From Methanosarcina mazei S-6 (lineage in GTDB: Archaea; Halobacteriota; Methanosarcinia; Methanosarcinales; Methanosarcinaceae): a stretch of DNA of 64,000 nucleotides. A program made the translations under genes and the position numbers. This document shows positions 1-64,000 of the stretch, piece after piece. The stretch spans positions 992,001 to 1,056,000 of the forward strand of contig NZ_CP009512.1 of the NCBI RefSeq assembly GCF_000970205.1. Reading direction: 5' to 3'. Under the pieces are notes generated by a model, which saw nothing but the letters and a program-made list of their open reading frames with translations, did not search any database and was not told the DNA's origin. Each line of letters begins with the position of its first letter. Position 1 is the stretch's first letter.

Positions 1-1083
1 AGTTCTCTTTTTCACGTTGGGGAGGGTGCCTGAGATAAGTTCGAGCATAACCACGGTTTGGGGTTTCCCTGACCAGACGCCGGTTTTGATCACTGAAAAA
101 TCGTATTCGCTGAGGAGGGAAGATGCAGCCTGTTCCATTTTATACAGTTGCGGATAGAGCACGTCGTCCACAACATCAGGCGTCTCGAAGACGATTGCAA
201 GCTGTGAAGTTTTCCGGCTTTCCAGTTTTTCAAGAAACTCTTTATCCTCGATGGGCAGGGGAGATTCAGGGAAAAAGAATTTGATTTCCGGGCTTTTCAG
301 AAACTCCCTGCAGTGGTCTATGAACATGCAGAATTTGTCAAGAGAGAGGGCTGCTGCAACATTCCGCTTCGGGTCTGTCGGGTCCACCATTACCAGGGGT
401 TCGCTGTGCTCCAGTTCCGAGTGCTGCATAATATCTATTTTCTTGCCGGGCTTCCATGAAGAGGCTGCTTTTACGGTTTTTTCGAAAGAGCCGTAGTAAA
501 TGATAAGGAGTTCGGTCAGGTAGCCTGAAAATCCCTGTGTTTTCAGTTCCGAGCCGTAGACTCTGCCCCCGCGCATAAACTGCTTCATGAGCAGGACATC
601 ATCTTCCCTACCTTTTATGCGGGATTTTATGAATTCATTATGGAAAGGTGTCCTGTCGACTGCGGATTTTAGCTGGCATGCAGAACAGACCCGGAAGCAA
701 GGGACAAGGTCCACATCAAAGCCTTTGTAAACAATATTCAGGTAAGGGTGTTCAGCATGGCGGTCTTCGGCATATTCCGCGTGTTTTGCAACTTCCCTGG
801 CAATTCCCATTCCTCTTATTTCCAGGTCTTTTCTGGAAGTTTCTTCGGGAAAGCTGATAAAAACATCAATATCGTGAGTTCCTGAGAGCCAGGTGCCTCT
901 TGCAGCAGAACCCACCATCTTCACAAAAATATCAGGCACGCAAAGTTTCTCTGCTGCTGCTTTTACTTCTGCGGCAAGCTCATCCTGAACAGCCATGAGT
1001 TCTTTCCTTTCGGCTTCCGTGGGTTTAATCTTTTCAAGGACGGCAAGCTTCAGGTCTTCTGAAATACTGGTATCTGTATCCAT
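1..1083 (-). CDS. cca: CCA-adding tRNA nucleotidyltransferase (archaeal class I), 3' end cut by window
   Basis: This enzyme adds or repairs the 3'-terminal CCA of tRNAs without a nucleic-acid template. Reading the minus strand from ATG at 1083 gives an open frame of 361 codons that runs off the left edge, so the C-terminus is missing. The nucleotidyltransferase core is visible: a Gly-Ser pair at residues 58-59 (MVGSAARGTWLSG) followed by the metal-binding pair DID at 71-73, and a third acidic strand GFDVDLVPCF further on. This spacing is that of archaeal class I CCA enzymes, which are usually around 440-450 residues. A GGAG lies about 10 nt upstream of the ATG. The gene is divergent from the transporter gene at 1669. 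Identification rests on whole-protein resemblance plus these motifs. Confidence 0.93.
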   Translation of the reverse strand, partial: MDTDTSISEDLKLAVLEKIKPTEAERKELMAVQDELAAEVKAAAEKLCVPDIFVKMVGSAARGTWLSGTHDIDVFISFPEETSRKDLEIRGMGIAREVAKHAEYAEDRHAEHPYLNIVYKGFDVDLVPCFRVCSACQLKSAVDRTPFHNEFIKSRIKGREDDVLLMKQFMRGGRVYGSELKTQGFSGYLTELLIIYYGSFEKTVKAASSWKPGKKIDIMQHSELEHSEPLVMVDPTDPKRNVAAALSLDKFCMFIDHCREFLKSPEIKFFFPESPLPIEDKEFLEKLESRKTSQLAIVFETPDVVDDVLYPQLYKMEQAASSLLSEYDFSVIKTGVWSGKPQTVVMLELISGTLPNVKKRT

Positions 1084-1668
1084 GCCGGGACGGCTCCATA
1101 CGTTATTAATCGTTTATGACAGTAAATTATTGAATATGCAATTTATTCTCGAATCTGCAGTGATTCTTAATTTTATAATGATTCTTAACTGGTACTGACT
1201 TTCTGGTTACCTGCTGGTAAATTCAGTTAATTAGTTCGTGGTTTTACTGGACTTGTAATTTCAAAGGTCAGAAACCTTCTCTTTTAACTTATATTTTGTG
1301 GATCTTTATATAGAATATAGAATATAAAATTTTGAAATACTGGTTATTTCCCGGATTGTAAGGCTGGAAAATTTTCTTTCATCCGGGCATTTACACGTTT
1401 CTGTTCCTATGTCGCTGGATGCTCTTTGAGGAGTCCTGGGATAAGAATAGAGTGTGAACTTTAAATAAAATGAACTGCATTTCTATTCCCCGAATCCGGC
1501 AGTTTTGCTGGTTTGCCTTACCTTTAATTCAAGCTTAATTCAATTAATTTTATTTTAATTTCGGCTTGATTTCAGTTTAACTGCAGCTTATATCAAATTG
1601 CCTTACTTTAACTCCTATCTGCCACCTCATAAGTTTCCCATTCCCTATAAATCCGGTTGTGAAAAAAT
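1084..1668. other. Intergenic region between divergent cca and transporter genes
   Basis: This 585-base stretch carries no credible gene. It is AT-rich and contains a TATA-like run near 1304-1325 (ctttatatagaatatag), a plausible archaeal promoter element, although it lies far upstream of the transporter ATG. Around 1520-1580 there are several short imperfect repeats of ttcaattaattttatt type. Both flanking genes must be transcribed outward from here. Confidence 0.4.
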
Positions 1669-2400
1669 ATGCTTGTCTGGCTTTACTGGATCATCACTCT
1701 AACAATTGCTACCTATGCATCCGTGTATATTATTAAAAAAATGCCTGAGAATGGATTTGCAGCCCTCACCGCTTTCTATGTAGTTTACCTCGCAGCTTCG
1801 CAGGTACTTGCTACACGCATTATCGTGTTTGACCTTGGCTTCTATTCCTTTTTCGCGCCCGCAGCGGTTTTCATTTATCCTTTTATTGCCCAGGTCGTGG
1901 ATATGATTAACGAAGTCTACGGGGAGAAAAGGACGCATATATCCATCCTTATCGCTTTTGCTACCCAGGTACTTTTTGTACTCTTCATAGGCATGGTTAC
2001 AAACCTCAGTCCTGCACCTTTCTTTGAACTTGAAGATGCCTGGAAGAGTCTCTTCGGGCTGAGTATCAGGATTACCATTGCAAGCTGGGTTTCTTTTCTG
2101 GTCTGCTCGAACCTTGATGCCTGGATCTTTGCATCCCTTAAAAAGCGTTTTTCGGAAAAAGAAAAGAACTTCAAGCATGACACCATGATAAACCCTTATA
2201 TCTGGCTACGTTCAGGGGCTAGCGACTTTGTTAACCTTACTCTGGACTCTGTGATATTTGTCTTTATTGCTTATTATGGAGTTATGCCCGTGCTCCCTCT
2301 GATTATAGGACAGCTCATCAGCAAGAATGTTATAGGTTTTCTGGACAACCCCTGGTTTGTGTTCTACAAAAAATTACTTAATAAAAATACAAATGGTTAA
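1669..2400 (+). CDS. Queuosine/archaeosine-precursor transporter, VUT/YhhQ family
   Basis: The 243-residue protein is an integral membrane protein of the YhhQ (VUT) family, whose bacterial members take up queuosine precursors such as preQ0. In archaea preQ0 feeds archaeosine in tRNA, so uptake of that base is the likely role. Visible features are about six hydrophobic helices, the conserved acidic segment AQVVDMINEVYGEKR near residues 84-98, and the motif LRSGASDFVNLTLDS near residues 182-196, both characteristic of the family. The ATG at 1669 is preceded by an AT-rich leader with no strong ribosome binding site. Just after the stop there is a degenerate tandem repeat (see separate entry). 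The substrate is inferred from the family, not shown by the sequence. Confidence 0.82.
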   Translation: MLVWLYWIITLTIATYASVYIIKKMPENGFAALTAFYVVYLAASQVLATRIIVFDLGFYSFFAPAAVFIYPFIAQVVDMINEVYGEKRTHISILIAFATQVLFVLFIGMVTNLSPAPFFELEDAWKSLFGLSIRITIASWVSFLVCSNLDAWIFASLKKRFSEKEKNFKHDTMINPYIWLRSGASDFVNLTLDSVIFVFIAYYGVMPVLPLIIGQLISKNVIGFLDNPWFVFYKKLLNKNTNG

Positions 2401-2407
2401 ACACACA

Positions 2408-2515
2408 GATTGTTGAAAATATACATTGTTGAAAAACTCAAATTGCTGAAAAATATAAATTACTGAAAATACATATTATTGAAAATATAAATTGTTGAAA
2501 AATATAACGGATTAA
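2408..2515. repeat. Degenerate 16-17 bp tandem repeat after the transporter stop codon
   Basis: About six imperfect copies of a unit like attgttgaaaatataa follow one another starting 8 bases after the TAA at 2398-2400. Variants differ at the third to sixth bases (attgctg, attactg, attattg). It is AT-rich with no open frame. Its position right after a stop codon matches several other repeats in this window. Confidence 0.7.
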
Positions 2516-2929
2516 AATATACAACTCTTTAACACATAAGGATACTTGAAAAGTAATAATACTTGCTAAAAATTCAAATTCTTGAAAATAAGTTCTAAAT
2601 TTAACAGCTAAAAATATAATATTTTTTTATATCTTCCTTTGTTTATTTTTAAGCTGTTATATCCCTTTATTTCTTTTTTAATCCTTTTTTAGATCTTATT
2701 TTTTTCAGTTTTTCGTTTTATACATTCAGGACAGCCCAAAAACTTTTATCTAATTACTTCAATACTTAGAACTGTATATAGTTGAATATTTCAATATGTT
2801 CAAAGTGATATGGGGTATCCGGATACGGGAAAAAATCCAGGGGAGTACTCAGGAACTTTTTTGTTTCTATTTCTCCCGGACTTCCTTACGGCCAAACCCC
2901 TGCTCCAATCCATTAAAAGGAGGTTTAAC
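2516..2929. promoter_or_regulatory. AT-rich leader and promoter region of the S-layer gene
   Basis: No gene is supported here. A TATA-like element (actgtatatagttg) lies at about 2771-2784, roughly 150 bases upstream of the preferred start, so a leader of about 120 nt would be transcribed. A strong ribosome binding site aaaaggagg at 2915-2923 precedes the TTG start at 2930. A longer reading frame from 2810 exists, but its first 40 residues have no signal-peptide character and no ribosome binding site. Confidence 0.5.
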
Positions 2930-5536
2930 TTGGGGAATAAAAACTACTTAAAAATTCTATGCCTATTTTTAATGCTCGGATTGCTGTGCGAATCCGCAGC
3001 TGCACAGGTTTCGGGCTCATCAGGCAACCGCATATGGGATGCAAATTTAAGCCAGAACCTTACCTATACCTGGACGCCGCAGACATATTCGGGTTTTTAC
3101 TATGACCTGGATACCGGGGAAGGCTCGGAAAATATGACTATCCAGCTTACAGAAGGCAGTCGGAGTGTCCAGAGAAACGGATTGCAGTATGAGACAAGGC
3201 CCATCGAAACAAACTTCGAATATGGGAACTGGGGCTCTTACCAGGTTATAGGATTTATGGCTGAACGGTATTTTGCTGGATATACTGAAAATTCTAATTT
3301 TGTGAATGACGATATAAGCGTAATCTCGGACGGTCAGCTTTCAAAAATATTGATTGACAGCGATGACAGGAAATCCCTCTACACAGGCTCTTCCCTCATA
3401 CTTGAAGAAGGCTATTCCCTGAACATCGTGGAAGTCGATGTTAACGGAAACACGGTCTGGGTTCAGCTCGAGAAAGACGGGGATGTGATAGACAACGGTT
3501 TCCTATCTTCCAACAGTAACTATGTCTATGAAACTGATCTCGGGGACGCAGATGATGTACCTCTGATCGCGGTCCATTTAGCTCAGATATTCAGGGGCAC
3601 GGAGACAAATGCTATATTTGTAGAAGGAATCTTCCAGATATCGGACGAATATGTCCAGATCGAGAATGGGGACAGGTTCGGGAAAATGGAGATCAGTTCT
3701 ACTTCGAGTTCCGGAATCATAATGAGAAACCGTGATTCTTTTACTCTGGGCAGAGGAGATACGGTTGACATTATGGGAAAACTCAGCTTTGTCGTGGCTG
3801 ACTCCAGCGAGCTTCGCTTTGCTCCCATAGTTGAAATTTCCGAACCAGGAACCTATGAACTGAGGGGAACGGTTCATGACGAGACATTTAATACCACTGT
3901 CTGGACGCCTTATAACTTTGAAGGGTTCTATTACAGCATAGATGAGAATGTCTCAACCGAAAGCCTGACCCTGACAGAAGAGATTAGCGGCAGGTCGATT
4001 GATGACGAGGCCCTTGTCTATTCAACCAGCCCTGCACTCGTGAAATTCGAACAGGAAAGCTGGGGTTCCTATCAGGTCATTGGCTTCATGGCAGAGAAGT
4101 ATTTTGCAGGCTACCCTGCGAATACCTTCGGAAATTCAAGAAGCGTGAGTGTCCTTTCAGATGATATCCTTGCAAAAGTTTTGATTGATGACGATCACAA
4201 GAGGTCTATGTTCACGGGCTCCTCCATAGCTCTTGAAAATGGCTACTCCCTCAAAGCCGCAGAGGTCGATGTAAACGGTAACAGAGTACTTCTCGAGCTG
4301 TACAGGGACGGAGAGCTTGTGGATTCCGGGATAACTTCCAGCAATGGGGACTACATCTACGAAGCGGATATCGGCGGGGCGGAAGATGTCCCCATGATCG
4401 CAGCCCACATAAGCACAGTCTTCCGTTCACGTGAAACTGACGCTGTGTTTATAGAAGGCATCTTCCAGGTCTCAGATGATTATCTTGAGCTTTCCCAGGG
4501 CGACTCCTTCGGCAAGATGGAAATCAGCACCATATCCAGTTCAGGAATTACAATGAAGAACGAGGATTCAATTTCCCTTTCAAGGGGCAATACGATCAGC
4601 CTGATGGGCAATGTAAGCTTCAAGGTAGCTGATTCAAATGTCCTGCGTTTCTATCCATTCGTTGAAGTCAAGAGCGCGCCACAGGACCAGCTCAGGATAG
4701 AAACCCCTGATGTCTTTGTGGTCGGAGAGGCTGCAGAAATCTCTGTAACCGCAAGGGATGCTGCAGTCAGTGACGTTGAAATCCGGCTCGGCAACCAGAG
4801 CATCGGAACCACAGGGGACGACGGGATCCTTGCCTACACCCCAACCCTGGAGGGCGATTTCACTTTATATGCAAACAAGGCAGGCTACCTCTCCGGAAGT
4901 AAGGATGTGGATATTGTCGGAGCCGGAGTCCTGAAACTGCTGCTCTCAGTTTCTCCTGAAAACATCAGGGAAGGAGACCAGATAAGCATCAGGGTTACTG
5001 ATTCTGTAGAGAAACAGCCTGTCCCCGGAGCAGATGTATTCTTTGGAGGGCAGAAAGTTGAAGGTCAGACAGGTACGGACGGCACTGTATCTTACTGGGT
5101 AACCGCTCCGGGCACATTCACAGTAAATGCTACAAAAGCAGGTTATGAAGAAGGAGAAATTATTGTTGAAGTCTCTGAAGACAAAGCCGAATTCGAGTTT
5201 TCAGACCTCTTAATTGAACCTGCTTCTGTTAAGGGCGGAGATGCAGTCACAATCCAGGTAAATGTTACAAACACCGGTAACATTGCAGGAGAAACCGAAG
5301 TGGAACTTCTGGTCAACAATGAAACCGTGGACTCCGAAACCGTAAGCCTGGAAGCTGGCGAGACCACAACAGTCGAATTCTCGCACACTGAAAAGGAACA
5401 GGGCGACTATACGATTGAGATAGGAGACCTGAGCGGAACTTACGAAGTAACGAAATCAACTCCCTTCCTGACCGGCGCTGCAACCATCGGCATACTTGCC
5501 ACAGCATTTATACTGCTAAGGAAAAGAAGGGACTGA
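2930..5536 (+). CDS. S-layer family protein with duplicated DUF1608-type domain, Ig-like repeats and C-terminal anchor
   Basis: This is a secreted cell-surface protein of the Methanosarcina S-layer family. I chose the TTG at 2930 because it follows aaaaggagg with good spacing and puts a classical signal peptide at the N-terminus (KILCLFLMLGLLCESAAAQV, cleavage probably after AAA or AQ). Two homologous blocks of about 270 residues follow. Each begins with a WTP...GF/EGFYY motif (DNA near 3070 and 3900), repeats the line SWGSYQVIGFMAE(K/R)YFAGY, and ends in FxVADSxxLRF. After these come two short PEGA/Ig-like repeats (NKAGYLSG, TKAGYEEG), a CARDB-like domain, and a C-terminal hydrophobic helix followed by RKRRD. 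That architecture fits an envelope lattice or lattice-associated protein anchored at its C-terminus. Whether it is the major S-layer protein cannot be told from sequence. Confidence 0.85.
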   Translation: MGNKNYLKILCLFLMLGLLCESAAAQVSGSSGNRIWDANLSQNLTYTWTPQTYSGFYYDLDTGEGSENMTIQLTEGSRSVQRNGLQYETRPIETNFEYGNWGSYQVIGFMAERYFAGYTENSNFVNDDISVISDGQLSKILIDSDDRKSLYTGSSLILEEGYSLNIVEVDVNGNTVWVQLEKDGDVIDNGFLSSNSNYVYETDLGDADDVPLIAVHLAQIFRGTETNAIFVEGIFQISDEYVQIENGDRFGKMEISSTSSSGIIMRNRDSFTLGRGDTVDIMGKLSFVVADSSELRFAPIVEISEPGTYELRGTVHDETFNTTVWTPYNFEGFYYSIDENVSTESLTLTEEISGRSIDDEALVYSTSPALVKFEQESWGSYQVIGFMAEKYFAGYPANTFGNSRSVSVLSDDILAKVLIDDDHKRSMFTGSSIALENGYSLKAAEVDVNGNRVLLELYRDGELVDSGITSSNGDYIYEADIGGAEDVPMIAAHISTVFRSRETDAVFIEGIFQVSDDYLELSQGDSFGKMEISTISSSGITMKNEDSISLSRGNTISLMGNVSFKVADSNVLRFYPFVEVKSAPQDQLRIETPDVFVVGEAAEISVTARDAAVSDVEIRLGNQSIGTTGDDGILAYTPTLEGDFTLYANKAGYLSGSKDVDIVGAGVLKLLLSVSPENIREGDQISIRVTDSVEKQPVPGADVFFGGQKVEGQTGTDGTVSYWVTAPGTFTVNATKAGYEEGEIIVEVSEDKAEFEFSDLLIEPASVKGGDAVTIQVNVTNTGNIAGETEVELLVNNETVDSETVSLEAGETTTVEFSHTEKEQGDYTIEIGDLSGTYEVTKSTPFLTGAATIGILATAFILLRKRRD

Positions 5537-5562
5537 ACAGGTTTCTTCTTTTTCGTAGCAGG

Positions 5563-5600
5563 GACCGGAAATATTTTTTGATTCCGGTCTTTTTCTTCTT
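5563..5600 (+). terminator. Hairpin with T-tract after the S-layer gene
   Basis: GACCGGAA at 5563-5570 pairs perfectly with TTCCGGTC at 5582-5589 across an 11-nt loop, followed directly by a T-rich run. It lies 26 bases after the stop codon at 5534-5536. The arrangement resembles an intrinsic terminator of the S-layer transcript. Confidence 0.65.
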
Positions 5601-6005
5601 TTTTGTTTTTTAAGCACCATTCAGGACTTATTTAAGTCAAAAGTAAATTATCTGCCCTTTCTCTTCTTTCTGTGCAGTCTGTTTATCCTGGTCGGGCATG
5701 ACATGCCAGGTTCGGTAAATAGAGTAAGGCTTCAGGATAAGAGATATTTTTGTAATTTAATTTTTTTAGCCCTTTATGAAAAATTTACTCCATACTCTTC
5801 TTACCCGGTCCTCCCTGGTCCAGTCCAATACCATTGTCATAAATCAGTTTCTTGAGCGAGCCGGGCAGGTGAAAAGGACAGCGTGGTGTTGAAATTGCAC
5901 CATAATTCTCAGAAAATCTTCAATTTCCTGTGCTCTAAATGAAATTCGGGTGGCAAGAAACACTTTAAATAGAATCGCAGGCAGGAGTGTAAGAGAAGGA
6001 TTACC
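5601..6005. other. Intergenic region with a short GC-rich palindrome
   Basis: No gene is supported. GGCATG-A-CATGCC is a perfect 13-base palindrome at 5695-5707. Near 5805-5875 there is a GC-richer stretch with partially complementary segments (cccggtcctccc and gagccgggcagg) that could fold, but I see no known RNA. The sequence ctttaaat near 5963 may be the TATA element of the following gene, with a gaagga ribosome binding site just before its ATG. Confidence 0.35.
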
Positions 6006-6467
6006 ATGTTTGAAACCCTGAGTACTTTTATTGCCGATTACGGTTACCTGAACCTTTTTGTCCTGAGTTTTCTGGCTTCTACAGTCCTGCCTTTCGGCTC
6101 AGAGGCTCTGGTAGTCGCTCTTGTTTACCAGGGGTTCAGCCCTTTTTCTGTGGTTATGGTGGCCACTACCGGAAACTTCCTGGGGTCATGCACCACTTAT
6201 TATCTGGGCTTAAAAGGGCGGCATGTGCTTGAAAAATACCTTTCTCCTTCTCCGGAAAAGCTCGAGAAAAGTGAGAGGCTTTTCAATAAATACGGGGTTT
6301 ATACTCTCCTTTTTACCTGGGTTCCGGGCATAGGAGATGTAATTACAATGGTTGCAGGACTTATGCAGCTGTCTTTCAGGTCTTTTTCAGTCCTGATTTT
6401 TATCGGGAAATTCGGGCGTTATTTTGCAATTGCTTATTCGGTAGTATTTTTCAGTCACGGGCTTTGA
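6006..6467 (+). CDS. DedA/YqaA-like (SNARE-associated, VTT) membrane protein
   Basis: The 153-residue protein has four to five hydrophobic helices and the family pattern of the YqaA branch of the DedA/VTT superfamily. It shows STVLPFGSEALVVAL near residues 25-39, a glycine-rich GNFLGSCTTYYLGLKG near 57-72, and the short helix FTWVPGIGDVITMVAG near 103-118. Members of this superfamily act in lipid scrambling or membrane homeostasis, but the function of archaeal homologues is not established. The start ATG at 6006 follows a gaagga ribosome binding site. The gene stands alone between two long noncoding regions, and a 21-bp tandem repeat lies about 50 bases after its stop. Confidence 0.8.
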   Translation: MFETLSTFIADYGYLNLFVLSFLASTVLPFGSEALVVALVYQGFSPFSVVMVATTGNFLGSCTTYYLGLKGRHVLEKYLSPSPEKLEKSERLFNKYGVYTLLFTWVPGIGDVITMVAGLMQLSFRSFSVLIFIGKFGRYFAIAYSVVFFSHGL

Positions 6468-6519
6468 ATTCGTAAATTAGGTTCATAGCAATTGTGGGAA
6501 TAATGCCTTCACCGGGAAA

Positions 6520-6603
6520 AATTCAGTGGAAAGAAGCATTAATTCACTGAAAAAGAGCTTTAATTCAGTGGAAAGGAGCTTTAATTCACTGAAAAGGAAC
6601 ATT
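6520..6603. repeat. Four tandem copies of a 21-bp unit
   Basis: The units 6520-6540, 6541-6561, 6562-6582 and 6583-6603 are variants of aattcastgraaarragcwtt with an exact 21-base period. Units 1 and 3 share attcagtgg, while units 2 and 4 share attcactga, so the array may have arisen by duplication of a two-unit block. It starts about 52 bases after the stop codon of the preceding gene. Confidence 0.85.
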
Positions 6604-7260
6604 CTATGATTTCATGATTCTATCCCAAACGAAATTTTCTTTTTAAAAAAGCCTTACTTTTAAATCTTCTTATTTTTATTCAAAAGTATACCCTTCCTGA
6701 CGATCTTATTTCAAGACTTCTTTTCTAAACGAACCAAATGGATATATTTATATATTTCAGGATACAATACTTTTTTGCTAAAGCAATTTTAGTTGATTAT
6801 ATTTTGCTTTGCTTGCCATTCTGACCTGTCTTCCAGGTCTAAAAACAGGATCTATATACGTTATAACCTCCATTTTTATTTTTTTATTTTTTTTATTTTC
6901 ATTATTATCTTTTTAATCATTATACAACTTTACTTTATTATCTCTTTTTCCCTGCTTACTGATACTGATATTAAATTCTACCTTTGTCAGGATATTTTTC
7001 ACAGCGTCTCAAGTTATTGATTCATTTTTATTTATTCTTTATAATATATAATGTTCCTGCCAGTTTATGCCTGATATTACTCAAGTTTGCTTGTTCTGTC
7101 TTATCTGTCCAGATTTTCAAGAGTTGTATTACCTTCAAATTAATTTTTATAGGCTCTTGCGCACCCGTTTCTCTTCCACCGTAACCTTTATGTATTCTAT
7201 AACTCAATCTAACTTTACTTAATCCCAATAATCTTTACTTGATATCCTTGCGGTGATCCT
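6604..7260. other. Long AT-rich intergenic region upstream of cbiM
   Basis: I find no convincing gene. Short open frames here are of extremely biased Phe/Ile composition and have no ribosome binding site. A TATA-like run (tatatttatatatttc) lies near 6743-6758. I looked for a cobalamin riboswitch before cbiM and found no recognisable B12-box. The last bases before cbiM (gcggtgatcct) provide a modest ribosome binding site. Confidence 0.4.
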
Positions 7261-7968
7261 ATGCATATAATGGAAGGTTTTTTACCTACTCCCTGGTGGC
7301 AGTTATGGTTTGCAGTATCAATTCCCGTGATACTGTACGGCATTTACAAAATGAACAATCTGGTCAAAGAAAAACGCGAAATATTGCCTCTCCTTGCTGT
7401 CGCAGGTGCGTTTATTTTTGTGTTATCCTCCCTGAAATTGCCTTCGGTAACCGGAAGCTGTTCCCACCCTACAGGAACCGGAGTTGCAGCAATTATATTC
7501 GGTCCGGCAATATCCGCAGTGCTCGGGACTATCGTGCTTCTCTATCAGGCACTTTTCCTTGCGCACGGGGGACTCACAACTCTTGGAGCAAATGTCTTTT
7601 CCATGGGCATCGTAGGGCCTGTGGTAGCATACCTTGTTTATAAAGCAGGTATGAAAGCTAATATCAACTTCTTTGTCGTGGTCTTCCTTGCTACGGCTTT
7701 TGGGGACTGGGCAACCTATCTAACTACATCCGTGCAACTTTCTCTGGCGTATCCTGCAGGTGGAGCGCTTACTATTGCAGGTTTCATGAGTTCATTCGGC
7801 AAATTCGCCACAGTCTTTGCAGTTACTCAGGTGCCCCTTGCGATCATGGAGGGAGCTATCAGTGCCCTGCTCTTCAAGTACGTTGTCAACGTCAAGAGCG
7901 ACATCCTGGTTGAAATGAAAGTCATTGAAGATGCTGTTGTAAGAAAACTGAGAGGTATTTCCGCATGA
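7261..7968 (+). CDS. cbiM: Cobalt ECF transporter substrate-binding membrane component CbiM
   Basis: CbiM is the S component of the cobalt energy-coupling-factor transporter, which brings in Co2+ for corrinoid synthesis. That is a heavy demand in methanogens using cobamide methyltransferases. The 235-residue protein begins with the diagnostic MHIMEGFLP. In this family the free N-terminus and the His at position 2 coordinate the metal, which fixes the start at 7261. Later motifs are GSCSHPTGTGVAAIIFGP near residues 75-92 and LGANVFSMGIVGP near 118-130. The protein has six to seven membrane segments. Its stop overlaps the cbiN start by four bases (ATGA), so the two are translationally coupled. 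Confidence 0.96.
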   Translation: MHIMEGFLPTPWWQLWFAVSIPVILYGIYKMNNLVKEKREILPLLAVAGAFIFVLSSLKLPSVTGSCSHPTGTGVAAIIFGPAISAVLGTIVLLYQALFLAHGGLTTLGANVFSMGIVGPVVAYLVYKAGMKANINFFVVVFLATAFGDWATYLTTSVQLSLAYPAGGALTIAGFMSSFGKFATVFAVTQVPLAIMEGAISALLFKYVVNVKSDILVEMKVIEDAVVRKLRGISA

Positions 7969-8306
7969 GCAGAAAACTGGAACTTATTGTACTCGCAATT
8001 TTCCTGGTCTTTGCAGTGCAGTTCGTTTATATGTCATCCACGTCAGACGCCGAATACGGAGGAGCTGACGGGGAAGCTGAAAATGTTATCAATGAGATCA
8101 CCGGCGGAACCTATGAGCCAAATGCAGAACCTTTCTGGGAGCCTCCAAGTGGTGAAATTGAAAGCCTCCTCTTTGGCCTTCAGGCAGCTATCGGCGCAGG
8201 GATTATCGGTTATTTCCTTGGCTACTACAAGGCAAAAGGCCGATACGAAAACGATCTTGGATATAAAGATAAAAAAAAGTCAGAAAGTGACAAACATTCC
8301 TTATAA
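7965..8306 (+). CDS. cbiN: Cobalt transport accessory protein CbiN
   Basis: CbiN is the small two-helix partner of CbiM that is needed for cobalt loading. The 113-residue protein has one N-terminal membrane helix (LELIVLAIFLVFAVQFVYM), an extracellular loop with YGGADGEAENVINEITGG, and a second helix (AAIGAGIIGYFLGYY) before a charged tail. The first part of the loop, with the family's GAD-like acidic segment, is the conserved core. It starts at the ATG that overlaps the cbiM stop. A strong hairpin separates it from cbiQ. Confidence 0.92.
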   Translation: MSRKLELIVLAIFLVFAVQFVYMSSTSDAEYGGADGEAENVINEITGGTYEPNAEPFWEPPSGEIESLLFGLQAAIGAGIIGYFLGYYKAKGRYENDLGYKDKKKSESDKHSL

Positions 8307-8324
8307 TTTCTTTTCTACCCCTTT

Positions 8325-8357
8325 ACTTTCCTGCCTTCATTGCAGGAAAGTTTTTAT
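8325..8357 (+). terminator. Hairpin plus T-tract between cbiN and cbiQ
   Basis: ACTTTCCTGC at 8325-8334 is exactly complementary to GCAGGAAAGT at 8342-8351, with a 7-nt loop and a following T-rich run. It sits inside the cbi operon rather than at its end. It may act as a partial terminator, a processing or stability element, or an attenuation site that lowers cbiQO relative to cbiMN. Confidence 0.6.
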
Positions 8358-8419
8358 CTTTTGCCTATTATTTTTAACCTTTGATTTTTGCTTAAATCCA
8401 CAATCTGCGGGTTTGCTAT

Positions 8420-9202
8420 ATGACAAATATTCTTGATGATTATGCGCTTATGAGCCCACTCAGGCACATAAACAACTGGCTAAAGCTTGCAATAGTCTTT
8501 TTCGGGCTGCTTGTGGGAGTCTCATCCACGTCTCCCATAGCTCCTCTCTTCATAGCCCTCTGCATGAGCTTTGCAACTGTTGTTCTCGGCAGGACTCCCC
8601 TCAAATTCTACCTGAAACTCCTGCTCGCTCCTGCAGGTTTCGCTCTTACGGGTGTGATTATTATCGCTTTCTTTTCAGGCTCGGGGCAGGAACTGTTTTC
8701 CTTCAAACTCGCGGGTTATCCTCTTGCGGTAACTGCAGACGGGCTTGAGCTTGCCCTCCTTGTGCTTTCACGGTCTTTAAGCGGGATGTGCTGCCTTTAC
8801 TTCCTTGCGCTTACAACCCCGATGATAGAACTCTTTGCCGTGCTCAGGGCTTCCAGGCTACCGGAATCACTCATAGAGCTATCCATGCTGATTTACCGGT
8901 ATATTTTTGTTTTCCTGGACATGGTTCTTTGCATAAAATATGCCCAGACAGTGAGGCTGGGCTATTCGAATTTCAGGCGGTCACTCAATTCAATAGCCAT
9001 GCTCGGGAGCACGCTCTTTATCAGGTCCTGGGAGCAGGGAGATAAGCTCTTCCTTGCCATGAATTCCAGGTGTTATGACGGAAAAATGACCCTTTTCGAA
9101 GTGCACAGGCCTGTAAGGGCGGTGGAACTCCTGCTGACCTCTGCTTATTTCCTCTCAGCTCTTGCACTTTTTTATTTTACAAAAAACATATCCATCATTT
9201 GA
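8420..9202 (+). CDS. cbiQ: Cobalt ECF transporter transmembrane component CbiQ
   Basis: CbiQ is the T component that couples ATP hydrolysis by CbiO to the CbiMN substrate unit. The 260-residue protein has five to six hydrophobic helices. In its C-terminal half it carries the coupling motifs [21 protein letters not shown] (near residues 138-158) and a [10 protein letters not shown] segment resembling the family's second Ala-Arg-Gly-type coupling helix. The ATG at 8420 follows a leader of about 110 bases after cbiN. The stop at 9200-9202 overlaps the cbiO ribosome binding site (gagga at 9201-9205). Confidence 0.9.
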
Positions 9203-9212
9203 GGAACATATC

Positions 9213-10574
9213 ATGATTATTCTTGAAACCAGGAGCCTTAAATATTCTTACCCTGACGGGACTGCAGCTGTTCAGGACATAAACATAGAGATCAAAAAAG
9301 GAAAAAAGGTTGCCTTTGTAGGGCAGAACGGCTCCGGTAAGTCCACCCTTTTCCTGCTCCTTAACGGGACTTTAAAGCCACAGGAAGGTGAAATTCTCTT
9401 CCATGGGGTTCCTTTTAAGTACGATTCAAAATCCCTCCGGGAAATCCGGAAATCCGTAGGAATCGTTTTTCAGAATTCCGATGACCAGATCTTTGCTCCC
9501 ACAGTATACCAGGACGTAGCTTTCGGGCCTGCAAACCTCGGTTATTCAAAAGAAAGAGTCGATGCCTGTGTGCAGAGTGCCCTTGAGTATGTCGGGCTCA
9601 TCCGCCTGAAGGACAGGCCTCCTCACCACCTCAGCGGTGGGCAGAAAAAAAGGGTTGCAATTGCCGGTGTTATGGCAATGGAGCCTGAAGTGATCATCCT
9701 TGATGAGCCCCTCTCAAACCTCGACCCCGTAGGGGCAGACGAGATTATGGATCTTCTCAACGAATTCAACCATTTCGGGAGCACCATTATCATATCAACT
9801 CATGATGTGGACCTTGCATACCGCTGGTCTGACTATGTTTTCCTTATGTCAAACAGCAAACTTATAGGGCAGGGTACACCCGCAGAGGTGTTCAAAGAGC
9901 AGGAACTCCTTAAAAAAGCGGGCCTGCGCCAGCCCACTACGCTTGAGATTTATCATGAAATTGAGAGAAGAGGCCTTGCATATGGCAGAAACTCCCCCAA
10001 AACCATCCCTGACCTTGTCAATACCCTGAAGCCACTTGACCTTATGTGGGTTGACGTCGCTCCCGGAGTCAGGGAGGGAGATAACCTGAATATTGGAGTC
10101 ATGTACGGAGAGTATGCCACCCAGTCCCCTTACGAGGCGATTAATGCCACTGTCCTGCACATTCACCCCAACGGCAGGGCTATTGTTGAGCTCAAGCGCA
10201 AGGGCATCAAAGCAGGCGGAGTGCTGCTTTACGATACTGATAAATATTCCCCGGATGAGGTCAGGCAGATTATCAAAGAAGGAGAAATCGCTTTCGTGGG
10301 GGCAATGGGAAAGAAGAGCAAAACCCTTGCCGAACAGGACGGAATCCGCCTGGACGTCACTTCAGGCGTCATAGACAAATCAATCCTTATGGCTCTCTGT
10401 GGAAAACGCTGTCTTATCCTTACAGCAGGCGGAATGGTGGACCATGCCCTGAAAAGAACCAGGGAGTACGTGGATAAAAGCGGGATAGAATTTACAGTTG
10501 GCGTGGTTAACAGGGACGGAGGATGTAAGTGGCTCGAAGAAACCGAGGGAAGCCCTGAAAAGCTTAAGACATAA
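9213..10574 (+). CDS. cbiO: Cobalt ECF transporter ATPase CbiO with a C-terminal extension of about 190 residues
   Basis: The ATP-binding component of the cobalt transporter. I start it at ATG 9213, which follows gagga at 9201-9205. The longer frame upstream overlaps cbiQ and has no ribosome binding site. The ABC domain is complete: Walker [10 protein letters not shown] at residues 37-45, Q-loop FQNSDDQ near 86-92, signature LSGGQKKR at 140-147, Walker B VIILDEP at 160-166, and the switch His in [13 protein letters not shown] normal CbiO ends at about residue 275. This protein has 453 residues. The extra domain (about 265-453) contains [54 protein letters not shown] and [16 protein letters not shown] do not recognise it as a named domain. 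Confidence 0.93.
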
Positions 10575-10703
10575 CTTTCAACAAATTTTTTCTTTTTACG
10601 ATTTTTTTCTTTAGCGTCTAGCAGTGTGAAAATTAGAAAATCCTAATTGTGACACCAGAACAATTTCAATATCTTTAAGATTCTATCTCCCTTAATATCC
10701 AGC

Positions 10704-11747
10704 ATGCAGGAGATTATTTTTATCGATGAAGGCAGCTTCCCCACACCTGAAGGTGTCACAAGGGAGTGGGTGCAGGGTGCGGCGGAAAACCGGGATGAAG
10801 ATGAAAAACTCTTTTCAATAATAAGAGAGGCTTTTCAGATAAAAATTGATGCGGGAGTGCAAGTTCCCACATATCCCCAGTTCAGAGACATGATTGGGCA
10901 GTTTTTTGATATCATAAAAGACGAAAAAAACTGTCATGAGCCTTATGTGTTGAAAGAGGAACGTGCGACTATCCTTGAGCTGGAAGCAATTGATGAAGTT
11001 GCAAAGCAGTATAAAATAGAGACCGGAAAAACTCTCGAAGTCAGGGTCTGTATCGCAGGCCCTACGGATATGTATTATCAGGCTTTTGGGGCAACGGCTT
11101 TTGTAGACGTATATGATATCCTTGCTAAGGATATCGAGAAATTCATCAAACAGGCATTTAAAACAGCAAAAAATTTCAAAATTAAAGTTATAGCTCTGGA
11201 TGAAATCGGCCTTGGGTTAAATGATAAAATTCAGTTTTCCGACGATGAAATTATATCGGCTCTTACCGTTGCCTCTACCTTTGCCAGGCAGCAAGGGGCA
11301 GATGTTGAAATTCATGTATATTCCCCATTGAAGTATGAGCTTATATGCGAGACCCCTATCAATGTCATAGGATTTGAGTACGCTGGAAACCCTTCCTACA
11401 TTGACCTTCTGGACAGAAAAGTGCTGGAAGATTCTGATGCTTATGCAGGGGTCGGGATATCACGGACCGATATTTTCAGCCTTATAAGTATTGTCAATGA
11501 AAAGTATGGAATTAATGCCTGGAAGGATAAGGAATACATGCAAAAAATAGTAACCGAGCTCGAGACTCCGGATATTATAAAAAAGAGGCTTGAAACAGCT
11601 TATTCGGTTCTCGGGGACCGCATAAAGTATGCGAACCCGGACTGCGGGCTTGCATTCTGGCCGGACCAGGAACTTGCTTTCAGGCTCCTTGAGAATACAG
11701 CAAAAGCTGTTAACGAATTTAATGCAGAAGGAATAATTAACAAATAA
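10704..11747 (+). CDS. MetE-like (cobalamin-independent methionine synthase C-domain fold) protein with one altered zinc ligand
   Basis: The 347-residue protein resembles the UROD/MetE barrel superfamily, which moves methyl groups onto thiols through a zinc site. Candidate metal ligands are recognisable by spacing: the His in EIHVYS near residue 211, the Glu in VIGFEYAG about 21 residues later, and the Cys in NPDCGLAFWPDQ near residue 313. In MetE the first ligand pair reads His-x-Cys. Here it is His-x-Tyr, so one thiolate ligand is absent. The substrate is therefore open. It could be a divergent methyltransferase or a protein without methionine synthase activity. It lies 130 bases after cbiO on the same strand, which suggests but does not show a corrinoid link. 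Confidence 0.6.
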   Translation: MQEIIFIDEGSFPTPEGVTREWVQGAAENRDEDEKLFSIIREAFQIKIDAGVQVPTYPQFRDMIGQFFDIIKDEKNCHEPYVLKEERATILELEAIDEVAKQYKIETGKTLEVRVCIAGPTDMYYQAFGATAFVDVYDILAKDIEKFIKQAFKTAKNFKIKVIALDEIGLGLNDKIQFSDDEIISALTVASTFARQQGADVEIHVYSPLKYELICETPINVIGFEYAGNPSYIDLLDRKVLEDSDAYAGVGISRTDIFSLISIVNEKYGINAWKDKEYMQKIVTELETPDIIKKRLETAYSVLGDRIKYANPDCGLAFWPDQELAFRLLENTAKAVNEFNAEGIINK

Positions 11748-11889
11748 ATTGGGCTGAGACCTTTCTTTTTATTCGACTGTGAGTACCCAGTGTACGCCTT
11801 AAAAAATTGTAAGATTAATCTTCAGAAAGGAATTTGAGATTAATCCTTAAAACGACATTCTCAGCCTGTTTTTAGTAAGAACTCCTGGA

Positions 11890-12723
11890 TTATAATTCCG
11901 CGTAAGTCCTTTTCAGAAGAAGTGCATCTTCTTCCATTATTGGGCTTTCGCAGATAACAAGCCCTTTAACTTCAAATTCTTTAAGGGCTTTCATAAGTTC
12001 GGGATAGTTAAAATCGGATTCTTTAAGGGTCAGGTGCTTTTTTTCTCCGTTTCTGTCGTATTCTATTCCTGATACGTGCATATGCATGTTTGCAAGCCCT
12101 TCTTTTCCAAGGGCGTCCTCCACTTTCGAGAGGATTGACGTAAATTCGGGATAGGAGTTTTCCTTTCCTTCCCTTGCGTGCAGATGGGAAAAGTCAAGGC
12201 AGGGCATGACCCCTTCGATCTCTTCGCTTAAAGAAAGCACCTCATCAAGGGTTCCGAACTGAGCACGTTTGCCCATGGTCTCAGGGCGAAGGACTGCATC
12301 TATGCTTTCACCCCGGAGCCGTCCTGCAAGCTCACTGAGGGCTTTTGAGACGTTCTGATAAGCGGCTTCCCTGCTGCTCTTCTGGTAAAAGGCTGCGTGC
12401 AGCACTATCGACTCTGCTCCACAGAGGCTGCCTATCCTTGCAGCCTGATATATCCTTTCCATGCTGGCTTTTAATTTTTCTTCTTCAGAAGAGTTCAGGT
12501 TGATGTAGTAAGGTGCATGTACGCTCAGGGCTATATTTTCTCTTCTGGCTGCTTCCAGGACGTTTACTGCCACTTTTTCACTCATACGGACTCCCTGCAC
12601 GAACTCAAGTTCCATGCAGTCAAGCCCCAGTTCTCTGACCCTAGCTATTCCTGCAACGCTGTTGCTGGCTTTCGTGCTTCTGGGAACTCCTGCAGTCCCA
12701 AAAATAAGTTTTTCAGGTAACAT
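11890..12723 (-). CDS. nfo: Endonuclease IV-type apurinic/apyrimidinic endonuclease
   Basis: A 277-residue TIM-barrel protein of the AP endonuclease 2 (endonuclease IV, Nfo) family, which cleaves 5' of abasic sites in base excision repair. Metal-site motifs can be followed in order: SVHAPYYINL near residue 67, SIVLHAAFY near 104, a Glu in RPETMG near 147, CLDFSHLHAREG near 175, MHMHVSGIEY near 213, and a final Glu in VICESPIMEE near 257. These supply the His, Glu and Asp ligands of the three-zinc centre. The length matches the family. The start at 12723 has no strong ribosome binding site. The gene converges with the MetE-like gene across 142 noncoding bases. Confidence 0.85.
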   Translation of the reverse strand: MLPEKLIFGTAGVPRSTKASNSVAGIARVRELGLDCMELEFVQGVRMSEKVAVNVLEAARRENIALSVHAPYYINLNSSEEEKLKASMERIYQAARIGSLCGAESIVLHAAFYQKSSREAAYQNVSKALSELAGRLRGESIDAVLRPETMGKRAQFGTLDEVLSLSEEIEGVMPCLDFSHLHAREGKENSYPEFTSILSKVEDALGKEGLANMHMHVSGIEYDRNGEKKHLTLKESDFNYPELMKALKEFEVKGLVICESPIMEEDALLLKRTYAEL

Positions 12724-12808
12724 GTTAATGCATTTTTTCAGGGTGCTTTTAGTTGGGCTTTTTGAAAATCTGTCTTTCAGCTGTTTTTGTTTACACTATT
12801 TTTCTATC

Positions 12809-12856
12809 TTCAGCTATTTTATCTACTAGCTTTTCAGCTATTTTATCTACCAGCAA
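12809..12856. repeat. Two tandem copies of a 24-bp unit after a stop codon
   Basis: Units at 12809-12832 and 12833-12856 share ttcagctattttatctac followed by variable bases. On the minus strand they begin six bases after the TAA of the 110-residue gene at 12862. Confidence 0.75.
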
Positions 12857-12861
12857 CTTTT

Positions 12862-13194
12862 TTAGAAGATTCCTACAAAGTCCTTCAGCTGTTTTGCCCT
12901 TTCAGGAGATACTTTTTTCTCGACCACCGCGACCAGTTCTTCAAGATCTTCGTCAAGTGACTGGACATCTTCTTTTCCTTCAAGGGCAAGCCCTACAAGG
13001 TAATCAATCTCATCAGCGTCCAGCCTTTCGAGCCTTTCCCTGAAGTCTTCGGGGGATTCGGCAAATTTATGAGAAACCGGGCGAAGTATAAAGGGAAAGT
13101 GGTGCCCTGCTTCTCTTGAAATTGTGTTTCCTCCCGCTTCCGGGACGAGCTTATTAAAGATCTCGATGTCTTTTTGTGTAAATTCTCTGGGCAT
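12862..13194 (-). CDS. Conserved hypothetical 110-residue protein
   Basis: I do not recognise a function. The protein is acidic and mostly helical in appearance, without membrane segments. Its N-terminal half has a His/Pro-rich stretch (EAGHHFPFILRPVSHKF near residues 28-44), followed by a helical acidic region (LERLDADEIDYLVGLALEG, DEDLEELVAVVEKK). The phrase DADEIDYLVGLALEG looks like a helical repeat or a dimerisation segment. The frame has codon use like its neighbours and a gtgata sequence upstream of the ATG, so I accept it as a real gene. It lies between coaD and nfo on the same strand, but spacings of about 140 bases on both sides do not force an operon. Confidence 0.7.
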   Translation of the reverse strand: MPREFTQKDIEIFNKLVPEAGGNTISREAGHHFPFILRPVSHKFAESPEDFRERLERLDADEIDYLVGLALEGKEDVQSLDEDLEELVAVVEKKVSPERAKQLKDFVGIF

Positions 13195-13221
13195 GTTATC
13201 ACTTTATTATTCTATCCTGAT

Positions 13222-13294
13222 TTATACCTGTTGTAGGCCGGTTATATCTGTTGTCCGATTATATCTGATGCCCGATTATATCTGTTGCAGGGAG
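13222..13294. repeat. Degenerate 17-18 bp repeat between coaD and the small gene
   Basis: Three to four imperfect copies of gccsgattatatctgttg occur in succession (variants ggttatatctgttgt, cgattatatctgatg, cgattatatctgttgc). They lie downstream of coaD and upstream of the 110-residue gene, both on the minus strand. Confidence 0.6.
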
Positions 13295-13334
13295 AATTTA
13301 CAAAAAAAGGAGTTCAGGATTTCAAACCTTTTTT

Positions 13335-13799
13335 TCAAGCTTCTTTTTTTAACCTGCCGTGCCTGTCTATTTCTCCTTTTGAAATCCTGGTAGAAGAAAT
13401 CGGTATCCCGTCTTCAGCCATCACGTACTCAACATATACAATTTCCAGAGGTTTCTTTCCTTTTTTCTCCCTTATAGTGTTAATTTTCAGGGCAACCGGA
13501 TAGGTCTCAGGGGAGACAATTATGTGGTCGAAGTCCTCTTCAATAGTTGGGCCGCAGGGATCGTTCAGCCTTGTAACTTCGTATTTCTCTTCCGGAACCC
13601 CCATTTTTTTTATATACTCAAGCAGGCGTGACCTTCGGATTTTATAGCTCTCGACGCTGTGGTTTTTTTGCAGCATCTCGTCCGAAGTAAGCCCTATGTA
13701 GACTTTTCCACTGCCTGCTATCTCAAACGCTTTTTCAATTAATCTGGCGTGTCCGTCATGAAGATACTGAAACGTACCGCCTACGGCGACCTTTGGCAT
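13335..13799 (-). CDS. coaD: Phosphopantetheine adenylyltransferase, archaeal type
   Basis: This enzyme transfers AMP from ATP to 4'-phosphopantetheine to give dephospho-CoA, the penultimate step of coenzyme A synthesis. CoA is central in methanogens that use acetyl-CoA. The 154-residue protein is a nucleotidyltransferase of the HxGH superfamily. It shows the N-terminal GGTFQYLHDGHARLI at residues 7-21 with the HxGH signature, and the C-terminal ISSTRISKGEI, equivalent to the ISSTxxR nucleotide-binding motif. Length and motif spacing match the archaeal PPAT group. The gene is divergent from radA. Confidence 0.92.
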   Translation of the reverse strand: MPKVAVGGTFQYLHDGHARLIEKAFEIAGSGKVYIGLTSDEMLQKNHSVESYKIRRSRLLEYIKKMGVPEEKYEVTRLNDPCGPTIEEDFDHIIVSPETYPVALKINTIREKKGKKPLEIVYVEYVMAEDGIPISSTRISKGEIDRHGRLKKEA

Positions 13800-14009
13800 G
13801 ATTGGTGATAATCTGCTAAGTAAAAAGAAGTTTTGGTTTTTCTCGGTTTTTTGAAGGCTTTCTATATTTTTTTCTCTCTTTTCCTCTTTTCTTTTACAAG
13901 TTTAAGTGGCTGAAAAGAGCTCTTTTTATCCACTTTTTTGCCAGGTTCTTTCGAGTAAATTGGCGCAATTTTTAGCGGTTAAGAATACTTTCACCCCGCC
14001 TACTCTAGT

Positions 14010-14017
14010 TATATATA
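14010..14017 (+). promoter_or_regulatory. TATA box of radA
   Basis: The octamer tatatata lies 69-76 bases upstream of the preferred radA start. An archaeal start site about 25 bases further on would leave a leader of roughly 45 nt carrying the ribosome binding site aggag at 14073-14077. Confidence 0.6.
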
Positions 14018-14085
14018 CGTGCAAAACCATAGTTGAGCCACTGTCATGCACCTTATACAAACATGTGCATCTAGGAGAATTTGTA

Positions 14086-15063
14086 ATGAGCGAAATAGCA
14101 CTCGAAGAACTGCCAGGAGTTGGCCCTGCTACTGCAGAAAAACTCAAGGAAGCCGGATTTAACACAATTGAAGCAGTCGCTGTAGCGTCTCCTTCTGAAC
14201 TTGCAACCACAGCCGAAATCGGGGAATCGACTGCCGCAAAAATCATTAATGCCGCAAGACAGGCTGCTGATATAGGGGGGTTTGAGACCGGAGATCTCGT
14301 CCTTGAAAGAAGGAAGCTTGTAGGCAAACTTACCACCGGTTGCACCGAATTTGATGAAATGATGGGTGGAGGTATCGAAACTCAGGCTATTACCGAACTC
14401 TACGGAGAATTCGGTTCCGGAAAGACGCAGGTGGCTCACCAGCTTGCAGTAAATGTCCAGATGGACAGGGAACACGGAGGTCTCGGCGGTTCCGTCATTA
14501 TTATCGACACTGAAAATACCTTCAGGCCGGAAAGGATCACCCAGATGGTAAACGGGCTTTCCGAGAAGTACGGAATGGAACTTAATCCCGAAGAATTCCT
14601 GCAGAACATCCATGTAGCGAGAGCTTACAATTCCAATCATCAGATACTTCTTGTTGACTCTGCTGTGGACCTGGCAAACGAACTCAAGGAAATGGGCAAA
14701 CCCGTTCGCCTCTTAATTGTTGACTCCCTTATGGCTCACTTCAGGGCTGAGTATGTCGGAAGAGGAACCCTTGCAGACAGGCAGCAGAAACTCAACAAAC
14801 ACATGCACGGCCTTCTCCGCTTCGGAGACCTGTTCAACGCCTGTGTTGTTGTTACAAACCAGGTTATGGCAAAGCCCGATGCCTTCTTTGGAGACCCCAC
14901 AAGGCCAATCGGAGGGCACATAGTCGGGCACACGGCAACCTTCAGGCTTTACCTGAGGAAATCCAAAGGAGAAAAGAGAATTATACGCCTCGTTGACTCG
15001 CCCAGCCTCCCGGAAGGAGAAGCTGTTGTTGCAGTAACCACAGCTGGGCTTACTGACCAGTAA
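14086..15063 (+). CDS. radA: DNA repair and recombination protein RadA
   Basis: RadA is the archaeal RecA/Rad51 recombinase that forms filaments on single-stranded DNA and carries out strand exchange. I start it at ATG 14086, with aggag 9-13 bases upstream. The 60 codons that extend the frame further upstream overlap the promoter and are not protein-like. The 325 residues include the N-terminal helix-hairpin-helix domain ([18 protein letters not shown], residues 8-25), Walker A GEFGSGKT at 107-114, a Walker B strand [13 protein letters not shown], and the L1/L2 loop region ending in [20 protein letters not shown]. The length is the normal archaeal value. A dense 11-bp repeat follows the stop. 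Confidence 0.97.
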
Positions 15064-15080
15064 ACCTGGAATCAAACTCT

Positions 15081-15222
15081 GATCAAAATACAATCAGAAT
15101 ACGATCAGGATACGATTAGAATACGATTAAAATAAGATTAGAATAAGTAAGGATCTGTGATCAGAATACGATCAAAATACAATCAGAATCGAATAAGATC
15201 AGAATCGAATAAGATCTTATTC
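15081..15222. repeat. 11-bp tandem repeat array ending in a 16-bp palindrome, downstream of radA
   Basis: Starting 18 bases after the radA stop, units of gatcaraatac type follow with an 11-base period: six copies at 15081-15146, a 12-base interruption, then three more to 15190. The array closes with overlapping gaataagatc and agaatc segments and the perfect palindrome gaataagatcttattc at 15207-15222. An 11-base period is close to one helical turn. The final palindrome could act as a terminator-like hairpin. Confidence 0.8.
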
Positions 15223-15307
15223 TGATCAACACGCCTGAAACCCAATCCACACTTAAAGAGCAATTAATGGGGGAAGCATTTTATTCCTCCATCCCCATAT
15301 TTTTTTA

Positions 15308-15988
15308 ATGAAATTTAAAGCTCTGGTCATTGACATTGACGGGACAATTACCTGCAAGAACAGGGAACTCCATCTCGGTGCTGTCAAAAAAATGCGCACC
15401 CTTAATGTCCCTGTAGTTCTTGCTACAGGCAATATCCTGTGTTATGCAAGGACAGCATCAAGGCTCATCGGGCTTGGAGGAGCTGTGATTGCTGAAAATG
15501 GGGGAGCCGTTACTGTCCGCTATGATGTGAATGGCATTTTTGAAGGAAGCCTGGAAGAATGTGAAAAAGCCTTTTCTTTCCTCTCTCAGCATTTCAAGCT
15601 CACAAAACTCGACCCCACGTACCGCAAGACCGAGATCGCTCTCAGGCGGGACTTTGACCTTGAAGAAGCCAGATCCCTTCTCGAAACCCAGCCCTTTGAC
15701 ATCGAGCTTGTTGATACGAAATATGCAATCCATATCAAAAGCATAAAAATCAATAAAGGGATAGGACTCCAGAAGCTTGCCGGTATGATGGGCTTTGAAG
15801 CCGAAGATTTTGTGGCGATAGGGGACTCGGCAAATGATGCTGAAATGTTTGAGGCGGCAGGCTTCGGAATTGCTGTTGCGAACGGGGATGAAAGAGTAAA
15901 AGAGGTTGCCAATTACGTAACAGAGGCATCTTTTGGGGACGGGGCTGTAGAAGCTATTGAATTCCTTGAATCCAACGGCTGGATATGA
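15308..15988 (+). CDS. HAD-superfamily phosphoglycolate/sucrose-phosphatase-like phosphatase
   Basis: The 226-residue protein belongs to the archaeal Cof/SPP-like branch of the HAD phosphatases, annotated in related archaea as phosphoglycolate phosphatase. The four HAD motifs are seen: DIDGTIT at residues 9-15 (nucleophile Asp 9), VVLATGN near 36, a Lys in SIKINKGIGLQKL near 146, and AIGDSANDAEMF near 171. The cap is the small type between motifs II and III. The ATG at 15308 lies in an AT-rich stretch without a ribosome binding site, so the transcript may be leaderless. The last codons and stop form the first unit of a 13-bp tandem repeat. Confidence 0.85.
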   Translation: MKFKALVIDIDGTITCKNRELHLGAVKKMRTLNVPVVLATGNILCYARTASRLIGLGGAVIAENGGAVTVRYDVNGIFEGSLEECEKAFSFLSQHFKLTKLDPTYRKTEIALRRDFDLEEARSLLETQPFDIELVDTKYAIHIKSIKINKGIGLQKLAGMMGFEAEDFVAIGDSANDAEMFEAAGFGIAVANGDERVKEVANYVTEASFGDGAVEAIEFLESNGWI

Positions 15989-16028
15989 TGGCTGGATACA
16001 ATGGCTGGATACGATGGCTGGATATGAT
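15977..16028. repeat. Four 13-bp tandem copies beginning inside the phosphatase gene and containing its stop codon
   Basis: Units 15977-15989, 15990-16002, 16003-16015 and 16016-16028 are ggctggatatgat, ggctggatacaat, ggctggatacgat and ggctggatatgat. The first unit encodes Gly-Trp-Ile and the TGA stop at 15986-15988. The first and last units are identical. Confidence 0.95.
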
Positions 16029-16091
16029 AACCACAACGGACAGGCTTTCCCTGAGAAGCTCCTGATTAATTTTTTAATTCAGGATTAATTC

Positions 16092-16760
16092 TTAATCATG
16101 GAACAGGTCCCTCAGCCCAAGATCCCACTGTTCCCACATTTCTTTCCTGCTGTTGCTTTTCTTTAAGATCTCAATAACAGTCGGACTCGGCTCTTTGAAT
16201 ATTATTGGGTGATCCTCTTCCCCACGCTCTTTCTTAACCGGCCAGGCAATTTTTTCTTCATATAAGGAGAACTGAGCGTCTACACCCGGCTTATTGCCTC
16301 TTGCGTCCAGCCTTATCCATCTGTCCAGGTCTTTCAAGTATACAGCGTTCAGTCCATGCAGGACTTTCCTGTCAATTCCTTCCTGACCTGAACAGAGTTT
16401 CTGGTAACAGAACCCGGCTGGTATCCCGAAATACCTCAGCATGGCTGCAAGCAGGTGGGATTTGGCACAGCAGATCCCATGCCCGAACTCAAGAACTTCG
16501 GATGCCGTACAGGTGACCTCCTGTGCTCCAATATCTCCTGAATGATGGATATCGTCCCGGACAAATTCGTAAATCTTCCTGATCAGGCTGATTTCTTTTT
16601 TTTCTTCCATGCCTTCTATATTTTCCATGTTTTCTATGTTTTCCATATCTTTCTCTAATTCAAGGCACTTATTAACGATCAGCTTATGATCGTAGTTTAT
16701 GACTTCACTCTTTTTGAGGTAGTCCTGAATATTGTTGCTTTCAGCGTGCATTTTAGTCAC
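16092..16760 (-). CDS. Transglutaminase-like cysteine protease-fold protein
   Basis: The 222-residue protein has a transglutaminase-like core. The catalytic Cys lies in FGHGICCAKSHLLAAMLR near residue 97, the His in LHGLNAVYL near 136, and the Asp in RWIRLDARGNK near 152. The conserved YEFVRDDIHHS segment precedes the Cys. Such archaeal proteins are thought to be proteases or protein-modifying enzymes, and the substrate is unknown. Residues 38-51 are a low-complexity run of Met-Glu-Asn and Ile-Glu-Asn triplets encoded by a 9-base repeat (16611-16650), unlike the rest of the protein. It lies in the opposite orientation to the phosphatase and to the next membrane gene. Confidence 0.78.
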   Translation of the reverse strand: MTKMHAESNNIQDYLKKSEVINYDHKLIVNKCLELEKDMENIENMENIEGMEEKKEISLIRKIYEFVRDDIHHSGDIGAQEVTCTASEVLEFGHGICCAKSHLLAAMLRYFGIPAGFCYQKLCSGQEGIDRKVLHGLNAVYLKDLDRWIRLDARGNKPGVDAQFSLYEEKIAWPVKKERGEEDHPIIFKEPSPTVIEILKKSNSRKEMWEQWDLGLRDLFHD

Positions 16761-16908
16761 CTATTAATCTAACCTGTCAAATATACTACAAATTCTATAT
16801 GAAATTTAAATTTGATAGGAAACTGCTTTTTATTGATTAAGATACATGATAAACATAAAATACTGAAAATACTGCTATTTCTCTTGAATTGAAAATGGGG
16901 GCAACGGT

Positions 16909-17433
16909 ATGGTAGAGGACGAAATCCAGGCTATACAAAAAAGTGTTGAAAAAGATTTATTCGAGGAACAGAACAAAGTTCTGGATCGGTTTTATTCATT
17001 GATAACGTTGACATTTACAGCTTTTGCTTTCTCTATTACAGCCCTTAGTTTTTTTTTCGGGAGAGGAGCCCCTAACATCCAGGAAGCTCTCCGTGCTTAT
17101 CATATCGGTTTTTCTTTTCTTTGTCTATTTCTGGCTTTTACAATTTCAATTACTAATGTACTGGCAATATTTCACCACAGAAAGCTGGTAAAAAAGGATT
17201 ACATGATAGGATATAGAGAGGATAATGAACTGATAAATAATAATTTGGCATTATATCTCTCTATTGCAAGACATAAGAATTACTATGTAATTGCAATTAC
17301 TCTTATTGGACTTGGAATTACATCCTTTATTAATCACTTCTCACAGCATCGCATAGTATCCGCTATTCTTGTTGCGGGATTTGTTGTTATAGTACTGTTG
17401 CTAATACGCAATTCTCGCAAGTATCTTTCCTGA
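16909..17433 (+). CDS. Hypothetical four-helix membrane protein
   Basis: I do not recognise a family. The 174-residue protein begins with a charged amphipathic segment of about 35 residues (EIQAIQKSVEKDLFEEQNKV). It then has two membrane helices (LITLTFTAFAFSITALSFFF; IGFSFLCLFLAFTISITNVLA), a cytoplasmic loop with HHRKLVKKDYMIGYREDNE, and two more helices at the C-terminus. It is AT-richer than the core genes around it. The ATG at 16909 follows gggggcaacgg. A frameshifted partial copy of this gene lies 1.3 kb downstream (see 18243). This suggests a duplicated family that is dispensable in at least one copy. Confidence 0.6.
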   Translation: MVEDEIQAIQKSVEKDLFEEQNKVLDRFYSLITLTFTAFAFSITALSFFFGRGAPNIQEALRAYHIGFSFLCLFLAFTISITNVLAIFHHRKLVKKDYMIGYREDNELINNNLALYLSIARHKNYYVIAITLIGLGITSFINHFSQHRIVSAILVAGFVVIVLLLIRNSRKYLS

Positions 17434-17587
17434 TAATGCAACAAAGATAATCAATATCATAATCCATGATCGGAAAAATGACAGGAACATGAAAAAAGAA
17501 AAAGAGGAGAATCTAAAACTGCAATGTGGGTAAGAATTATTCTTTTCCCACTGTTTCAAAATAAACGAAAAAAACAAATTAAGATTT

Positions 17588-17821
17588 TCAGGCCGGAATT
17601 CCCATGTAAATTTTATGAAGCTCCTCGGCGACATCCTCATCGCTGTAGTATTTCCTGTCCGGAAGCATGCCAAGTTCCCGCATTACGTCAGGGATCGCCC
17701 CACTCCTACTCGCTCGTCCAATAATTTCATTTCTTTTTACAGGATAATCCATATTTTTCAATATTTCCTGAGTTTTTACAGGAAGCTCTGTAATAAATAA
17801 ATCTTTGCTCTCGGTTTCCAT
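17588..17821 (-). CDS. DUF2795 family small protein
   Basis: A 77-residue protein matching the DUF2795 pattern: short helices around ELPVKTQEILKNMDYPVKR, then NEIIGRASRSGAIPDVMRELGMLPDRKYYSDEDVAEEL. Members are small, soluble and of unknown function. The start at 17821 is well supported by aaaggagg seven bases upstream on the minus strand. No operon partner is visible. Confidence 0.8.
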   Translation of the reverse strand: METESKDLFITELPVKTQEILKNMDYPVKRNEIIGRASRSGAIPDVMRELGMLPDRKYYSDEDVAEELHKIYMGIPA

Positions 17822-18242
17822 ACTATTCCTCCTTTATTTTTGTTTAATTTTCTTCTAAATCCCCTGAGACGTCCACATAATTTGCCTGCTCCTTTTCAGG
17901 AGACAATTCCTATCCCGTATGTCGTCTCCAGCATCATCACCCTGGAGCTAACAGGTTCTTCCTTCTCTCCAGGAAAAATCGATACATTTCCAGGCTTTCT
18001 GAAGGAAGCCTAACTTCTTCTGTTAGTAAGAATATCATGGATGATTTACTATTTAAATCTTAACATCTTTGTATAAAATAATACTAAAAATTAATACTTT
18101 CTTTTGCTTTCATAACATTATATAATTGTATATGAGTAATATCCTCTTATATAATTACTAAAAAAGAAACCTAAAAACAAAAATATATGTACTTAGAGAA
18201 ATAAGAATGAAGGTTTAAAAAATAAGTTCAACGGATTTCCCC
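17822..18242. other. Noncoding region with imperfect inverted repeats
   Basis: No gene is supported. Between 17890 and 18020 there are several short complementary pairs, for example tcctggag near 17990 with ctccaggaa near 17965, and gctccttttcaggag near 17887. The rest is AT-rich and includes the likely promoter of the DUF2795 gene. Confidence 0.35.
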
Positions 18243-18450
18243 ATGACTTTTTTAATCCCAATTATTGATGTACTGACAATATTTCACCATAGAAAGATGT
18301 TAAAAAGAGGTGACATGGTGGGATACAGGGAGGGTAACGAACTGATAAGTAATAAAGTGAAACTATATCTCGATATTTCAAGATAAAAAATTATTATGTA
18401 ATTGCTGTTACTTTTATCGCACCTGGACTATTTTATTTTGATCTGGATTT
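18243..18450 (+). pseudogene. Decayed partial copy of the four-helix membrane protein gene at 16909
   Basis: Translating 18243-18386 gives MTFLIPIIDVLTIFHHRKML... and then GDMVGYREGNELISNK..LYLDISR followed by a stop. It aligns with the loop of the 16909 protein (NVLAIFHHRKLVKKDYMIGYREDNELINNN.LYLSIAR). Immediately after this, agataaaaaattattatg replaces agacataagaattactatg. A net one-base loss brings in the stop, and the homologous YYVIAVT continues in another frame. The N-terminal 80 or so codons and the distal helices are missing or unrecognisable. Confidence 0.85.
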
Positions 18451-18574
18451 TCAAAAAATTCAGAATAGTTCTCTCTTAGCGGTATTTCGATCTCTCTATC
18501 TAATTTTGCATTATGTTGAAGAACTTTACTTGATAAAATTTAATATGTAGTAAGATCTATTTCAATAGGGTCAT

Positions 18575-18967
18575 ATGTTGTCTACAAATAGAAAAGATAT
18601 AAAAAAAGAAGATATATTTCAAGCAGAAAGGTTATTAAAAAAAATTGAAAACATATATTTGACTGCTGCATGTAAAGATAAATTATGCGGATTAGTTGAA
18701 AAATATTTTTATGATAGTTATGAGAATTGCTCCCCTAAGTATGCAAAACTCATAATTAATCATTTTGAATCTGACTTGTTGTTGGCCACTTGTTTTTGTA
18801 CCAAATCTGACAATCTAGAATTGCCTGAATTAAAACACGATATTTCTTCAACTTTTTCTATGATAATTTATAAGGCATGTGATTCTAGGGTTTCTTGGTG
18901 GGACAAAATTTTTAAAGAAATCGAACTGAAAATCAACCCGATTGCGAAAATAAAAATTAAAAAATAA
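18575..18967 (+). CDS. Hypothetical AT-rich 130-residue protein
   Basis: I do not recognise it. The sequence is mostly charged and helical (KKEDIFQAERLLKKIENIY), with four Cys residues, a short hydrophobic stretch (SDLLLATCFC), and a lysine-rich tail (KINPIAKIKIKK). There is no signal peptide. Base composition is markedly AT-rich compared with core genes here, and the ribosome binding site is weak (ataggg 8-13 bases upstream). It sits next to the decayed membrane-protein copy in an accessory stretch. It may be a recently acquired gene or a remnant. Confidence 0.45.
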   Translation: MLSTNRKDIKKEDIFQAERLLKKIENIYLTAACKDKLCGLVEKYFYDSYENCSPKYAKLIINHFESDLLLATCFCTKSDNLELPELKHDISSTFSMIIYKACDSRVSWWDKIFKEIELKINPIAKIKIKK

Positions 18968-19158
18968 AATTATCTATCTCATGCACTCTCAAAAATACAT
19001 TTGATTCCATAGTTTGGATGAAATATTCTACTTCAAGATAGATATATCTTTAATTTCAGAATAATTTCCTATCTAATATAAAGTCAACAACGATCGTTAT
19101 TCAATTGTAGAATGAATCCAGCTTTGAGACAATGTGTTGTACAGAGTTCATAAATTCC

Positions 19159-19509
19159 TCATTTTTCATTCCTACGAATCCTCTTTCCCCCAAACGCATG
19201 AATCGTTCTCGTTCCGGCGATACACTTTTCCCACTGTTCTGCCCCCTTGGGAATGAATAATTCACACCCCGGATTGAGGACAAATTCCTCATCATTTAAA
19301 TACGCTGTATATTGTCCGCTAACGCAAACCATCCACTCGTCAAACTCATGAGTGTGTTTTTTGGAAACCCTGTCAGAATAACAGGTCCAGAAAGCCATCT
19401 GGCTGCCGTCTGCGCCTTCGTAAAAATAGCCGTCAATATCTTCTGTGTTTTGTTCTTTGCTGCTGATATGATTGCTTTTACTTTTCATGAACTCCGGAAA
19501 ATCTTTCAT
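19159..19509 (-). CDS. Small cupin-domain protein
   Basis: A single-domain cupin of 116 residues. I chose the start at 19509 because gggag lies 11 bases upstream there. A longer frame to 19551 lacks a site. The first cupin motif appears as SKKHTHEFDEWMVCVSGQYTAYL (His-x-His, then Glu), and the second as PGCELFIPKGAEQWEKCIAGTRTIHAF. The histidines and glutamate could bind a metal ion. Small cupins bind diverse ligands or act as isomerases or sensors, so function cannot be assigned. The neighbouring genes are unrelated. Confidence 0.75.
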   Translation of the reverse strand: MKDFPEFMKSKSNHISSKEQNTEDIDGYFYEGADGSQMAFWTCYSDRVSKKHTHEFDEWMVCVSGQYTAYLNDEEFVLNPGCELFIPKGAEQWEKCIAGTRTIHAFGGKRIRRNEK

Positions 19510-19785
19510 GTTCGAAATCTCCCAGCATTTAACTAATTTATATAATATCAAATCAATGTATAAATCATAACTTCAAATCAAAAAATAACTCATAGAGAAC
19601 CTGTATTCCCTGTTCGCAAGTTGAAACAACATAAAGCAGTAATTGCAAGAATACCTTAATATTTTATGCTATTGATTTTTTATTTAACATAAACACAGGT
19701 TTGTATTGCCATAAACAATTCAGCATCAGTAAGCGTTTCAGTATATTTATTGCTTTAGCAGACATCAAACTATTGAGGTGAACAA

Positions 19786-19926
19786 ATGCCGGCAAGAAAA
19801 GTAAAGAATGATAATAAAGAAAAAGAACTAATGGAAAAACTAGAGTCAATAGAAGAAAAAAGAGAAGATACAGCAGAACAAATAAACATAGAAGAGGAAC
19901 CCGATGAAAGTAAAAGGCCTAAATAA
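19786..19926 (+). CDS. 46-residue highly charged small protein
   Basis: ATG at 19786 follows gaggtga with a five-base gap, an excellent ribosome binding site, and opens 46 codons ending in TAA at 19924-19926. The product starts MPARKVKNDNKEKELMEKLE and continues with alternating Glu and Lys, ending in an acidic stretch and KRPK. It looks like a single soluble helix or coiled coil. No family is recognised. The strong start signal and the coherent charged composition argue for a real gene. Confidence 0.6.
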   Translation: MPARKVKNDNKEKELMEKLESIEEKREDTAEQINIEEEPDESKRPK

Positions 19927-19992
19927 ACAGTATGTTACAAATTTACGTTAAAAAATACATGAATTTTATTTGACCAACAAGCGAATTTTTAT

Positions 19993-20535
19993 TCAGGGAC
20001 TATTAATTTTTTTAAGAACATTTTGTACAAATTCGCGCTTAGCATTTACATAAGACGTAATATCAGTTCTGAACTGTTCAGCTAATCTCATTTTGAGTTC
20101 TCCATAAGCTTTCACAGCTTCCGGATGATCCCTTAAATAATTGCGAAAAGCAATATGTTCAAGATAACCTTTGCCATCCTTCGGACATATGTAAAGGTGG
20201 TAGGGCATAAAATCGTCTACAAAGGTTCTTTTAAAAGCTTCTCTACCTTCAACACCTAAATTTCCTTCGTGTTCAAACCCAATTTTTGCAAGCCTGTCTT
20301 TCACAGCAGGAAAAACATAATATGAATCAATGACCACATCAATATCAATAATAGGTTTTGAAGCAAGACCTTCAATTGCTGTGCTCCCAACGTGAACAAC
20401 ATCAATTATGAGGTCACCGGCACAATCAACAATCATTGCTTTTATTTTCAAAAATTCGGTTTTCCACTCAGGATCGTATGGTACAACCCTTACAATACCT
20501 TTCATTTTTACATCCATATTTATTGACCCTGCCAT
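19993..20535 (-). CDS. GrpB/UPF0157 family nucleotidyltransferase-fold protein
   Basis: The 180-residue protein matches the GrpB (UPF0157) family of the nucleotidyltransferase superfamily. It has VRVVPYDPEWKTEF near residue 15, VVHVGSTAIEGLASKPIIDIDVVI near 46-69 with the GS and D-x-D of the transferase active site, and PYHLYICPKDG plus HIAFRNYLRDHPEA near 115-140. Substrate and role are not known for the family. Three in-frame ATGs (20535, 20517, 20505) could be the start. The second has agggtc upstream and may be the better one. Confidence 0.82.
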   Translation of the reverse strand: MAGSINMDVKMKGIVRVVPYDPEWKTEFLKIKAMIVDCAGDLIIDVVHVGSTAIEGLASKPIIDIDVVIDSYYVFPAVKDRLAKIGFEHEGNLGVEGREAFKRTFVDDFMPYHLYICPKDGKGYLEHIAFRNYLRDHPEAVKAYGELKMRLAEQFRTDITSYVNAKREFVQNVLKKINSP

Positions 20536-20651
20536 ATCTGTTGATTAAAAAAAGGGCTTCTCTGTAAATGTGTCTACCTGATAGATTTTCATCATTAATC
20601 CTCCGGCCTTCGTTACAATTTTCCGCCTGCGTTTCAATTTCAGAGGTATTT

Positions 20652-21362
20652 TCACAGTCTGGTGGCTATGATTGAAACCAGATTAAAGTAATTTCCACCT
20701 TCAGCTTCCATCATTCCGATATCCCTACGGGCATAATCGTTATCACAGGAAAGCCAGTCCTGCCATGTTTCTTCTAAACACTTTAATTCTTTACATTCTT
20801 CTATGCTGACAGAATCCGCTTTTTTCCATAGGTTATACCACCAGTCGAGTGAGTGTAGAGTTAAAGTCATGTCTTCAAACCAGTATGGTTGCAGTTTTTC
20901 CGGAACTCCGTTTTCAAATTCCTTTTTCAGCCCTGGAACTGCAACTGCTATTTTTCCTCCTTTTTTTACAAGCGGGGCAAGGTGTTTTGTTAAGTAATCC
21001 TCTTCTATTCCAAAATAGTGATATGCATCCACACTTATGGCGACATCAAAATATTCCTGTGCGAACGGCAAATCATGTGCTTCCGCGTGTATTGGTATTA
21101 TTTTATCTTCCAGTCCCATTGATTTGATTCTTTCATAGTTTTCTGTTGCACTGATCCATAAGTCGGTAGCAAAAACAGTAACTCCATATTCTTTTGCCAG
21201 GAAGATTGAAGTTAATCCTTTTCCACAGCCAAGGTCAAGTACCCTCATGCCTTCTTCAAGCTTCAAGGATTCCAACAATTCTTCAATGATCTTTATTGCG
21301 TTCGGTCCCATCATGTTCTCTTTCAAAAAAGCAGTATCATACTTGCTGGATTTTGTAAACAT
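20652..21362 (-). CDS. SAM-dependent methyltransferase, class I
   Basis: A class I methyltransferase with motif I VLDLGCGKGLTSIFLA, motif II around VTVFATDLW, DVAISVDAYHYFG as the post-II motif, and LVKKGGKIAVAVPG as motif III. The open frame extends to 21590, but the upstream 76 codons encode a Phe/Leu and Lys low-complexity stretch. The ATG at 21362 has aaggtc about eight bases upstream and begins the homologous part (MFTKSSKYDTAFLKENMMGP), so I start there at 236 residues. The substrate is not evident. A TrmB-type or small-molecule role cannot be separated by sequence. Confidence 0.78.
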   Translation of the reverse strand: MFTKSSKYDTAFLKENMMGPNAIKIIEELLESLKLEEGMRVLDLGCGKGLTSIFLAKEYGVTVFATDLWISATENYERIKSMGLEDKIIPIHAEAHDLPFAQEYFDVAISVDAYHYFGIEEDYLTKHLAPLVKKGGKIAVAVPGLKKEFENGVPEKLQPYWFEDMTLTLHSLDWWYNLWKKADSVSIEECKELKCLEETWQDWLSCDNDYARRDIGMMEAEGGNYFNLVSIIATRL

Positions 21363-21573
21363 TGTCTTGACCTTCTTTGTTTTATCTTTTTCACACCATT
21401 TATACAGCTTGTTCTTTATATTTGCTTCTTTTTCTTGTTTTAGCAGAAAGATAAAGGAAGGTAGACGAAATAGAAAGGATAAAAATAGAAAAGATAAAAA
21501 CAGAAAAAGCTTCGGAGTTGATAAAAGCAGAAGTGAATTATCATTTGCTTGTCTTCTTTTTTTATATTTGAGA

Positions 21574-21623
21574 AGGTCACTCTCCTTCATCTAGCGGAAC
21601 AGGAACGGTTTAGTATAGTGAAT
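21574..21623. repeat. Dispersed 50-bp element, copy A
   Basis: The segment aggtcactctccttc..., continuing to ggtttagtatagtgaa, matches 54261-54310 in roughly four of five positions with no gaps. The best conserved blocks are cactctccttc and ggtttagta. Both copies are in noncoding DNA. It resembles the end of a mobile element or a conserved intergenic motif. Confidence 0.7.
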
Positions 21624-21704
21624 GAGATTGCATAGGCTAGAGATATTCATAACTTAATCTCTTCTGGTCCTCTCGAGTCAGATCACTATTACCTCAAACA
21701 AAAA

Positions 21705-21775
21705 ATTAGTCCTCTTGAGGAAGCGAAGCGACCGAAAAGGACACCGCCCTCCCGAGGCGGAACTCGGGTGAGCAA
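21705..21775. ncRNA. Candidate structured RNA or GC-rich repeat element
   Basis: A short GC-rich island stands out from AT-rich surroundings. GTCCT at 21709-21713 pairs with AGGAC at 21738-21742, enclosing cttgaggaagcgaagcgacc. Next, CCGCC 21744-21748 pairs with GGCGG 21756-21760. Alternatively CCCGAG 21751-21756 pairs with CTCGGG 21763-21768. The two latter stems are mutually exclusive, as in a switch. It lies upstream of the methyltransferase gene and downstream of the PRC-barrel gene, both on the minus strand. No known family was recognised. Confidence 0.35.
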
Positions 21776-21838
21776 AAAAAGTGAAATAGGGTCTGAAAAG
21801 GAAAGTAAATGAGTTCTTCCCTTTCCCTGTTTTTCAAT

Positions 21839-22093
21839 TCATGCCCTTGCTTTCATTTTGTCTATGATAATATAGTCTTTGATGGCGCTTACGGAATCGA
21901 AAGGAATCAGGAGGTAGTTGTCCTCTTTTTTGTATCTGGAAGCATCAAAGGTTGGGTTCGGGCTGACCATAAGGTCAATAATGCGCCCTCCCTTGATCTC
22001 GATTACAATATTGCTCAGTGTTCCTATTTCTGTTCCGTCGGTAGCCATCACCTGCTTATTGAAGAGGAGGTTTCTTGCAAATACTTTAGACAT
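21839..22093 (-). CDS. PRC-barrel domain protein
   Basis: An 84-residue protein consisting of one PRC-barrel domain. It shows the N-terminal ARNLLFNKQVMATDGTEIGTL, the IVIEIKGGRIIDLMV strand pair, and LLIPFDSVSAIKDYIIID at the end. PRC-barrels occur in photosynthetic reaction centres, RimM and many small archaeal proteins that may bind RNA or other proteins. The archaeal single-domain forms are uncharacterised. It is 145 bases downstream of the Cdc48 gene on the same strand. Confidence 0.85.
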   Translation of the reverse strand: MSKVFARNLLFNKQVMATDGTEIGTLSNIVIEIKGGRIIDLMVSPNPTFDASRYKKEDNYLLIPFDSVSAIKDYIIIDKMKARA

Positions 22094-22238
22094 TCTTATC
22101 TTGTCTCCGTGCTCAGTGTTATGCGGGATTAGGTAAAGCCGGCTTTTCAGTTTAAATACATTTACTTTTTACATTTATTCAGTTTGAATCCGTATACTTT
22201 ATAAACTCTTCCTTTTTAAGAGTTACTAATTTAAATTT

Positions 22239-24617
22239 TTACCTGTATCCCACCAATCCGGCTGTCTCGACCGGTCTCTGGCCTCCTTTAAACTGCTCCT
22301 CTATCTTCTCATAGAACTGGGCAATGTTCTCGTTAATTGTGGGCTTAACTTTCTTAAGGGCTTCTCTGAAGTGCCTCATCTCAATCGCTTCAATATCGAA
22401 GTTTTCTCTGAGAGCAAACATTACAGCCTCTCTGCATACCGCTTCTATATCCGCACCCACATATCCTTCTGTCGTATCGGCAAGGTTCTCAAGGTTCACG
22501 TCCTCTGCAAGAGGTGTATTCTGCGTATGGATTTTGAAGATCCTCAGCCTGCCTTTCCTGTCCGGCGCCCCCACATAAACAAGCCTGTCAAAGCGGCCAG
22601 GACGCAGGATTGCGGGGTCAAGCAGGTTAGGGCGGTTAGTTGCGGCAATAATTACCACATCCTTGAGTGTCTCAAGCCCGTCCATTTCGGTGAGCAGCTG
22701 GTTGAGTACCCTTTCAGAAGTCCGGCTGTCCGTGGATTCCATACCCTGCATACCGGCAATAGAGTCGATCTCATCAAAGAAGACAACACAGGGAGAGACC
22801 TGCCTCGCTTTCTTGAAGGTTTCACGAATTGCTTTTTCCGATTCTCCAAGCCACTTTGAAAACATCTCCGGCCCTTTAACGCTTATGAAATTGGCATTTG
22901 ACTCTTTTGCAACAGCCTGGGCTATCAGGGTCTTTCCTGTTCCCGGAGGTCCGTAAAGCAGGATTCCTTTAGGAGCTTTTATTCCCATCTTGACAAACTT
23001 TTCCGGGTTTTTAATAGGCCACTCAACAGCTTCGATGATAGAATGCTTTGCTTCATCAAGACCTCCAACATCGCCCCAGCTGACAGAAGGCATCTCAACA
23101 AAGATCTCTCTCAGGGCTGAAGGCTCGGCTTCCATCAGTGCATCTTCGAAGTTCTTTTTGGTTACAACAATCTTCTCCAGCCTTTCAGGTGGGATTGTGT
23201 CAATTTCCAGGTCGAGGTCAGGCAGGTTTTCCCTTAGGCACCTCATTGCTGCTTCCTGCACAAGAGCCAGAAGGTCCGCACCCACAAATCCCTGCGTCCT
23301 CTCAGCCAGGGACATGAGATACAGGTTTGTCTTCTCTTTCTTTTCCCTCTCCATGGCAGCTTCATCGACTTCTATCTCAGTCCCTGTTTCAACCTCGAAT
23401 TCATCCAGGGCTCCAATTTCGACTTCCGGCGCAGGCTCACCTGTCACGGACTCTTCATCTTTTTCAATCGGCATGCCCCTTGTATGGATCTGCAGAATCT
23501 CATACCTGTCTTTGGTATCCGGCACTCCTATATGGATTTCCCTGTCAAAGCGGCCAGGTCTCCTGAGTGCTGGGTCTATTGCGTCCACACGGTTGGTAGC
23601 CCCTATAACCACAACCTGTCCTCTTTCCTCCATCCCGTCAAGCAGGGTCAGGAGCTGGGCAACCACACGCCTTTCCACTTCCCCTGTCACGTTTTCCCTC
23701 TTGGGGGCAATGGAGTCGATTTCATCGATGAAGATGACTGAAGGGGCTTCCTGGGTAGCCTCCTCGAAGATCTTCCTCAGCCTTTCTTCACTTTCCCCAT
23801 AGAACTTTCCTACAATCTCGGGCCCGGCAATGTAATGGAAACTTGCTCCGGACTCGTTTGCCACGGCTTTTGCAATCAGGGTCTTTCCGGTTCCCGGTGG
23901 GCCGTAGAGGATGACTCCTTTCGGAGGCTCAATGTTAAGGTGGGCAAAAAGTTCAGGGTGCTTCATGGGCATCTCTATCATTTCACGGACACGCATGATC
24001 TCGTCACCCAGGCCCCCTATATCTTCATAGGTGGTGACGCCTCTTGTTGCCTTTTCGTAGCCCTGTACCGGTTTTTTCCGGAGTTCAATGTTTGTTGTTT
24101 CGGTAATCAGGACAATTGTATTTGCAGGGTCAGTCTCGACAGCAACCAGGGGGATTACCTGGCTTGTTGTCAGGGACTCTGTCATTGGCTGAGACATTGA
24201 ATTTATTATTGGAATTATGTCCCCCTTGAACACAGGTCTTTTCAGGATATGCCGTTTTATGATCTCATTTGCATGTTCTCCAAACTGAAGTTCGGGCCCT
24301 CCCTGTGTCATGCTTTCCGGAAGCGCCAGGATCAATTTTTTTGCTTCCGGGGCTTCAACCTTTTTAATTGTCACCTTCTCCCCTATGGAGACCCCGGCAT
24401 TTTGCCGGATGAAATTATCAATGCGCACAATTCCCTGTTCCCAGTCCTGCCGGTCCGCTCTCCATACCTTTGCAGTGGTCTTTTTCTTCCCCCTTATCTC
24501 CACAATGTCACCGGGAGAGAGCTGAAGTTTCAGCAGAGCTGTAGGGTCAAGCCGGATAATTCCTCTTCCAAGGTCAATAGGATATGCCTTTTCAACCTTC
24601 AACTGTATTTCTTCCAT
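22239..24617 (-). CDS. Cdc48/VCP-type AAA+ ATPase with an acidic insertion in D1
   Basis: An archaeal homologue of Cdc48/p97 that unfolds substrates and may feed the proteasome. The N-domain (residues 1-190, double-psi barrel GRGIIRLDP...) is followed by D1, with Walker A GPPGTGKTL at 239-247 and Walker B VIFIDEIDS at 294-302. D2 has a second GPPGTGKTL and VVFFDEIDSIAG, with SRH arginines (RRPGRFDR, LRPGRFDR). Residues about 384-430 are an acidic insertion between D1 strand GMPIEK and the NLYLMSLAERTQGFVGADL helix, absent from typical Cdc48. The last residues are GYR, reminiscent of the HbYX proteasome-docking motif but with glycine in the hydrophobic place. The 792-residue length is normal for the family plus this insert. 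Confidence 0.93.
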   Translation of the reverse strand: MEEIQLKVEKAYPIDLGRGIIRLDPTALLKLQLSPGDIVEIRGKKKTTAKVWRADRQDWEQGIVRIDNFIRQNAGVSIGEKVTIKKVEAPEAKKLILALPESMTQGGPELQFGEHANEIIKRHILKRPVFKGDIIPIINSMSQPMTESLTTSQVIPLVAVETDPANTIVLITETTNIELRKKPVQGYEKATRGVTTYEDIGGLGDEIMRVREMIEMPMKHPELFAHLNIEPPKGVILYGPPGTGKTLIAKAVANESGASFHYIAGPEIVGKFYGESEERLRKIFEEATQEAPSVIFIDEIDSIAPKRENVTGEVERRVVAQLLTLLDGMEERGQVVVIGATNRVDAIDPALRRPGRFDREIHIGVPDTKDRYEILQIHTRGMPIEKDEESVTGEPAPEVEIGALDEFEVETGTEIEVDEAAMEREKKEKTNLYLMSLAERTQGFVGADLLALVQEAAMRCLRENLPDLDLEIDTIPPERLEKIVVTKKNFEDALMEAEPSALREIFVEMPSVSWGDVGGLDEAKHSIIEAVEWPIKNPEKFVKMGIKAPKGILLYGPPGTGKTLIAQAVAKESNANFISVKGPEMFSKWLGESEKAIRETFKKARQVSPCVVFFDEIDSIAGMQGMESTDSRTSERVLNQLLTEMDGLETLKDVVIIAATNRPNLLDPAILRPGRFDRLVYVGAPDRKGRLRIFKIHTQNTPLAEDVNLENLADTTEGYVGADIEAVCREAVMFALRENFDIEAIEMRHFREALKKVKPTINENIAQFYEKIEEQFKGGQRPVETAGLVGYR

Positions 24618-25251
24618 GGATCATCCCGAAAATAGTTGTCTTTTTGATTATTATTCTATCTGGTAATGGTATAAAATGAAAGGATGCCGTTTTTTCCGAA
24701 TTTTCCGGATCGAATACTTCTTAACTATCGTTTTCTACGGATAGTTCTTAACTATCTGTTTTCTATATTAGATTCTCTTTTTATTTTAATGCCTTTCATC
24801 CGGAAAATTTATCCTGTATGCGTTTAAGCTGGAGTGTGCCGCGTATCTGGTGTAATTTTCACTTGCTTCAAATTTCTAATATCTACACCTGTTTCTGCTT
24901 TTCCCTTCCGGGAAACATACTTTCGCCAGTTTCTGGCTTTCTGGACACCGGATTACTGGATGCTCAGGACCGGGAAATAGCTCAGTATATTTTAACACTC
25001 AAGTATTTATATTGAAATGTCCGGAAGACACGCCTCCTATATTCCCCATTTATTAAATAAGTTTACCTTTTACTCTGTTTTCTCTGGAAGGTTAATATAT
25101 TTACAGCTTCTGTGTATAAAACTGTTTAACAGGGTCTGAATCAAACTTTTTGATGTTATCGTTCAGACTCTCCAGCAAAGCAACCTTAGTTTAAATTTTA
25201 GATTAAAATATTTGAATTCACACGATTCACAAATTTCAGGAATTTAAGATT
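24618..25251. other. Intergenic region between divergent cdc48 and nadE
   Basis: No gene is supported in this 634-base stretch. A pair of repeats ttcttaactatc occurs near 24718-24755 (gttttctacgg between). TATA-like runs occur near 25092 (aatatatttac) and 25203 (aaaatatttg), either of which could serve nadE. Confidence 0.35.
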
Positions 25252-26022
25252 ATGGACCTTGAAAACGCACAGAACAGGATTATTGATTTTATCCGGGACG
25301 AGACTGGCAGAGCAGGCGTAAAAGGGGTAGTCGTTGGCATCAGCGGAGGGATTGATTCCGCCCTTACCGCAACTCTTGCCGTAAAAGCTCTCGGAAAGGA
25401 CAGGGTTCTTGGCATCCACATGCCTGAGAGCAGCCTTACCCCTGCCGTTGACAGTGAGGACGCTGAAGCTCTGGCAGACTGGCTCGGGATAGAGTACAGG
25501 ACAATTGACATCTCAGGCATTATCTCGGCTTTTATGGCTGCGGTCCCGGAGAGCGAATCTGCGGACAGGCTCACGAAAGGCAACCTGAAAGCAAGGACCC
25601 GGATGTCCCTTCTTTATTTCCATGCAAACCGGCTGAACCGCATGGTTATCGGGACAGGAAACAAAACCGAGATCCTTCTCGGCTACTACACGAAATACGG
25701 GGATGGAGGCGTTGACCTTGAACCTATAGGAGGGCTTTATAAAACCGGGGTATGGGAGCTTTCCAGCAGGCTGGGAATCCCGGAATCTCTCATCACCAAA
25801 AAACCGTCCGCAGGTCTATGGGCAGGCCAGACAGATGAAGCAGATCTCGGCATCTCATACGTGAAGGTTGATGAAGTTCTGAAAATGATTGAGGATGGCG
25901 TAGAACCGGAAGTAATTCTGGATAAGACAGGGATTTCTGCAGATCAGCTTAACTCTGTCACCAGGCGCATTGAGAGAAATGAACACAAAAGAAAAGCTCC
26001 CCCGGTGCCGGAACTCTATTGA
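25252..26022 (+). CDS. nadE: NH3-dependent NAD+ synthetase
   Basis: NadE amidates deamido-NAD with ammonia and ATP to give NAD, the last step of NAD synthesis. The 256-residue protein lacks the N-terminal glutaminase domain of the glutamine-dependent form. It carries the PP-loop VVGISGGIDSALTATLAVKALG at residues 27-48 (SGGIDS). It also has the family motifs RTRMSLLYFHANRLNRMVIGTGNKTE around 116-141 and KPSAGLWAGQTDEADLG near 184-200. The size fits the archaeal NH3-dependent class. The Tyr codon and stop at its end begin a 22-bp repeat array. Confidence 0.94.
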   Translation: MDLENAQNRIIDFIRDETGRAGVKGVVVGISGGIDSALTATLAVKALGKDRVLGIHMPESSLTPAVDSEDAEALADWLGIEYRTIDISGIISAFMAAVPESESADRLTKGNLKARTRMSLLYFHANRLNRMVIGTGNKTEILLGYYTKYGDGGVDLEPIGGLYKTGVWELSSRLGIPESLITKKPSAGLWAGQTDEADLGISYVKVDEVLKMIEDGVEPEVILDKTGISADQLNSVTRRIERNEHKRKAPPVPELY

Positions 26023-26170
26023 ATTTACTGGTCAACTCCATTGAATTTGCTGGTTAACTCCATTGAACTGACTTGTTAACTTCATTGGATTCGCCTGTTA
26101 ACTTTATTGAATTCACCGGTTAGCTCCATTGAATTTACCTGCTATCTATGTCGAATTTGCCGGAATAGCT
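26016..26170. repeat. Seven degenerate 22-bp tandem units starting at the nadE stop codon
   Basis: Units begin at 26016, 26038, 26060, 26082, 26104, 26126 and 26148 with a period of exactly 22 bases until the last, which is 23. The consensus is ccattgaatttrctggttaact. The first unit contains the nadE TGA at 26020-26022, and every one of the first six units repeats an attga- or attgg-like core. Confidence 0.9.
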
Positions 26171-26250
26171 GTGTTGAATATACTGGACTGACTTTACCAG
26201 ATCCGCGGGATTGAAGATAAAAAATAATCGAAAAAGGAACTTTCTCCTCT

Positions 26251-26292
26251 TATCGAGCAGGATTTATCGAGCAGGATTTATCGAGCAGGATT
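26251..26292. repeat. Three exact 14-bp copies containing the tiaS stop codon
   Basis: The 14-base unit tatcgagcaggatt occurs at 26251-26264, 26265-26278 and 26279-26292. On the minus strand the tiaS coding end (Asn-Pro-Ala-Arg-stop, TAA at 26278-26280) lies in the third copy. Because 14 is not a multiple of three, the copies are not in the same frame. Confidence 0.95.
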
Positions 26293-27564
26293 AAGTCTCA
26301 TGTCTCTGCGCTCTTCTCTTACAAGCGGCTTTGCGAGGTGCCTCCTGGCGCAAGGGGGTACTTCATAGAGGCCGGGGTCAAGGTCCCTGTCCCCTTCAAA
26401 TCTGACTTTTGAAGGGGAATCCGTTCCACATTTTTTGCAGCGGAACCCCTGCCCTTTGCCTGAGGATTTCATGTGTTTTCCGCATTCAGGGCATATGGGG
26501 TTTTCTTCCCTGTACACCGGGGCAAGAGATTTGATTTCGATTTTTTCAATATTAAGGGTCCCGGAAGTGACACTTCCTGAGAGACAGATAAGATCTCCGG
26601 GGACGAGTTTTCTTATAAGCGACCTGAAATTCTTTGTCGGTTCGAAGGCTGCACAATCAATTTCTGCTCCCTCCCTGTCCCGGACTGCAAAAATGACATG
26701 TCCACCTTCAAGGGTTTTCGGGGCTGCCGAAACCGTGCCTTCAAGCCTGTAGGAGTGCATATCCCTGGTCTCAGCGATATTCTGAGCCGGAAGGAGGTGC
26801 ATGTCAGTTCCCTGGTTAGTCCTGTACACGGCAAAGCGCTCGACAGGCTCAGCCCGGATGAGAGATGCAGCTTTATTTACTATCTCAGGGCTTTCTCCTC
26901 TTATCCCGAACAAAACCGGGTCTGCTGAATGGGGAACACAGACTACTAGCCTGTTTGTAAGGTCCACGGTATCCCATGTTTCGGGATATGTTTCCTTATC
27001 AGCTTCAAAAAAACTTTTTTTATCCACTTCACGCGGAGTTCCCCATCTATCTTTCTGCCTGTACGCCAGATGCTCAAAAGTGAAGTCCAACCCATCCTGA
27101 TCGAGCATTGCCCCGCAGGCTGCAAGTGCACCTATAAGTCCTCTCCCGTTTTTGAATCCCTTTGAGGCGATCCCGAGTATGGAGATAAGGTCTTTTGCTT
27201 TTTTTATTTCAATTACGTCTCTTACAGCCTCTTCCAGAAAACGCATGAGTACAGGCCTGAGCCTTCCGTAATCTTTATCCTGAATAAATACCGCACCCGG
27301 GTTGGTCTTCTCGCACTCCATGCGTGCAAGTTCTTCTATTCTGGATGTTACATGTGCGATTACCTTTTCAGGACAGTCGGTTTTAAGTTTCAGGGCTACT
27401 GCTGCATTTCCCCTTGTTTTATAAGGGATTGTAGGGTTCAGGCGCACGAGGAGAGGCAGGGTTTCTATATTTCCGTATTCCTGAAGTTCCTCAAGCAGCA
27501 GGGCTCCCAGATATGTGGTGCACATGCCTTCGTTTGAGTCCGTATCGTCGATTCCGATGATCAT
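26278..27564 (-). CDS. tiaS: tRNA(Ile2) 2-agmatinylcytidine synthetase TiaS
   Basis: TiaS joins agmatine to cytidine 34 of tRNA(Ile2), letting it read AUA, and is essential in archaea. I start it at ATG 27564, preceded by aagga, so the protein begins MIIGIDDTDSNEGMCTTYLG, the diagnostic N-terminus. Upstream codons to 27657 have no homology. Domains in order: a kinase-like catalytic half, a ferredoxin-like middle with RTNQGTDMHLLPAQN near residues 255-269, an OB-fold region (LEGTVSAAPKTLEGGHVIFAV), and a C-terminal zinc ribbon CPECGKHMKSSGKG with CKKCG. The length of 428 residues is typical. Its last codons form part of a 14-bp tandem repeat. Confidence 0.93.
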   Translation of the reverse strand: MIIGIDDTDSNEGMCTTYLGALLLEELQEYGNIETLPLLVRLNPTIPYKTRGNAAVALKLKTDCPEKVIAHVTSRIEELARMECEKTNPGAVFIQDKDYGRLRPVLMRFLEEAVRDVIEIKKAKDLISILGIASKGFKNGRGLIGALAACGAMLDQDGLDFTFEHLAYRQKDRWGTPREVDKKSFFEADKETYPETWDTVDLTNRLVVCVPHSADPVLFGIRGESPEIVNKAASLIRAEPVERFAVYRTNQGTDMHLLPAQNIAETRDMHSYRLEGTVSAAPKTLEGGHVIFAVRDREGAEIDCAAFEPTKNFRSLIRKLVPGDLICLSGSVTSGTLNIEKIEIKSLAPVYREENPICPECGKHMKSSGKGQGFRCKKCGTDSPSKVRFEGDRDLDPGLYEVPPCARRHLAKPLVREERRDMRLNPAR

Positions 27565-27680
27565 TTTTTTCCTTATCCAGTTTTCTCCCTTAATATTTCT
27601 GCAATTGCGGTCAGGGGAAACCAGCATTTTCGGGATTCTCCGGCTTGTTTTCCCCATCTACTCGCTGACAATGTTGGAGA

Positions 27681-27692
27681 AATATATATATA
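27681..27692 (+). promoter_or_regulatory. TATA box of the HTH regulator gene
   Basis: The run atatatatatag lies 28-39 bases before the ATG at 27720. With archaeal spacing the transcript would start within about 10 bases of the ATG, so the message is probably leaderless or nearly so. Confidence 0.55.
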
Positions 27693-27719
27693 GATGTTCA
27701 AACAGAAATTAATAGCGGA

Positions 27720-28703
27720 ATGACAAAAGAGGTTCTCATACATCAAATTATTGATGTATTGGCACGTGCGGGTTTTGCACTCTCTGACCGCTGTAATATA
27801 CGCCCGAGGAGCTTTGACGTTGCCGCACGAAAAGATGATACACTATTACTTTGCAAGGTTTTATTTAATATTGACGGCCTGAACGAAGAAACAGCAAGGG
27901 AGATGAAATATCTTGCTGAGTATCTGGGAGGTTCCGCTATCGTGGTCGGAGCCAAGACAAGGGACCAGATGCTTGAAGACAGCGTTGTCTACATGCGCTA
28001 TGATATCCTTGCCCTCAGCGTCCAGACCCTGTATGATTACTTTGTTGAAAATATCAGACCTCTGGTATCGGCAGCACCTGGAGGGCTTTATGTCTCAATA
28101 GAGGGAGACCTCCTTAAGAAGGCAAGAACCACCCAGTCCATGTCCCTCGGGACTCTGGCTTCTATGGTGGGGGTTTCAAGAAGAACTATCAGCAAGTATG
28201 AAGAAGAAGGCATGGACGCGTCCATTGACGTCGTGCTCCATCTTGAGGACATTTTCGGGGTAGAGCTGGCAAAACCCATAGATATCCTGAAGTCCTGCGG
28301 GAGCAGAAAGCCGAGGAAAAAAGCAGAGCCTGAAAAGGAGGAGCCAAAGGGGAAACCCGGAACGCTTTTGCCCGAAGACCTTATCTTGAATACAATTTCA
28401 ATGCTGGGGTATGATGTGCTCCCTACAGCTCAGGCACCTTTCAAAGCCATCTCCAGGGATAAGTCTTCGGTTATCCTTACAGGTGTGAGCGAATTCAATA
28501 CAACCGTAATCAAGAGGGCTCACCTTATGAGCAGCATTTCCTGCATTACGGAAACACAGTCCGTGTTCATAATTAACGGGCGTTCCAAACTGAAATCCGT
28601 TGAAAATACGGTGCTTATAGAAAAGAAAGAACTAGACACTATAAGTGATTCTCAGGAACTCCTCGATTTTATAGAGGAACGCAAGGATACTCATGAGGCA
28701 TAA
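27720..28703 (+). CDS. Archaeal HTH-type transcriptional regulator (MJ0586-like family)
   Basis: The 327-residue protein matches the conserved archaeal putative HTH regulator family. The N-terminal third (KEVLIHQIIDVLARAGFALSDRC, RPRSFDVAARKD) resembles a restriction-endonuclease-like fold. A lambda-repressor-type HTH follows near residues 145-165 (SLGTLASMVGVSRRTISKYE). The C-terminal part (about 215-327) repeats a fold like the N-terminus (DLILNTISMLGYDVLPTAQAPFKA; SSVILTGV). No ligand is known. It is divergent from tiaS across 155 bases. Confidence 0.85.
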   Translation: MTKEVLIHQIIDVLARAGFALSDRCNIRPRSFDVAARKDDTLLLCKVLFNIDGLNEETAREMKYLAEYLGGSAIVVGAKTRDQMLEDSVVYMRYDILALSVQTLYDYFVENIRPLVSAAPGGLYVSIEGDLLKKARTTQSMSLGTLASMVGVSRRTISKYEEEGMDASIDVVLHLEDIFGVELAKPIDILKSCGSRKPRKKAEPEKEEPKGKPGTLLPEDLILNTISMLGYDVLPTAQAPFKAISRDKSSVILTGVSEFNTTVIKRAHLMSSISCITETQSVFIINGRSKLKSVENTVLIEKKELDTISDSQELLDFIEERKDTHEA

Positions 28704-28840
28704 ACTGCTTCTTTTTCCTGAGGTTCGGAGAGGACCCTGAGACAAACTATTTTTCTCTTCCTCTGGATTTACTTCCGTTTTTAAGGGTGCGGTAAAGCTC
28801 CAAAAACCTAATATATCACTGTTTCAATCTAAATCCCTCA

Positions 28841-29449
28841 ATGACGGTAAAGATTGCAGTGCTGGTCTCTGGACGGGGTTCAAATCTCCAGGCGATCATA
28901 GATAGCATTGAAAAGGGCTACATAAAAAACGCGGCAGTTAATGTAGTTATCTCCAACAAAGCCGATGCTTATGCGCTCGAACGTGCAAAAAACCACGGTA
29001 TCAGTGCTGTCTTTCTTGACTCCAGAGGGCGGGACAGAGCTGAATATGACAGGGAAATCCTGAAAGTGCTCAGACAGTATGATACTGACCTCCTTTTGCT
29101 TGCAGGCTATTTCCGGCTTCTGGGAAGCGAGATTATTAATGCATACCGGAACAGGATACTGAACATCCATCCCTCTCTTCTCCCGGCTTTCAAAGGGCTT
29201 CATGCCCAGAAACAGGCTTTTGAATATGGGGTAAAGGTTGCCGGCTGCACTGTTCATTTTGTAGACGAAGGTCTCGATTCAGGTCCGATTATTATCCAGA
29301 GATGCGTGCCTGTGCTCCCGGGAGATACCGAAGAGACCCTTACTGACAGGATTCTTGAGCAGGAGCATATTATCTATCCCGAAGCTGTCAGGCTTTTTGT
29401 CGAGGGGAAACTTAAAGTTGAGGGCAGGAACGTAACAGCCCCTGATTAA
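28841..29449 (+). CDS. purN: Phosphoribosylglycinamide formyltransferase (GART)
   Basis: PurN transfers the formyl group of 10-formyl-tetrahydrofolate to glycinamide ribonucleotide in purine synthesis. The 202-residue protein shows AVLVSGRGSNLQAIID at residues 6-21, LLLAGYFRLLG near 87-97, the catalytic triad around ILNIHPSLLPAFKGLHAQ near 106-123 (Asn, His) and GCTVHFVDEGLDSGPII near 133-149 (Asp). A folate-using enzyme is notable in a methanogen and fits the downstream tetrahydrofolate genes. A TATA-like aatatatca lies about 30 bases before the ATG, so the leader is very short. Confidence 0.94.
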   Translation: MTVKIAVLVSGRGSNLQAIIDSIEKGYIKNAAVNVVISNKADAYALERAKNHGISAVFLDSRGRDRAEYDREILKVLRQYDTDLLLLAGYFRLLGSEIINAYRNRILNIHPSLLPAFKGLHAQKQAFEYGVKVAGCTVHFVDEGLDSGPIIIQRCVPVLPGDTEETLTDRILEQEHIIYPEAVRLFVEGKLKVEGRNVTAPD

Positions 29450-30006
29450 GACCTTTGAAAAGGAAGATAAAGGAACCCGGGATTTCATCAGTTTTATCAT
29501 GAGGTGCAAGACTGGAGAGAATCAGACCCTGAGCTGGAGTAAAGTTTTCCAGAAAACATAGTTCCATATAGCAATTTCAGCTTCGCAGGTTAGAATACTT
29601 CTTTCAAAAAAAGAAGGCGCACCAAAACGGAACAGATTTTACCCATTAGTATCTTCATTAGTGTATTCATCCGCTGGTATCTTCATCAATACCCTGATGG
29701 TTATAAGTACATGAAATTATATTACTCACGCGAAATTGCCCCTTCAACCGAAAGCTTTCAATATTACATAATTTCCTGAGTCTAAAGATTACTCAGAAAA
29801 TTTTTCATTAACCTTTAAATGAGTCTGAATGAGATCCCTTATCTCAGTATAAAGTTCATTTCAATCAGAGCTCCTTTAATCAGAGCTCTTTTAAATCCGG
29901 AAGGTTGTAAAACCTCCTGATAAATCTGCCTATGAAGAAATTCAATTAACTCTATCAAGAAACCCTTAAAACAAGTTTTAAATGCATGAGTTATAAGGTG
30001 ACAGTG
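29450..30006. other. Intergenic region before glyA
   Basis: No gene is supported. Near 29643-29690 there is an imperfect direct repeat of tagtatcttcat, and near 29865-29892 one of tcagagctc followed by tttaat. The ribosome binding site aggtga at 29995-30000 sits six bases before the preferred glyA ATG. Confidence 0.35.
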
Positions 30007-31245
30007 ATGTCTTATATTGAAAAAATTGACCCGGAATTGTTCGAGGCTATCAAAAATGAAGCCGATCGTCAGGAACACAAGCTGAACCTGATCGCATCAG
30101 AAAACTATGCGAGCAGGGCTGTTATGGAAGCCCAGGGCTCTATTATGACCAACAAGTATGCCGAAGGATATTCCGGTAAACGCTATTACGGAGGCTGCGA
30201 TTTCGTTGACGTTGCCGAAAATCTCGCCATTGCAAGGGCAAAGGAACTTTTCGGGGCAAAGTATGTAAACGTCCAGCCTCACTCAGGTTCAGGTGCCAAC
30301 ATGGCTGTTTATTTCTCTGTGCTGCAGCCGGGGGATACTATCCTGTCCATGGACCTCTCTCACGGCGGACACCTTTCTCACGGCAGCCCTGTAAGTTTCT
30401 CAGGAAAACTCTATAACATCGTGCCCTATGGGGTCAGCAAAGAGACCGAAGCCCTGGATTACGATGAGCTCCTTAAACTGGCAAAAGAATGCAAGCCCAG
30501 GATGATAGTATGCGGAGCTTCAGCCTATCCCCGTGTGATTGATTTTAAAAGGTTCAGGGAAATTGCTGATGAGGTCGGAGCTTACCTCCTTGCAGATATT
30601 GCACACATCGCAGGACTTGTAGTTGCAGGCGTACACCCGAGCCCTGTTCCTTATGCGGATTTTGTTACCACAACCACCCACAAGACCCTGCGCGGTCCCA
30701 GGGGCGGAATGATTATCTCGAAGACTGAAGAGCTTGCAATAGGCGTGAACAAAGCGGTTTTCCCGGGTATCCAGGGCGGCCCCCTCATGCATATCATAGC
30801 TGCAAAAGCTGTTGCCTTCAAAGAAGCCATGAGCGAAGAGTTCAGGCAGGACCAGGATCAGACCGTAAAGAACGCAAAGGTCCTGTGTTCATGTCTGAAG
30901 CAGAAAGGTTTTGATATTGTTTCAGGCGGCACCGACAACCACCTTATGCTTGTAAATCTCAATAATATGAATATTACAGGAAAGGACGCTGAAGCTGCAC
31001 TGAGCAAAGCCGGGATCATCGCCAACAAAAACACAGTTCCTTTCGAGACCCGCAGCCCATTCGTAACCAGCGGGGTAAGGCTCGGGACCCCTTCCTGCAC
31101 CACAAGGGGCATGAAAGAAAAGGAAATGGAACTGGTTGCAGACTACATCGAGGCTGCAATAAAGAATTCGGAAAACGATGCTCTTCTGTCGGAAATCAAT
31201 ATTAAGGTAAGGGATCTCTGTTTAAAGTTCCCTGTTTACGAATAA
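30007..31245 (+). CDS. glyA: Serine hydroxymethyltransferase
   Basis: GlyA interconverts serine and glycine, passing the one-carbon unit to tetrahydropterin; Methanosarcina enzymes are tetrahydrofolate-specific. I start at ATG 30007, with aggtga six bases upstream, which gives 412 residues. The frame also opens seven codons earlier without a site. The PLP enzyme shows [16 protein letters not shown] near residues 20-35, [11 protein letters not shown] near 57-67, and the PLP-binding lysine in [14 protein letters not shown] near 224-237, all as in bacterial-type SHMT. It is 24 bases upstream of folD, so the two are almost certainly co-transcribed. Confidence 0.96.
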
Positions 31246-31269
31246 TTGAGGAGATAGGGGGTTTACCAT

Positions 31270-32133
31270 TTGTTAGATGAAAGCTATGAGTCACGTATCA
31301 TAGATGGAAAAGTCCTTGCACAGCAGGTCGAAGAAGAGGTAAGGTCAGGAGTAGAAGACCTTGAAAGCAACAGGGGAATTACTCCCGGGCTTGCCACCAT
31401 CCTTGTAGGGGATGACCCTGCATCAAAGATGTATGTCCGCCTGAAGCACAGAGCCTGTGAGCGTGTGGGCATAAGAGCAGAAGACTTCCTTCTTCCTGCA
31501 GATTCTACCCAGGAAGAACTTCTTGCCCTGATCGATTCCCTTAACAATAACAAGGATGTGCACGGCATCCTGCTTCAGCTGCCTTTGCCAGAGCATTTCT
31601 CTCCGCAGGAAGCAATGGAAGCCATATCTCCTGCAAAGGATGCAGACGGTTTTCATCCCTATAATATGGGAAAACTCATGATAGGGGATGAAGGGCTTGT
31701 CCCATGTACTCCGCACGGGGTAATCAGGGCACTCGAAGAGTATAATGTGCCTGTCAAGGGGAAAAATGCGGTTATTGTCGGACACAGCAATGTTGTGGGA
31801 AAACCAATGGCAGCAATGCTTCTTAATAGAAATGCAAGCGTTTCTGTCTGCCACATCTTCACCGATGACCTGAAGAAATACACCCTTGGTGCCGATATCC
31901 TTGTTGTTGCAGCAGGAGTCAAACACCTTATTAAAGCCGACATGGTTAAGGAAGGGGCTGTAATTTTCGATGTGGGAATCACCAAAGAAGAGGACGGTGT
32001 ATACGGGGACGTGGATTTCGAAAATGTAATCAAAAAAGCTTCCCTTATCACTCCCGTCCCTGGCGGTGTAGGACCCCTGACAGTTGCCATGCTTATGAAG
32101 CACGTACTTATGTGTGCTGAGAAAAGCCTTTAA
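31270..32133 (+). CDS. folD: Methylene-tetrahydrofolate dehydrogenase / methenyl-tetrahydrofolate cyclohydrolase
   Basis: FolD oxidises methylene-tetrahydrofolate and hydrolyses methenyl-tetrahydrofolate, giving the formyl-folate used by PurN. The 287-residue protein starts at TTG 31270 with gaggagata upstream, and no ATG in frame fits better. It carries the Lys/Tyr active-site region [17 protein letters not shown] (residues about 55-71) and [15 protein letters not shown] near 97-111. The NADP-binding [14 protein letters not shown] lies near 173-186, and the C-terminal [18 protein letters not shown] near 260-277. It follows glyA directly, and a hairpin overlaps its stop. Confidence 0.95.
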
Positions 32134-32160
32134 TTTTTTAATTTAAGGCTTTTCCTTTTA
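32121..32160 (+). terminator. Terminator-like hairpin overlapping the folD stop
   Basis: GAAAAGCCTT at 32121-32130 pairs with AAGGCTTTTC at 32145-32154. The TAA stop at 32131-32133 lies at the start of the loop, and cttttatg follows. Stem 10 bp, loop 14 nt, mostly A and T. Confidence 0.6.
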
Positions 32161-32864
32161 TGATGAAAAGAGCCGGTTCAATTTTCCGGAAAAAACAAGT
32201 AAATTTGTTTTTTGATTGCATCGAACTGGAGCCAAATTTTATTTTTTCTTAGTCTGTCAGCCCGGGTTATTCTTTTCATATTTTATAAATGCTTTTTATT
32301 ATTCTGAAATTGACTTTTCCTTATTGTGATAAACTAATTTTACACATCAATATTTTTATCTATCATTGAAGCTTATTTTATTAACATTCCTGTTCGCCAT
32401 TAATAAACAATCAAAATTATTGATGAAAACTTAAATAAATAGTCTGGCTCTCATAAAGTTTCCAGGCGTTAAACTGGTGTTTATAATCCCTAAACAAATA
32501 TACCTGATATATTGACAGTATGGATACCTGATATAGTGACAGTTACTGTTCCCACAGGCAGTCTTCACTGTTTCCATATTGTTCCTCTAACCCGAAACAA
32601 AATCTCCAGATCCCTCAGTTTCCACATATATGGTTTTCAGGAATTCTGAATTCCTTTATTCTCAAGCTTAACCAAATATAAGTTCCATTTCCCTTTCAGA
32701 TCCCCCAGTACCCGTTTCGCAGCCGGAATTTTTTTTCTTGCTTGCAGAAAGTCTTTCAGATGGCGGAGTGGAAGGCTTTCAGCAATATCCACGGACGAGT
32801 ATTGTCATATTTATCAGCGCTGTTGCGCTACTGATTTAGTATCTATATAACCTGGTTGTCAAAA
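32161..32864. other. Intergenic region with a 24-bp direct repeat
   Basis: No gene is supported in about 700 bases. A tandem pair of 24-base units lies at 32501-32524 and 32525-32548 (tacctgatatattgacagt / tacctgatatagtgacagt, 18 of the first 19 positions equal). A further tatataa element near 32843-32849 lies too close to the following ATG to be a normal TATA box for it. Confidence 0.45.
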
Positions 32865-34091
32865 ATGGTAATTAATACTGATATTTGCGGTATAAAAGTA
32901 GGAGACCAGTATCCTGCACATGTAATGGGTATTATTAATCTGAGCCCTGAGTCTTTTTACAATGGTTCAATTATAAGTCCTGACTCTACACTTGAGACCG
33001 CCCAAAAAATGGTTGAAGACGGAGCAACTTTCCTGGACATAGGTGCCCGGTCAACATGGCGCTTTTCAGAACCTATTAGCAGAAAAGAAGAACTTGACCG
33101 CTTACTTCCCGTGCTTGAAGCTCTGGAAGGCAATGTGGACGCTGTGGTCTCAGTTGATACCATGTTTTCCGAAATAGCAGAGGAAGTTCTTAAAAGAGGG
33201 GCACAGGTCATAAACGATGTTTCCGGCTTTACGGCGGATCCCAGGATGATGGAAGTGGTGGCAGACAACGGCTGTCCGGCTGTGGTTATGGCTTCCAAAA
33301 AAGCCCCCGGAGACCTCCTGGGCATGGATGCCATTATTGAAGCCCTTGATTCCATTATACAGGCTGCTGAGTCCAGGGGCATAGCGTCTGAAAGCCTCAT
33401 CCTTGACCCTGCGATAGGAAGATGGATGGACGAGAAGCAGCCCATGTACGACTTTGAGACTTTGGACGATTTCGAGCGCCTTAAGATCTTTGAAAAACCT
33501 CTGCTTGCAGCCCTTTCAAGAAAATCCTTCATAGGTGAAGTCCTTGGAAAGCCGGCAGATGAAAGGCTCTATGGCAGCCTGGCTGCAGCGGCGATTGCTG
33601 TCTATAAAGGCGCACATATTATCCGTACACACGATGTACCTGCAACTTCTGACGTTGTCAGGCTTTCAGGAGCCCTGAGGAGCCGCACAAGTGTTGTAAA
33701 GGAAGGCAGGTATGAAGTTTCGGTGCTTGAAGTGAAAACCCCGCAGGACGCGGGCATTGCAATGAGAAATATCGGAGCCACAAGAGTCGGTTCACAGGTT
33801 ATGCAGGGAAAAAGCGTTCATCTTGTTTTAAAAATAAGGAACCTTACAACCACGGAAGCTCTGATAATTAAACAGGAGATGCTTGCAAGGGGAGGAGATG
33901 CAGCCCTCGCCAGGGATGCTGTTTCCCATGAAACGGAAGCTACCGATGTTCTTGTTATGGGAACCCTGCTGCAATTTGAGCGTCTTGCACGTAAACTGGA
34001 TGGGCAGGCCCGTTCTTTGCCGCTTATCGCCGAGATGATTCGCGAATGCATATCTAATCGGACTAACCTGGAATACAGATATTTGAGGTAA
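32865..34091 (+). CDS. Dihydropteroate synthase-like protein with C-terminal extension
   Basis: The N-terminal part (about 270 residues) is a pterin-binding barrel like dihydropteroate synthase (FolP). It shows VMGIINLSPESFYNG near residues 20-34, the pyrophosphate-binding loop DGATFLDIGARSTW near 48-61, SVDTMFSEIAEEVL near 97-110, NDVSGFTADP near 117-126, and the late ALSRKSFIGEVLG. It is followed by about 130 residues (VSVLEVKTPQDAGIAMRNIG... to the end) that do not belong to FolP. The ATG at 32865 is preferred over a TTG three codons earlier. The context (purN, glyA, folD, metV, metF) suggests folate or a related pterin is its product, but the reaction is inferred. Confidence 0.75.
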   Translation: MVINTDICGIKVGDQYPAHVMGIINLSPESFYNGSIISPDSTLETAQKMVEDGATFLDIGARSTWRFSEPISRKEELDRLLPVLEALEGNVDAVVSVDTMFSEIAEEVLKRGAQVINDVSGFTADPRMMEVVADNGCPAVVMASKKAPGDLLGMDAIIEALDSIIQAAESRGIASESLILDPAIGRWMDEKQPMYDFETLDDFERLKIFEKPLLAALSRKSFIGEVLGKPADERLYGSLAAAAIAVYKGAHIIRTHDVPATSDVVRLSGALRSRTSVVKEGRYEVSVLEVKTPQDAGIAMRNIGATRVGSQVMQGKSVHLVLKIRNLTTTEALIIKQEMLARGGDAALARDAVSHETEATDVLVMGTLLQFERLARKLDGQARSLPLIAEMIRECISNRTNLEYRYLR

Positions 34092-34093
34092 TT

Positions 34094-34708
34094 ATGATCA
34101 TAACTTCAGCAAAACCCTTTGAAGAAATCCTGGACATGTTAAAAGACGAAGATAATATTTTTATTGTCGGATGCAACGTGTGCGCTGCAAAACTGAAGAC
34201 AGGAGGAGAACCTGAAGTCCGGGAGATGTGCAGAAAACTTGAAGAGAGCGGAAAGCATGTGGTGGGCTGGTCTCTCCCGACCGCTGCTTGCAGCATACGT
34301 TCTTATGATTCTCTTGTCGAAAAAAGCGAGAAAATAAATGACGCAAGCTGTGTTCTTGTTATGGGCTGCGGTAGTGGAGTTTCTGCTGTTGCGACTGTTG
34401 TGGACCTGCCTATATACGGTTCAAACAACACGCTTTCGCTTGGCGGCTCCAGTGGAGGAAAATTGCTTTCTGACCAGTGTGTTATGTGCGGGGACTGTAC
34501 TATAAGTCAGTACGGGGGGCTCTGTCCGAAATCTCAGTGCCCCAAAGCCCTTCTCAACGGACCCTGCGGAGGGTCTGTGGAAGGGATGTGTGAGGTCAAC
34601 AGGGATAAAGACTGTGTCTGGTATCTTATTTATGATCGTCTGAATAAAATAAACAGGCTGGATCTTCTTTATGTCACCCATGCTCCCCAGGAACATGGGA
34701 CTAAATAA
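34094..34708 (+). CDS. metV: MetV-type zinc-binding partner of methylene-tetrahydrofolate reductase
   Basis: MetV is the small partner of MetF in many anaerobes. It matches the MTHFR C-terminal zinc-binding domain family. The 204-residue protein is Cys-rich: VGCNVCAAKLKTGGE near residues 25-39, TAACSIRSY, VMGCGSGVSA, and a tight cluster QCVMCGDCTISQYGGLCPKSQCPK near 128-151 followed by LNGPCGGSVEGMCEV. These suggest zinc and iron-sulfur binding. It starts two bases after the preceding stop, so translation is coupled. Its last 12 codons and stop are duplicated about 170 bases downstream. Confidence 0.87.
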   Translation: MIITSAKPFEEILDMLKDEDNIFIVGCNVCAAKLKTGGEPEVREMCRKLEESGKHVVGWSLPTAACSIRSYDSLVEKSEKINDASCVLVMGCGSGVSAVATVVDLPIYGSNNTLSLGGSSGGKLLSDQCVMCGDCTISQYGGLCPKSQCPKALLNGPCGGSVEGMCEVNRDKDCVWYLIYDRLNKINRLDLLYVTHAPQEHGTK

Positions 34709-34715
34709 TTTAATT
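34672..34715. repeat. 3' end of metV, original of a downstream duplication
   Basis: The segment from tgtcacccatgctcc through the TAA to aataattta is repeated at 34841-34880 with about three-quarters identity and one three-base indel. It encodes the C-terminal HAPQEHG and stop. Confidence 0.75.
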
Positions 34716-34722
34716 AACTTTT

Positions 34723-34786
34723 CGACTCAGTTGCAAATATAGTGATTTTTAATTTTATCTCATCATGAGACTCTGGAACTGAGTCG
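34723..34786 (+). other. Inverted repeat between metV and metF
   Basis: CGACTCAGTT at 34723-34732 is exactly complementary to AACTGAGTCG at 34777-34786, separated by 44 bases of AT-rich DNA holding a smaller catcatgag palindrome. In RNA it would form a closed stem just after metV and before the repeated 3' segment. Confidence 0.55.
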
Positions 34787-34840
34787 CAATTTTCATAAAT
34801 TATACCACTTTTTATATAATAAGGGGCTTGATTTCTTTAC

Positions 34841-34880
34841 GTCCTTATGCTCCACAGGAGCATGGATTTAAATAATTTCA
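34841..34880. repeat. Noncoding duplicate of the metV 3' end upstream of metF
   Basis: gtccttatgctccacaggag at 34841-34860, then catggatttaaataattt, mirrors the metV coding end and stop in the same order. It is not part of any gene and ends about 20 bases before the metF start. Confidence 0.75.
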
Positions 34881-34899
34881 TACCTAATATTCTTATTTA

Positions 34900-35778
34900 A
34901 TGCTTTTTAATTTTCGTGAAAAACTGAATTCCAGAAAATTTCTGGTTACTGCTGAAGTTTCTCCTCCCAAGGGTACAAGATTCTCAGCTTCTCTGGAAGA
35001 TGCCAGCCAGTTAAAAGGTATTGCAGATGCTCTTAATGTTACGGATAATCAGTGTTCAATTATGCACATGAGTTCTCTGGCTTTTAGCAAGCTTCTGCTT
35101 GATGAAGGGCATGAGCCTATCATGCAGCTTACCTGCCGGGACAGGAACAGAATAGGGCTCCAATCTGACCTTCTGGGAGCATATGCGCTTGGAATAAGAA
35201 ACATCTGCCTTATGACCGGAGACTATCCTACCTGTGGAGACCATCCGGGCTCGAAGCCTGTTTATGACGTTGACTCCGTGCAGCTCATAGAACTCGTGAG
35301 AAAACTCGACACGGGCGTCGATTTTGCAGGAAACAAACTGGACGGGGGGACCTCATTTTGTGCGGGAGCAGTTTCGGGAATAGACCCTGAAAAGACAATG
35401 CAGCTGATAAAGCTCCAGAAAAAGGTTAAATGCGGGGCGGATTTTATCCAGACGCAGGCTGTATACGATATAGGTATGTTCGAGGAGTTTATGGACGCAG
35501 TAAACTATCTTGAGGTGCCTGTAATTGCAGGTCTGATTCCTCTCAAGTCTCTGGGTATGGCTGAATTTATGAATAAAAACATCTCAGGGATTCACGTGCC
35601 CGAAGAAATTATGCTTCGAATGAAAGATGCATCATCCCCTATGGAAGAAGGGCTTTTGATAGCTTCCGAAACCATAAAGGAGCTGACAAAACTTTCGCGG
35701 GGAATTCACGTTATGCCAATAGGGTCCCATAGAAACACAGCAAGATTGCTTTCTCTGGCGGGAATTTCTCAGAAGTGA
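34900..35778 (+). CDS. metF: Methylene-tetrahydrofolate reductase
   Basis: MetF reduces methylene-tetrahydrofolate to methyl-tetrahydrofolate. The 292-residue protein is a flavin-type barrel: LVTAEVSPPKGTRFSASLED near residues 16-35, a DALNVTDNQ strand near 43-51, a MQLTCRDRNRIGLQSDL segment near 74-90, and NICLMTGDYP near 103-112. It also has FSKxx-like FIQTQAVYDIGMFEEF near 186-201. Together with MetV it forms the likely reductase complex. Methanosarcina is known to use tetrahydrofolate for biosynthetic one-carbon transfer in parallel with methanopterin, and this cluster fits that. The ribosome binding site before ATG 34900 is weak. Confidence 0.9.
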   Translation: MLFNFREKLNSRKFLVTAEVSPPKGTRFSASLEDASQLKGIADALNVTDNQCSIMHMSSLAFSKLLLDEGHEPIMQLTCRDRNRIGLQSDLLGAYALGIRNICLMTGDYPTCGDHPGSKPVYDVDSVQLIELVRKLDTGVDFAGNKLDGGTSFCAGAVSGIDPEKTMQLIKLQKKVKCGADFIQTQAVYDIGMFEEFMDAVNYLEVPVIAGLIPLKSLGMAEFMNKNISGIHVPEEIMLRMKDASSPMEEGLLIASETIKELTKLSRGIHVMPIGSHRNTARLLSLAGISQK

Positions 35779-36120
35779 TTAATTCAGAAAAACCGGCAAA
35801 TAAAAACAGTAAAGTTAGCTGGCACTCTTTTTATGTTTATTTATTACCTGATACCTTTTTTCTCCTTTTTTTGGCAGGCTGGTGTAACTGCATCAGATCG
35901 AACAGGAAAACAGTTCTGATTCCAGATATCCTCAGGTCCTGCTCGAATCCGATATTTCCCGGACATATCTATATTTCAAAGCTTTTTTATCCTTCGAAGG
36001 AGTATCCAAACCTTTGGATACATTTATCAATATCTTCCGGTATTTTACGGTTTAATTCTATTCATATTGGTTTTATTTTTTTCTAAAACCGAGACTAACC
36101 ACAGTTTTTAAGGCATGAAA
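35779..36120. other. Intergenic region before cofE
   Basis: No gene is supported. The only open frame in it (plus strand) is rich in Phe and Ile, has no ribosome binding site and overlaps metF. Paired segments tattcatattggtttt and aaaaccgagac near 36058-36092 are weak. The ribosome binding site aagg at 36109-36112 fits the second of two adjacent ATGs. Confidence 0.35.
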
Positions 36121-36927
36121 ATGAGTCCAGAAATCACTTCCGTCCAGATGTTCGGGATTAAGACCCCTATAATTAAATCAGGGGACGACATCGTACAGAT
36201 TATTGAAGCTTCACTTCAGGAAGCATGTCTTGTCCCGGTTGATGGGGATATTTTTGTACTGGCTGAGTCTGCTATTGGTACGGCAGAAAACAGGATTGTC
36301 AATCTTGCCAGCATTACCCCCGGAAAAAAGGCTCTGTCCCTCGGAGAAAAGTACGGGATAGATCCCAGGGAAATGGAGCTTGTGCTTCAGGAATGTGACG
36401 AGCTCTTCGGGGGTGTTCCTGGAGCCGCACTTACCATAACAAAAGGTATTCTCTCTCCCAATGCCGGAATAGACGCCTCGAATGCTCCTGATGGTCATGT
36501 GGTCCTGCTCCCCAGAGACCCGAGAAAAAGTTCCGAGAACATACGGAAAAGGCTTGAGAAGCGTTACTCCTGCAGGCTGGGAGTGATTATAGGAGACAGC
36601 AGGACACAGCCCCTGCGGCTTGGCTGCACAGGAATTGCACTTGGAGTTTCCGGTTTTATACCTGTTGAGGACGCCAGGGGCAGTTTTGATATTTACGGAA
36701 AGCCTCTCCGCCTCACTTACAAAGCAGCGGCAGACAACCTTGTTTCTGCTGCAGAAATCCTGATGGGAGAAGCCGGAGAAAGAGTCCCCTGTGTGCTTAT
36801 CCGTGGAGCTCCTGTAAAAATGGTTGACGAATCTCCTGAGATGCCCACGATCTCTATGGAAGGGTGTATGTATTTCGGCAACATTATTAAATGTCGAAAA
36901 GAAGACAGCGAGAAAGGAGATCAATAA
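36121..36927 (+). CDS. cofE: Coenzyme F420-0:L-glutamate ligase CofE
   Basis: CofE adds L-glutamate to coenzyme F420-0 using GTP, extending the tail of the deazaflavin used by methanogen hydrogenases and reductases. The 268-residue protein carries DGDIFVLAESAIGTAENRIVN near 40-60, the ARE-like MELVLQE segment, VVLLPRDPRKSSENIRKRL near 122-140, and the diagnostic GVIIGDSRTQPLRLGCTGIALG near 151-172. A start at 36115 is possible, but the aagg site is only two bases from it, so 36121 is preferred. The gene stands alone downstream of metF. Confidence 0.94.
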   Translation: MSPEITSVQMFGIKTPIIKSGDDIVQIIEASLQEACLVPVDGDIFVLAESAIGTAENRIVNLASITPGKKALSLGEKYGIDPREMELVLQECDELFGGVPGAALTITKGILSPNAGIDASNAPDGHVVLLPRDPRKSSENIRKRLEKRYSCRLGVIIGDSRTQPLRLGCTGIALGVSGFIPVEDARGSFDIYGKPLRLTYKAAADNLVSAAEILMGEAGERVPCVLIRGAPVKMVDESPEMPTISMEGCMYFGNIIKCRKEDSEKGDQ

Positions 36928-37194
36928 CGAGCTGCTATGTCTCCCTTTTCGGAATAACTTTAAATACAGGCTCGAAGGACTTAGATAAGCATTATATATG
37001 CTCGAAGATAATATATACAAATCGAGCCCCTACCCTGTATCTGGTAATTTACTTTATATACCTCTATATTCAGGATTGGGTTTCGGTAGCTGTGCCGTAC
37101 GGACGCATGTATACGATCCCTTCGTGCGCTGACCGGAGTAGATAAGCTAAGAACAGAAAAAGTCTCAGACGTTTCAAGTATTGCAGGTGATTTT
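36928..37194. other. Intergenic region between cofE and thioredoxin
   Basis: No gene is seen. AT-rich segments include atatatgctcgaagataatatata near 36993-37017, with short mirrored ctcgaag/gctcgaag repeats, a possible TATA element for the following gene. Sequence near 37095-37140 is GC-richer but does not form a tRNA cloverleaf by eye. Confidence 0.35.
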
Positions 37195-37461
37195 ATGAAA
37201 CCGATGTTATTGGACTTTTCCGCAACATGGTGTGGACCTTGCAGAATGCAAAAACCTATTCTTGAAGAGCTCGAGAAAAAGTACGGGGATAAAGTTGAGT
37301 TTAAAGTTGTCGATGTGGATGAAAACCAGGAGCTTGCCTCAAAGTACGGCATACACGCTGTCCCGACCCTGATCATTCAGAAGGATGGGACTGAAGTGAA
37401 GCGTTTTATGGGTGTGACTCAGGGCAGTGTACTGGCTGCTGAACTCGATAAGCTTCTCTGA
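37195..37461 (+). CDS. Thioredoxin
   Basis: An 88-residue thioredoxin that donates electrons to disulfides. It has the active-site WCGPC at residues 12-16, the cis-proline loop HAVPTLIIQKDG near 54-65, and FMGVTQGSVL near 71-80. It begins directly with the beta strand MLLDFSATWCGPC, so it is a short archaeal form without the N-terminal helix of longer thioredoxins. The ATG at 37195 follows aggtg eight to nine bases upstream. No reductase is seen nearby. Confidence 0.93.
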   Translation: MKPMLLDFSATWCGPCRMQKPILEELEKKYGDKVEFKVVDVDENQELASKYGIHAVPTLIIQKDGTEVKRFMGVTQGSVLAAELDKLL

Positions 37462-38040
37462 CCCCTTTATTCTTCTGAAAAAGCTGCCCTGGTTCGGGGA
37501 ACCTGAGGGCGCCAAACTTTTTCCCGATTTCTTTTTAGGATACTCTTTTGAAGTACTCATAGACGGGAGTTTCTATCTTCGGAATTTTTCTGGGGTTTCC
37601 TTACTGTAATTTATCGTAACACTCTTCTAAAATTCTCTCTACATGACTGAATTCTATAACTTTTTTCTAAATCCTGATTGGGGTTTAATATTTGCTTCTT
37701 TCAGTAAAACCTCAGTTAAACTTCAAGCTAAAAACAGGAAATCTAAACTTTACAGTCTGAATAATTCAAATAGTATTCTAAAATTTTTTTATTACTAAAA
37801 GAGGCGAAAACTGCCAGAACAGTTAAATATTTGCCTGGAAAAAAAGGGTTTAATCATTTTTAAGGCATTTTAATACTTTTTTCTGAACTATTATAAGGAT
37901 GTATCTACTGATAGACTATCTAAATAATGTTAGTGCAATGAGATAACTATTTATAATAAGTATAAGTACTTTCTAATAAAGTAAAAACACAAAATAACTT
38001 AAAACCTGGATTAATTAAAAACATAAAATGACTTAAAAAA
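37462..38040. other. AT-rich intergenic region upstream of the DUF1699 gene
   Basis: No gene is supported. The sequence is AT-rich, with scattered cttaaa and aaataact motifs that increase toward the tandem repeats at 38042. The long spacing and the repeats suggest a regulatory or unstable region rather than coding DNA. Confidence 0.35.
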
Positions 38041-38041
38041 T

Positions 38042-38178
38042 AGTTCAACTTGATACCTGGAATAACTTAAAAAAGTTCAGCTTGATACCTGGAATAACTT
38101 AAAATAAAAATAACTTAAAATAAAAGTAACTTAAATAAAAATAACTTAAATAAAAATAACTTAAATAAAAATAACTTA
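38042..38178. repeat. Two 32-bp repeats followed by 15-16-bp repeats upstream of DUF1699
   Basis: Units of 32 bases at 38042-38073 and 38074-38105 share gataccTGGAATAACTTAA. They lead into five or more copies of aaataaaaataactt at 15-16-base period to 38178. All share the core ataacttaa, and the last copy is about 30 bases before the ATG at 38206. Confidence 0.85.
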
Positions 38179-38205
38179 AACTATTTTTAGAGTGGGGGAA
38201 AAAAC

Positions 38206-38613
38206 ATGAGAATAAGAGTGGTTAGTTCAAGGGAAGAAATTTTTACACTTAATCCGAATGAGCGTATTGTTCACCTGGCTTTCAGGCCGTCTAATAAGGA
38301 CATCTTCGGACTGGTTGAAACCTGCCCGAAGATTGAGGTAATCCAGTTACCCAAATCCTATATGCGGACGGTTTCAAAGTCCATAGAGATGTTCCTTCAG
38401 ATGCAGAGGATCCAGCTCCTTGAAGGGGATGTCTGGGGACACAGGAAAGATATAAACGAATACTATGCAATTCCGTCTTCAGTGATCGATAAGATAAAAG
38501 AAATGAAGAATGAAGGAAAATCCATTGAGGAAATTGAGAAAAAAGTTGCAAGGGAAAGTAAACTGAACCCTGAAATGGTCGCTTATATACTTAACAAGGA
38601 AGTTTCTAGCTGA
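38206..38613 (+). CDS. DUF1699 family protein
   Basis: A 135-residue member of DUF1699, a family largely confined to Methanosarcina. It starts MRIRVVSSREEIFTL, has the strand-helix-strand core ERIVHLAFRPSNKDIF and TCPKIEVIQLPKSYMRTVSKSIEMFLQM, and ends in a helix-turn-helix-like region (SIEEIEKKVARESKLNPEMVAYIL). The C-terminal part resembles a DNA-binding helix pair, though the function is unknown. The ribosome binding site is gtggggg. A close paralogue lies at 55943-56353, and the N-terminal two-thirds of the two are nearly the same. The last helix and C-terminus diverge. Confidence 0.85.
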   Translation: MRIRVVSSREEIFTLNPNERIVHLAFRPSNKDIFGLVETCPKIEVIQLPKSYMRTVSKSIEMFLQMQRIQLLEGDVWGHRKDINEYYAIPSSVIDKIKEMKNEGKSIEEIEKKVARESKLNPEMVAYILNKEVSS

Positions 38614-38637
38614 TTCCGTGCATTTAATTTTTCCTGG

Positions 38638-38720
38638 CTGGAGATTGGATTATAGAGATAATCGGTTCCACAAACTTTAACGATTCCACAATTATTATCT
38701 AATCTCCAGTTTAATTTTTT
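38638..38720. terminator. Bidirectional terminator hairpin between convergent genes
   Basis: CTGGAGATT at 38638-38646 pairs with AATCTCCAG at 38701-38709. Pairing extends partly inward as gat/atc. A T-rich run follows on the plus strand and an A-rich one on the other. It separates DUF1699 (plus) from the DUF1638 gene (minus). Confidence 0.6.
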
Positions 38721-38753
38721 AAGCTAATTGGAAAACGACCTAAGTGGGATCAT

Positions 38754-39632
38754 TCAGCTGCTTTTCTGAATCGGATCTTTTTTGCAGATTCCGTTCCTGG
38801 CATTCATATAGGACTTCATTGCAATTTCCATACTGCCTTTCATTTCAATAATACTCATATCAAAAGTCCGGGCATAATTTAAGACATTTTTATCAAATTC
38901 GCTTCCCATAGAAATCTCATTACTTATTTTGACAACCTTTCTATAATGTCTTTTCAAAAAGCTTACATTGAAGTCAGAAGTGTCACCAGGTTCCATTCTC
39001 ATTTCTTTCCAGCTGGAAGCCCACATAGGTGTCAGGTATATCATACCTGTGCCGTTCCCACTCTGCATAACCTCAGCATAATTATCGTTGCCTCCAAGAG
39101 CTATGCTGATACAGTCATCTACAATATTTCCTTTTTCATCTTCGAGAAAATAGAGAGGGCAATTAAAATCTTTGAACTCAGCTTCCAGGCCCCTTAACGG
39201 GCGTCCGCAGTTCCCATAAAATATAAGAATTCCATCTGAAAATTCTACCATTTCCTTCATATTTCGGTAGATTTCAGACTTTAAAAGGTCACAATCTGCA
39301 TGCAGGCCAAGCTTCAGAATGTTTACCACTACGGTGATTGTTTCTCTGTTCTTTTCTTTCATATTCTCATGTATTTTCCCAAAAAATGGAAACTTCAATA
39401 GAAAATTGGGAATTTTCATGGATGCGGGACGATTCATCTGTTTTATGAAAAAAGATATCCTTTCCGGAGGAAAAATCCTGGCCTGGCAATTTCCGGATTT
39501 AAGTTTTCTAACAAACCTGAAACATTGCCTGTTTTCAACCAGGATCAAACGTACTGCGTTCTGATCTTTTGAGAGGACATAAACAAGTTCGTCTTCAAGC
39601 ATTTCACAGGCAATTATGCTGAGTACAGACAT
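38754..39632 (-). CDS. DUF1638 family protein, copy 1
   Basis: A 292-residue protein of the DUF1638 family, typical of methanogens and some other anaerobes. Conserved points shared with the neighbour at 39685 include an early Cys (IIACEMLEDEL), ILIFYGNCGRPL, IVDDCISIALGGNDNY, and YLTPMWASSWKEM. Three Cys positions (IACE, YGxCG, DDC) are kept in both, which would suit a metal or corrinoid site, though that is inference. This copy has an insertion (NRPASMKIPNFLLKF, near residues 67-81) absent from the other. No function is established. It follows the other DUF1638 gene on the same strand. Confidence 0.8.
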   Translation of the reverse strand: MSVLSIIACEMLEDELVYVLSKDQNAVRLILVENRQCFRFVRKLKSGNCQARIFPPERISFFIKQMNRPASMKIPNFLLKFPFFGKIHENMKEKNRETITVVVNILKLGLHADCDLLKSEIYRNMKEMVEFSDGILIFYGNCGRPLRGLEAEFKDFNCPLYFLEDEKGNIVDDCISIALGGNDNYAEVMQSGNGTGMIYLTPMWASSWKEMRMEPGDTSDFNVSFLKRHYRKVVKISNEISMGSEFDKNVLNYARTFDMSIIEMKGSMEIAMKSYMNARNGICKKDPIQKSS

Positions 39633-39684
39633 CCTCTCACCATTAGTTTATAAATACCAAATCTATTCAACCTTTTGATTTTTC

Positions 39685-40482
39685 CTAAAGTTCCGCTTTG
39701 AGTTCGTTATAGCAATCTTCAAAAATTTTCTGATTGCCGTCATCAAATTCCAGGATTTCGAAATCAAATAACTCTGCAAATTCTTGAATAGAAGCATCGA
39801 AATTCTCAGTGTATTCAAGTCCGGTGTTAATCTTTGCAACCCTTTTGTAACCTATCATTTCATGGGTTTTTTTCATTAATTTCAATGCTTTTGAGGGGTC
39901 TTTGTTTAGCTTATTCAGGTCAAGCAGTTCCCTCCAGCCCTTGCTGTACATGGGGGTAAAAAGATATGTTCCAGCGTCACTGACACTTTTAAGTATCCTT
40001 AGATAGTTATTAACTCCTCCCACAGTAGCTCCTATACAGTCATCTACAATCCTGTGATCCTTGTCTTTAAGAATACGGACCGGACATGAGGTTGAACTGC
40101 GCTCGAAATCTTTTTCAACATCTCCCAGCACATTCCCACACAATCCGTAAAAGAGCAAAATTCCCGAAGAAAAAGGAGCAAGAGTCTTTATAGTCTCATA
40201 TACCTTGATTTTCAATTCTTTAGGACTTCTATGAAGACCCAGTTCCATCAGATGAATCATAACTGTGTAGTTTTTGCATTCACTTCTGATTTCTGCAAGT
40301 GAGGAAATATCTTCCAGGGATAGCACTTTATACTGGAGGTTTACTTTATCCAGTTTTTCTACGAATTCCAGGATATTTTCACTATCAATTATAATGGTCT
40401 CATCAATGGAAGAGTCATTTTCAAGAATCCAGATAATTTCGTCCTGCATTATCTTGCATGAAATAATACTCATAATAGGCAT
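39685..40482 (-). CDS. DUF1638 family protein, copy 2
   Basis: A 265-residue paralogue of the downstream gene, with the same core motifs: IISCKIMQDEIIWIL, LLFYGLCGNVL, IVDDCIGATVGGVNNYL, and YLFTPMYSKGW. I start it at ATG 40482. A TTG immediately before is also open. The ribosome binding site gaggag is about nine bases upstream. It is 52 bases ahead of copy 1, so they form an operon. A perfect-half palindrome (40539-40556) lies about 57-74 bases upstream of its start and resembles the one next to the TetR gene. Confidence 0.8.
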   Translation of the reverse strand: MPIMSIISCKIMQDEIIWILENDSSIDETIIIDSENILEFVEKLDKVNLQYKVLSLEDISSLAEIRSECKNYTVMIHLMELGLHRSPKELKIKVYETIKTLAPFSSGILLFYGLCGNVLGDVEKDFERSSTSCPVRILKDKDHRIVDDCIGATVGGVNNYLRILKSVSDAGTYLFTPMYSKGWRELLDLNKLNKDPSKALKLMKKTHEMIGYKRVAKINTGLEYTENFDASIQEFAELFDFEILEFDDGNQKIFEDCYNELKAEL

Positions 40483-40520
40483 CAAATTTCTCCTCTATAA
40501 AATCAGTATATTAGAATACC

Positions 40521-40544
40521 TTACTTACTTACTTACTTACTTAC
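40521..40544. repeat. TTAC microsatellite at an operator
   Basis: Six copies of ttac run from 40521 to 40544 and flow into the palindrome below. The array can supply several half-sites of actta type in one orientation. Copy number may vary. Confidence 0.85.
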
Positions 40545-40556
40545 ATATAAGTAAGT
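40539..40556. promoter_or_regulatory. Operator-like palindrome upstream of the DUF1638 operon
   Basis: ACTTAC-ATATAA-GTAAGT, two perfect 6-bp half-sites with a 6-bp spacer. The same half-sites with the same spacing occur at 41178-41195 next to the TetR gene. This is likely a binding site for that regulator. Confidence 0.65.
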
Positions 40557-40590
40557 AGGAACTCGCAAAAAATCAATCCTTCCGTAAATA

Positions 40591-41169
40591 TCAATTTTTC
40601 CACCCAAGGTCGGATTTAATTAAAGAAATGGATCTCACGAGTGTTTTTCTCCCTTTAATGCTGGATAGTTGCCTGGCACCCATTAAGGCTTCAACTACTA
40701 ATTCTGCACGTGCTTCTACAGAATCAGAAAAACTAAATTCTCCCTGTTCCAGACCGGCTTTAAGAACTCCAGATATCCAGGTCAAGATATCATCCAGCAG
40801 TAACAGATTCTGCTTTTTAACTTTCTCAGGAAGTTCTTCAAAATCGAGAATCACAGAGCCTGGAGGGCAGATACTTTTGCCTTCATCAAACTCCTTCAAC
40901 GCATAATCAAAATAGTATTGAAGTTGCTCACGGGCTGAGCCTCCAGATTCAACTATTTGTGCAATATTTTCAGCTAATTTCTTTCTGCTGTCTTCAAGCA
41001 GGGCTGCAACCAGATCTTCTTTTTTGGGATAGTAATTATGAATTGCTGCATTTTTTATTCCCAATTTCTGAGAGATATCTTTGTAACTGAATCCGTTATA
41101 ACCTCTGCATTGCAGAAAATTCCTTGCGTAGTAGAGTATCTGTTGATTGGTCTGGTTTATATCTTTCAT
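40591..41169 (-). CDS. TetR/AcrR family transcriptional regulator
   Basis: A 192-residue regulator with a TetR-type N-terminal HTH: QQILYYARNFLQCRGYNGFSYKDISQKLGIKNAAIHNYYPKKEDLVAALL at residues about 9-58. The GIKNAAIHNYYPKKEDL segment is the recognition helix and its following turn. The C-terminal ligand domain includes GKSICPPGSVILDFEELPEKVKKQ and VEARAELVVEALMGARQLSS, resembling the YcdC-like acyl/organic-effector binders. It lies upstream of the DUF1638 pair in the same orientation. Two copies of an ACTTAC-n6-GTAAGT site flank the gene, one by its own start, which suggests autoregulation plus control of DUF1638. Confidence 0.88.
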   Translation of the reverse strand: MKDINQTNQQILYYARNFLQCRGYNGFSYKDISQKLGIKNAAIHNYYPKKEDLVAALLEDSRKKLAENIAQIVESGGSAREQLQYYFDYALKEFDEGKSICPPGSVILDFEELPEKVKKQNLLLLDDILTWISGVLKAGLEQGEFSFSDSVEARAELVVEALMGARQLSSIKGRKTLVRSISLIKSDLGWKN

Positions 41170-41177
41170 AACAGCAC

Positions 41178-41195
41178 ACTTACTTATTAGTAAGT
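41178..41195. promoter_or_regulatory. Operator-like palindrome next to the TetR start
   Basis: ACTTAC-TTATTA-GTAAGT begins nine bases upstream of the TetR ATG. Its half-sites are identical to those before the DUF1638 operon. Placement at the leader implies autorepression. Confidence 0.65.
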
Positions 41196-41247
41196 AACAA
41201 AGGGATGTCCAGTCATATAAATGTTAGTTTCTCGAGCTGAATATTCA

Positions 41248-44200
41248 TTAATTTGTCCACGAATTTGAAAGTGCTTCAGCTTGCTTCAGTACTAATTCAA
41301 TGGCTTCCGGTGCTTTATCTGGCGGATACTTGTAGCGCTGCAACGTACGGCGGACAAGAATGCGTAATTTAGCCCTTACACTATCGCGCACCTGCCAGTC
41401 TACAATAGTGGATTTACGCAGTTTCTCGGTAATTTCTACAGCGATCTTTTTGAGGATTTCATCACCTAACTCACGAACTGCACTTTCGTTGTTCGCTAAG
41501 GCGTCATAAAAAGCCACTTCATCCGGTTGCAGGCCAAGTTCGTCATTGCGTTTGAGTGCTTCTTGAAATTCTTTAGCCATTTGAATCAGTTCTTCAATCA
41601 CCTGGGCAGTCTCAATGGCACGGTTGTTGTACTTACGCAGGGTTTCTTCCAAACGGTCGCTGTACTTCTTTTCCTGCACCACGTTATTACTGGTTTTCGA
41701 TTTTATGTTGTCTTTCAGCAATTTTTCCAGCAGCTCTACTGCCAGATTACGGTAAGGCATCTGCCTGACATCTTCTAAAAACTCATCAGACAGCAGACCA
41801 ATATCAGGTTTCTCTAACCCGGCCAGCTGGAACACATCGACAACACCTTCGGCAATCACGGCATTATCCAGAATCTGCTTGAGAGCCGAGTTCATCTCTT
41901 CCTGGGTGCGCTTTTTATCGACGTATGTAAATTTACTGATGGCGGCTTTAATGGCTGAAAAGAAAGCGATCTCTGCGCGCAGTTCTTTTGCTTCGTCCAG
42001 GGTGCCGCATAATGAATATGCTTTGTTAATCGCCAGCACTGCATCTAAAAAGCGTTTTTTACCGTCATCAAGCCCCAATATATGGTTTGATGCTGGCACC
42101 AGCAGTTTGTAAGCTTGGTCTACAAATTCACTGTAATCAAAACCATGGAAAAGCCCGTGTACGACATCCATTTTTTCCAGCAAGACCGAAAACGCTTCTT
42201 CGGCGCGTAGAGTGGGCTCGCCTCTCCCTCTGGCATCGGTATAGGTTTTCAGTGCTTGCTTTAATTCATTGGCAATGCCGATGTAATCCACTACCAGGCC
42301 GCCAGGCTTGTTTTTAAATACCCGGTTTACCCGTGCAATGGCCTGCATCAGGTTGTGGCCTTTCATCGGTTTGTCGATATACATGGTATGACAGCAGGGC
42401 ACATCAAAACCTGTGAGCCACATATCCCTCACGATCACAAGCTTGAGAGGATCGTTATTATCTTTAAAACGCTTTTCCAATCTTTTCCTGGTCTGCTTGT
42501 TGTAGATATGTGGCTGTAACAACTCACGATCGGATGCCGAGCCTGTCATCACAATTTTTATCGTGCCTTTGCTGGGGTCGGTATCATGCCAATCAGGGCG
42601 CAATTCCACAATGGCATCATATAAATGCACGCAAATCTCCCGGCTCATGGCCACAATCATGGCTTTGCCGTCTATTGATTCCGTGCGTGCTTCAAAGTGT
42701 CCCACCAGGTCGGCAGCTACCTGCCGAATGCGCGGTTCAGCTCCCACCAGTTTTTCTAAGCGGCTCCATCCCCCTTTGGTTTTCTCGCGGTTAGACGTGT
42801 CTTCTTCGTCTTCCACGATGTCTTCAACCTGATCGGACAACCTTTCAATTTCGGCATGATTTAAATCGAGCTTTGCCAGGCGGGACTCGTAATAAATGGC
42901 TACGGTTGCACCATCGTCAACTGCATCCTGGATGTCGTAAATAGAAACATAATCACCAAATACCGAGCGTGTGTCTTTGTCTTCAAGGGCAATCGGTGTA
43001 CCTGTAAAACCAATAAATGAGGCATTGGGCAGGGCATCACGCATGTACTGGGAAAAGCCGAATACCAGTTTGTTACCTGTAACATTGCCGTCTTTATTTT
43101 TTACTTTTATAAAGCGGCCTTTATGGCCATACTGGCTGCGGTGTGCCTCATCGGAAATAACCACAATATTGTGGCGGCCGTTTAAGATCGGGTGGGCACC
43201 TTCGTCCTCAAAGGGTGAAAACTTTTGTACCGTAGTAAAAATAATGCCGCCTGATTCCCGCTCAGATAACAACTGGCGCAGTTCATCCCGGTCGTTGGCC
43301 TGCACCGGTGTTTGCTTAAACAGCTCGTGCGCATTGGAGAATGTTTGGAACAGCTGGCCGTCCAGGTCGTTGCGATCCGTCACCACCAGCAGGGTCGGGT
43401 TATTCATTTCCGGCTGCTGCAACAGCTTCCCGGCATAACAACACATAGAAATACTCTTACCCGAGCCCTGAGTATGCCACACCACACCAGCCTTTTTGCT
43501 GCCGGGCACCACCTCATCCCCGTATTTTGCGCGCTTTTCTGCCACACCTTTCGGGTCCTGTGCAGCAATAATCGTGGCTTTTACTGCTTCTCGCACAGCA
43601 TGGAACTGGTGATAACCGGCTATTTTTTTGATGATTGCTCCACCGTCGTTTTCAAAAAGCACAAAAAAGCGGATGTAATCAAGCAACATCTCGCGGTCGA
43701 AAAAACCCCGCACCAGGGTTTCCAGCTGCCATTCCAGCAGTGGCTTATCATCTTCATTTTTTACAGCACGCCAGGGTGAAAAGCGCTCCTTGTTTGCCGT
43801 CAGCGCACCAATCCGGGCGTTATAACCATCACTTACAACCAGTGCTTCATTAAAAACAAAGAGGTCGCTGATTTCATCTTTGTAGGTTTGCAGCTGATTA
43901 AAGGCATCCCAGATATCGACGTTCTCATCTTCAGGACTTTTAAGCTCTAATACTGCAATGGGCAAGCCGTTAATAAAACAGACCACATCAAGGCGGCGTG
44001 GTCTTTTAGTTCCTTGAATGGTGAACTGATTTACTGCTAAAAAACGGTTATTAGCAATGTTTTCAAAGTCAATTAAAAAAGCGCGGTCGTGAATCGTCTC
44101 GTCATCTTTACGATATTCAACCGGTACACCTTCCAATAACAGGCGGTGGAAGGCGCGATTATTGGTTATCAAATCCAGACTTTCGGGCTTTAAAACAAGA

Positions 44201-44406
44201 GCGATGGCTTGCTCAATGGCATTAAAAGGGAGATGGAGATTAATTTTCTCCAGTGATTCCTGTAGATAATGCTTTAAAATTACCTCGCGGTAATCTTTGC
44301 GTTCGGGATTGTCTGAATCGGGGGCAATGTCAGGGCCATATAAAACATCCCAGCTATTATCTCGGAACCATTCGAGACAGAGTTGTTCTAATTGGTCTTC
44401 ATTCAT
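41248..44406 (-). CDS. hsdR: Type I restriction enzyme R subunit (HsdR)
   Basis: HsdR is the motor and nuclease subunit of a type I restriction system. It translocates DNA from an unmethylated recognition site and cuts it at a distance. The 1052-residue protein has the nuclease core [10 protein letters not shown]...[10 protein letters not shown] near residues 136-160, supplying the Asp and the Glu-x-Lys, and Walker A HTQGSGKS at 311-318. DEAH in [13 protein letters not shown] lies near 425-440, and later helicase motifs include [38 protein letters not shown] and [16 protein letters not shown]. It ends the hsdMSR operon and lies 10 bases after hsdS. Composition and codon use look more bacterial than in neighbouring archaeal genes. 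Confidence 0.95.
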
Positions 44407-44416
44407 AGTTTAACCC

Positions 44417-45736
44417 CTATTCCTCCGCGAACTCGACGGCTTCAACGGATAGTTCACCGGAGAGGAGTTTGGGAAGAAGGAAATCACGAATTTTAGAGAG
44501 ATTATTATTCTCCGTACTGTTGAAAAATATTTTACTAACGATTGGCTCACCAACGTCATTAAATAATTTTATGACGTTTTTAGTTGGAAATGATGCAAAC
44601 ATATTTTTTAGGTCTTTCGATGTAACATGACCCAGGCCCGTTGTTTGCTTGTTTCTTGCAATTTCTATGAAACTTTTTTTGAAAAATTTAAGCAAGAAAA
44701 ATATAAACTCCTTTTCTTCCGCCTCTTGAGGAATTACTCGGAAGGTGTGTTGATTTAGCCATCCATTTCCACCTGTCCACAAAAAGATATCAATGGAGGT
44801 GTCTGGACTACCAGACCACGAAAATAATATTTCCCCGTTGTTTATTCGATATTTTTGATCGAATTCCTTTTTTGTAAATTCAGTTTGAGGTGTTATTCCA
44901 TATTTTAATTCCCTTATTTTTATAATGGGCAATCCTTCATGATTTGAAGAAAAATCCTCACTTTTGAAAGCCGCACCATTTATGTATTGAGCAAAATCAT
45001 AGAGTGATTTTACTTCCCACCCATCTGGAATCTCTCCCAATTCCGACTCCTGCATTGTGGAGGGAAACAGTTCGGCGGTGTTTTTGAGTTGTATGTAGTG
45101 TTCTGGCTGCTCGGCCTGTAATTGGTCTAACTCTTCATCGGTCTTGCCGGAGATGGCACTAATAGCGGCACGAGTTACACCATCAGAATCTTCACCGGCT
45201 TCAATGGCGGCGATTTTGGCTTTGACCGGATCAAAATCTACAAACCAGCTTTTGAAAATGGCTTGTGCCATTGCTTCGAGAGTATAGTTGATCTTGAGAT
45301 TGAGTTCTATTTTGTCGTCAATTTTGCCAAGTATTTCTGCGATTTTCGTCTCATAATTAATGCCAATATCTGAAACAAGAATGCTCGACAAATGGTTCCT
45401 GTTTAATGTCGGAACACCAGAACCAACATTAAATTGTTTGAAATCTATACTTTTTAGAAGATAGTAAACATAGCGAGGATGATGCCCTTTAAAATCTTTA
45501 ACCCATAATGTTGTATTTAGTGGCCAAAAATTTTCTGTGATGAATTGCCCCCCCCCAATACTGCCACTTCGACCAATAACTACTCCAGGAGCTTCAACTT
45601 TTGCTTCATCGTGATAGCCTCCTATCCCTGTTGAAGCAACGACAGGTACATTCCCATTTTTCCTATCGCTTGCCGGAAGGTCAAATCCTCTTTGAAGTAT
45701 GATAAACTCATTTAGAGCTATTGTTTTCTCAAACAT
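44417..45736 (-). CDS. hsdS: Type I restriction specificity subunit (HsdS) with a G9 tract
   Basis: HsdS recognises the DNA target for both methylation and cutting. I start it at ATG 45736, which overlaps the hsdM stop by eight bases (ATGTTTGA). The upstream frame lies inside hsdM. The 439 residues hold two target-recognition domains joined by conserved helices. The first has ALNEFIILQRGFDLPASDR and PGVVIGRSGSIGGG. The central helix is KIDDKIELNLKINYTLEAMA followed by FKSWFVDFDPVKAK. The second domain begins near DGWEVKSLYDFAQYING. Codons 61-63 are Gly-Gly-Gly encoded by nine consecutive G on the coding strand (45548-45556). The C-terminus is LLPKLLSGELSV, a usual HsdS signature. Confidence 0.94.
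   Translation of the reverse strand: MFEKTIALNEFIILQRGFDLPASDRKNGNVPVVASTGIGGYHDEAKVEAPGVVIGRSGSIGGGQFITENFWPLNTTLWVKDFKGHHPRYVYYLLKSIDFKQFNVGSGVPTLNRNHLSSILVSDIGINYETKIAEILGKIDDKIELNLKINYTLEAMAQAIFKSWFVDFDPVKAKIAAIEAGEDSDGVTRAAISAISGKTDEELDQLQAEQPEHYIQLKNTAELFPSTMQESELGEIPDGWEVKSLYDFAQYINGAAFKSEDFSSNHEGLPIIKIRELKYGITPQTEFTKKEFDQKYRINNGEILFSWSGSPDTSIDIFLWTGGNGWLNQHTFRVIPQEAEEKEFIFFLLKFFKKSFIEIARNKQTTGLGHVTSKDLKNMFASFPTKNVIKLFNDVGEPIVSKIFFNSTENNNLSKIRDFLLPKLLSGELSVEAVEFAEE
45548..45556. repeat. G9 homopolymer within hsdS
   Basis: Nine consecutive C on the plus strand (G on the hsdS coding strand) encode Gly61-Gly63. A tract of this length is prone to slippage. Loss or gain of one base would shift the frame inside the first recognition domain. 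Confidence 0.9.
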
Positions 45737-47459
45737 CGAAGCCCAACCCCGCCAAATTCTGTTTAATCTGAGCTTCCAGTTTCCTGCTTTCTTCAAACTG
45801 CTCTTTTAACTGGCTGGTGAGTACAGCCATTTTATCGGCAAATAATATACCATCGTCCTCCTCAGCTTCTGCGCCCACATAGCGGCCAGGGGTCAATACA
45901 AAGTCATTCTTTCGGATTAAGGCGAGATCAGCGGAGAAACAGAAACCTGCCTGGTTATTTTCTTCTGACCATTCTTGCTGCCAATTATGGAAGGTATCTG
46001 CGAGTTTCTGGATATCTTCATCTTTAAAATCCCGCAGTACGCGGTCTTTCATATAACCCAATTTGCGAGCATCAATAAACAGCACCTGGCCGCGGCGATC
46101 ACGCTTGCCATTTTTAGCATTCTTATCTTTGGTTAAAAACCAGATACATGCGGGGATTTGGGTGTTGGTAAAGAGTTGTCCCGGAAGTGCTACCATACAT
46201 TCCACCAGGTCTTGCTCGACAAGAGTTTTGCGAATTTCCCCTTCATTATTGGTGTTACTGCTCATGGAACCGTTAGCCAGTAAAAGCGCCATGCTGCCCG
46301 TGGGAGCCAGGTGGTACAGCATATGCAACATCCATGCGAAGTTGGCGTTACCCGTCGGTGGAGTAAGGATGCGTTTTTCGCCGTTGGTATTGATGGTCCA
46401 GCGCGGATCGTCGGCAAGCTTTTCGTGCCACCAGTCCTTCATATTAAAAGGCGGGTTGGTCATGACAAAGTCGGCTCGCAGGTCGGGGTGCTGGTCGTCT
46501 AAAAAGGAGTCAGCGTTCTTTTTGCCAAAATTAAAATCAATGCCACGAATGACCATGTTCATGGCAGCAAGCTTCCAGGTGGTGGGGTTGGATTCCTGCC
46601 CGTATACCGAAATTTGTTTTTTCTGTTCGGAAGCATTGTAATGTTTTACATTGGCGTGTTTTTCAATGAATTTGTCACTCGAAACAAAAAAACCGCCGCT
46701 GCCCATGGCTGGGTCGTACACACGGCCTTTGTAGGGCTCCAGCATTTCCACGATCAAAGTAACGATAGATTTGGGTGTATAATACTGGCCTCCCTGCTTG
46801 CCTTCGGCAAGGGCAAATTGGCCCAAAAAGTATTCGTAAACATGGCCGAGAATGTCTTTGGACTTAAGGTTAAGTTTTTCGCCGTTGTACTCGGGGTTAT
46901 TAAAACTGGTAAGGCTAAATTCATTGATCAGGCCAATAAGCTTGTCTGCATCCAATTGGTATTGGCTGATGCGGTTGAGAATGCCTTTGAGCTTTGGGTT
47001 GGCTTTTTCAATGTCATCGAATGCATTATCAATCAGCCATGACACGGATCTCAGTTTAACGTCTTCGCCCTGTTCGTCTTGCCAGATAACACTGCCAGTG
47101 GGAAGAGTAATTACATCTCTCAGTTTGTTCCAGCGGGCGGTTTTGGGTACCCAGAAAACATTTTTTTCGGTGTAGTAGTCACCAATTTCCAGCTCTTCTG
47201 CTATGGCTTGCTGGTAGGCTTCATCGCTGTCATAATCTTCGCGGGGCAGGTAATAGATATTGTCGTCATCGTCTTTTTGAAACAGCTCAGTAAGTTCTTG
47301 CTGGCGCTCTTCGAAGGCATCAGACACGTATTTAAGGAAAATAAGCCCTAACACCACATGTTTGTAATTGGCGGCATCCAGGTTAGAGCGCAGTTTGTCG
47401 GCAGCCCTCCAGAGCTGGTTATCGAGATCATTTAAAAATTGCTGTTCGATATCAATCAT
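45729..47459 (-). CDS. hsdM: Type I modification methylase subunit (HsdM)
   Basis: HsdM methylates adenine N6 in the recognition sequence with SAM, protecting the host. The 576-residue protein has the N-terminal helical domain (DLDNQLWRAADKLRSNLDAANYKHVVLGLIFLKYVSD), then QYYTPKSIVTLIVEM near 226-240. SAM motif I lies in DPAMGSGGFF at 249-258, and the catalytic NPPF is at 335-338. Later motifs include GQLFTNTQIPACIWFLTKD. The start at 47459 has a short AT-rich leader. It opens the operon, with hsdS overlapping its end. Confidence 0.96.
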   Translation of the reverse strand: MIDIEQQFLNDLDNQLWRAADKLRSNLDAANYKHVVLGLIFLKYVSDAFEERQQELTELFQKDDDDNIYYLPREDYDSDEAYQQAIAEELEIGDYYTEKNVFWVPKTARWNKLRDVITLPTGSVIWQDEQGEDVKLRSVSWLIDNAFDDIEKANPKLKGILNRISQYQLDADKLIGLINEFSLTSFNNPEYNGEKLNLKSKDILGHVYEYFLGQFALAEGKQGGQYYTPKSIVTLIVEMLEPYKGRVYDPAMGSGGFFVSSDKFIEKHANVKHYNASEQKKQISVYGQESNPTTWKLAAMNMVIRGIDFNFGKKNADSFLDDQHPDLRADFVMTNPPFNMKDWWHEKLADDPRWTINTNGEKRILTPPTGNANFAWMLHMLYHLAPTGSMALLLANGSMSSNTNNEGEIRKTLVEQDLVECMVALPGQLFTNTQIPACIWFLTKDKNAKNGKRDRRGQVLFIDARKLGYMKDRVLRDFKDEDIQKLADTFHNWQQEWSEENNQAGFCFSADLALIRKNDFVLTPGRYVGAEAEEDDGILFADKMAVLTSQLKEQFEESRKLEAQIKQNLAGLGFDV

Positions 47460-47856
47460 TATTAATGCCTTCCGTTATTCAATTGTGAATCAATTTGATA
47501 AAACAGTGCAGTAATTAGTTTATCAACATTTATAAATAGAGATATTAGCCATAAATGGCACTTCGGCCCTTAAAGTTGGTGTTTTTCAGCGCTTTAAATT
47601 TGCTGAACTATACACCGAATATTGTATCTTGGCCGTTGTATGACCTGATTTAAAATTGTATAAACTTAATAAATCTTAATTCAAAATACTGATTTTGATA
47701 TAAAACATTTACTAAAATTTGCCTGACTCTTTTCAATTAGCGGCGGCTCAAATTTTATACATCCTCTTTTATTTTTTGTAATAGGTAGTATAATTACGAG
47801 TTTATTTGCTTTCCCTAAGCTTAAATAACTTAAGTGTAATCTCCTCAGGGATTGGC
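47460..47856. other. Intergenic region upstream of the hsd operon and the MBL gene
   Basis: No gene is supported. It must hold both divergent promoters. Sequence near 47630-47720 has short dispersed repeats of taaaaattgtataaacttaat and ttaattcaaaat. No convincing tRNA, integrase site or direct flanking repeat marks an edge of the imported hsd block here. Confidence 0.35.
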
Positions 47857-48876
47857 GTGATTTCTAAAAAACTTATTGACCTTGGAGTGCTTGCGCTCAG
47901 GCAACGCAACTCGCGAGGTACTTTTAAACCCCACATTTCCATCCGTTTCCGGGACAATGCAGGAGATTTACGTACCTTTTCCATTGATACGACCCGGACT
48001 CCGGGAAAACACCCCCAGCCCGATGCTTATCTCATCACACATGCTCACTCCGACCATCACGGAAAATCAGCCATGCTCTCCCCCAGGGCGGTCTGTACGG
48101 ACAAAACGGCAGCAGCTCTTGAAATCAGGCACGACAAAAAATACGTGGGCAGCACATGCAGACTGGGAGATGAAATTGAAATCGAAGGGACAGTGGTAAA
48201 GACTTACCCGACGGAGCATACTGCCGGTGCAGCTGCTTTTTTTTGGGAGAACGATGTAGGGACAAGAATTCTGGTCACAGGGGACGTTAAAGACGCCAGC
48301 AAGCTCCCTCCGTGTGATGTCCTTATCACCGAGGCTAACTACGGCGATCCTGAAGACCCGTCGTGTCACTTTGCAGATGATCTTGACAGCATGAAATGCG
48401 CCCTCTTTGAGAGCGGCCCCGTAGCCTTTGGAGCTTATGAGTTCGGAAAAGCACAGCGTGCGGTTGAACTGATGAGAGGCTTTGGATACAATGGAGCGAT
48501 CCGGATGGAAGCAAGGGTAAGAGCGCTTACCAGGAGCATGCTTGAGGACGCTGGAGAACTTGCAGGGCTTGAATCCGAAGGAGATGATGAAGTTTTCGTT
48601 GTGGCTCCCTGGGAACTTGACAGGCTCCCATGGAACGTGAAAAAATATGTATTGAGTTGCCGGGCAGATTATTCCTATCCGATTATTAAAATAAGCGACC
48701 ACCTTGATGCCTGCGGGCTTGAGGCTATGGTCAGAAAACTCAATCCCGAAGTCACGGTTGTTTACCACCCTGGAGGGCACAGACCCTCAAAATTTTCAAA
48801 ACATTTAAATTCTATAGGGATCGATTCGATATCAATAGATCAGATCGGTAATGTTTTAAGCAATGAATTTATTTAA
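47857..48876 (+). CDS. Metallo-beta-lactamase fold exonuclease-like protein
   Basis: A 339-residue protein of the MBL superfamily, similar to archaeal exonuclease-type members. I start it at GTG 47857 with caggga seven bases upstream. A TTG at 47806 also lies in frame, but its first 17 codons look unrelated. The active-site His cluster is in YLITHAHSDHHGKS near residues 56-69. Later ligands appear in KTYPTEHTAGAAAFF, VTGDVK and HPGGHRPS near the C-terminus. The short cap between (FVVAPWELDRLPWNVKKYVLSCR) resembles that of the SNM1/exo branch rather than the CPSF type. Nucleic acid processing is likely but unproven. Confidence 0.72.
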   Translation: MISKKLIDLGVLALRQRNSRGTFKPHISIRFRDNAGDLRTFSIDTTRTPGKHPQPDAYLITHAHSDHHGKSAMLSPRAVCTDKTAAALEIRHDKKYVGSTCRLGDEIEIEGTVVKTYPTEHTAGAAAFFWENDVGTRILVTGDVKDASKLPPCDVLITEANYGDPEDPSCHFADDLDSMKCALFESGPVAFGAYEFGKAQRAVELMRGFGYNGAIRMEARVRALTRSMLEDAGELAGLESEGDDEVFVVAPWELDRLPWNVKKYVLSCRADYSYPIIKISDHLDACGLEAMVRKLNPEVTVVYHPGGHRPSKFSKHLNSIGIDSISIDQIGNVLSNEFI

Positions 48877-49032
48877 GTCGCTGAAACTCAGTCCTAAAAA
48901 TTTAATTCTAAAAATTTAAATATGATGATCTAAATCTGATGATCTAAATCTGGTAATCCGGTTTTAACCTTTTTAACTTCAGTTAATAATATATCCCCGG
49001 GAAGATAATTGTCGTTCAGGAGAGAATACAGG

Positions 49033-49446
49033 TTGAGCAAACAAAGCCCAAAATCAAAGTCCAGGAAGGAGTTAACAAAAGCTGCCGAGGCTTCCATAGA
49101 AGGTACTGCAGCCGATGTTGAAGTTCCTGAAAAAAAGAGCTTTATCAAACAGCTGACCCCTGAAGAGAAGCAGAAAGCTCACAGGGAAGGAATTATAAAA
49201 ACTATTGTTTCTTCAATACTCGGAATACTTGCCGGGTTAATACTCTACAGCCAGTACGGTACAGGCGAAGACAGGATGTGGTATGCTATACTCATGATCG
49301 TAATAGGAATAACGTATTACGTCCAGAAGCTTATATATCCGTCTCTTAAGATAAATGTAAAGGAATTCAAGTTTAAAGACTGGTTTTATGTCGAATTCAT
49401 GGTTATTGACTTCTTCCTTGTAACCTGGACTCTGCTCCTGAATTAA
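49033..49446 (+). CDS. Archaeal EMC6-like three-helix membrane protein
   Basis: A 137-residue protein with a basic soluble N-terminus of about 45 residues (SKQSPKSKSRKELTKAAEAS...) and then LTPEEKQKAHREGIIKTIVSS. Three membrane helices follow: TIVSSILGILAGLILYSQY, WYAILMIVIGITYYVQKLI and FYVEFMVIDFFLVTWTLLL. The layout resembles archaeal homologues of EMC6, a subunit of a membrane-protein insertase. I start it at TTG 49033 because aggagagaa lies nine bases upstream. A TTG at 49009 is also open. The assignment is by resemblance, not by an identifiable catalytic motif. A strong hairpin follows the gene. Confidence 0.55.
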   Translation: MSKQSPKSKSRKELTKAAEASIEGTAADVEVPEKKSFIKQLTPEEKQKAHREGIIKTIVSSILGILAGLILYSQYGTGEDRMWYAILMIVIGITYYVQKLIYPSLKINVKEFKFKDWFYVEFMVIDFFLVTWTLLLN

Positions 49447-49457
49447 AAAAATCTTCT

Positions 49458-49512
49458 CCCGGGTTTCAGAAAAGGCTTTTATAAAAAAAGAGAACCTTTT
49501 ACCCGGGCTCTT
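49458..49512 (+). terminator. Two-stem hairpin after the EMC6-like gene
   Basis: CCCGGGT at 49458-49464 pairs with ACCCGGG at 49501-49507, and an inner AAAAGG/CCTTTT pair extends the stem. It begins 11 bases after the stop at 49446, with ctcttttg on the 3' side. Confidence 0.65.
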
Positions 49513-49790
49513 TTGCTATTGATTTTATTTTTATTTTTATGTGTAAATCCTTTCCACGGTGACATTTCATGCCTGCAGCATTCCAACGTTTCATATACCA
49601 GATCAGGCATTTCATAACCGGGATTGAATAAGAAAAAGAACTCACAAAACTGAAATCAAATGACTGAGCCATATTATGGAATTCACAGTGGCTTACCTGT
49701 GTAAGCCCACATTACTGAACTAATTTATGTTTTCCACATTGCTGAATTACTTACACTTATCCAATCAAAAACGTAATTCCGGGGACTAAT
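49513..49790. other. Intergenic region before ABCE1
   Basis: No gene is seen. A short palindromic segment gtggcttacctgtgtaagcccac lies near 49688-49710 and could form a stem (gtggctta/taagccac). The last bases before the start (ccggggactaat) give a ribosome binding site. Confidence 0.45.
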
Positions 49791-51557
49791 ATGAGAATAG
49801 CTATACTTAACAAAGACAGGTGCCAGCCCAGAAGGTGCAGCAAGGAGTGCGAAAAGTACTGTCCCAGAGTCAGGACAGGAGATGAGACCATTGTTTTTGA
49901 GGCAGACGGAAAGCCGGTCATCTCCGAGGAACTCTGTGTGGGCTGTGGAATATGCGTCAACAAATGTCCTTTCGAAGCCATTATGATCATAGGGCTCCCT
50001 GAAGCCCTGCAGGAACCAACTCACAGGTACGGACCAAACGGTTTTGCCCTTTTCGGGCTTCCGGTACCCAGGACAGGAAAAGTAACCGGTATTCTGGGAC
50101 CTAACGGTATAGGAAAAAGTACTTCGGTCCAGATCCTCTCAGGAGCCCTGGTCCCCAATTTCGGGAAGGGAAAAGGAGACTGGGACACTGTACTCGAGCA
50201 TTATGCCGGAACTGCGCTTCACGACTATTTCAAGGACGTTGTGGATGGGAGGGTAAAGGTTTCCCAGAAGCCCCAGTATGTTGACCTCATTCCCAGAGCC
50301 TTCAAAGGAAAAACCTCTGAGCTGCTTGAGAAAACCGATGAAAGAGGCGTTCTGGACGAGCTTATCGACCATCTTGGCCTGAGAAGTGTTATAGGAAGAA
50401 ATATTACCGAATTGAGCGGTGGAGAACTGCAGAGGGTTGCTATTGCTGCCTGTGCGGCAAGAGATGCTCAGTTCTATTTCTTTGACGAAATAAGCCCTTA
50501 TCTTGATATTTACCAGAGGATCAACGCAGCTCGCCTTATCCAGGAAATTTCAAAGGACAGGGCAGTACTTGTGGTCGAGCACGACCTTGCACTTCTTGAT
50601 ATGCTTACAGATGTAATTCACATAGCTTACGGTGAACCCGCAGGCTTTGGTGTGGTTACTCTTCCGAAAAGTGTGCGTGTGGGGATTAACCAGTACCTTA
50701 AAGGCTACCTCCCTGAAGAAAACATAAGGATTCGCCCTGAATCCATCAAGTTTGAGATCCATCCTCCAAGGGAAGATGCCCAGTTCAGGTCCATGATTTC
50801 CTTTAACGGTTTCTCAAAGAAGTTTGGGGACGGATTCTCCCTCAAAGCCACAGGAGGAAACCTGCGTGAAGGCGAGGTGCTCGGGATAGTTGGTCCTAAT
50901 GGGATAGGGAAATCAACTTTCGTAAAAGTTCTGGCGGGTGAAATAAAGCCCGACGAAGGAGACCCGGGAATCGAGGTAAAAATCTCCTACAAGCCCCAGT
51001 ACATCAAAGCCGATATTCCTTTGAGTGTCCAGGACTTCTTAAGGGGCATTTCAAAGCAGTTCGGAAGCAGTTATTATGAGGTTGAGATCTCAAACCCTCT
51101 CCAGCTTGAGAAAATTTACGACAGCCTGCTTACAGACCTCAGTGGTGGGGAACTTCAGAGGGTAGCAGTTGCTGCCTGCCTTTCCCAGGAAGCAGACCTC
51201 TATATTCTTGACGAGCCGAGCGCCCACCTTGATGTTGAGCAGCGTTCCATGGTCACCAAAGTCATCAACCGTTTTGCCGAAAACAACCAGAAAACCGCTC
51301 TGGTGGTTGATCACGATATTTACATGATAGATATGCTCAGCCAGCGTCTCCTTGTTTTTGAAGGAGAACCCTCAGTTTACGGTGAAGCCCACGGTCCTTT
51401 CAGCATGGAAGGCGGCATGAACAGGTTCCTGAAAAACCTCGGCATAACCTTCCGAAGGGATGAAGAAACAAGGCGTCCCCGTGTAAACAACCTTGGCTCA
51501 AGGCTTGACCGGGAGCAGAAAGAAAGTGGAAACTATTATTATTCTGCTAAGGAGTGA
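49791..51557 (+). CDS. Ribosome recycling ATPase ABCE1/RLI
   Basis: ABCE1 splits ribosomal subunits after termination and is almost universal in archaea. The 588-residue protein starts with an iron-sulfur domain: Cys 11, 16, 20, 24 and 49, 52, 55, 59 bind two 4Fe-4S clusters. Then come twin ABC domains, each with Walker A GPNGIGKST and signature LSGGELQRVA(I/V)AAC. Walker B strands read FYFFDEISPYLD and LYILDEPSAHLD, with the hinge segments between. The length and order match the family. The start at 49791 follows ccgggga about eight bases upstream. Confidence 0.97.
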   Translation: MRIAILNKDRCQPRRCSKECEKYCPRVRTGDETIVFEADGKPVISEELCVGCGICVNKCPFEAIMIIGLPEALQEPTHRYGPNGFALFGLPVPRTGKVTGILGPNGIGKSTSVQILSGALVPNFGKGKGDWDTVLEHYAGTALHDYFKDVVDGRVKVSQKPQYVDLIPRAFKGKTSELLEKTDERGVLDELIDHLGLRSVIGRNITELSGGELQRVAIAACAARDAQFYFFDEISPYLDIYQRINAARLIQEISKDRAVLVVEHDLALLDMLTDVIHIAYGEPAGFGVVTLPKSVRVGINQYLKGYLPEENIRIRPESIKFEIHPPREDAQFRSMISFNGFSKKFGDGFSLKATGGNLREGEVLGIVGPNGIGKSTFVKVLAGEIKPDEGDPGIEVKISYKPQYIKADIPLSVQDFLRGISKQFGSSYYEVEISNPLQLEKIYDSLLTDLSGGELQRVAVAACLSQEADLYILDEPSAHLDVEQRSMVTKVINRFAENNQKTALVVDHDIYMIDMLSQRLLVFEGEPSVYGEAHGPFSMEGGMNRFLKNLGITFRRDEETRRPRVNNLGSRLDREQKESGNYYYSAKE

Positions 51558-51730
51558 CCTCTTAAGAGCCAGTTTGCCAGGGAATGATCCTGCAAAAGCC
51601 TGCTGTTCCAGATTATGAAATGCTTTAAGGTTTACTCAATGAAAACCTCAACCTTTTCAGGGGAACAGCTCCGGCATTTGCACTGCGGTTTCAAAATAGT
51701 TTTATCTTATGTGTGAGTTTCTGATTTTCA

Positions 51731-53923
51731 ATGAAGATAGAAAGCCTCGACCTGCCCGATGAAATAAAGCGCTTTTACGAAAACTCCGGGATTCTTGAAC
51801 TTTATCCGCCACAGGCAGAAGCTGTTGAGAAAGGCCTGCTTGAAGGAAAAAACCTGCTTGCTGCAATTCCTACGGCTTCGGGAAAGACTCTTCTTGCCGA
51901 GCTTGCGATGTTGAAGTCTGTGCTTAATGGAGGAAAGGCACTCTATATCGTGCCCCTGAGAGCTCTTGCTTCCGAGAAATTCAGGCGGTTTCAGGAATTT
52001 TCCGTACTGGGCATGAGGGTCGGGATTTCAACAGGAGACTACGACAGGCGAGACGAAGGGCTCGGCATAAATGATATTATTGTTGCAACCTCTGAAAAAA
52101 CAGATTCCCTGCTCAGGAACGAGACTGCCTGGATGCAGGAGATCTCTGTTGTTGTGGCAGATGAAGTTCACCTTATTGATTCTCCAGACAGGGGTCCGAC
52201 GCTTGAAATCACCCTTTCAAAGCTCAGGCGAATGAACCCTTCCTGTCAGGTCCTTGCACTTTCGGCAACAGTAGGAAATGCCGATGAGCTTGCAGCCTGG
52301 CTTGATGCCGAACTTGTATTAAGCGAGTGGAGGCCCACCGACCTTATGGAAGGGGTGTTTTATAACGGGATTTTTTACTGCAAGGATAAGGAGAAGCCTG
52401 TTGGGCAGCCAACAAAAGATGAGGCAGTAAACCTGGTTCTCGATACTATAAAGGAAGGAGGACAGTGCCTTGTTTTCGAGAGCAGCAGGAAGAACTGCAT
52501 GGGTTTTGCAAAAAAAGCAGTTTCTGCAGTAAAAAAGACTCTTTCTAATGAAGACCGTGAAACTCTTGCAGGCATTGCTGACGAGATCATTGAAAACAGT
52601 GAAACCGATGTTTCATCAGTTCTTGCCACCTGTGTCCGTTCAGGGACAGCATTCCACCACGCAGGCCTTACAACGCCTTTGAGGGAGCTTGTAGAAAACG
52701 GCTTTCGTGAAGGGCGTATAAAAATTATTTCAAGCACTCCTACCCTTGCAGCAGGGTTGAACCTTCCTGCCAGGCGTGTGATAATAAGGAGTTACCGGCG
52801 TTACTCTTCAGATTCGGGCATGCAGCCAATCCCGGTACTTGAATACAAGCAGATGGCAGGAAGGGCAGGGAGGCCGAGGCTTGACCCTTACGGAGAAGCT
52901 GTCCTGCTTGCAAAGTCTTACGAGGAGTTTGTCTTCCTTTTCGAAAAATACATCGAAGCCGGAGCTGAAGATATATGGTCCAAGCTGGGTACGGAAAATG
53001 CCCTCAGGACGCATATACTTTCTACGATCTCGAACGGGTTTGCCCGGACAAGGGAAGAACTCATGGATTTCCTCGAGGCAACATTTTTCGCTTTCCAGTA
53101 CTCAAACTTCGGGCTCTCCGCGGTTGTGGACGAATGCCTGGACTTTTTGAGGCGGGAAGGTATGCTTGAAAAAGACCCCGATGCCCTTGTTTCCACGGTT
53201 TTCGGAAAACTCGTATCAAGGCTCTACATCGACCCTCTCTCTGCAGCTCTTATTGCAAAGGGCTTGAGGGAAGCAGGTACCCTTACCGAGCTTACCCTTC
53301 TGCACCTGATATGCAGCACTCCGGATATGCGTCTTATGTATATGCGGAGCCAGGACTACCAGGAAGTCAACGACTACGTAATGGCTCACGCAGGCGAGTT
53401 TTCAAAGGTTCCGAATCCCTTCAATATCGCCGAGTACGAGTGGTTCCTTGGTGAGGTAAAGACCTCTCTCCTTCTGATGGACTGGATACATGAGAAGCCT
53501 GAAAACGAGATCTGTCTGAAGTTCGGGATAGGGGAAGGTGATATCCATGCAACTGCAGATATTGCCGAATGGATAATGCATGTTACAGCCCAGCTTGCAG
53601 GACTTCTCGACCTTAAAGGTGCAAAAGAAGCCTCAGAACTGGAAAAGAGGATCAGGTATGGAGCAGCCCCGGAACTTATGGACCTGCTTGATATCAGAAG
53701 TGTGGGGCGCGTGAGAGCAAGAAAACTTTATGAGGCAGGCTTTAAGTCCACAGCTGAACTCGCAGCAGCTTCTCCTGAACATATAGCCGTACTTGTAGGA
53801 CCAAAGATTACTGAAAGGATTTTCAAGCAGATCGGACGTAGAGAAGCGGTATCTGAATTTTCTGATATTGAGCCTCTGGAAAAAGGTTCTTCCGATGGGC
53901 AGAGGACAATTAGTGATTATTGA
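51731..53923 (+). CDS. hel308: Superfamily 2 helicase Hel308
   Basis: Hel308 is an archaeal 3'-5' DNA helicase for repair at stalled forks. The 730-residue protein has motif Q/I with [16 protein letters not shown] at residues about 43-58, DEVH in [16 protein letters not shown] near 142, motif [12 protein letters not shown] near 175, motif [12 protein letters not shown] near 248, and motif [15 protein letters not shown] near 376. A winged-helix and a ratchet domain follow, ending in a helix-hairpin-helix region [22 protein letters not shown] near 656-677. The size agrees with the family. The start at 51731 sits in an AT-rich leader without a strong site. Confidence 0.95.
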
Positions 53924-54536
53924 TTCTGACTAATGATTACCGGTTACTTTGAGCTTTCTTTCATGTTTTTTAATTTATTGCTTTTTGGGATTAATTGTTT
54001 TCTCTATCCCTGAGTTCCGAGAGGATTTTTAATTTTTCTCTGCCTGCCCTGCGCCGGGCCAACAGGATGACAGTCAGCAGACCTAAAATAGGTTTGAACC
54101 GGTGCCGCAATTATATGAAAGAGAATGCTGAAGAAGTACACCCTGGCTTGAAGTAATATTTTTACTATCTTTCTTTGTTCCCAAAATTGGATTTAAATTT
54201 CCAGCTAAATGTAGAAACTCATCAGTTTTTCTGGCGGTTCTTTCCAAAGGAAAAGGAAATAGGCCACTCTCCTTCGTTGATCGGGACAAGAAAGGTTTAG
54301 TAAAGCGAACATGGCTGTACGAATTATGATGTTTACAGGTCTTTCTTATTGAATCAGTCCTTTTCTATAAAGCACTGCTTTCTTATTTCTCCGCTTTTTT
54401 GCTTGAATCCAGGGTAAAATATTAAATGAGATCAGAGATTTAATGAGAGCAGATTATATCAGATTCTAAATTAGTACCGAATTTATTCAATCCGATCAGG
54501 ATCAATTATATTCAGTTTTATTGGGTAATCTCAGAG
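53924..54536. other. Intergenic region between hel308 and hisD
   Basis: No gene is supported in 613 bases. The region contains copy B of the dispersed 50-bp element (54261-54310). Repeated gattatatc/aatgagatc motifs near 54425-54475 and an AT-rich leader precede hisD. Confidence 0.4.
54261..54310. repeat. Dispersed 50-bp element, copy B
   Basis: aggccactctccttcgttgatcgg... through ggtttagtaaagcgaac aligns base for base with 21574-21623 and differs at about a quarter of positions. It lies in noncoding DNA between hel308 and hisD. Confidence 0.7.
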
Positions 54537-55838
54537 ATGATTATAATGTTATTCAAAAAGTTGTCTGATGTTTCGGAAGCTGAAATGCAGAGGTTAATTT
54601 CCCGGGGGTCCGGGCTTGCAGATGTTGGAGATACCGTATCAGCCGTACTTTCTGACGTGCGCATGAAAGGAGATGCTGCCCTCAGGGAGTATACAAAAAA
54701 GTTCGATAAAGTTGAACTTGCAAATTTTGAGGTAAGTGAAGAAGAGTTTGAAAAAGCTCTCTCCGAGATCGGTTCGGAACTGCTTGGACACCTTAGAATT
54801 GCAGCTGAAAATATTCGGGCTTTCCACAGGGCTCAGATGCCTGAAACTACCTGGTTTATGGAACTTCAGCCCGGGGTTGTCCTCGGGCAGAAGGCAACAC
54901 CCCTTGAAAGTGTAGGGGCTTATGCTCCCGGAGGGAGGGCTTCCTATCCATCGACTGTATTGATGACAGTAATCCCTGCCAGGGTTGCAGGAGTTGAGCA
55001 GGTTATTGTGTGTACTCCTCCCAGGGCTGACGGTTCCGTACACCCTCTTACCCTTGCTGCTGCAAAGGTTGCAGGTGCGGATAAGGTTTTCAAGCTCGGG
55101 GGAGTGCAGGCAATAGGGGCTATGGCTTACGGGACTGAAACCGTTCCCAGGGTGGACAAAATTGTCGGTCCAGGAAATGTTTTTGTGACCTCTGCCAAAA
55201 TGCAGGTAAGGGATATTGCTGAGATTGATTTTCCGGCAGGTCCGAGTGAGGTCCTTATCATAGCAGACGAGTCTGCAGATGCTGCTATGGCTGCTTCGGA
55301 TATTATAGCCCAGGCAGAACATGACCCGAATGCGGTTTCCGTGCTTGTGACGACTTCGGAAACTCTTGCAGAAGAAGTGGAGCAGGAAGTGCTCGCCCAG
55401 GCCGAAAGTACTGCAAGGAGTGAAATTGTGAAAATTTCTCTTGAAAATGCAGCAGTTCTGATTGCAGACTCTCTTGATCAGTGCATTGACTTTAGCAATA
55501 AATTTGCACCTGAGCACCTTGAAATTATGGTGGAAGATTCCGATTTTGTGCTTGACAGAATTAAAAATGCAGGATCGATATTTATAGGGAACTATGCTCC
55601 TGTTCCTGTCGGAGACTACGCTTCCGGTACCAATCATGTGCTTCCTACGGCAGGGTATGCGAAGATCTATTCCGGGCTGAACATAAATCACTTCCTCAAG
55701 TATTCCAGTATACAGAAAATCAGCAAGAGTGGGCTTGAAAGTTTGAAAGAAACTGTAATCGCATTAGCTGAGGAAGAAGGTTTGAAGGCACATGCTGACT
55801 CTATCAGGGCTCGTTTCGGATACAGACCCTCTAAATAA
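54537..55838 (+). CDS. hisD: Histidinol dehydrogenase
   Basis: HisD oxidises histidinol to histidine in two NAD-dependent steps, the end of histidine synthesis. The 433-residue protein has [27 protein letters not shown] at residues about 123-149, and the family stretch [17 protein letters not shown] near 208-224. [30 protein letters not shown] near 236-266 includes zinc-site His and Asp. A C-terminal [22 protein letters not shown] lies near 356-377. The start may be the ATG at 54537 or the next at 54546, as neither has a clear ribosome binding site. No other his genes are adjacent. Confidence 0.94.
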
Positions 55839-55942
55839 TATTTCTGCTAATCGATACGTATATAAAATGTTAATGCGTAAACAAAATTTGATTTTTAAAT
55901 AAATAAAAATTTAATTCGTAAATAATGAGTGGGGACTATAAT

Positions 55943-56353
55943 ATGAAAATCAGAGTGGTTAGTTCACGGGAGGAAATTCCTACCCTTAATCCGAATGAGA
56001 AGGTTATCCACCTTGCTTTCAGGCCGTCTAACAAGGATGTATTCATGCTTGCTGAAACATGTCCTAAAATTGAAGCCATACAGCTTCCTAAATCTTACAG
56101 GAGGACGGTTTCAAAGTCAATAGAGATGTTCCTGGAGATGCAGAAGATAAATCTCCTGGAGGGGGATGTCTGGGGCCACCGAAAGGATATAAATGAATAC
56201 TATAATGTCTCTCAGAATGTCCTGGAGAAAATTCAGGAGTTAAAAGCCGATCGGTTTTCAAATGAAATGATTGCCGAGAAGCTGTCAAGAGAAAGTAAGC
56301 TGAATTCGGATATGATTCTCTATATCCTCGGCAGAAAAGGCGAAATATCCTGA
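55943..56353 (+). CDS. DUF1699 family protein, paralogue
   Basis: A 136-residue paralogue of the protein at 38206. Both begin with KIRVVSSREEI or RIRVVSSREEI and share TLNPNEK/RxVHLAFRPSNKD, CPKIExIQLPKSYxRTVSKSIEMFL, and GDVWGHRKDINEYY. They differ mainly after the Tyr-Tyr, where the helical C-terminus (EMIAEKLSRESKLNSDMILYILG) has several changes. I start it at ATG 55943, preceded by gtgggg, rather than the ATG six codons earlier. Function is unknown. The two copies suggest functional divergence in one genome. Confidence 0.85.
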   Translation: MKIRVVSSREEIPTLNPNEKVIHLAFRPSNKDVFMLAETCPKIEAIQLPKSYRRTVSKSIEMFLEMQKINLLEGDVWGHRKDINEYYNVSQNVLEKIQELKADRFSNEMIAEKLSRESKLNSDMILYILGRKGEIS

Positions 56354-56441
56354 AGTACGCATTTTTGCCTTTTCACAGCTCTCAGGGAAAAAGCCTTATT
56401 CTCTTCTGACCCGTAAAAGATGATTTGCTGAAAGGGCAGGT

Positions 56442-56475
56442 AACTTTTTAAGACCATGTCTTAAAAAGTTTTTTC
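56442..56475 (+). terminator. Perfect 13-bp inverted repeat hairpin after DUF1699 copy 2
   Basis: AACTTTTTAAGAC at 56442-56454 is exactly complementary to GTCTTAAAAAGTT at 56458-56470, with loop cat, followed by ttttct. It may be the DUF1699 terminator and lies just outside the IS left end. Confidence 0.7.
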
Positions 56476-56507
56476 TATTTTGGAAATTTATATGACGAAG
56501 CGTAAAA

Positions 56508-56530
56508 CCCCTGAGTCTTTAGCTCAGGGG
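56508..56530. promoter_or_regulatory. Left-end hairpin of the IS element
   Basis: Stem CCCCTGAG/CTCAGGGG of 8 bp with a 7-nt loop. Its position just outside tnpA and its loop, similar to that of the right hairpin, mark it as the subterminal transposase-binding hairpin. Confidence 0.8.
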
Positions 56531-56545
56531 ATATAAGCGTCAACT

Positions 56546-56959
56546 TCAACCCTGATTCCGTATGTAATATTCTGCCGCCTCTTTACTAACGTTTCCGATA
56601 GTAGACGCAAAATATCCATCACTCCATAACGTATTTTCACCCCAATAATACTTTTCCAGATAATCTTTTTGAGTTTTCCACAATCGGTTTGTCGATTCTT
56701 GTTTCAATTTTCTGACAATTGACAAAACACTAACTTTCGGTTCACTCTTAATCAGGAAATGGATATGGTCTTTGTCTGTTTCCATTTCAAGGATTTCAAA
56801 GTTTGACTCTTTTGAAATGTCAATCATAATCTGTTTTAGTTCTTCGCTAATCGGTTCAAGTATGACTTTTCGGTATTTGCAAACAAAAATAACATGGTAC
56901 ATTAACAAAAATTTTCTATGATTCCGTGTTTCATACTTCATATTTACTAAAAAGTACAT
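56546..56959 (-). CDS. tnpA: IS200/IS605 Y1 transposase TnpA
   Basis: TnpA is the HUH-type single-strand transposase that excises and inserts the element. The 137-residue protein has the His-x-His pair in DKDHIHFLIKSEP near residues 63-75. The catalytic Tyr lies in the C-terminal AAEYYIRNQG. The intervening LSIVRKLKQESTNRLWKTQKD is the usual helix. The true start may be the Met at residue 7 or 20, as upstream residues are less conserved. It is divergent from tnpB, whose start is next to it. Confidence 0.93.
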   Translation of the reverse strand: MYFLVNMKYETRNHRKFLLMYHVIFVCKYRKVILEPISEELKQIMIDISKESNFEILEMETDKDHIHFLIKSEPKVSVLSIVRKLKQESTNRLWKTQKDYLEKYYWGENTLWSDGYFASTIGNVSKEAAEYYIRNQG

Positions 56960-56986
56960 ATGTTGTTAAAGAGCATAATACCTTGT

Positions 56987-58099
56987 ATGGTGAAAGCGTT
57001 CAAATTTAGACTCTATCCTACAACTGCACAAGCTGTTCAATTGAATCAGCATATAGGTAGCTGTAGATTTGTCTACAATTGGGCGTTGGATCAAAAAATT
57101 AAAACTTACGAACAAACAGGAAAATCAATTTCCAGATTTGACTTAAACAAATTAATTCCTACTCTAAAGGCTTCTAATGAATGGTTAGGTGAAGTCAACT
57201 CTCAATCATTACAGGGGATGACTAAGCAGGTTGAATCTGCTTTCACTCGGTTTTTTAGAGGGAAGACCGGATTCCCTAAGTTTAAGTCTAAGAAAAATCC
57301 TATACAATCTTTCCCTGTACCTCAGCACTACTCCGTAGACTTTGAAAAAAACACTATTAAGCTTCCTAAAATAGAACCAATTAAAGCAGTTTTTCACCGG
57401 AAGTTTGAAGGAGAACTTAAAACAGCTACGGTATCAAGGACTTGTAAAGGGCATTACTATATCAGTATCCTTGTTGAAGATGGTAAAGAACTTCCAGTAA
57501 AGGAAGCTTTCGCAGAATCAACAACAATAGGAATTGATGTAGGTATCAAAGATTTTGCAGTTCTTTCTAATGGAGAAAAAATTGAAAATCCTAAGTACCT
57601 GAAAAACTCTCTTAAGAGGCTTAAAGTTCTTCAGAAAAGAGTTTCGAAGAAACAAAAAGGCTCTAAGAATAGGGCAAAAGCTAAACAAAGACTTGCTGTA
57701 CTCCATGATAAAATAACTAATCAGAGAAATGATTTCCAGAACAAACTCTCTTTTAAACTGATAAGCGAAAACCAAGCTGTAGCTCTGGAAACATTAAATG
57801 TTAAAGGCATGGTTAAGAATCATCATTTAGCACAGTCTATTAGTGATTCTGCATGGAGTAGTTTTGTAACAAAGTTAGAATATAAGGCTGAATGGTTCGG
57901 GAAAACTATCTTAAGAATCGGACAATTTGAACCATCTTCCAAGCTCTGTAGTGTATGTGGATACCACAATAAAGAGCTTCAGTTAAAAGACAGGGAATGG
58001 ACTTGTCCTGACTGTAAAACAAAACATGATAGAGACATTAATGCCGCTATCAATATCAAGAAATTTGCTCTCGTAGATCAAAATCTAATTGGATTGTAA
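56987..58099 (+). CDS. tnpB: TnpB RNA-guided nuclease of IS605
   Basis: TnpB is the RuvC-fold nuclease that TnpB-derived RNA guides, and the ancestor of Cas12. I start it at ATG 56987, nine codons into the longer frame, because MVKAFKFRLYPTTAQ is the usual N-terminus. RuvC residues are D in GIDVGIKDFAV near residue 178, E in VALETLNVKGM near 263, and the C-terminal D in HDRDINAAINI near 353. The zinc finger CSVCGY with CPDCKTKHDRDIN is between. The 370-residue length is a little short of 380-400 but complete. The right end beyond the stop should encode its guide RNA. Confidence 0.94.
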   Translation: MVKAFKFRLYPTTAQAVQLNQHIGSCRFVYNWALDQKIKTYEQTGKSISRFDLNKLIPTLKASNEWLGEVNSQSLQGMTKQVESAFTRFFRGKTGFPKFKSKKNPIQSFPVPQHYSVDFEKNTIKLPKIEPIKAVFHRKFEGELKTATVSRTCKGHYYISILVEDGKELPVKEAFAESTTIGIDVGIKDFAVLSNGEKIENPKYLKNSLKRLKVLQKRVSKKQKGSKNRAKAKQRLAVLHDKITNQRNDFQNKLSFKLISENQAVALETLNVKGMVKNHHLAQSISDSAWSSFVTKLEYKAEWFGKTILRIGQFEPSSKLCSVCGYHNKELQLKDREWTCPDCKTKHDRDINAAINIKKFALVDQNLIGL

Positions 58100-58198
58100 C
58101 ACCTGCGGAACGTGGGGAAGAGCTTGGGGACTTGCCCTCAATAGAGGGAGGAATGAACCAAGAAGCCCATTAAATCTTTAGATTTAGTGGGTAGTTCA
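58100..58198 (+). ncRNA. Predicted omega (reRNA) scaffold at the TnpB 3' end
   Basis: In IS605 elements the guide RNA overlaps the tnpB 3' part and right end. Here the sequence after the stop has paired segments ggggacttgccctc (near 58128-58141), then gggaggaatgaaccaagaagcccattaaatc with the 11-bp hairpin to 58191. The RNA would end at or beyond 58198, where the guide begins in flanking DNA. The hairpin is seen. The transcript is inferred. Confidence 0.55.
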
Positions 58199-58613
58199 CT
58201 TTCCGGACTATTAACAGGTAAGGTTTCAACAGGTAAGGTTTCAGGGCTGGAATTTCTATCTTTGACCAGTTTTCTCCAATATTCTCCATGATTTTTTTAA
58301 CAGCAGCTGCAGGTCACTTCCTGAGTAAATTGCGTAAATAAAGAAATCCAGAGAATATAGAAGTCCAGGGGATAAAGAAATTCAGAGAATATAGAAATCC
58401 AGTAAAAATGAAACTCAGAATTTTAGGATAATAAAAAGTGAACTATTTCTTCCTGAATTCTTCGCCTGGCGGATCAGTTTCAAGGAAGATGACTTCTCGC
58501 TTTCCAAGTTAAATGCATATCATTAATTATATGTAAATTAATATAAAATTCGGTTCAAATTAGAAATGCTTATCACACTGTAAACTTCTATGTAATAATT
58601 AATGGAGGCAGGC
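58199..58613. other. Intergenic region right of the IS element
   Basis: No gene is supported. A tandem pair caggtaaggtttcaa near 58213-58242 and several repeats of gaaatccag (58343, 58380, 58403) occur. The last bases before the small gene (aatggaggcaggc) carry its ribosome binding site. Confidence 0.4.
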
Positions 58614-58763
58614 ATGAGTAATCCTGTTGATGTTCTGGCCTGTGCAGTTACCTCATTGATTTGTTTTTTCATATTATATGCCGTACTTCAGACGGACATA
58701 CTTATACTTGGAGTTGTATTGATAGGCTGCATCCTTTTTGGAAAGATGCTTTATTTATTCTAA
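58614..58763 (+). CDS. 49-residue two-helix membrane protein
   Basis: ATG at 58614 follows ggaggcaggc, an excellent ribosome binding site, and opens 49 codons to TAA at 58761-58763. The product starts MSNPVDVLACAVTSLICFF. It has two hydrophobic helices (about residues 5-25 and 29-47), separated by the short polar QTD, and a Lys-Met near the C-terminus. No family is recognised. Small membrane proteins of this type are often regulators or subunits of membrane complexes, but no partner is seen. Confidence 0.65.
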   Translation: MSNPVDVLACAVTSLICFFILYAVLQTDILILGVVLIGCILFGKMLYLF

Positions 58764-59245
58764 TATTTTTTTGAAATTCTATTCCTGAAAATGCTTCTCT
58801 CTGTAAGGACAAATATTTCAGGACAGGTCAGTCCTGTAAGGCATCCGGTAAGTTCCTGATTATAAGGTTCGCCTTAATTTTGTGCATATAAACGGACTTA
58901 TTTATTATTGTTCAATGTCACGTATTATCGTCAGTATTTCTCCCAAATTCAGGATCGGACCCCGAAGCAAGATTATTTAAGGTTTAATATTAATACTTTT
59001 AGCTAAAGGGGATTAAAGCCTTAAAAGGCAGAAAAGAACAGGAAACGAAAGAATTTGAAATAAAAGAAGTTCCTGTTTTACTTAATTGTTTTAGAAAATT
59101 ATTGCTCCATTTTTCACAACCCCATAATCTCGCAGTTCTTAAATTATATTTAAGGAATGTGCGGGAGCTATTGAAGGAAGGGATGTGAAGATTAACTGAA
59201 AGAAATTGTAGAAAAGCACTGAGCAATTATAAACATACAGGAAGT
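58764..59245. other. Intergenic region upstream of the oxidoreductase
   Basis: No gene is supported. The plus strand near 59030-59210 contains short stretches that could encode peptides, but they have no ribosome binding site. The segment aaaggcagaaaagaacagg and purine-rich runs precede the gene. The start region contains a ggagg at 59248-59252. Confidence 0.35.
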
Positions 59246-60985
59246 TTGGAGGTTAAGTTTCTGGACTACACACTTCGAGTAGGGGGAGAAGCCGGGCAGG
59301 GGTTACAGACAATAGGAGGAGCCCTTGCAAAAATCTTTTCCAGAAAAGGGTATCACGTTTTCACGCACCAGGACTATATGTCCAGGATACGCGGTGGACA
59401 TAACTTCTATCAACTCCGCTTTTCTGACCGGGAAGTAATGGCTTCTAAAGAGCTAGTTGATATTCTTCTGGCTCTCGACCTTAATACGATAGAAATCCAT
59501 AAGAATAGTGTTAGAGAAGACGGGTTTATTCTATATGACTCCGAGAGCATGAAAAAGAAATTTGAAGGCCCTCAGTTTATAGATATCCCTTTCAGAAAAA
59601 TAGCTCTCGACGTCGGAAAGAAAAGTGTCATGGCAAATACCGTAGCAACGGGGGCAGTGCTGGGACTCCTTGACCTTGGGCTGGATCTTCTGAACGATAT
59701 TTTGAGGGTAACTTTCGAAGACAAAGGGAAGGAAATAATAGAACAAAACATAGCCTGTGCAGAGGCGGGGTATAATTATGCCCATTCAAACTGCTCCCGC
59801 TGTGAAGCTTTCGGAATTCCCGAGCCTGAAGCAAGAAAACTTCTGCTAATAGACGGGGTTCAGGCAATAGGTATGGGAGCCCTCATGTCAGGCTGCACTT
59901 TCTACTCGGCATACCCGATGTCACCTTCAACAGGAATTCTGAACTATCTTGCTTCCAGGGCTGAAGAATACGGTCTTGTGATTGAGCAGGCTGAGGACGA
60001 AATAGCGGCAATCAATATGACAATAGGGGCTTCCTTTGCAGGCGCCAGAGCTATGACCGGCACTTCCGGAGGAGGTTTTTCCCTCATGGCAGAAGGCATT
60101 TCCCTGGCAGGGATTACCGAAACCCCTCTCGTGCTCGCAGAAATGCAGCGCCCGGGGCCTGCTACCGGGTTGCCCACACGTACAGAACAGGGAGACCTGC
60201 TTTTTGTCCTGAATGCAGGGCACGGAGAATTTCCAAGGGTAATCTTTGAGCCGGGAACCCCGGAACAGGCGTTTTACCTTACCAGTAAAGCCTTTGAACT
60301 TGCAGAAAAGTACCAGATCCCTGTTTTTATCCTGTCAGACCAGTATCTCGGGGAGTCTGAATGGACTTTTGAAAGCTTTGACCTCAAACGCCCTGTATAT
60401 AATGATTACAGGGTCAGGGAAAAAGATCTGGAGGGGGCAGAAGATTATAAACGCTACGGATACACAGATACTGGAATCTCTCCTCTCGCAGTCCCCGGAG
60501 AAGCAGGAAAGCATCTCGTTGTTGCAGATAGTGATGAGCATGACGAAGAAGGGCACATTATAGAGGACGCCGAAACGCGCATAAAAATGGTCCAGAAAAG
60601 GCTGCTGAAAAAACTGCCTCTAATAAAGGAAGAAATCGAAGCTCCGTTGCTGTACGGGGATTCCTCTCCGGAAATAGTGCTCGTAGGGCACGGCTCTACT
60701 TACGGTGTGATAAAAGAAATAGTGGACATATTTTCAAAGGATAAAAAAATTGCAATGATGCACTTCAGCCAGATTTATCCGTTTCCCGAAAGGGACAGGT
60801 TTGATTACATAGAATTCCTTAAAAATGCAAATCTTGTTATTTCTGTTGAAAACAACGCCACAGGGCAATTTGCAAAACTCATGCGAGCCGAAACAGGCTT
60901 CGAATTCGCCCGCCAGATCTTGAAATATGACGGAAGACCTTTTACCATAGAAAAACTGAAGGAGGAAATCGATGCCTGCCTCTGA
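59246..60985 (+). CDS. 2-oxoacid:ferredoxin oxidoreductase, fused gamma-alpha subunit
   Basis: The larger subunit of a two-subunit 2-oxoacid oxidoreductase that decarboxylates a 2-oxoacid to its CoA derivative with ferredoxin as acceptor. The 579-residue protein joins a gamma domain (residues 1-190: LRVGGEAGQGLQTIGGALA, SRIRGGHNF) with an alpha domain (from about 195: DGVQAIGMGALMSGCTFYSAYPMSPSTGIL, QAEDEIAAINMTIGASFAGARAMTGTSGGG). The KGOR/VOR-type fused layout fits 2-oxoglutarate or a branched-chain substrate, but this cannot be chosen by eye. The start is uncertain. TTG at 59246 is too near a ribosome binding site, and the better-spaced codon after ggagg is CTG at 59261. Confidence 0.87.
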   Translation: MEVKFLDYTLRVGGEAGQGLQTIGGALAKIFSRKGYHVFTHQDYMSRIRGGHNFYQLRFSDREVMASKELVDILLALDLNTIEIHKNSVREDGFILYDSESMKKKFEGPQFIDIPFRKIALDVGKKSVMANTVATGAVLGLLDLGLDLLNDILRVTFEDKGKEIIEQNIACAEAGYNYAHSNCSRCEAFGIPEPEARKLLLIDGVQAIGMGALMSGCTFYSAYPMSPSTGILNYLASRAEEYGLVIEQAEDEIAAINMTIGASFAGARAMTGTSGGGFSLMAEGISLAGITETPLVLAEMQRPGPATGLPTRTEQGDLLFVLNAGHGEFPRVIFEPGTPEQAFYLTSKAFELAEKYQIPVFILSDQYLGESEWTFESFDLKRPVYNDYRVREKDLEGAEDYKRYGYTDTGISPLAVPGEAGKHLVVADSDEHDEEGHIIEDAETRIKMVQKRLLKKLPLIKEEIEAPLLYGDSSPEIVLVGHGSTYGVIKEIVDIFSKDKKIAMMHFSQIYPFPERDRFDYIEFLKNANLVISVENNATGQFAKLMRAETGFEFARQILKYDGRPFTIEKLKEEIDACL

Positions 60986-61823
60986 AGATTATGAAGGCCA
61001 GGTCCCTGCCTGGTGTCCTGGATGTGGAAATTTCCAGATACTTTCAACCATCAAACAGGCACTTGCCGAACTTGGAATCGAGCCCCGGGAAGTCCTGCTG
61101 GTCTCGGGAATAGGACAGGCAGGTAAACTGCCCCATTACATAAAGTGCCATACTTTCAACGGGCTGCATGGAAGGACTCTCCCTGTTGCCACTGCTGCAA
61201 AGCTTGCTAACCACTCCCTGCATGTAATTGCGGTTGCAGGAGACGGGGACTGTTATGCCGAAGGCGGAAACCACTTCCTTCATGCAATACGCAGGAACCC
61301 GAATATCAGCCTTTTCGTTCACAACAACCAGATATACGGGCTGACCAAAGGGCAGGCATCTCCGACATCAGCTAAAGGGACACATACGCCAGCCCAGCCT
61401 TTCGGCTACCTTGCACACCCATTTAATCCGCTTGCCCTGGCAATTTCTCAGGACTGCAGTTTCGTAGCCAGGGGGTTTGCAGGAGACCAGGAGCACCTGA
61501 AAGAGCTTATTAAAGCCGCAATTACTCACAGGGGCTTTTCTCTGCTTGATATCCTCCAGCCCTGTGTAACGTTTAATAAAGTGAATACCTTCAAATGGTA
61601 CCGTGAAAGGGTTTACAGGCTCGAGAGCGACTATGACCCTTACAACCAGACAAAAGCTTTCGAAAAAGCCCTTGAATGGGGAGATAAAATACCCAACGGC
61701 ATATTTTACAAAAGCGACAAGGAAACCCTTGAAGAAATGATGCCGACACTTCATGAAATGCCTCTCGTGAGGAAAAAGTTCTCACCCGAAGACGTGAAGC
61801 ACGAGATTGAGAAGTTTTATTGA
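60972..61823 (+). CDS. 2-oxoacid:ferredoxin oxidoreductase beta subunit
   Basis: The TPP-binding subunit of the same enzyme. The 283-residue protein has WCPGCGNFQILSTIKQAL at residues about 14-31, with the conserved Cys pair. The TPP motif GDGDCYAEGGNHFLHAIRRNPN lies near 91-112, and HNNQIYGLTKGQASPTS near 117-133. C-terminal features include LDILQPCVTFNKVNTFKWY. The ATG at 60972 overlaps the end of the alpha subunit by 14 bases, preceded by gaggaa. No ferredoxin-type delta subunit follows. Confidence 0.93.
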   Translation: MPASEDYEGQVPAWCPGCGNFQILSTIKQALAELGIEPREVLLVSGIGQAGKLPHYIKCHTFNGLHGRTLPVATAAKLANHSLHVIAVAGDGDCYAEGGNHFLHAIRRNPNISLFVHNNQIYGLTKGQASPTSAKGTHTPAQPFGYLAHPFNPLALAISQDCSFVARGFAGDQEHLKELIKAAITHRGFSLLDILQPCVTFNKVNTFKWYRERVYRLESDYDPYNQTKAFEKALEWGDKIPNGIFYKSDKETLEEMMPTLHEMPLVRKKFSPEDVKHEIEKFY

Positions 61824-62272
<449 letters not shown>

Positions 62273-62863
62273 ATGAAAGGGATTTTTAGTATCTTTAGAA
62301 AAGATGATAAAGCCTTTACAGGGCTTGAATCCGCAATAGTGCTGACCGCCTTCGTAGTGGTGGCAGCAGTTTTCTCTTATGTCGTGCTCGGGGCTGGTTT
62401 TACAACCTCAGATACCGCCAAGAAGACCATTGACGAAGGCGTCAAACAGACCACTTCTTCCGTAGAGCTTGCAGGTGATGTGATTGCAAATAGTGCCGAT
62501 CGATCAAAAGTGGATACTATTGTTGTCACCCTTCAACTCACAGCAGGACAATCTCCTGTGGATATAGGAGCCGATAGTAATGCCGGAATGCTGGTGGTAG
62601 CTTATGCAGACAACGCTACATACAACCAAAGCTTGAGCTGGACTAAGGATTTTGTGGGAGACAATGATAAAGACGCGATTCTAGAACAGCATGAAAAAGT
62701 TCAATTAACTCTCGCTGTACCTTCTGGCTCAATGCTTCAAGGTACCTCTGATCAGGTTGTAAACAGAGAATTCAAGCTTGAGATTAAACCGAAAATAGGT
62801 GCAATAGTTCCGATAACAAGAGTGACTCCACCACAGCTTGATAAAGTTATGGTCCTGAAGTAA
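62273..62863 (+). CDS. Archaellin (archaeal flagellin)
   Basis: A structural subunit of the archaellum. The 196-residue protein has a class III (type IV pilin-like) signal peptide MKGIFSIFRKDDKA, which the FlaK/PibD peptidase would cut after Ala14, before FTGLESAIVLTAFVVVAAVFSYVVL. This last segment makes the helical filament core. The rest is an Ig-like globular domain rich in Thr, Asp and Asn, with DNATYNQSLSW as a possible N-glycosylation site (NAT, NQS). It is followed by a hairpin and then an ArlD/E-like gene, so this is likely the start of an arl operon running beyond the window. The paralogue number here is one. Confidence 0.92.
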   Translation: MKGIFSIFRKDDKAFTGLESAIVLTAFVVVAAVFSYVVLGAGFTTSDTAKKTIDEGVKQTTSSVELAGDVIANSADRSKVDTIVVTLQLTAGQSPVDIGADSNAGMLVVAYADNATYNQSLSWTKDFVGDNDKDAILEQHEKVQLTLAVPSGSMLQGTSDQVVNREFKLEIKPKIGAIVPITRVTPPQLDKVMVLK

Positions 62864-62866
62864 CCC

Positions 62867-62894
62867 CAGTAAGGGGATACTTCCCCTTTTACTG
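62867..62894 (+). terminator. Hairpin between archaellin and the next arl gene
   Basis: CAGTAAGGGG at 62867-62876 pairs with CCCCTTTTACTG at 62883-62894, leaving a two-base bulge. It follows the archaellin stop by four bases. Rather than a full stop, it may be a partial terminator or 3'-stabilising structure that makes archaellin mRNA more abundant than the downstream part. Confidence 0.6.
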
Positions 62895-62937
62895 CTATAA
62901 AAACGGAAATTTTTATTTTCGTTATCAGGTGGTAAGT

Positions 62938-63714
62938 ATGGAACTTGATAAAAGAGTTGACGAAATAGAAATCGAACTTAAAATCATGAAAGGGGAGATC
63001 AAAGAATTACTCGTTGACATAAGAGACCTTGTGAATAAAAATGAAAATCCTTTCTGCAGCATCCCATGCTCTGAGACATTAAAAAGCCCGGCACCGGCTA
63101 AAGATGAAATTGAATGTAACCAGCCAGGCGTGGCCGGGAATGAAGACGCAGAATGCAGGCTTTGTGAAGGAGCTTCGGAAACAGAGAATCAAACTATAAA
63201 GAAGAACGAAGATTCCCTGCAACCAGTCATATCAGACCGGAAAAGTCCTGTACAAAATATCAGGAAACAGGAAGAACACAGACCTAAACCTGAGAGCTTC
63301 CGGAAAATCGATACGTTTATGCTTGTCGAACTTATGCGCTGGGTGGACTATGCTGTCAGGACAGTAGGTCACGAAAACCTCGAAGGACTTCTGAACCTCT
63401 ATGCTCTTACGGGACATCTCCCTGAAGAGACGAAAAAGATCATCGAAAACATTGCAAACCTCTCAATTGAAGAGCCCGCTGAAGAAGACAGGGTCAGTAT
63501 GAAAGATAACATAACTGTACTTTCGCAGTTGAGTGCAATCCTGAGCCCTGAAGGTTTCAGGAAGAATATCCAGCCATTTTATGAAACTCCGGGCTGGAGA
63601 GATAAAGAAAATGAGAAAAAAACAGGGCTTGTCTCAGTTGAATTTAAGCCTCAGAAAGCTGAGAGGTCAAAACGAGCTGCTTCCAGCAAATCTGATACCA
63701 GGCGGCGCATTTGA
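62938..63714 (+). CDS. Archaellum accessory protein, ArlD/E-like
   Basis: A 258-residue protein. The N-terminal third is charged and coiled-coil-like (ELDKRVDEIEIELKIMKGEI), and the middle (about 45-115) is low-complexity and polar. Residues about 125-180 (DTFMLVELMRWVDYAVRTVGHENLEGLLNLYALTG) match the ArlD/E domain, part of the switch/cytoplasmic ring of the archaellum linking chemotaxis to the motor. I start it at ATG 62938, which follows aggtgg. A GTG nine bases earlier is less well placed. The C-terminus is basic (KRAASSKSDTRRRI). It follows archaellin on the same strand. Confidence 0.78.
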   Translation: MELDKRVDEIEIELKIMKGEIKELLVDIRDLVNKNENPFCSIPCSETLKSPAPAKDEIECNQPGVAGNEDAECRLCEGASETENQTIKKNEDSLQPVISDRKSPVQNIRKQEEHRPKPESFRKIDTFMLVELMRWVDYAVRTVGHENLEGLLNLYALTGHLPEETKKIIENIANLSIEEPAEEDRVSMKDNITVLSQLSAILSPEGFRKNIQPFYETPGWRDKENEKKTGLVSVEFKPQKAERSKRAASSKSDTRRRI

Positions 63715-63730
63715 GGCAGGTAGATACATC

Positions 63731-63793
63731 TTCATAAATCGAATCAAACTTTCATAAACTAAAATCAAATCTTCGTAAATTAAGATTCTATAA
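63731..63793. repeat. Degenerate 20-21-bp repeat after the ArlD/E-like gene
   Basis: About three copies of ttcataaaytaaaatcaaact type start at 63731, 17 bases after the stop. Identity decays along the array. Confidence 0.55.
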
Positions 63794-63916
63794 TTGAGAA
63801 ATTGTCATCTCTGGAATTGTCATCTTTATTAACGGTATCATCTGGCATTGCCCATTTAGCATTGTCCTGTTTGATACAGCTTCAAATCATACATTGGCCA
63901 GCCTGATAAACCGGCT

Positions 63917-64000
63917 GATCAAAATCAAAATCAAAATCAAAATCAAAATCAAAATCAAAATCAAAATCAAAATCAAAATCAAAATCAAAATCAAAATCAA
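63917..64000. repeat. Perfect hexanucleotide array (AAAATC)n at the window edge
   Basis: From 63921 to 64000 the sequence is at least 13 uninterrupted copies of aaaatc, and it continues beyond the window. A gatc precedes it. The true copy number is unknown. Confidence 0.97.

What the first reader, a model, noticed from the sequence alone, without database searches (positions are those of the whole stretch)
45548..45556. G9 tract in hsdS could phase-vary a type I restriction system
Nine consecutive G encode a Gly triplet in the first recognition domain. Homopolymers of this length slip readily, and a one-base change would shift the frame and stop HsdS early. Switching of specificity or loss of restriction by this route is known in bacteria. 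In an archaeon it would be notable.
Basis: partly seen in the sequence, partly recalled or inferred. Interest (0 to 1): 0.55.

Follow-up and report, generated by a model that had tools for sequence, protein, structure and literature searches.

The report
Chance G-run in archaeal restriction gene
A run of nine G bases in a methane-making archaeon's DNA-restriction gene could in principle slip and switch the gene off, but comparisons suggest it is an accident of how three glycines are spelled, while the gene really changes by swapping whole recognition domains.

Summary
Window 45548-45556 is C9 on the + strand, that is G9 in hsdS on the minus strand, coding three in-frame glycines (G61-G63) in target recognition domain 1 (TRD1). 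A one-base slip gives a 72- or 79-residue stub. The genes form an intact-looking hsdM-hsdS-hsdR Type I cassette in a Methanosarcinaceae genome.

The proposed phase-variation switch lacks support. G9 is unique in the genome, but the decay of run lengths (59 G7, 6 G8, 1 G9) predicts about 0.6-0.7 such runs. The glycine triplet is conserved in five relatives, always without a long run. Of about 124 other hsdS places from Methanosarcinaceae, one has a G/C run of 8 and none has 9. G9 or longer runs occur in 19 of 30 same-genus genomes, some in housekeeping genes. MutS and MutL are present.

The cassette does change by another route. Three same-genus genomes carry it at the same locus with HsdM 90-93% identical but both TRDs replaced. 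This TRD1 is 75% identical to an E. coli HsdS, although the two HsdM proteins share only 43%. That is TRD exchange, here between archaea and bacteria.

Slippage itself is untested: no reads or sister strains were available.

The parts
45548..45556 (-). G9 tract (C9 on +): three in-frame GGG codons, Gly61-Gly63 of HsdS
   Evidence: only G9 in the genome
44417..45736 (-). hsdS, specificity subunit, 439 aa, most likely start ATG 45736 overlapping the hsdM stop
   Evidence: (PF01420, two stretches)
45316..45736 (-). TRD1 of HsdS; replaced in the three orthologous cassettes, 75% identical with the following conserved region to an E. coli HsdS
45016..45315 (-). central conserved region of hsdS, 83-86% DNA identity to the three orthologues
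44520..45015 (-). TRD2 of HsdS (approximate limits), also replaced in the three orthologues
45729..47459 (-). hsdM, N6-adenine methyltransferase subunit, 576 aa
   Evidence: PF02384, PF12161; 90-93% identical orthologues
41248..44406 (-). hsdR, restriction subunit, 1052 aa
   Evidence: PF04313, PF18766, PF11867; orthologues at 89-93% DNA identity

Best explanation
This is an ordinary, intact-looking Type I restriction-modification cassette. HsdS carries a conserved Gly-Gly-Gly at the start of a beta strand in TRD1. In this genome all three glycines happen to be spelled GGG, which makes a G9 run. The run can slip like any homopolymer, and a slip would truncate HsdS and silence both methylation and restriction, but it is most likely a neutral by-product of codon choice and not a maintained phase-variation switch. 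The route by which this locus demonstrably diversifies is replacement of whole TRDs at a fixed chromosomal site, including a TRD1 whose close relative is found in E. coli. Shown: gene content, frame, chance expectation, codon comparison, TRD replacement. Inferred: neutrality of the tract, and loss of function on slippage.
For: Run-length tail predicts 0.61-0.74 runs of 9 or more per genome. Five relatives keep the triplet without a run: L012 GGT GGC GGC, L019 GGT GGC GGT, L021 GGC GGA GGG, L088 GGA GGT GGT, E. coli L306 GGT GGT GGT. Outside the tract 3 of 11 glycines conserved with E. coli are GGG, and 63 of 128 conserved residues have a different codon, so three GGG in a row needs no special cause. 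In about 124 other hsdS places (129 loci) one has a G/C run of 8 and none has 9. The genus has 37 distinct G9-or-longer runs in 19 of 30 genomes (read), among them in a pyruvate carboxylase-type subunit, a Nop-domain protein and the IIGGGTIG motif of an oxidoreductase, and none of the ten spanning ORFs that I scanned is an R-M gene. MutS and MutL with long open frames are present. Orthologous cassettes at the same locus in G093, G103 and G101: HsdM 93, 93 and 90% identical, hsdR 93, 89 and 89% at DNA level, same neighbours, both TRDs unrelated, longest G/C run 4-5.
Against: The one G9 of the genome sits in a Type I specificity gene, a class known to phase-vary; hsdS is only 0.03% of the genome, though this was noticed after the fact. 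The tract lies early in the gene, where a slip is fully inactivating. G tracts can change length in this genus: an intergenic run is G10 in G080 and G9 in G102 with identical flanks. Reads and sister strains were not available.
Confidence: 0.8

Rival explanations
1. A true contingency locus: slipped-strand mispairing at G9 switches HsdS, and so the whole Type I system, between ON (G9) and OFF (G8/G10), giving an archaeal population with mixed restriction and methylation states.
For: In-frame G9 where +/-1 gives a 72- or 79-aa stub; the only G9 in the genome falls in hsdS; poly-G hsdS phase variation is documented in Neisseria gonorrhoeae NgoAV (PMC6789123 passages); G tracts differ by one base between two same-genus species at one intergenic site.
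Against: Expected by chance; tract absent in all five relatives with the same glycine triplet, in orthologous alleles at the same locus and in the Methanosarcinaceae hsdS survey; mismatch repair genes present, which in bacteria restrain mononucleotide slippage (recalled). Nine G is at the short end for bacterial contingency tracts (recalled).
Confidence: 0.12
2. The tract tunes expression below the DNA level: RNA polymerase or the ribosome slips on G9 in a fraction of transcripts, lowering HsdS dose.
For: Homopolymer position and frame only.
Against: The zero frame already encodes the full protein, so no recoding is needed; the tract is not conserved; no structural or slippery motif was sought.
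Confidence: 0.03
3. Sequencing or assembly error in the tract length.
For: Homopolymers are error-prone in some platforms; a G9 at a contig end in draft genome G100 leaves the ABC signature LSGGQ out of frame.
Against: G9 leaves the reading frame open for 439 residues with a conserved Gly triplet matching five relatives; one closed contig. An error by a multiple of three is the only kind not excluded by frame.
Confidence: 0.05

Closest known systems
NgoAV hsdS poly-G, Neisseria gonorrhoeae (PMC6789123, passages read)
   Same: Type I hsdS with a G homopolymer whose one-base change shifts the frame.
   Different: In NgoAV the variable tract yields a shorter but functional HsdS with another specificity and strain variation was seen; here the tract is in TRD1, a slip gives a stub, and no variation is known.
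Type I systems diversified by TRD exchange / domain movement (S. aureus Sau1 PMC5399793 and H. pylori PMC3983042, search listings only)
   Same: Conserved M and R, conserved central HsdS region, unrelated TRDs at one locus.
   Different: Here between species of an archaeal genus, with one TRD close to one found in E. coli chromosomes.
Persistent Type I systems of Methanosarcina (HG7, HG8, HG14, HG17 in PMC10609329, passages read)
   Same: Type I M/R pairs that persist in the genus while S is the least conserved part.
   Different: I could not match this cassette to one of those groups (supplement not readable here). The paper suggests exchange rather than vertical inheritance; here flanks and M/R are orthologous and only the TRDs differ.

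Membership tests
Type I restriction-modification system | HsdM with HsdM_N and N6 methylase domains | tested here: met
   PF02384 and PF12161
Type I restriction-modification system | HsdS with two TRDs separated by long helices | tested here: met
   two PF01420 stretches; model pLDDT 93.7 with helices 126-166 and 386-426; best PDB matches are S subunits 1yf2 and 1ydx
Type I restriction-modification system | HsdR with nuclease and SWI2/SNF2 translocase domains next to M and S | tested here: met
   PF04313, PF18766, PF11867; gene order
Type I restriction-modification system | sequence-specific m6A methylation and ATP-dependent restriction | not testable with these tools
   needs methylome and cleavage data
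Phase-variable hsdS by slipped-strand mispairing | coding homopolymer where +/-1 base shifts the frame | tested here: met
Phase-variable hsdS by slipped-strand mispairing | tract longer than the genome's chance expectation | tested here: not met
   0.61-0.74 runs expected, 1 seen
Phase-variable hsdS by slipped-strand mispairing | tract kept in related genes | tested here: not met
   0 of 5 relatives with the Gly triplet; 0 of about 124 hsdS places with a run of 9
Phase-variable hsdS by slipped-strand mispairing | tract-length variants among cells or isolates, with ON/OFF phenotype | not testable with these tools
   no reads; one genome per species held
Allelic hsdS series by TRD exchange | orthologous locus with conserved M, R and central S region but unrelated TRDs | tested here: met
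   3 of 30 same-genus genomes with HsdM at 90% or more besides the window's own
Allelic hsdS series by TRD exchange | a TRD shared with another host at identity well above the rest of the operon | tested here: met
   TRD1 plus following region 129/171 against E. coli L306, HsdM 241/559

The most novel reading that the evidence does not exclude
The G9 is a working slip switch that turns an archaeal Type I system on and off. With the TRD exchange seen at the same locus, this methanogen would combine slow domain swapping with fast on/off switching of its DNA-modification barrier, and would be a case of homopolymer phase variation of restriction-modification in archaea.
Probability: 0.1. Interest if true: 0.6.

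Novelty: new member of a known kind. Interest (0 to 1): 0.2.

Why it matters
If the tract were a switch it would extend simple-repeat phasevarions to archaea. As it stands, the value is a caution: in this genus G9-G10 runs arise in housekeeping genes too, so a long homopolymer in an hsdS gene is not by itself evidence of phase variation. The TRD comparison gives a clear archaeal example of specificity turnover at a fixed Type I locus, with a recognition domain shared between a methanogen and E. coli.

Tried and rejected
Specificity switching by recombination within the window: rejected, no second copy of hsdS or its central region in the window. Over-representation of the tract: rejected by the run-length tail. 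Conservation of the tract in homologues: rejected; of 13 plasmid TRD1 relatives fetched out of 37 records found, none has the Gly triplet, so they say nothing on codon choice. A degenerate GxxGGGQ(F/Y) pattern met 4 of 392 phylum genomes; the hits in G438 and G160 gave no match to HsdS and were dropped. No match of that motif in viral contigs with a stricter pattern; no match of hsdS DNA in phages. Literature: searches on Methanosarcina with phase variation, archaea with homopolymers, poly-G tracts and phase-variable systems, and M. mazei with type I restriction or methylome showed in their listings and in the passages read no archaeal poly-G hsdS switch; this is limited to the held open-access library. 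Follow-up of a frame-shifted pilin with G11 in G083 is reported under Noticed in passing.

Full report
What is there. The + strand reads nine C at 45548-45556. hsdS is on the minus strand, so the gene reads G9. Its likely start is the ATG at 45736, which overlaps the end of hsdM (45729-47459), and hsdR follows at 41248-44406. Pfam calls HsdM (PF02384, PF12161), HsdS (PF01420, two stretches) and HsdR (PF04313, PF18766, PF11867). The genus Methanosarcina is my inference from the 5,751,492-bp size of G075, which I recall for M. acetivorans C2A.

Frame and structure. G9 is codons 61-63, GGG GGG GGG, in GRSGSIGGGQF. One G fewer ends HsdS after 72 residues, one more after 79, counted from the ATG. 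The AlphaFold model (mean pLDDT 93.7) puts residues 61-63 at the start of strand 61-66 of TRD1, and the nearest solved structures are Type I S subunits (sequence match to 1yf2). Across 30 aligned HsdS, Gly58 and Gly61 are nearly invariant. So a slip would be inactivating, but the glycines themselves have a protein-level reason to be there.

Is the run more than chance? It is the only G9 in 4.14 Mb. The same genome has 74 overlapping G7 matches, which I resolve into 59 runs of 7, 6 of 8 and 1 of 9. Extrapolating the decay gives 0.61-0.74 runs of 9 or more, that is a 46-52% chance of at least one. Its place in hsdS is striking only after the fact (hsdS is 0.03% and the cassette 0.15% of the genome).

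Do relatives keep the run? Five relatives share Gly-Gly-Gly at this place: L012, L019, L021 and L088 and an E. coli chromosomal HsdS, L306. Their codons are GGT GGC GGC, GGT GGC GGT, GGC GGA GGG, GGA GGT GGT and GGT GGT GGT; none has a long run. Between the window and E. coli, 63 of 128 conserved residues of this region use a different codon, and 3 of the 11 conserved glycines outside the tract are GGG in the window. In 129 loci around hsdS hits (124 distinct places, taken from the listed part, the window's own hsdS left out) one, L251, has a G/C run of 8 and none has 9. The loci are 2-6 kb stretches, so they cover more than hsdS; both listings were cut by the tool.

What do such runs sit in elsewhere in the genus? 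19 of 30 genomes have G9 or longer, 37 distinct runs. I read the context of all 37 (25, the window's own among them, and 12). Many are intergenic. I scanned ten of the spanning ORFs with Pfam: MacB-type permease, PAS histidine kinase, pyruvate carboxylase-type subunit, DHH-family protein, bifunctional nuclease domain, glycosyltransferase, GATase1-like, Nop domain, UbiA prenyltransferase and a pyridine nucleotide oxidoreductase. None is a restriction-modification gene. The oxidoreductase run codes IIGGGTIG, the same kind of accident: a conserved glycine motif spelled with G. MutS and MutL domains with long open frames are present in the window's genome.

What does change at this locus. HsdM is 93, 93 and 90% identical in G093, G103 and G101. 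In all three the cassette lies at the same place beside the same neighbours (ABC-type protein at 49791 and helicase at 51731), with hsdR at 89-93% and hsdM plus flank at 84-88% DNA identity. Only hsdS breaks: TRD1 falls to 28-53% and TRD2 to about 23-47% in 71-nt bins, while the central region stays at 73-92%. The three alleles have no G/C run above 5. The window's TRD1 with the following conserved region is 129/171 identical to E. coli L306, yet the two HsdM proteins align with only 241 identities in 559 columns. Blastn in E. coli found 310 of 5,426 genomes with some match; of 30 rows taken evenly down that ranking, 9 carry the full TRD1 match. The hsdM DNA itself also has relatives at about 70% on Klebsiella plasmids. 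The simplest reading is that TRDs are exchanged as modules, across domains of life, at a chromosomally stable Type I locus. The direction of transfer is not shown.

Verdict. Observation confirmed. The phase-variation reading is mechanically possible and not refuted, since reads and sister strains were not available, but every comparative test that I could run fits a neutral homopolymer. PMC10609329 (passages read) reports four persistent Type I systems in Methanosarcina and notes that S is the least conserved subunit; its text has no occurrence of 'phase vari' with a space, though it cites phase-variable Type I surveys in bacteria. PMC2831843 (abstract and passages) argues that homopolymers are a general inactivation system in prokaryotes, 18 archaea included, mainly for poly(A) and poly(T); it says poly(C) and poly(G) tracts were not closer to gene starts.

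Noticed in passing
L290/L144 (G083:C1:187488-187498): G11 inside a type IV pilin-like gene of another same-genus genome; the N-terminal part (...VFSDGGGG) runs out of frame while the expected continuation (AINPPCVPRTDL...) lies in another frame. Most relatives have G5 or less there (one G7), so this looks like an expanded tract in a broken or switchable pilin gene.
   Followed up: partly
L159 (G080) and L156 (G102): The same intergenic G run with identical 9-base flanks is G10 in one species and G9 in the other: a real length difference of a G tract within the genus.
   Followed up: no
L192/L238 (G000:C1:3717755-3718267): Another hsdS-like hit in the same genome has one in-frame TAG; in this genus TAG can mean pyrrolysine (recalled) or the gene is broken.
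   Followed up: no
G000 whole genome: 14 Methylase_S domain matches, so several Type I specificity genes besides the one in the window.
   Followed up: no
L155 (G100:C93, contig end): G9 next to the ABC signature motif puts LSGGQ out of frame; draft contig end, so possibly an assembly error.
   Followed up: no
window 17049-17057: A T9 run of the same length as the finding, in the same window.
   Followed up: no
L251 (G035:C1, near 802797): A G8/C8 run in another archaeal hsdS, coding the Pro-Pro of ICSPPEQ.
   Followed up: partly
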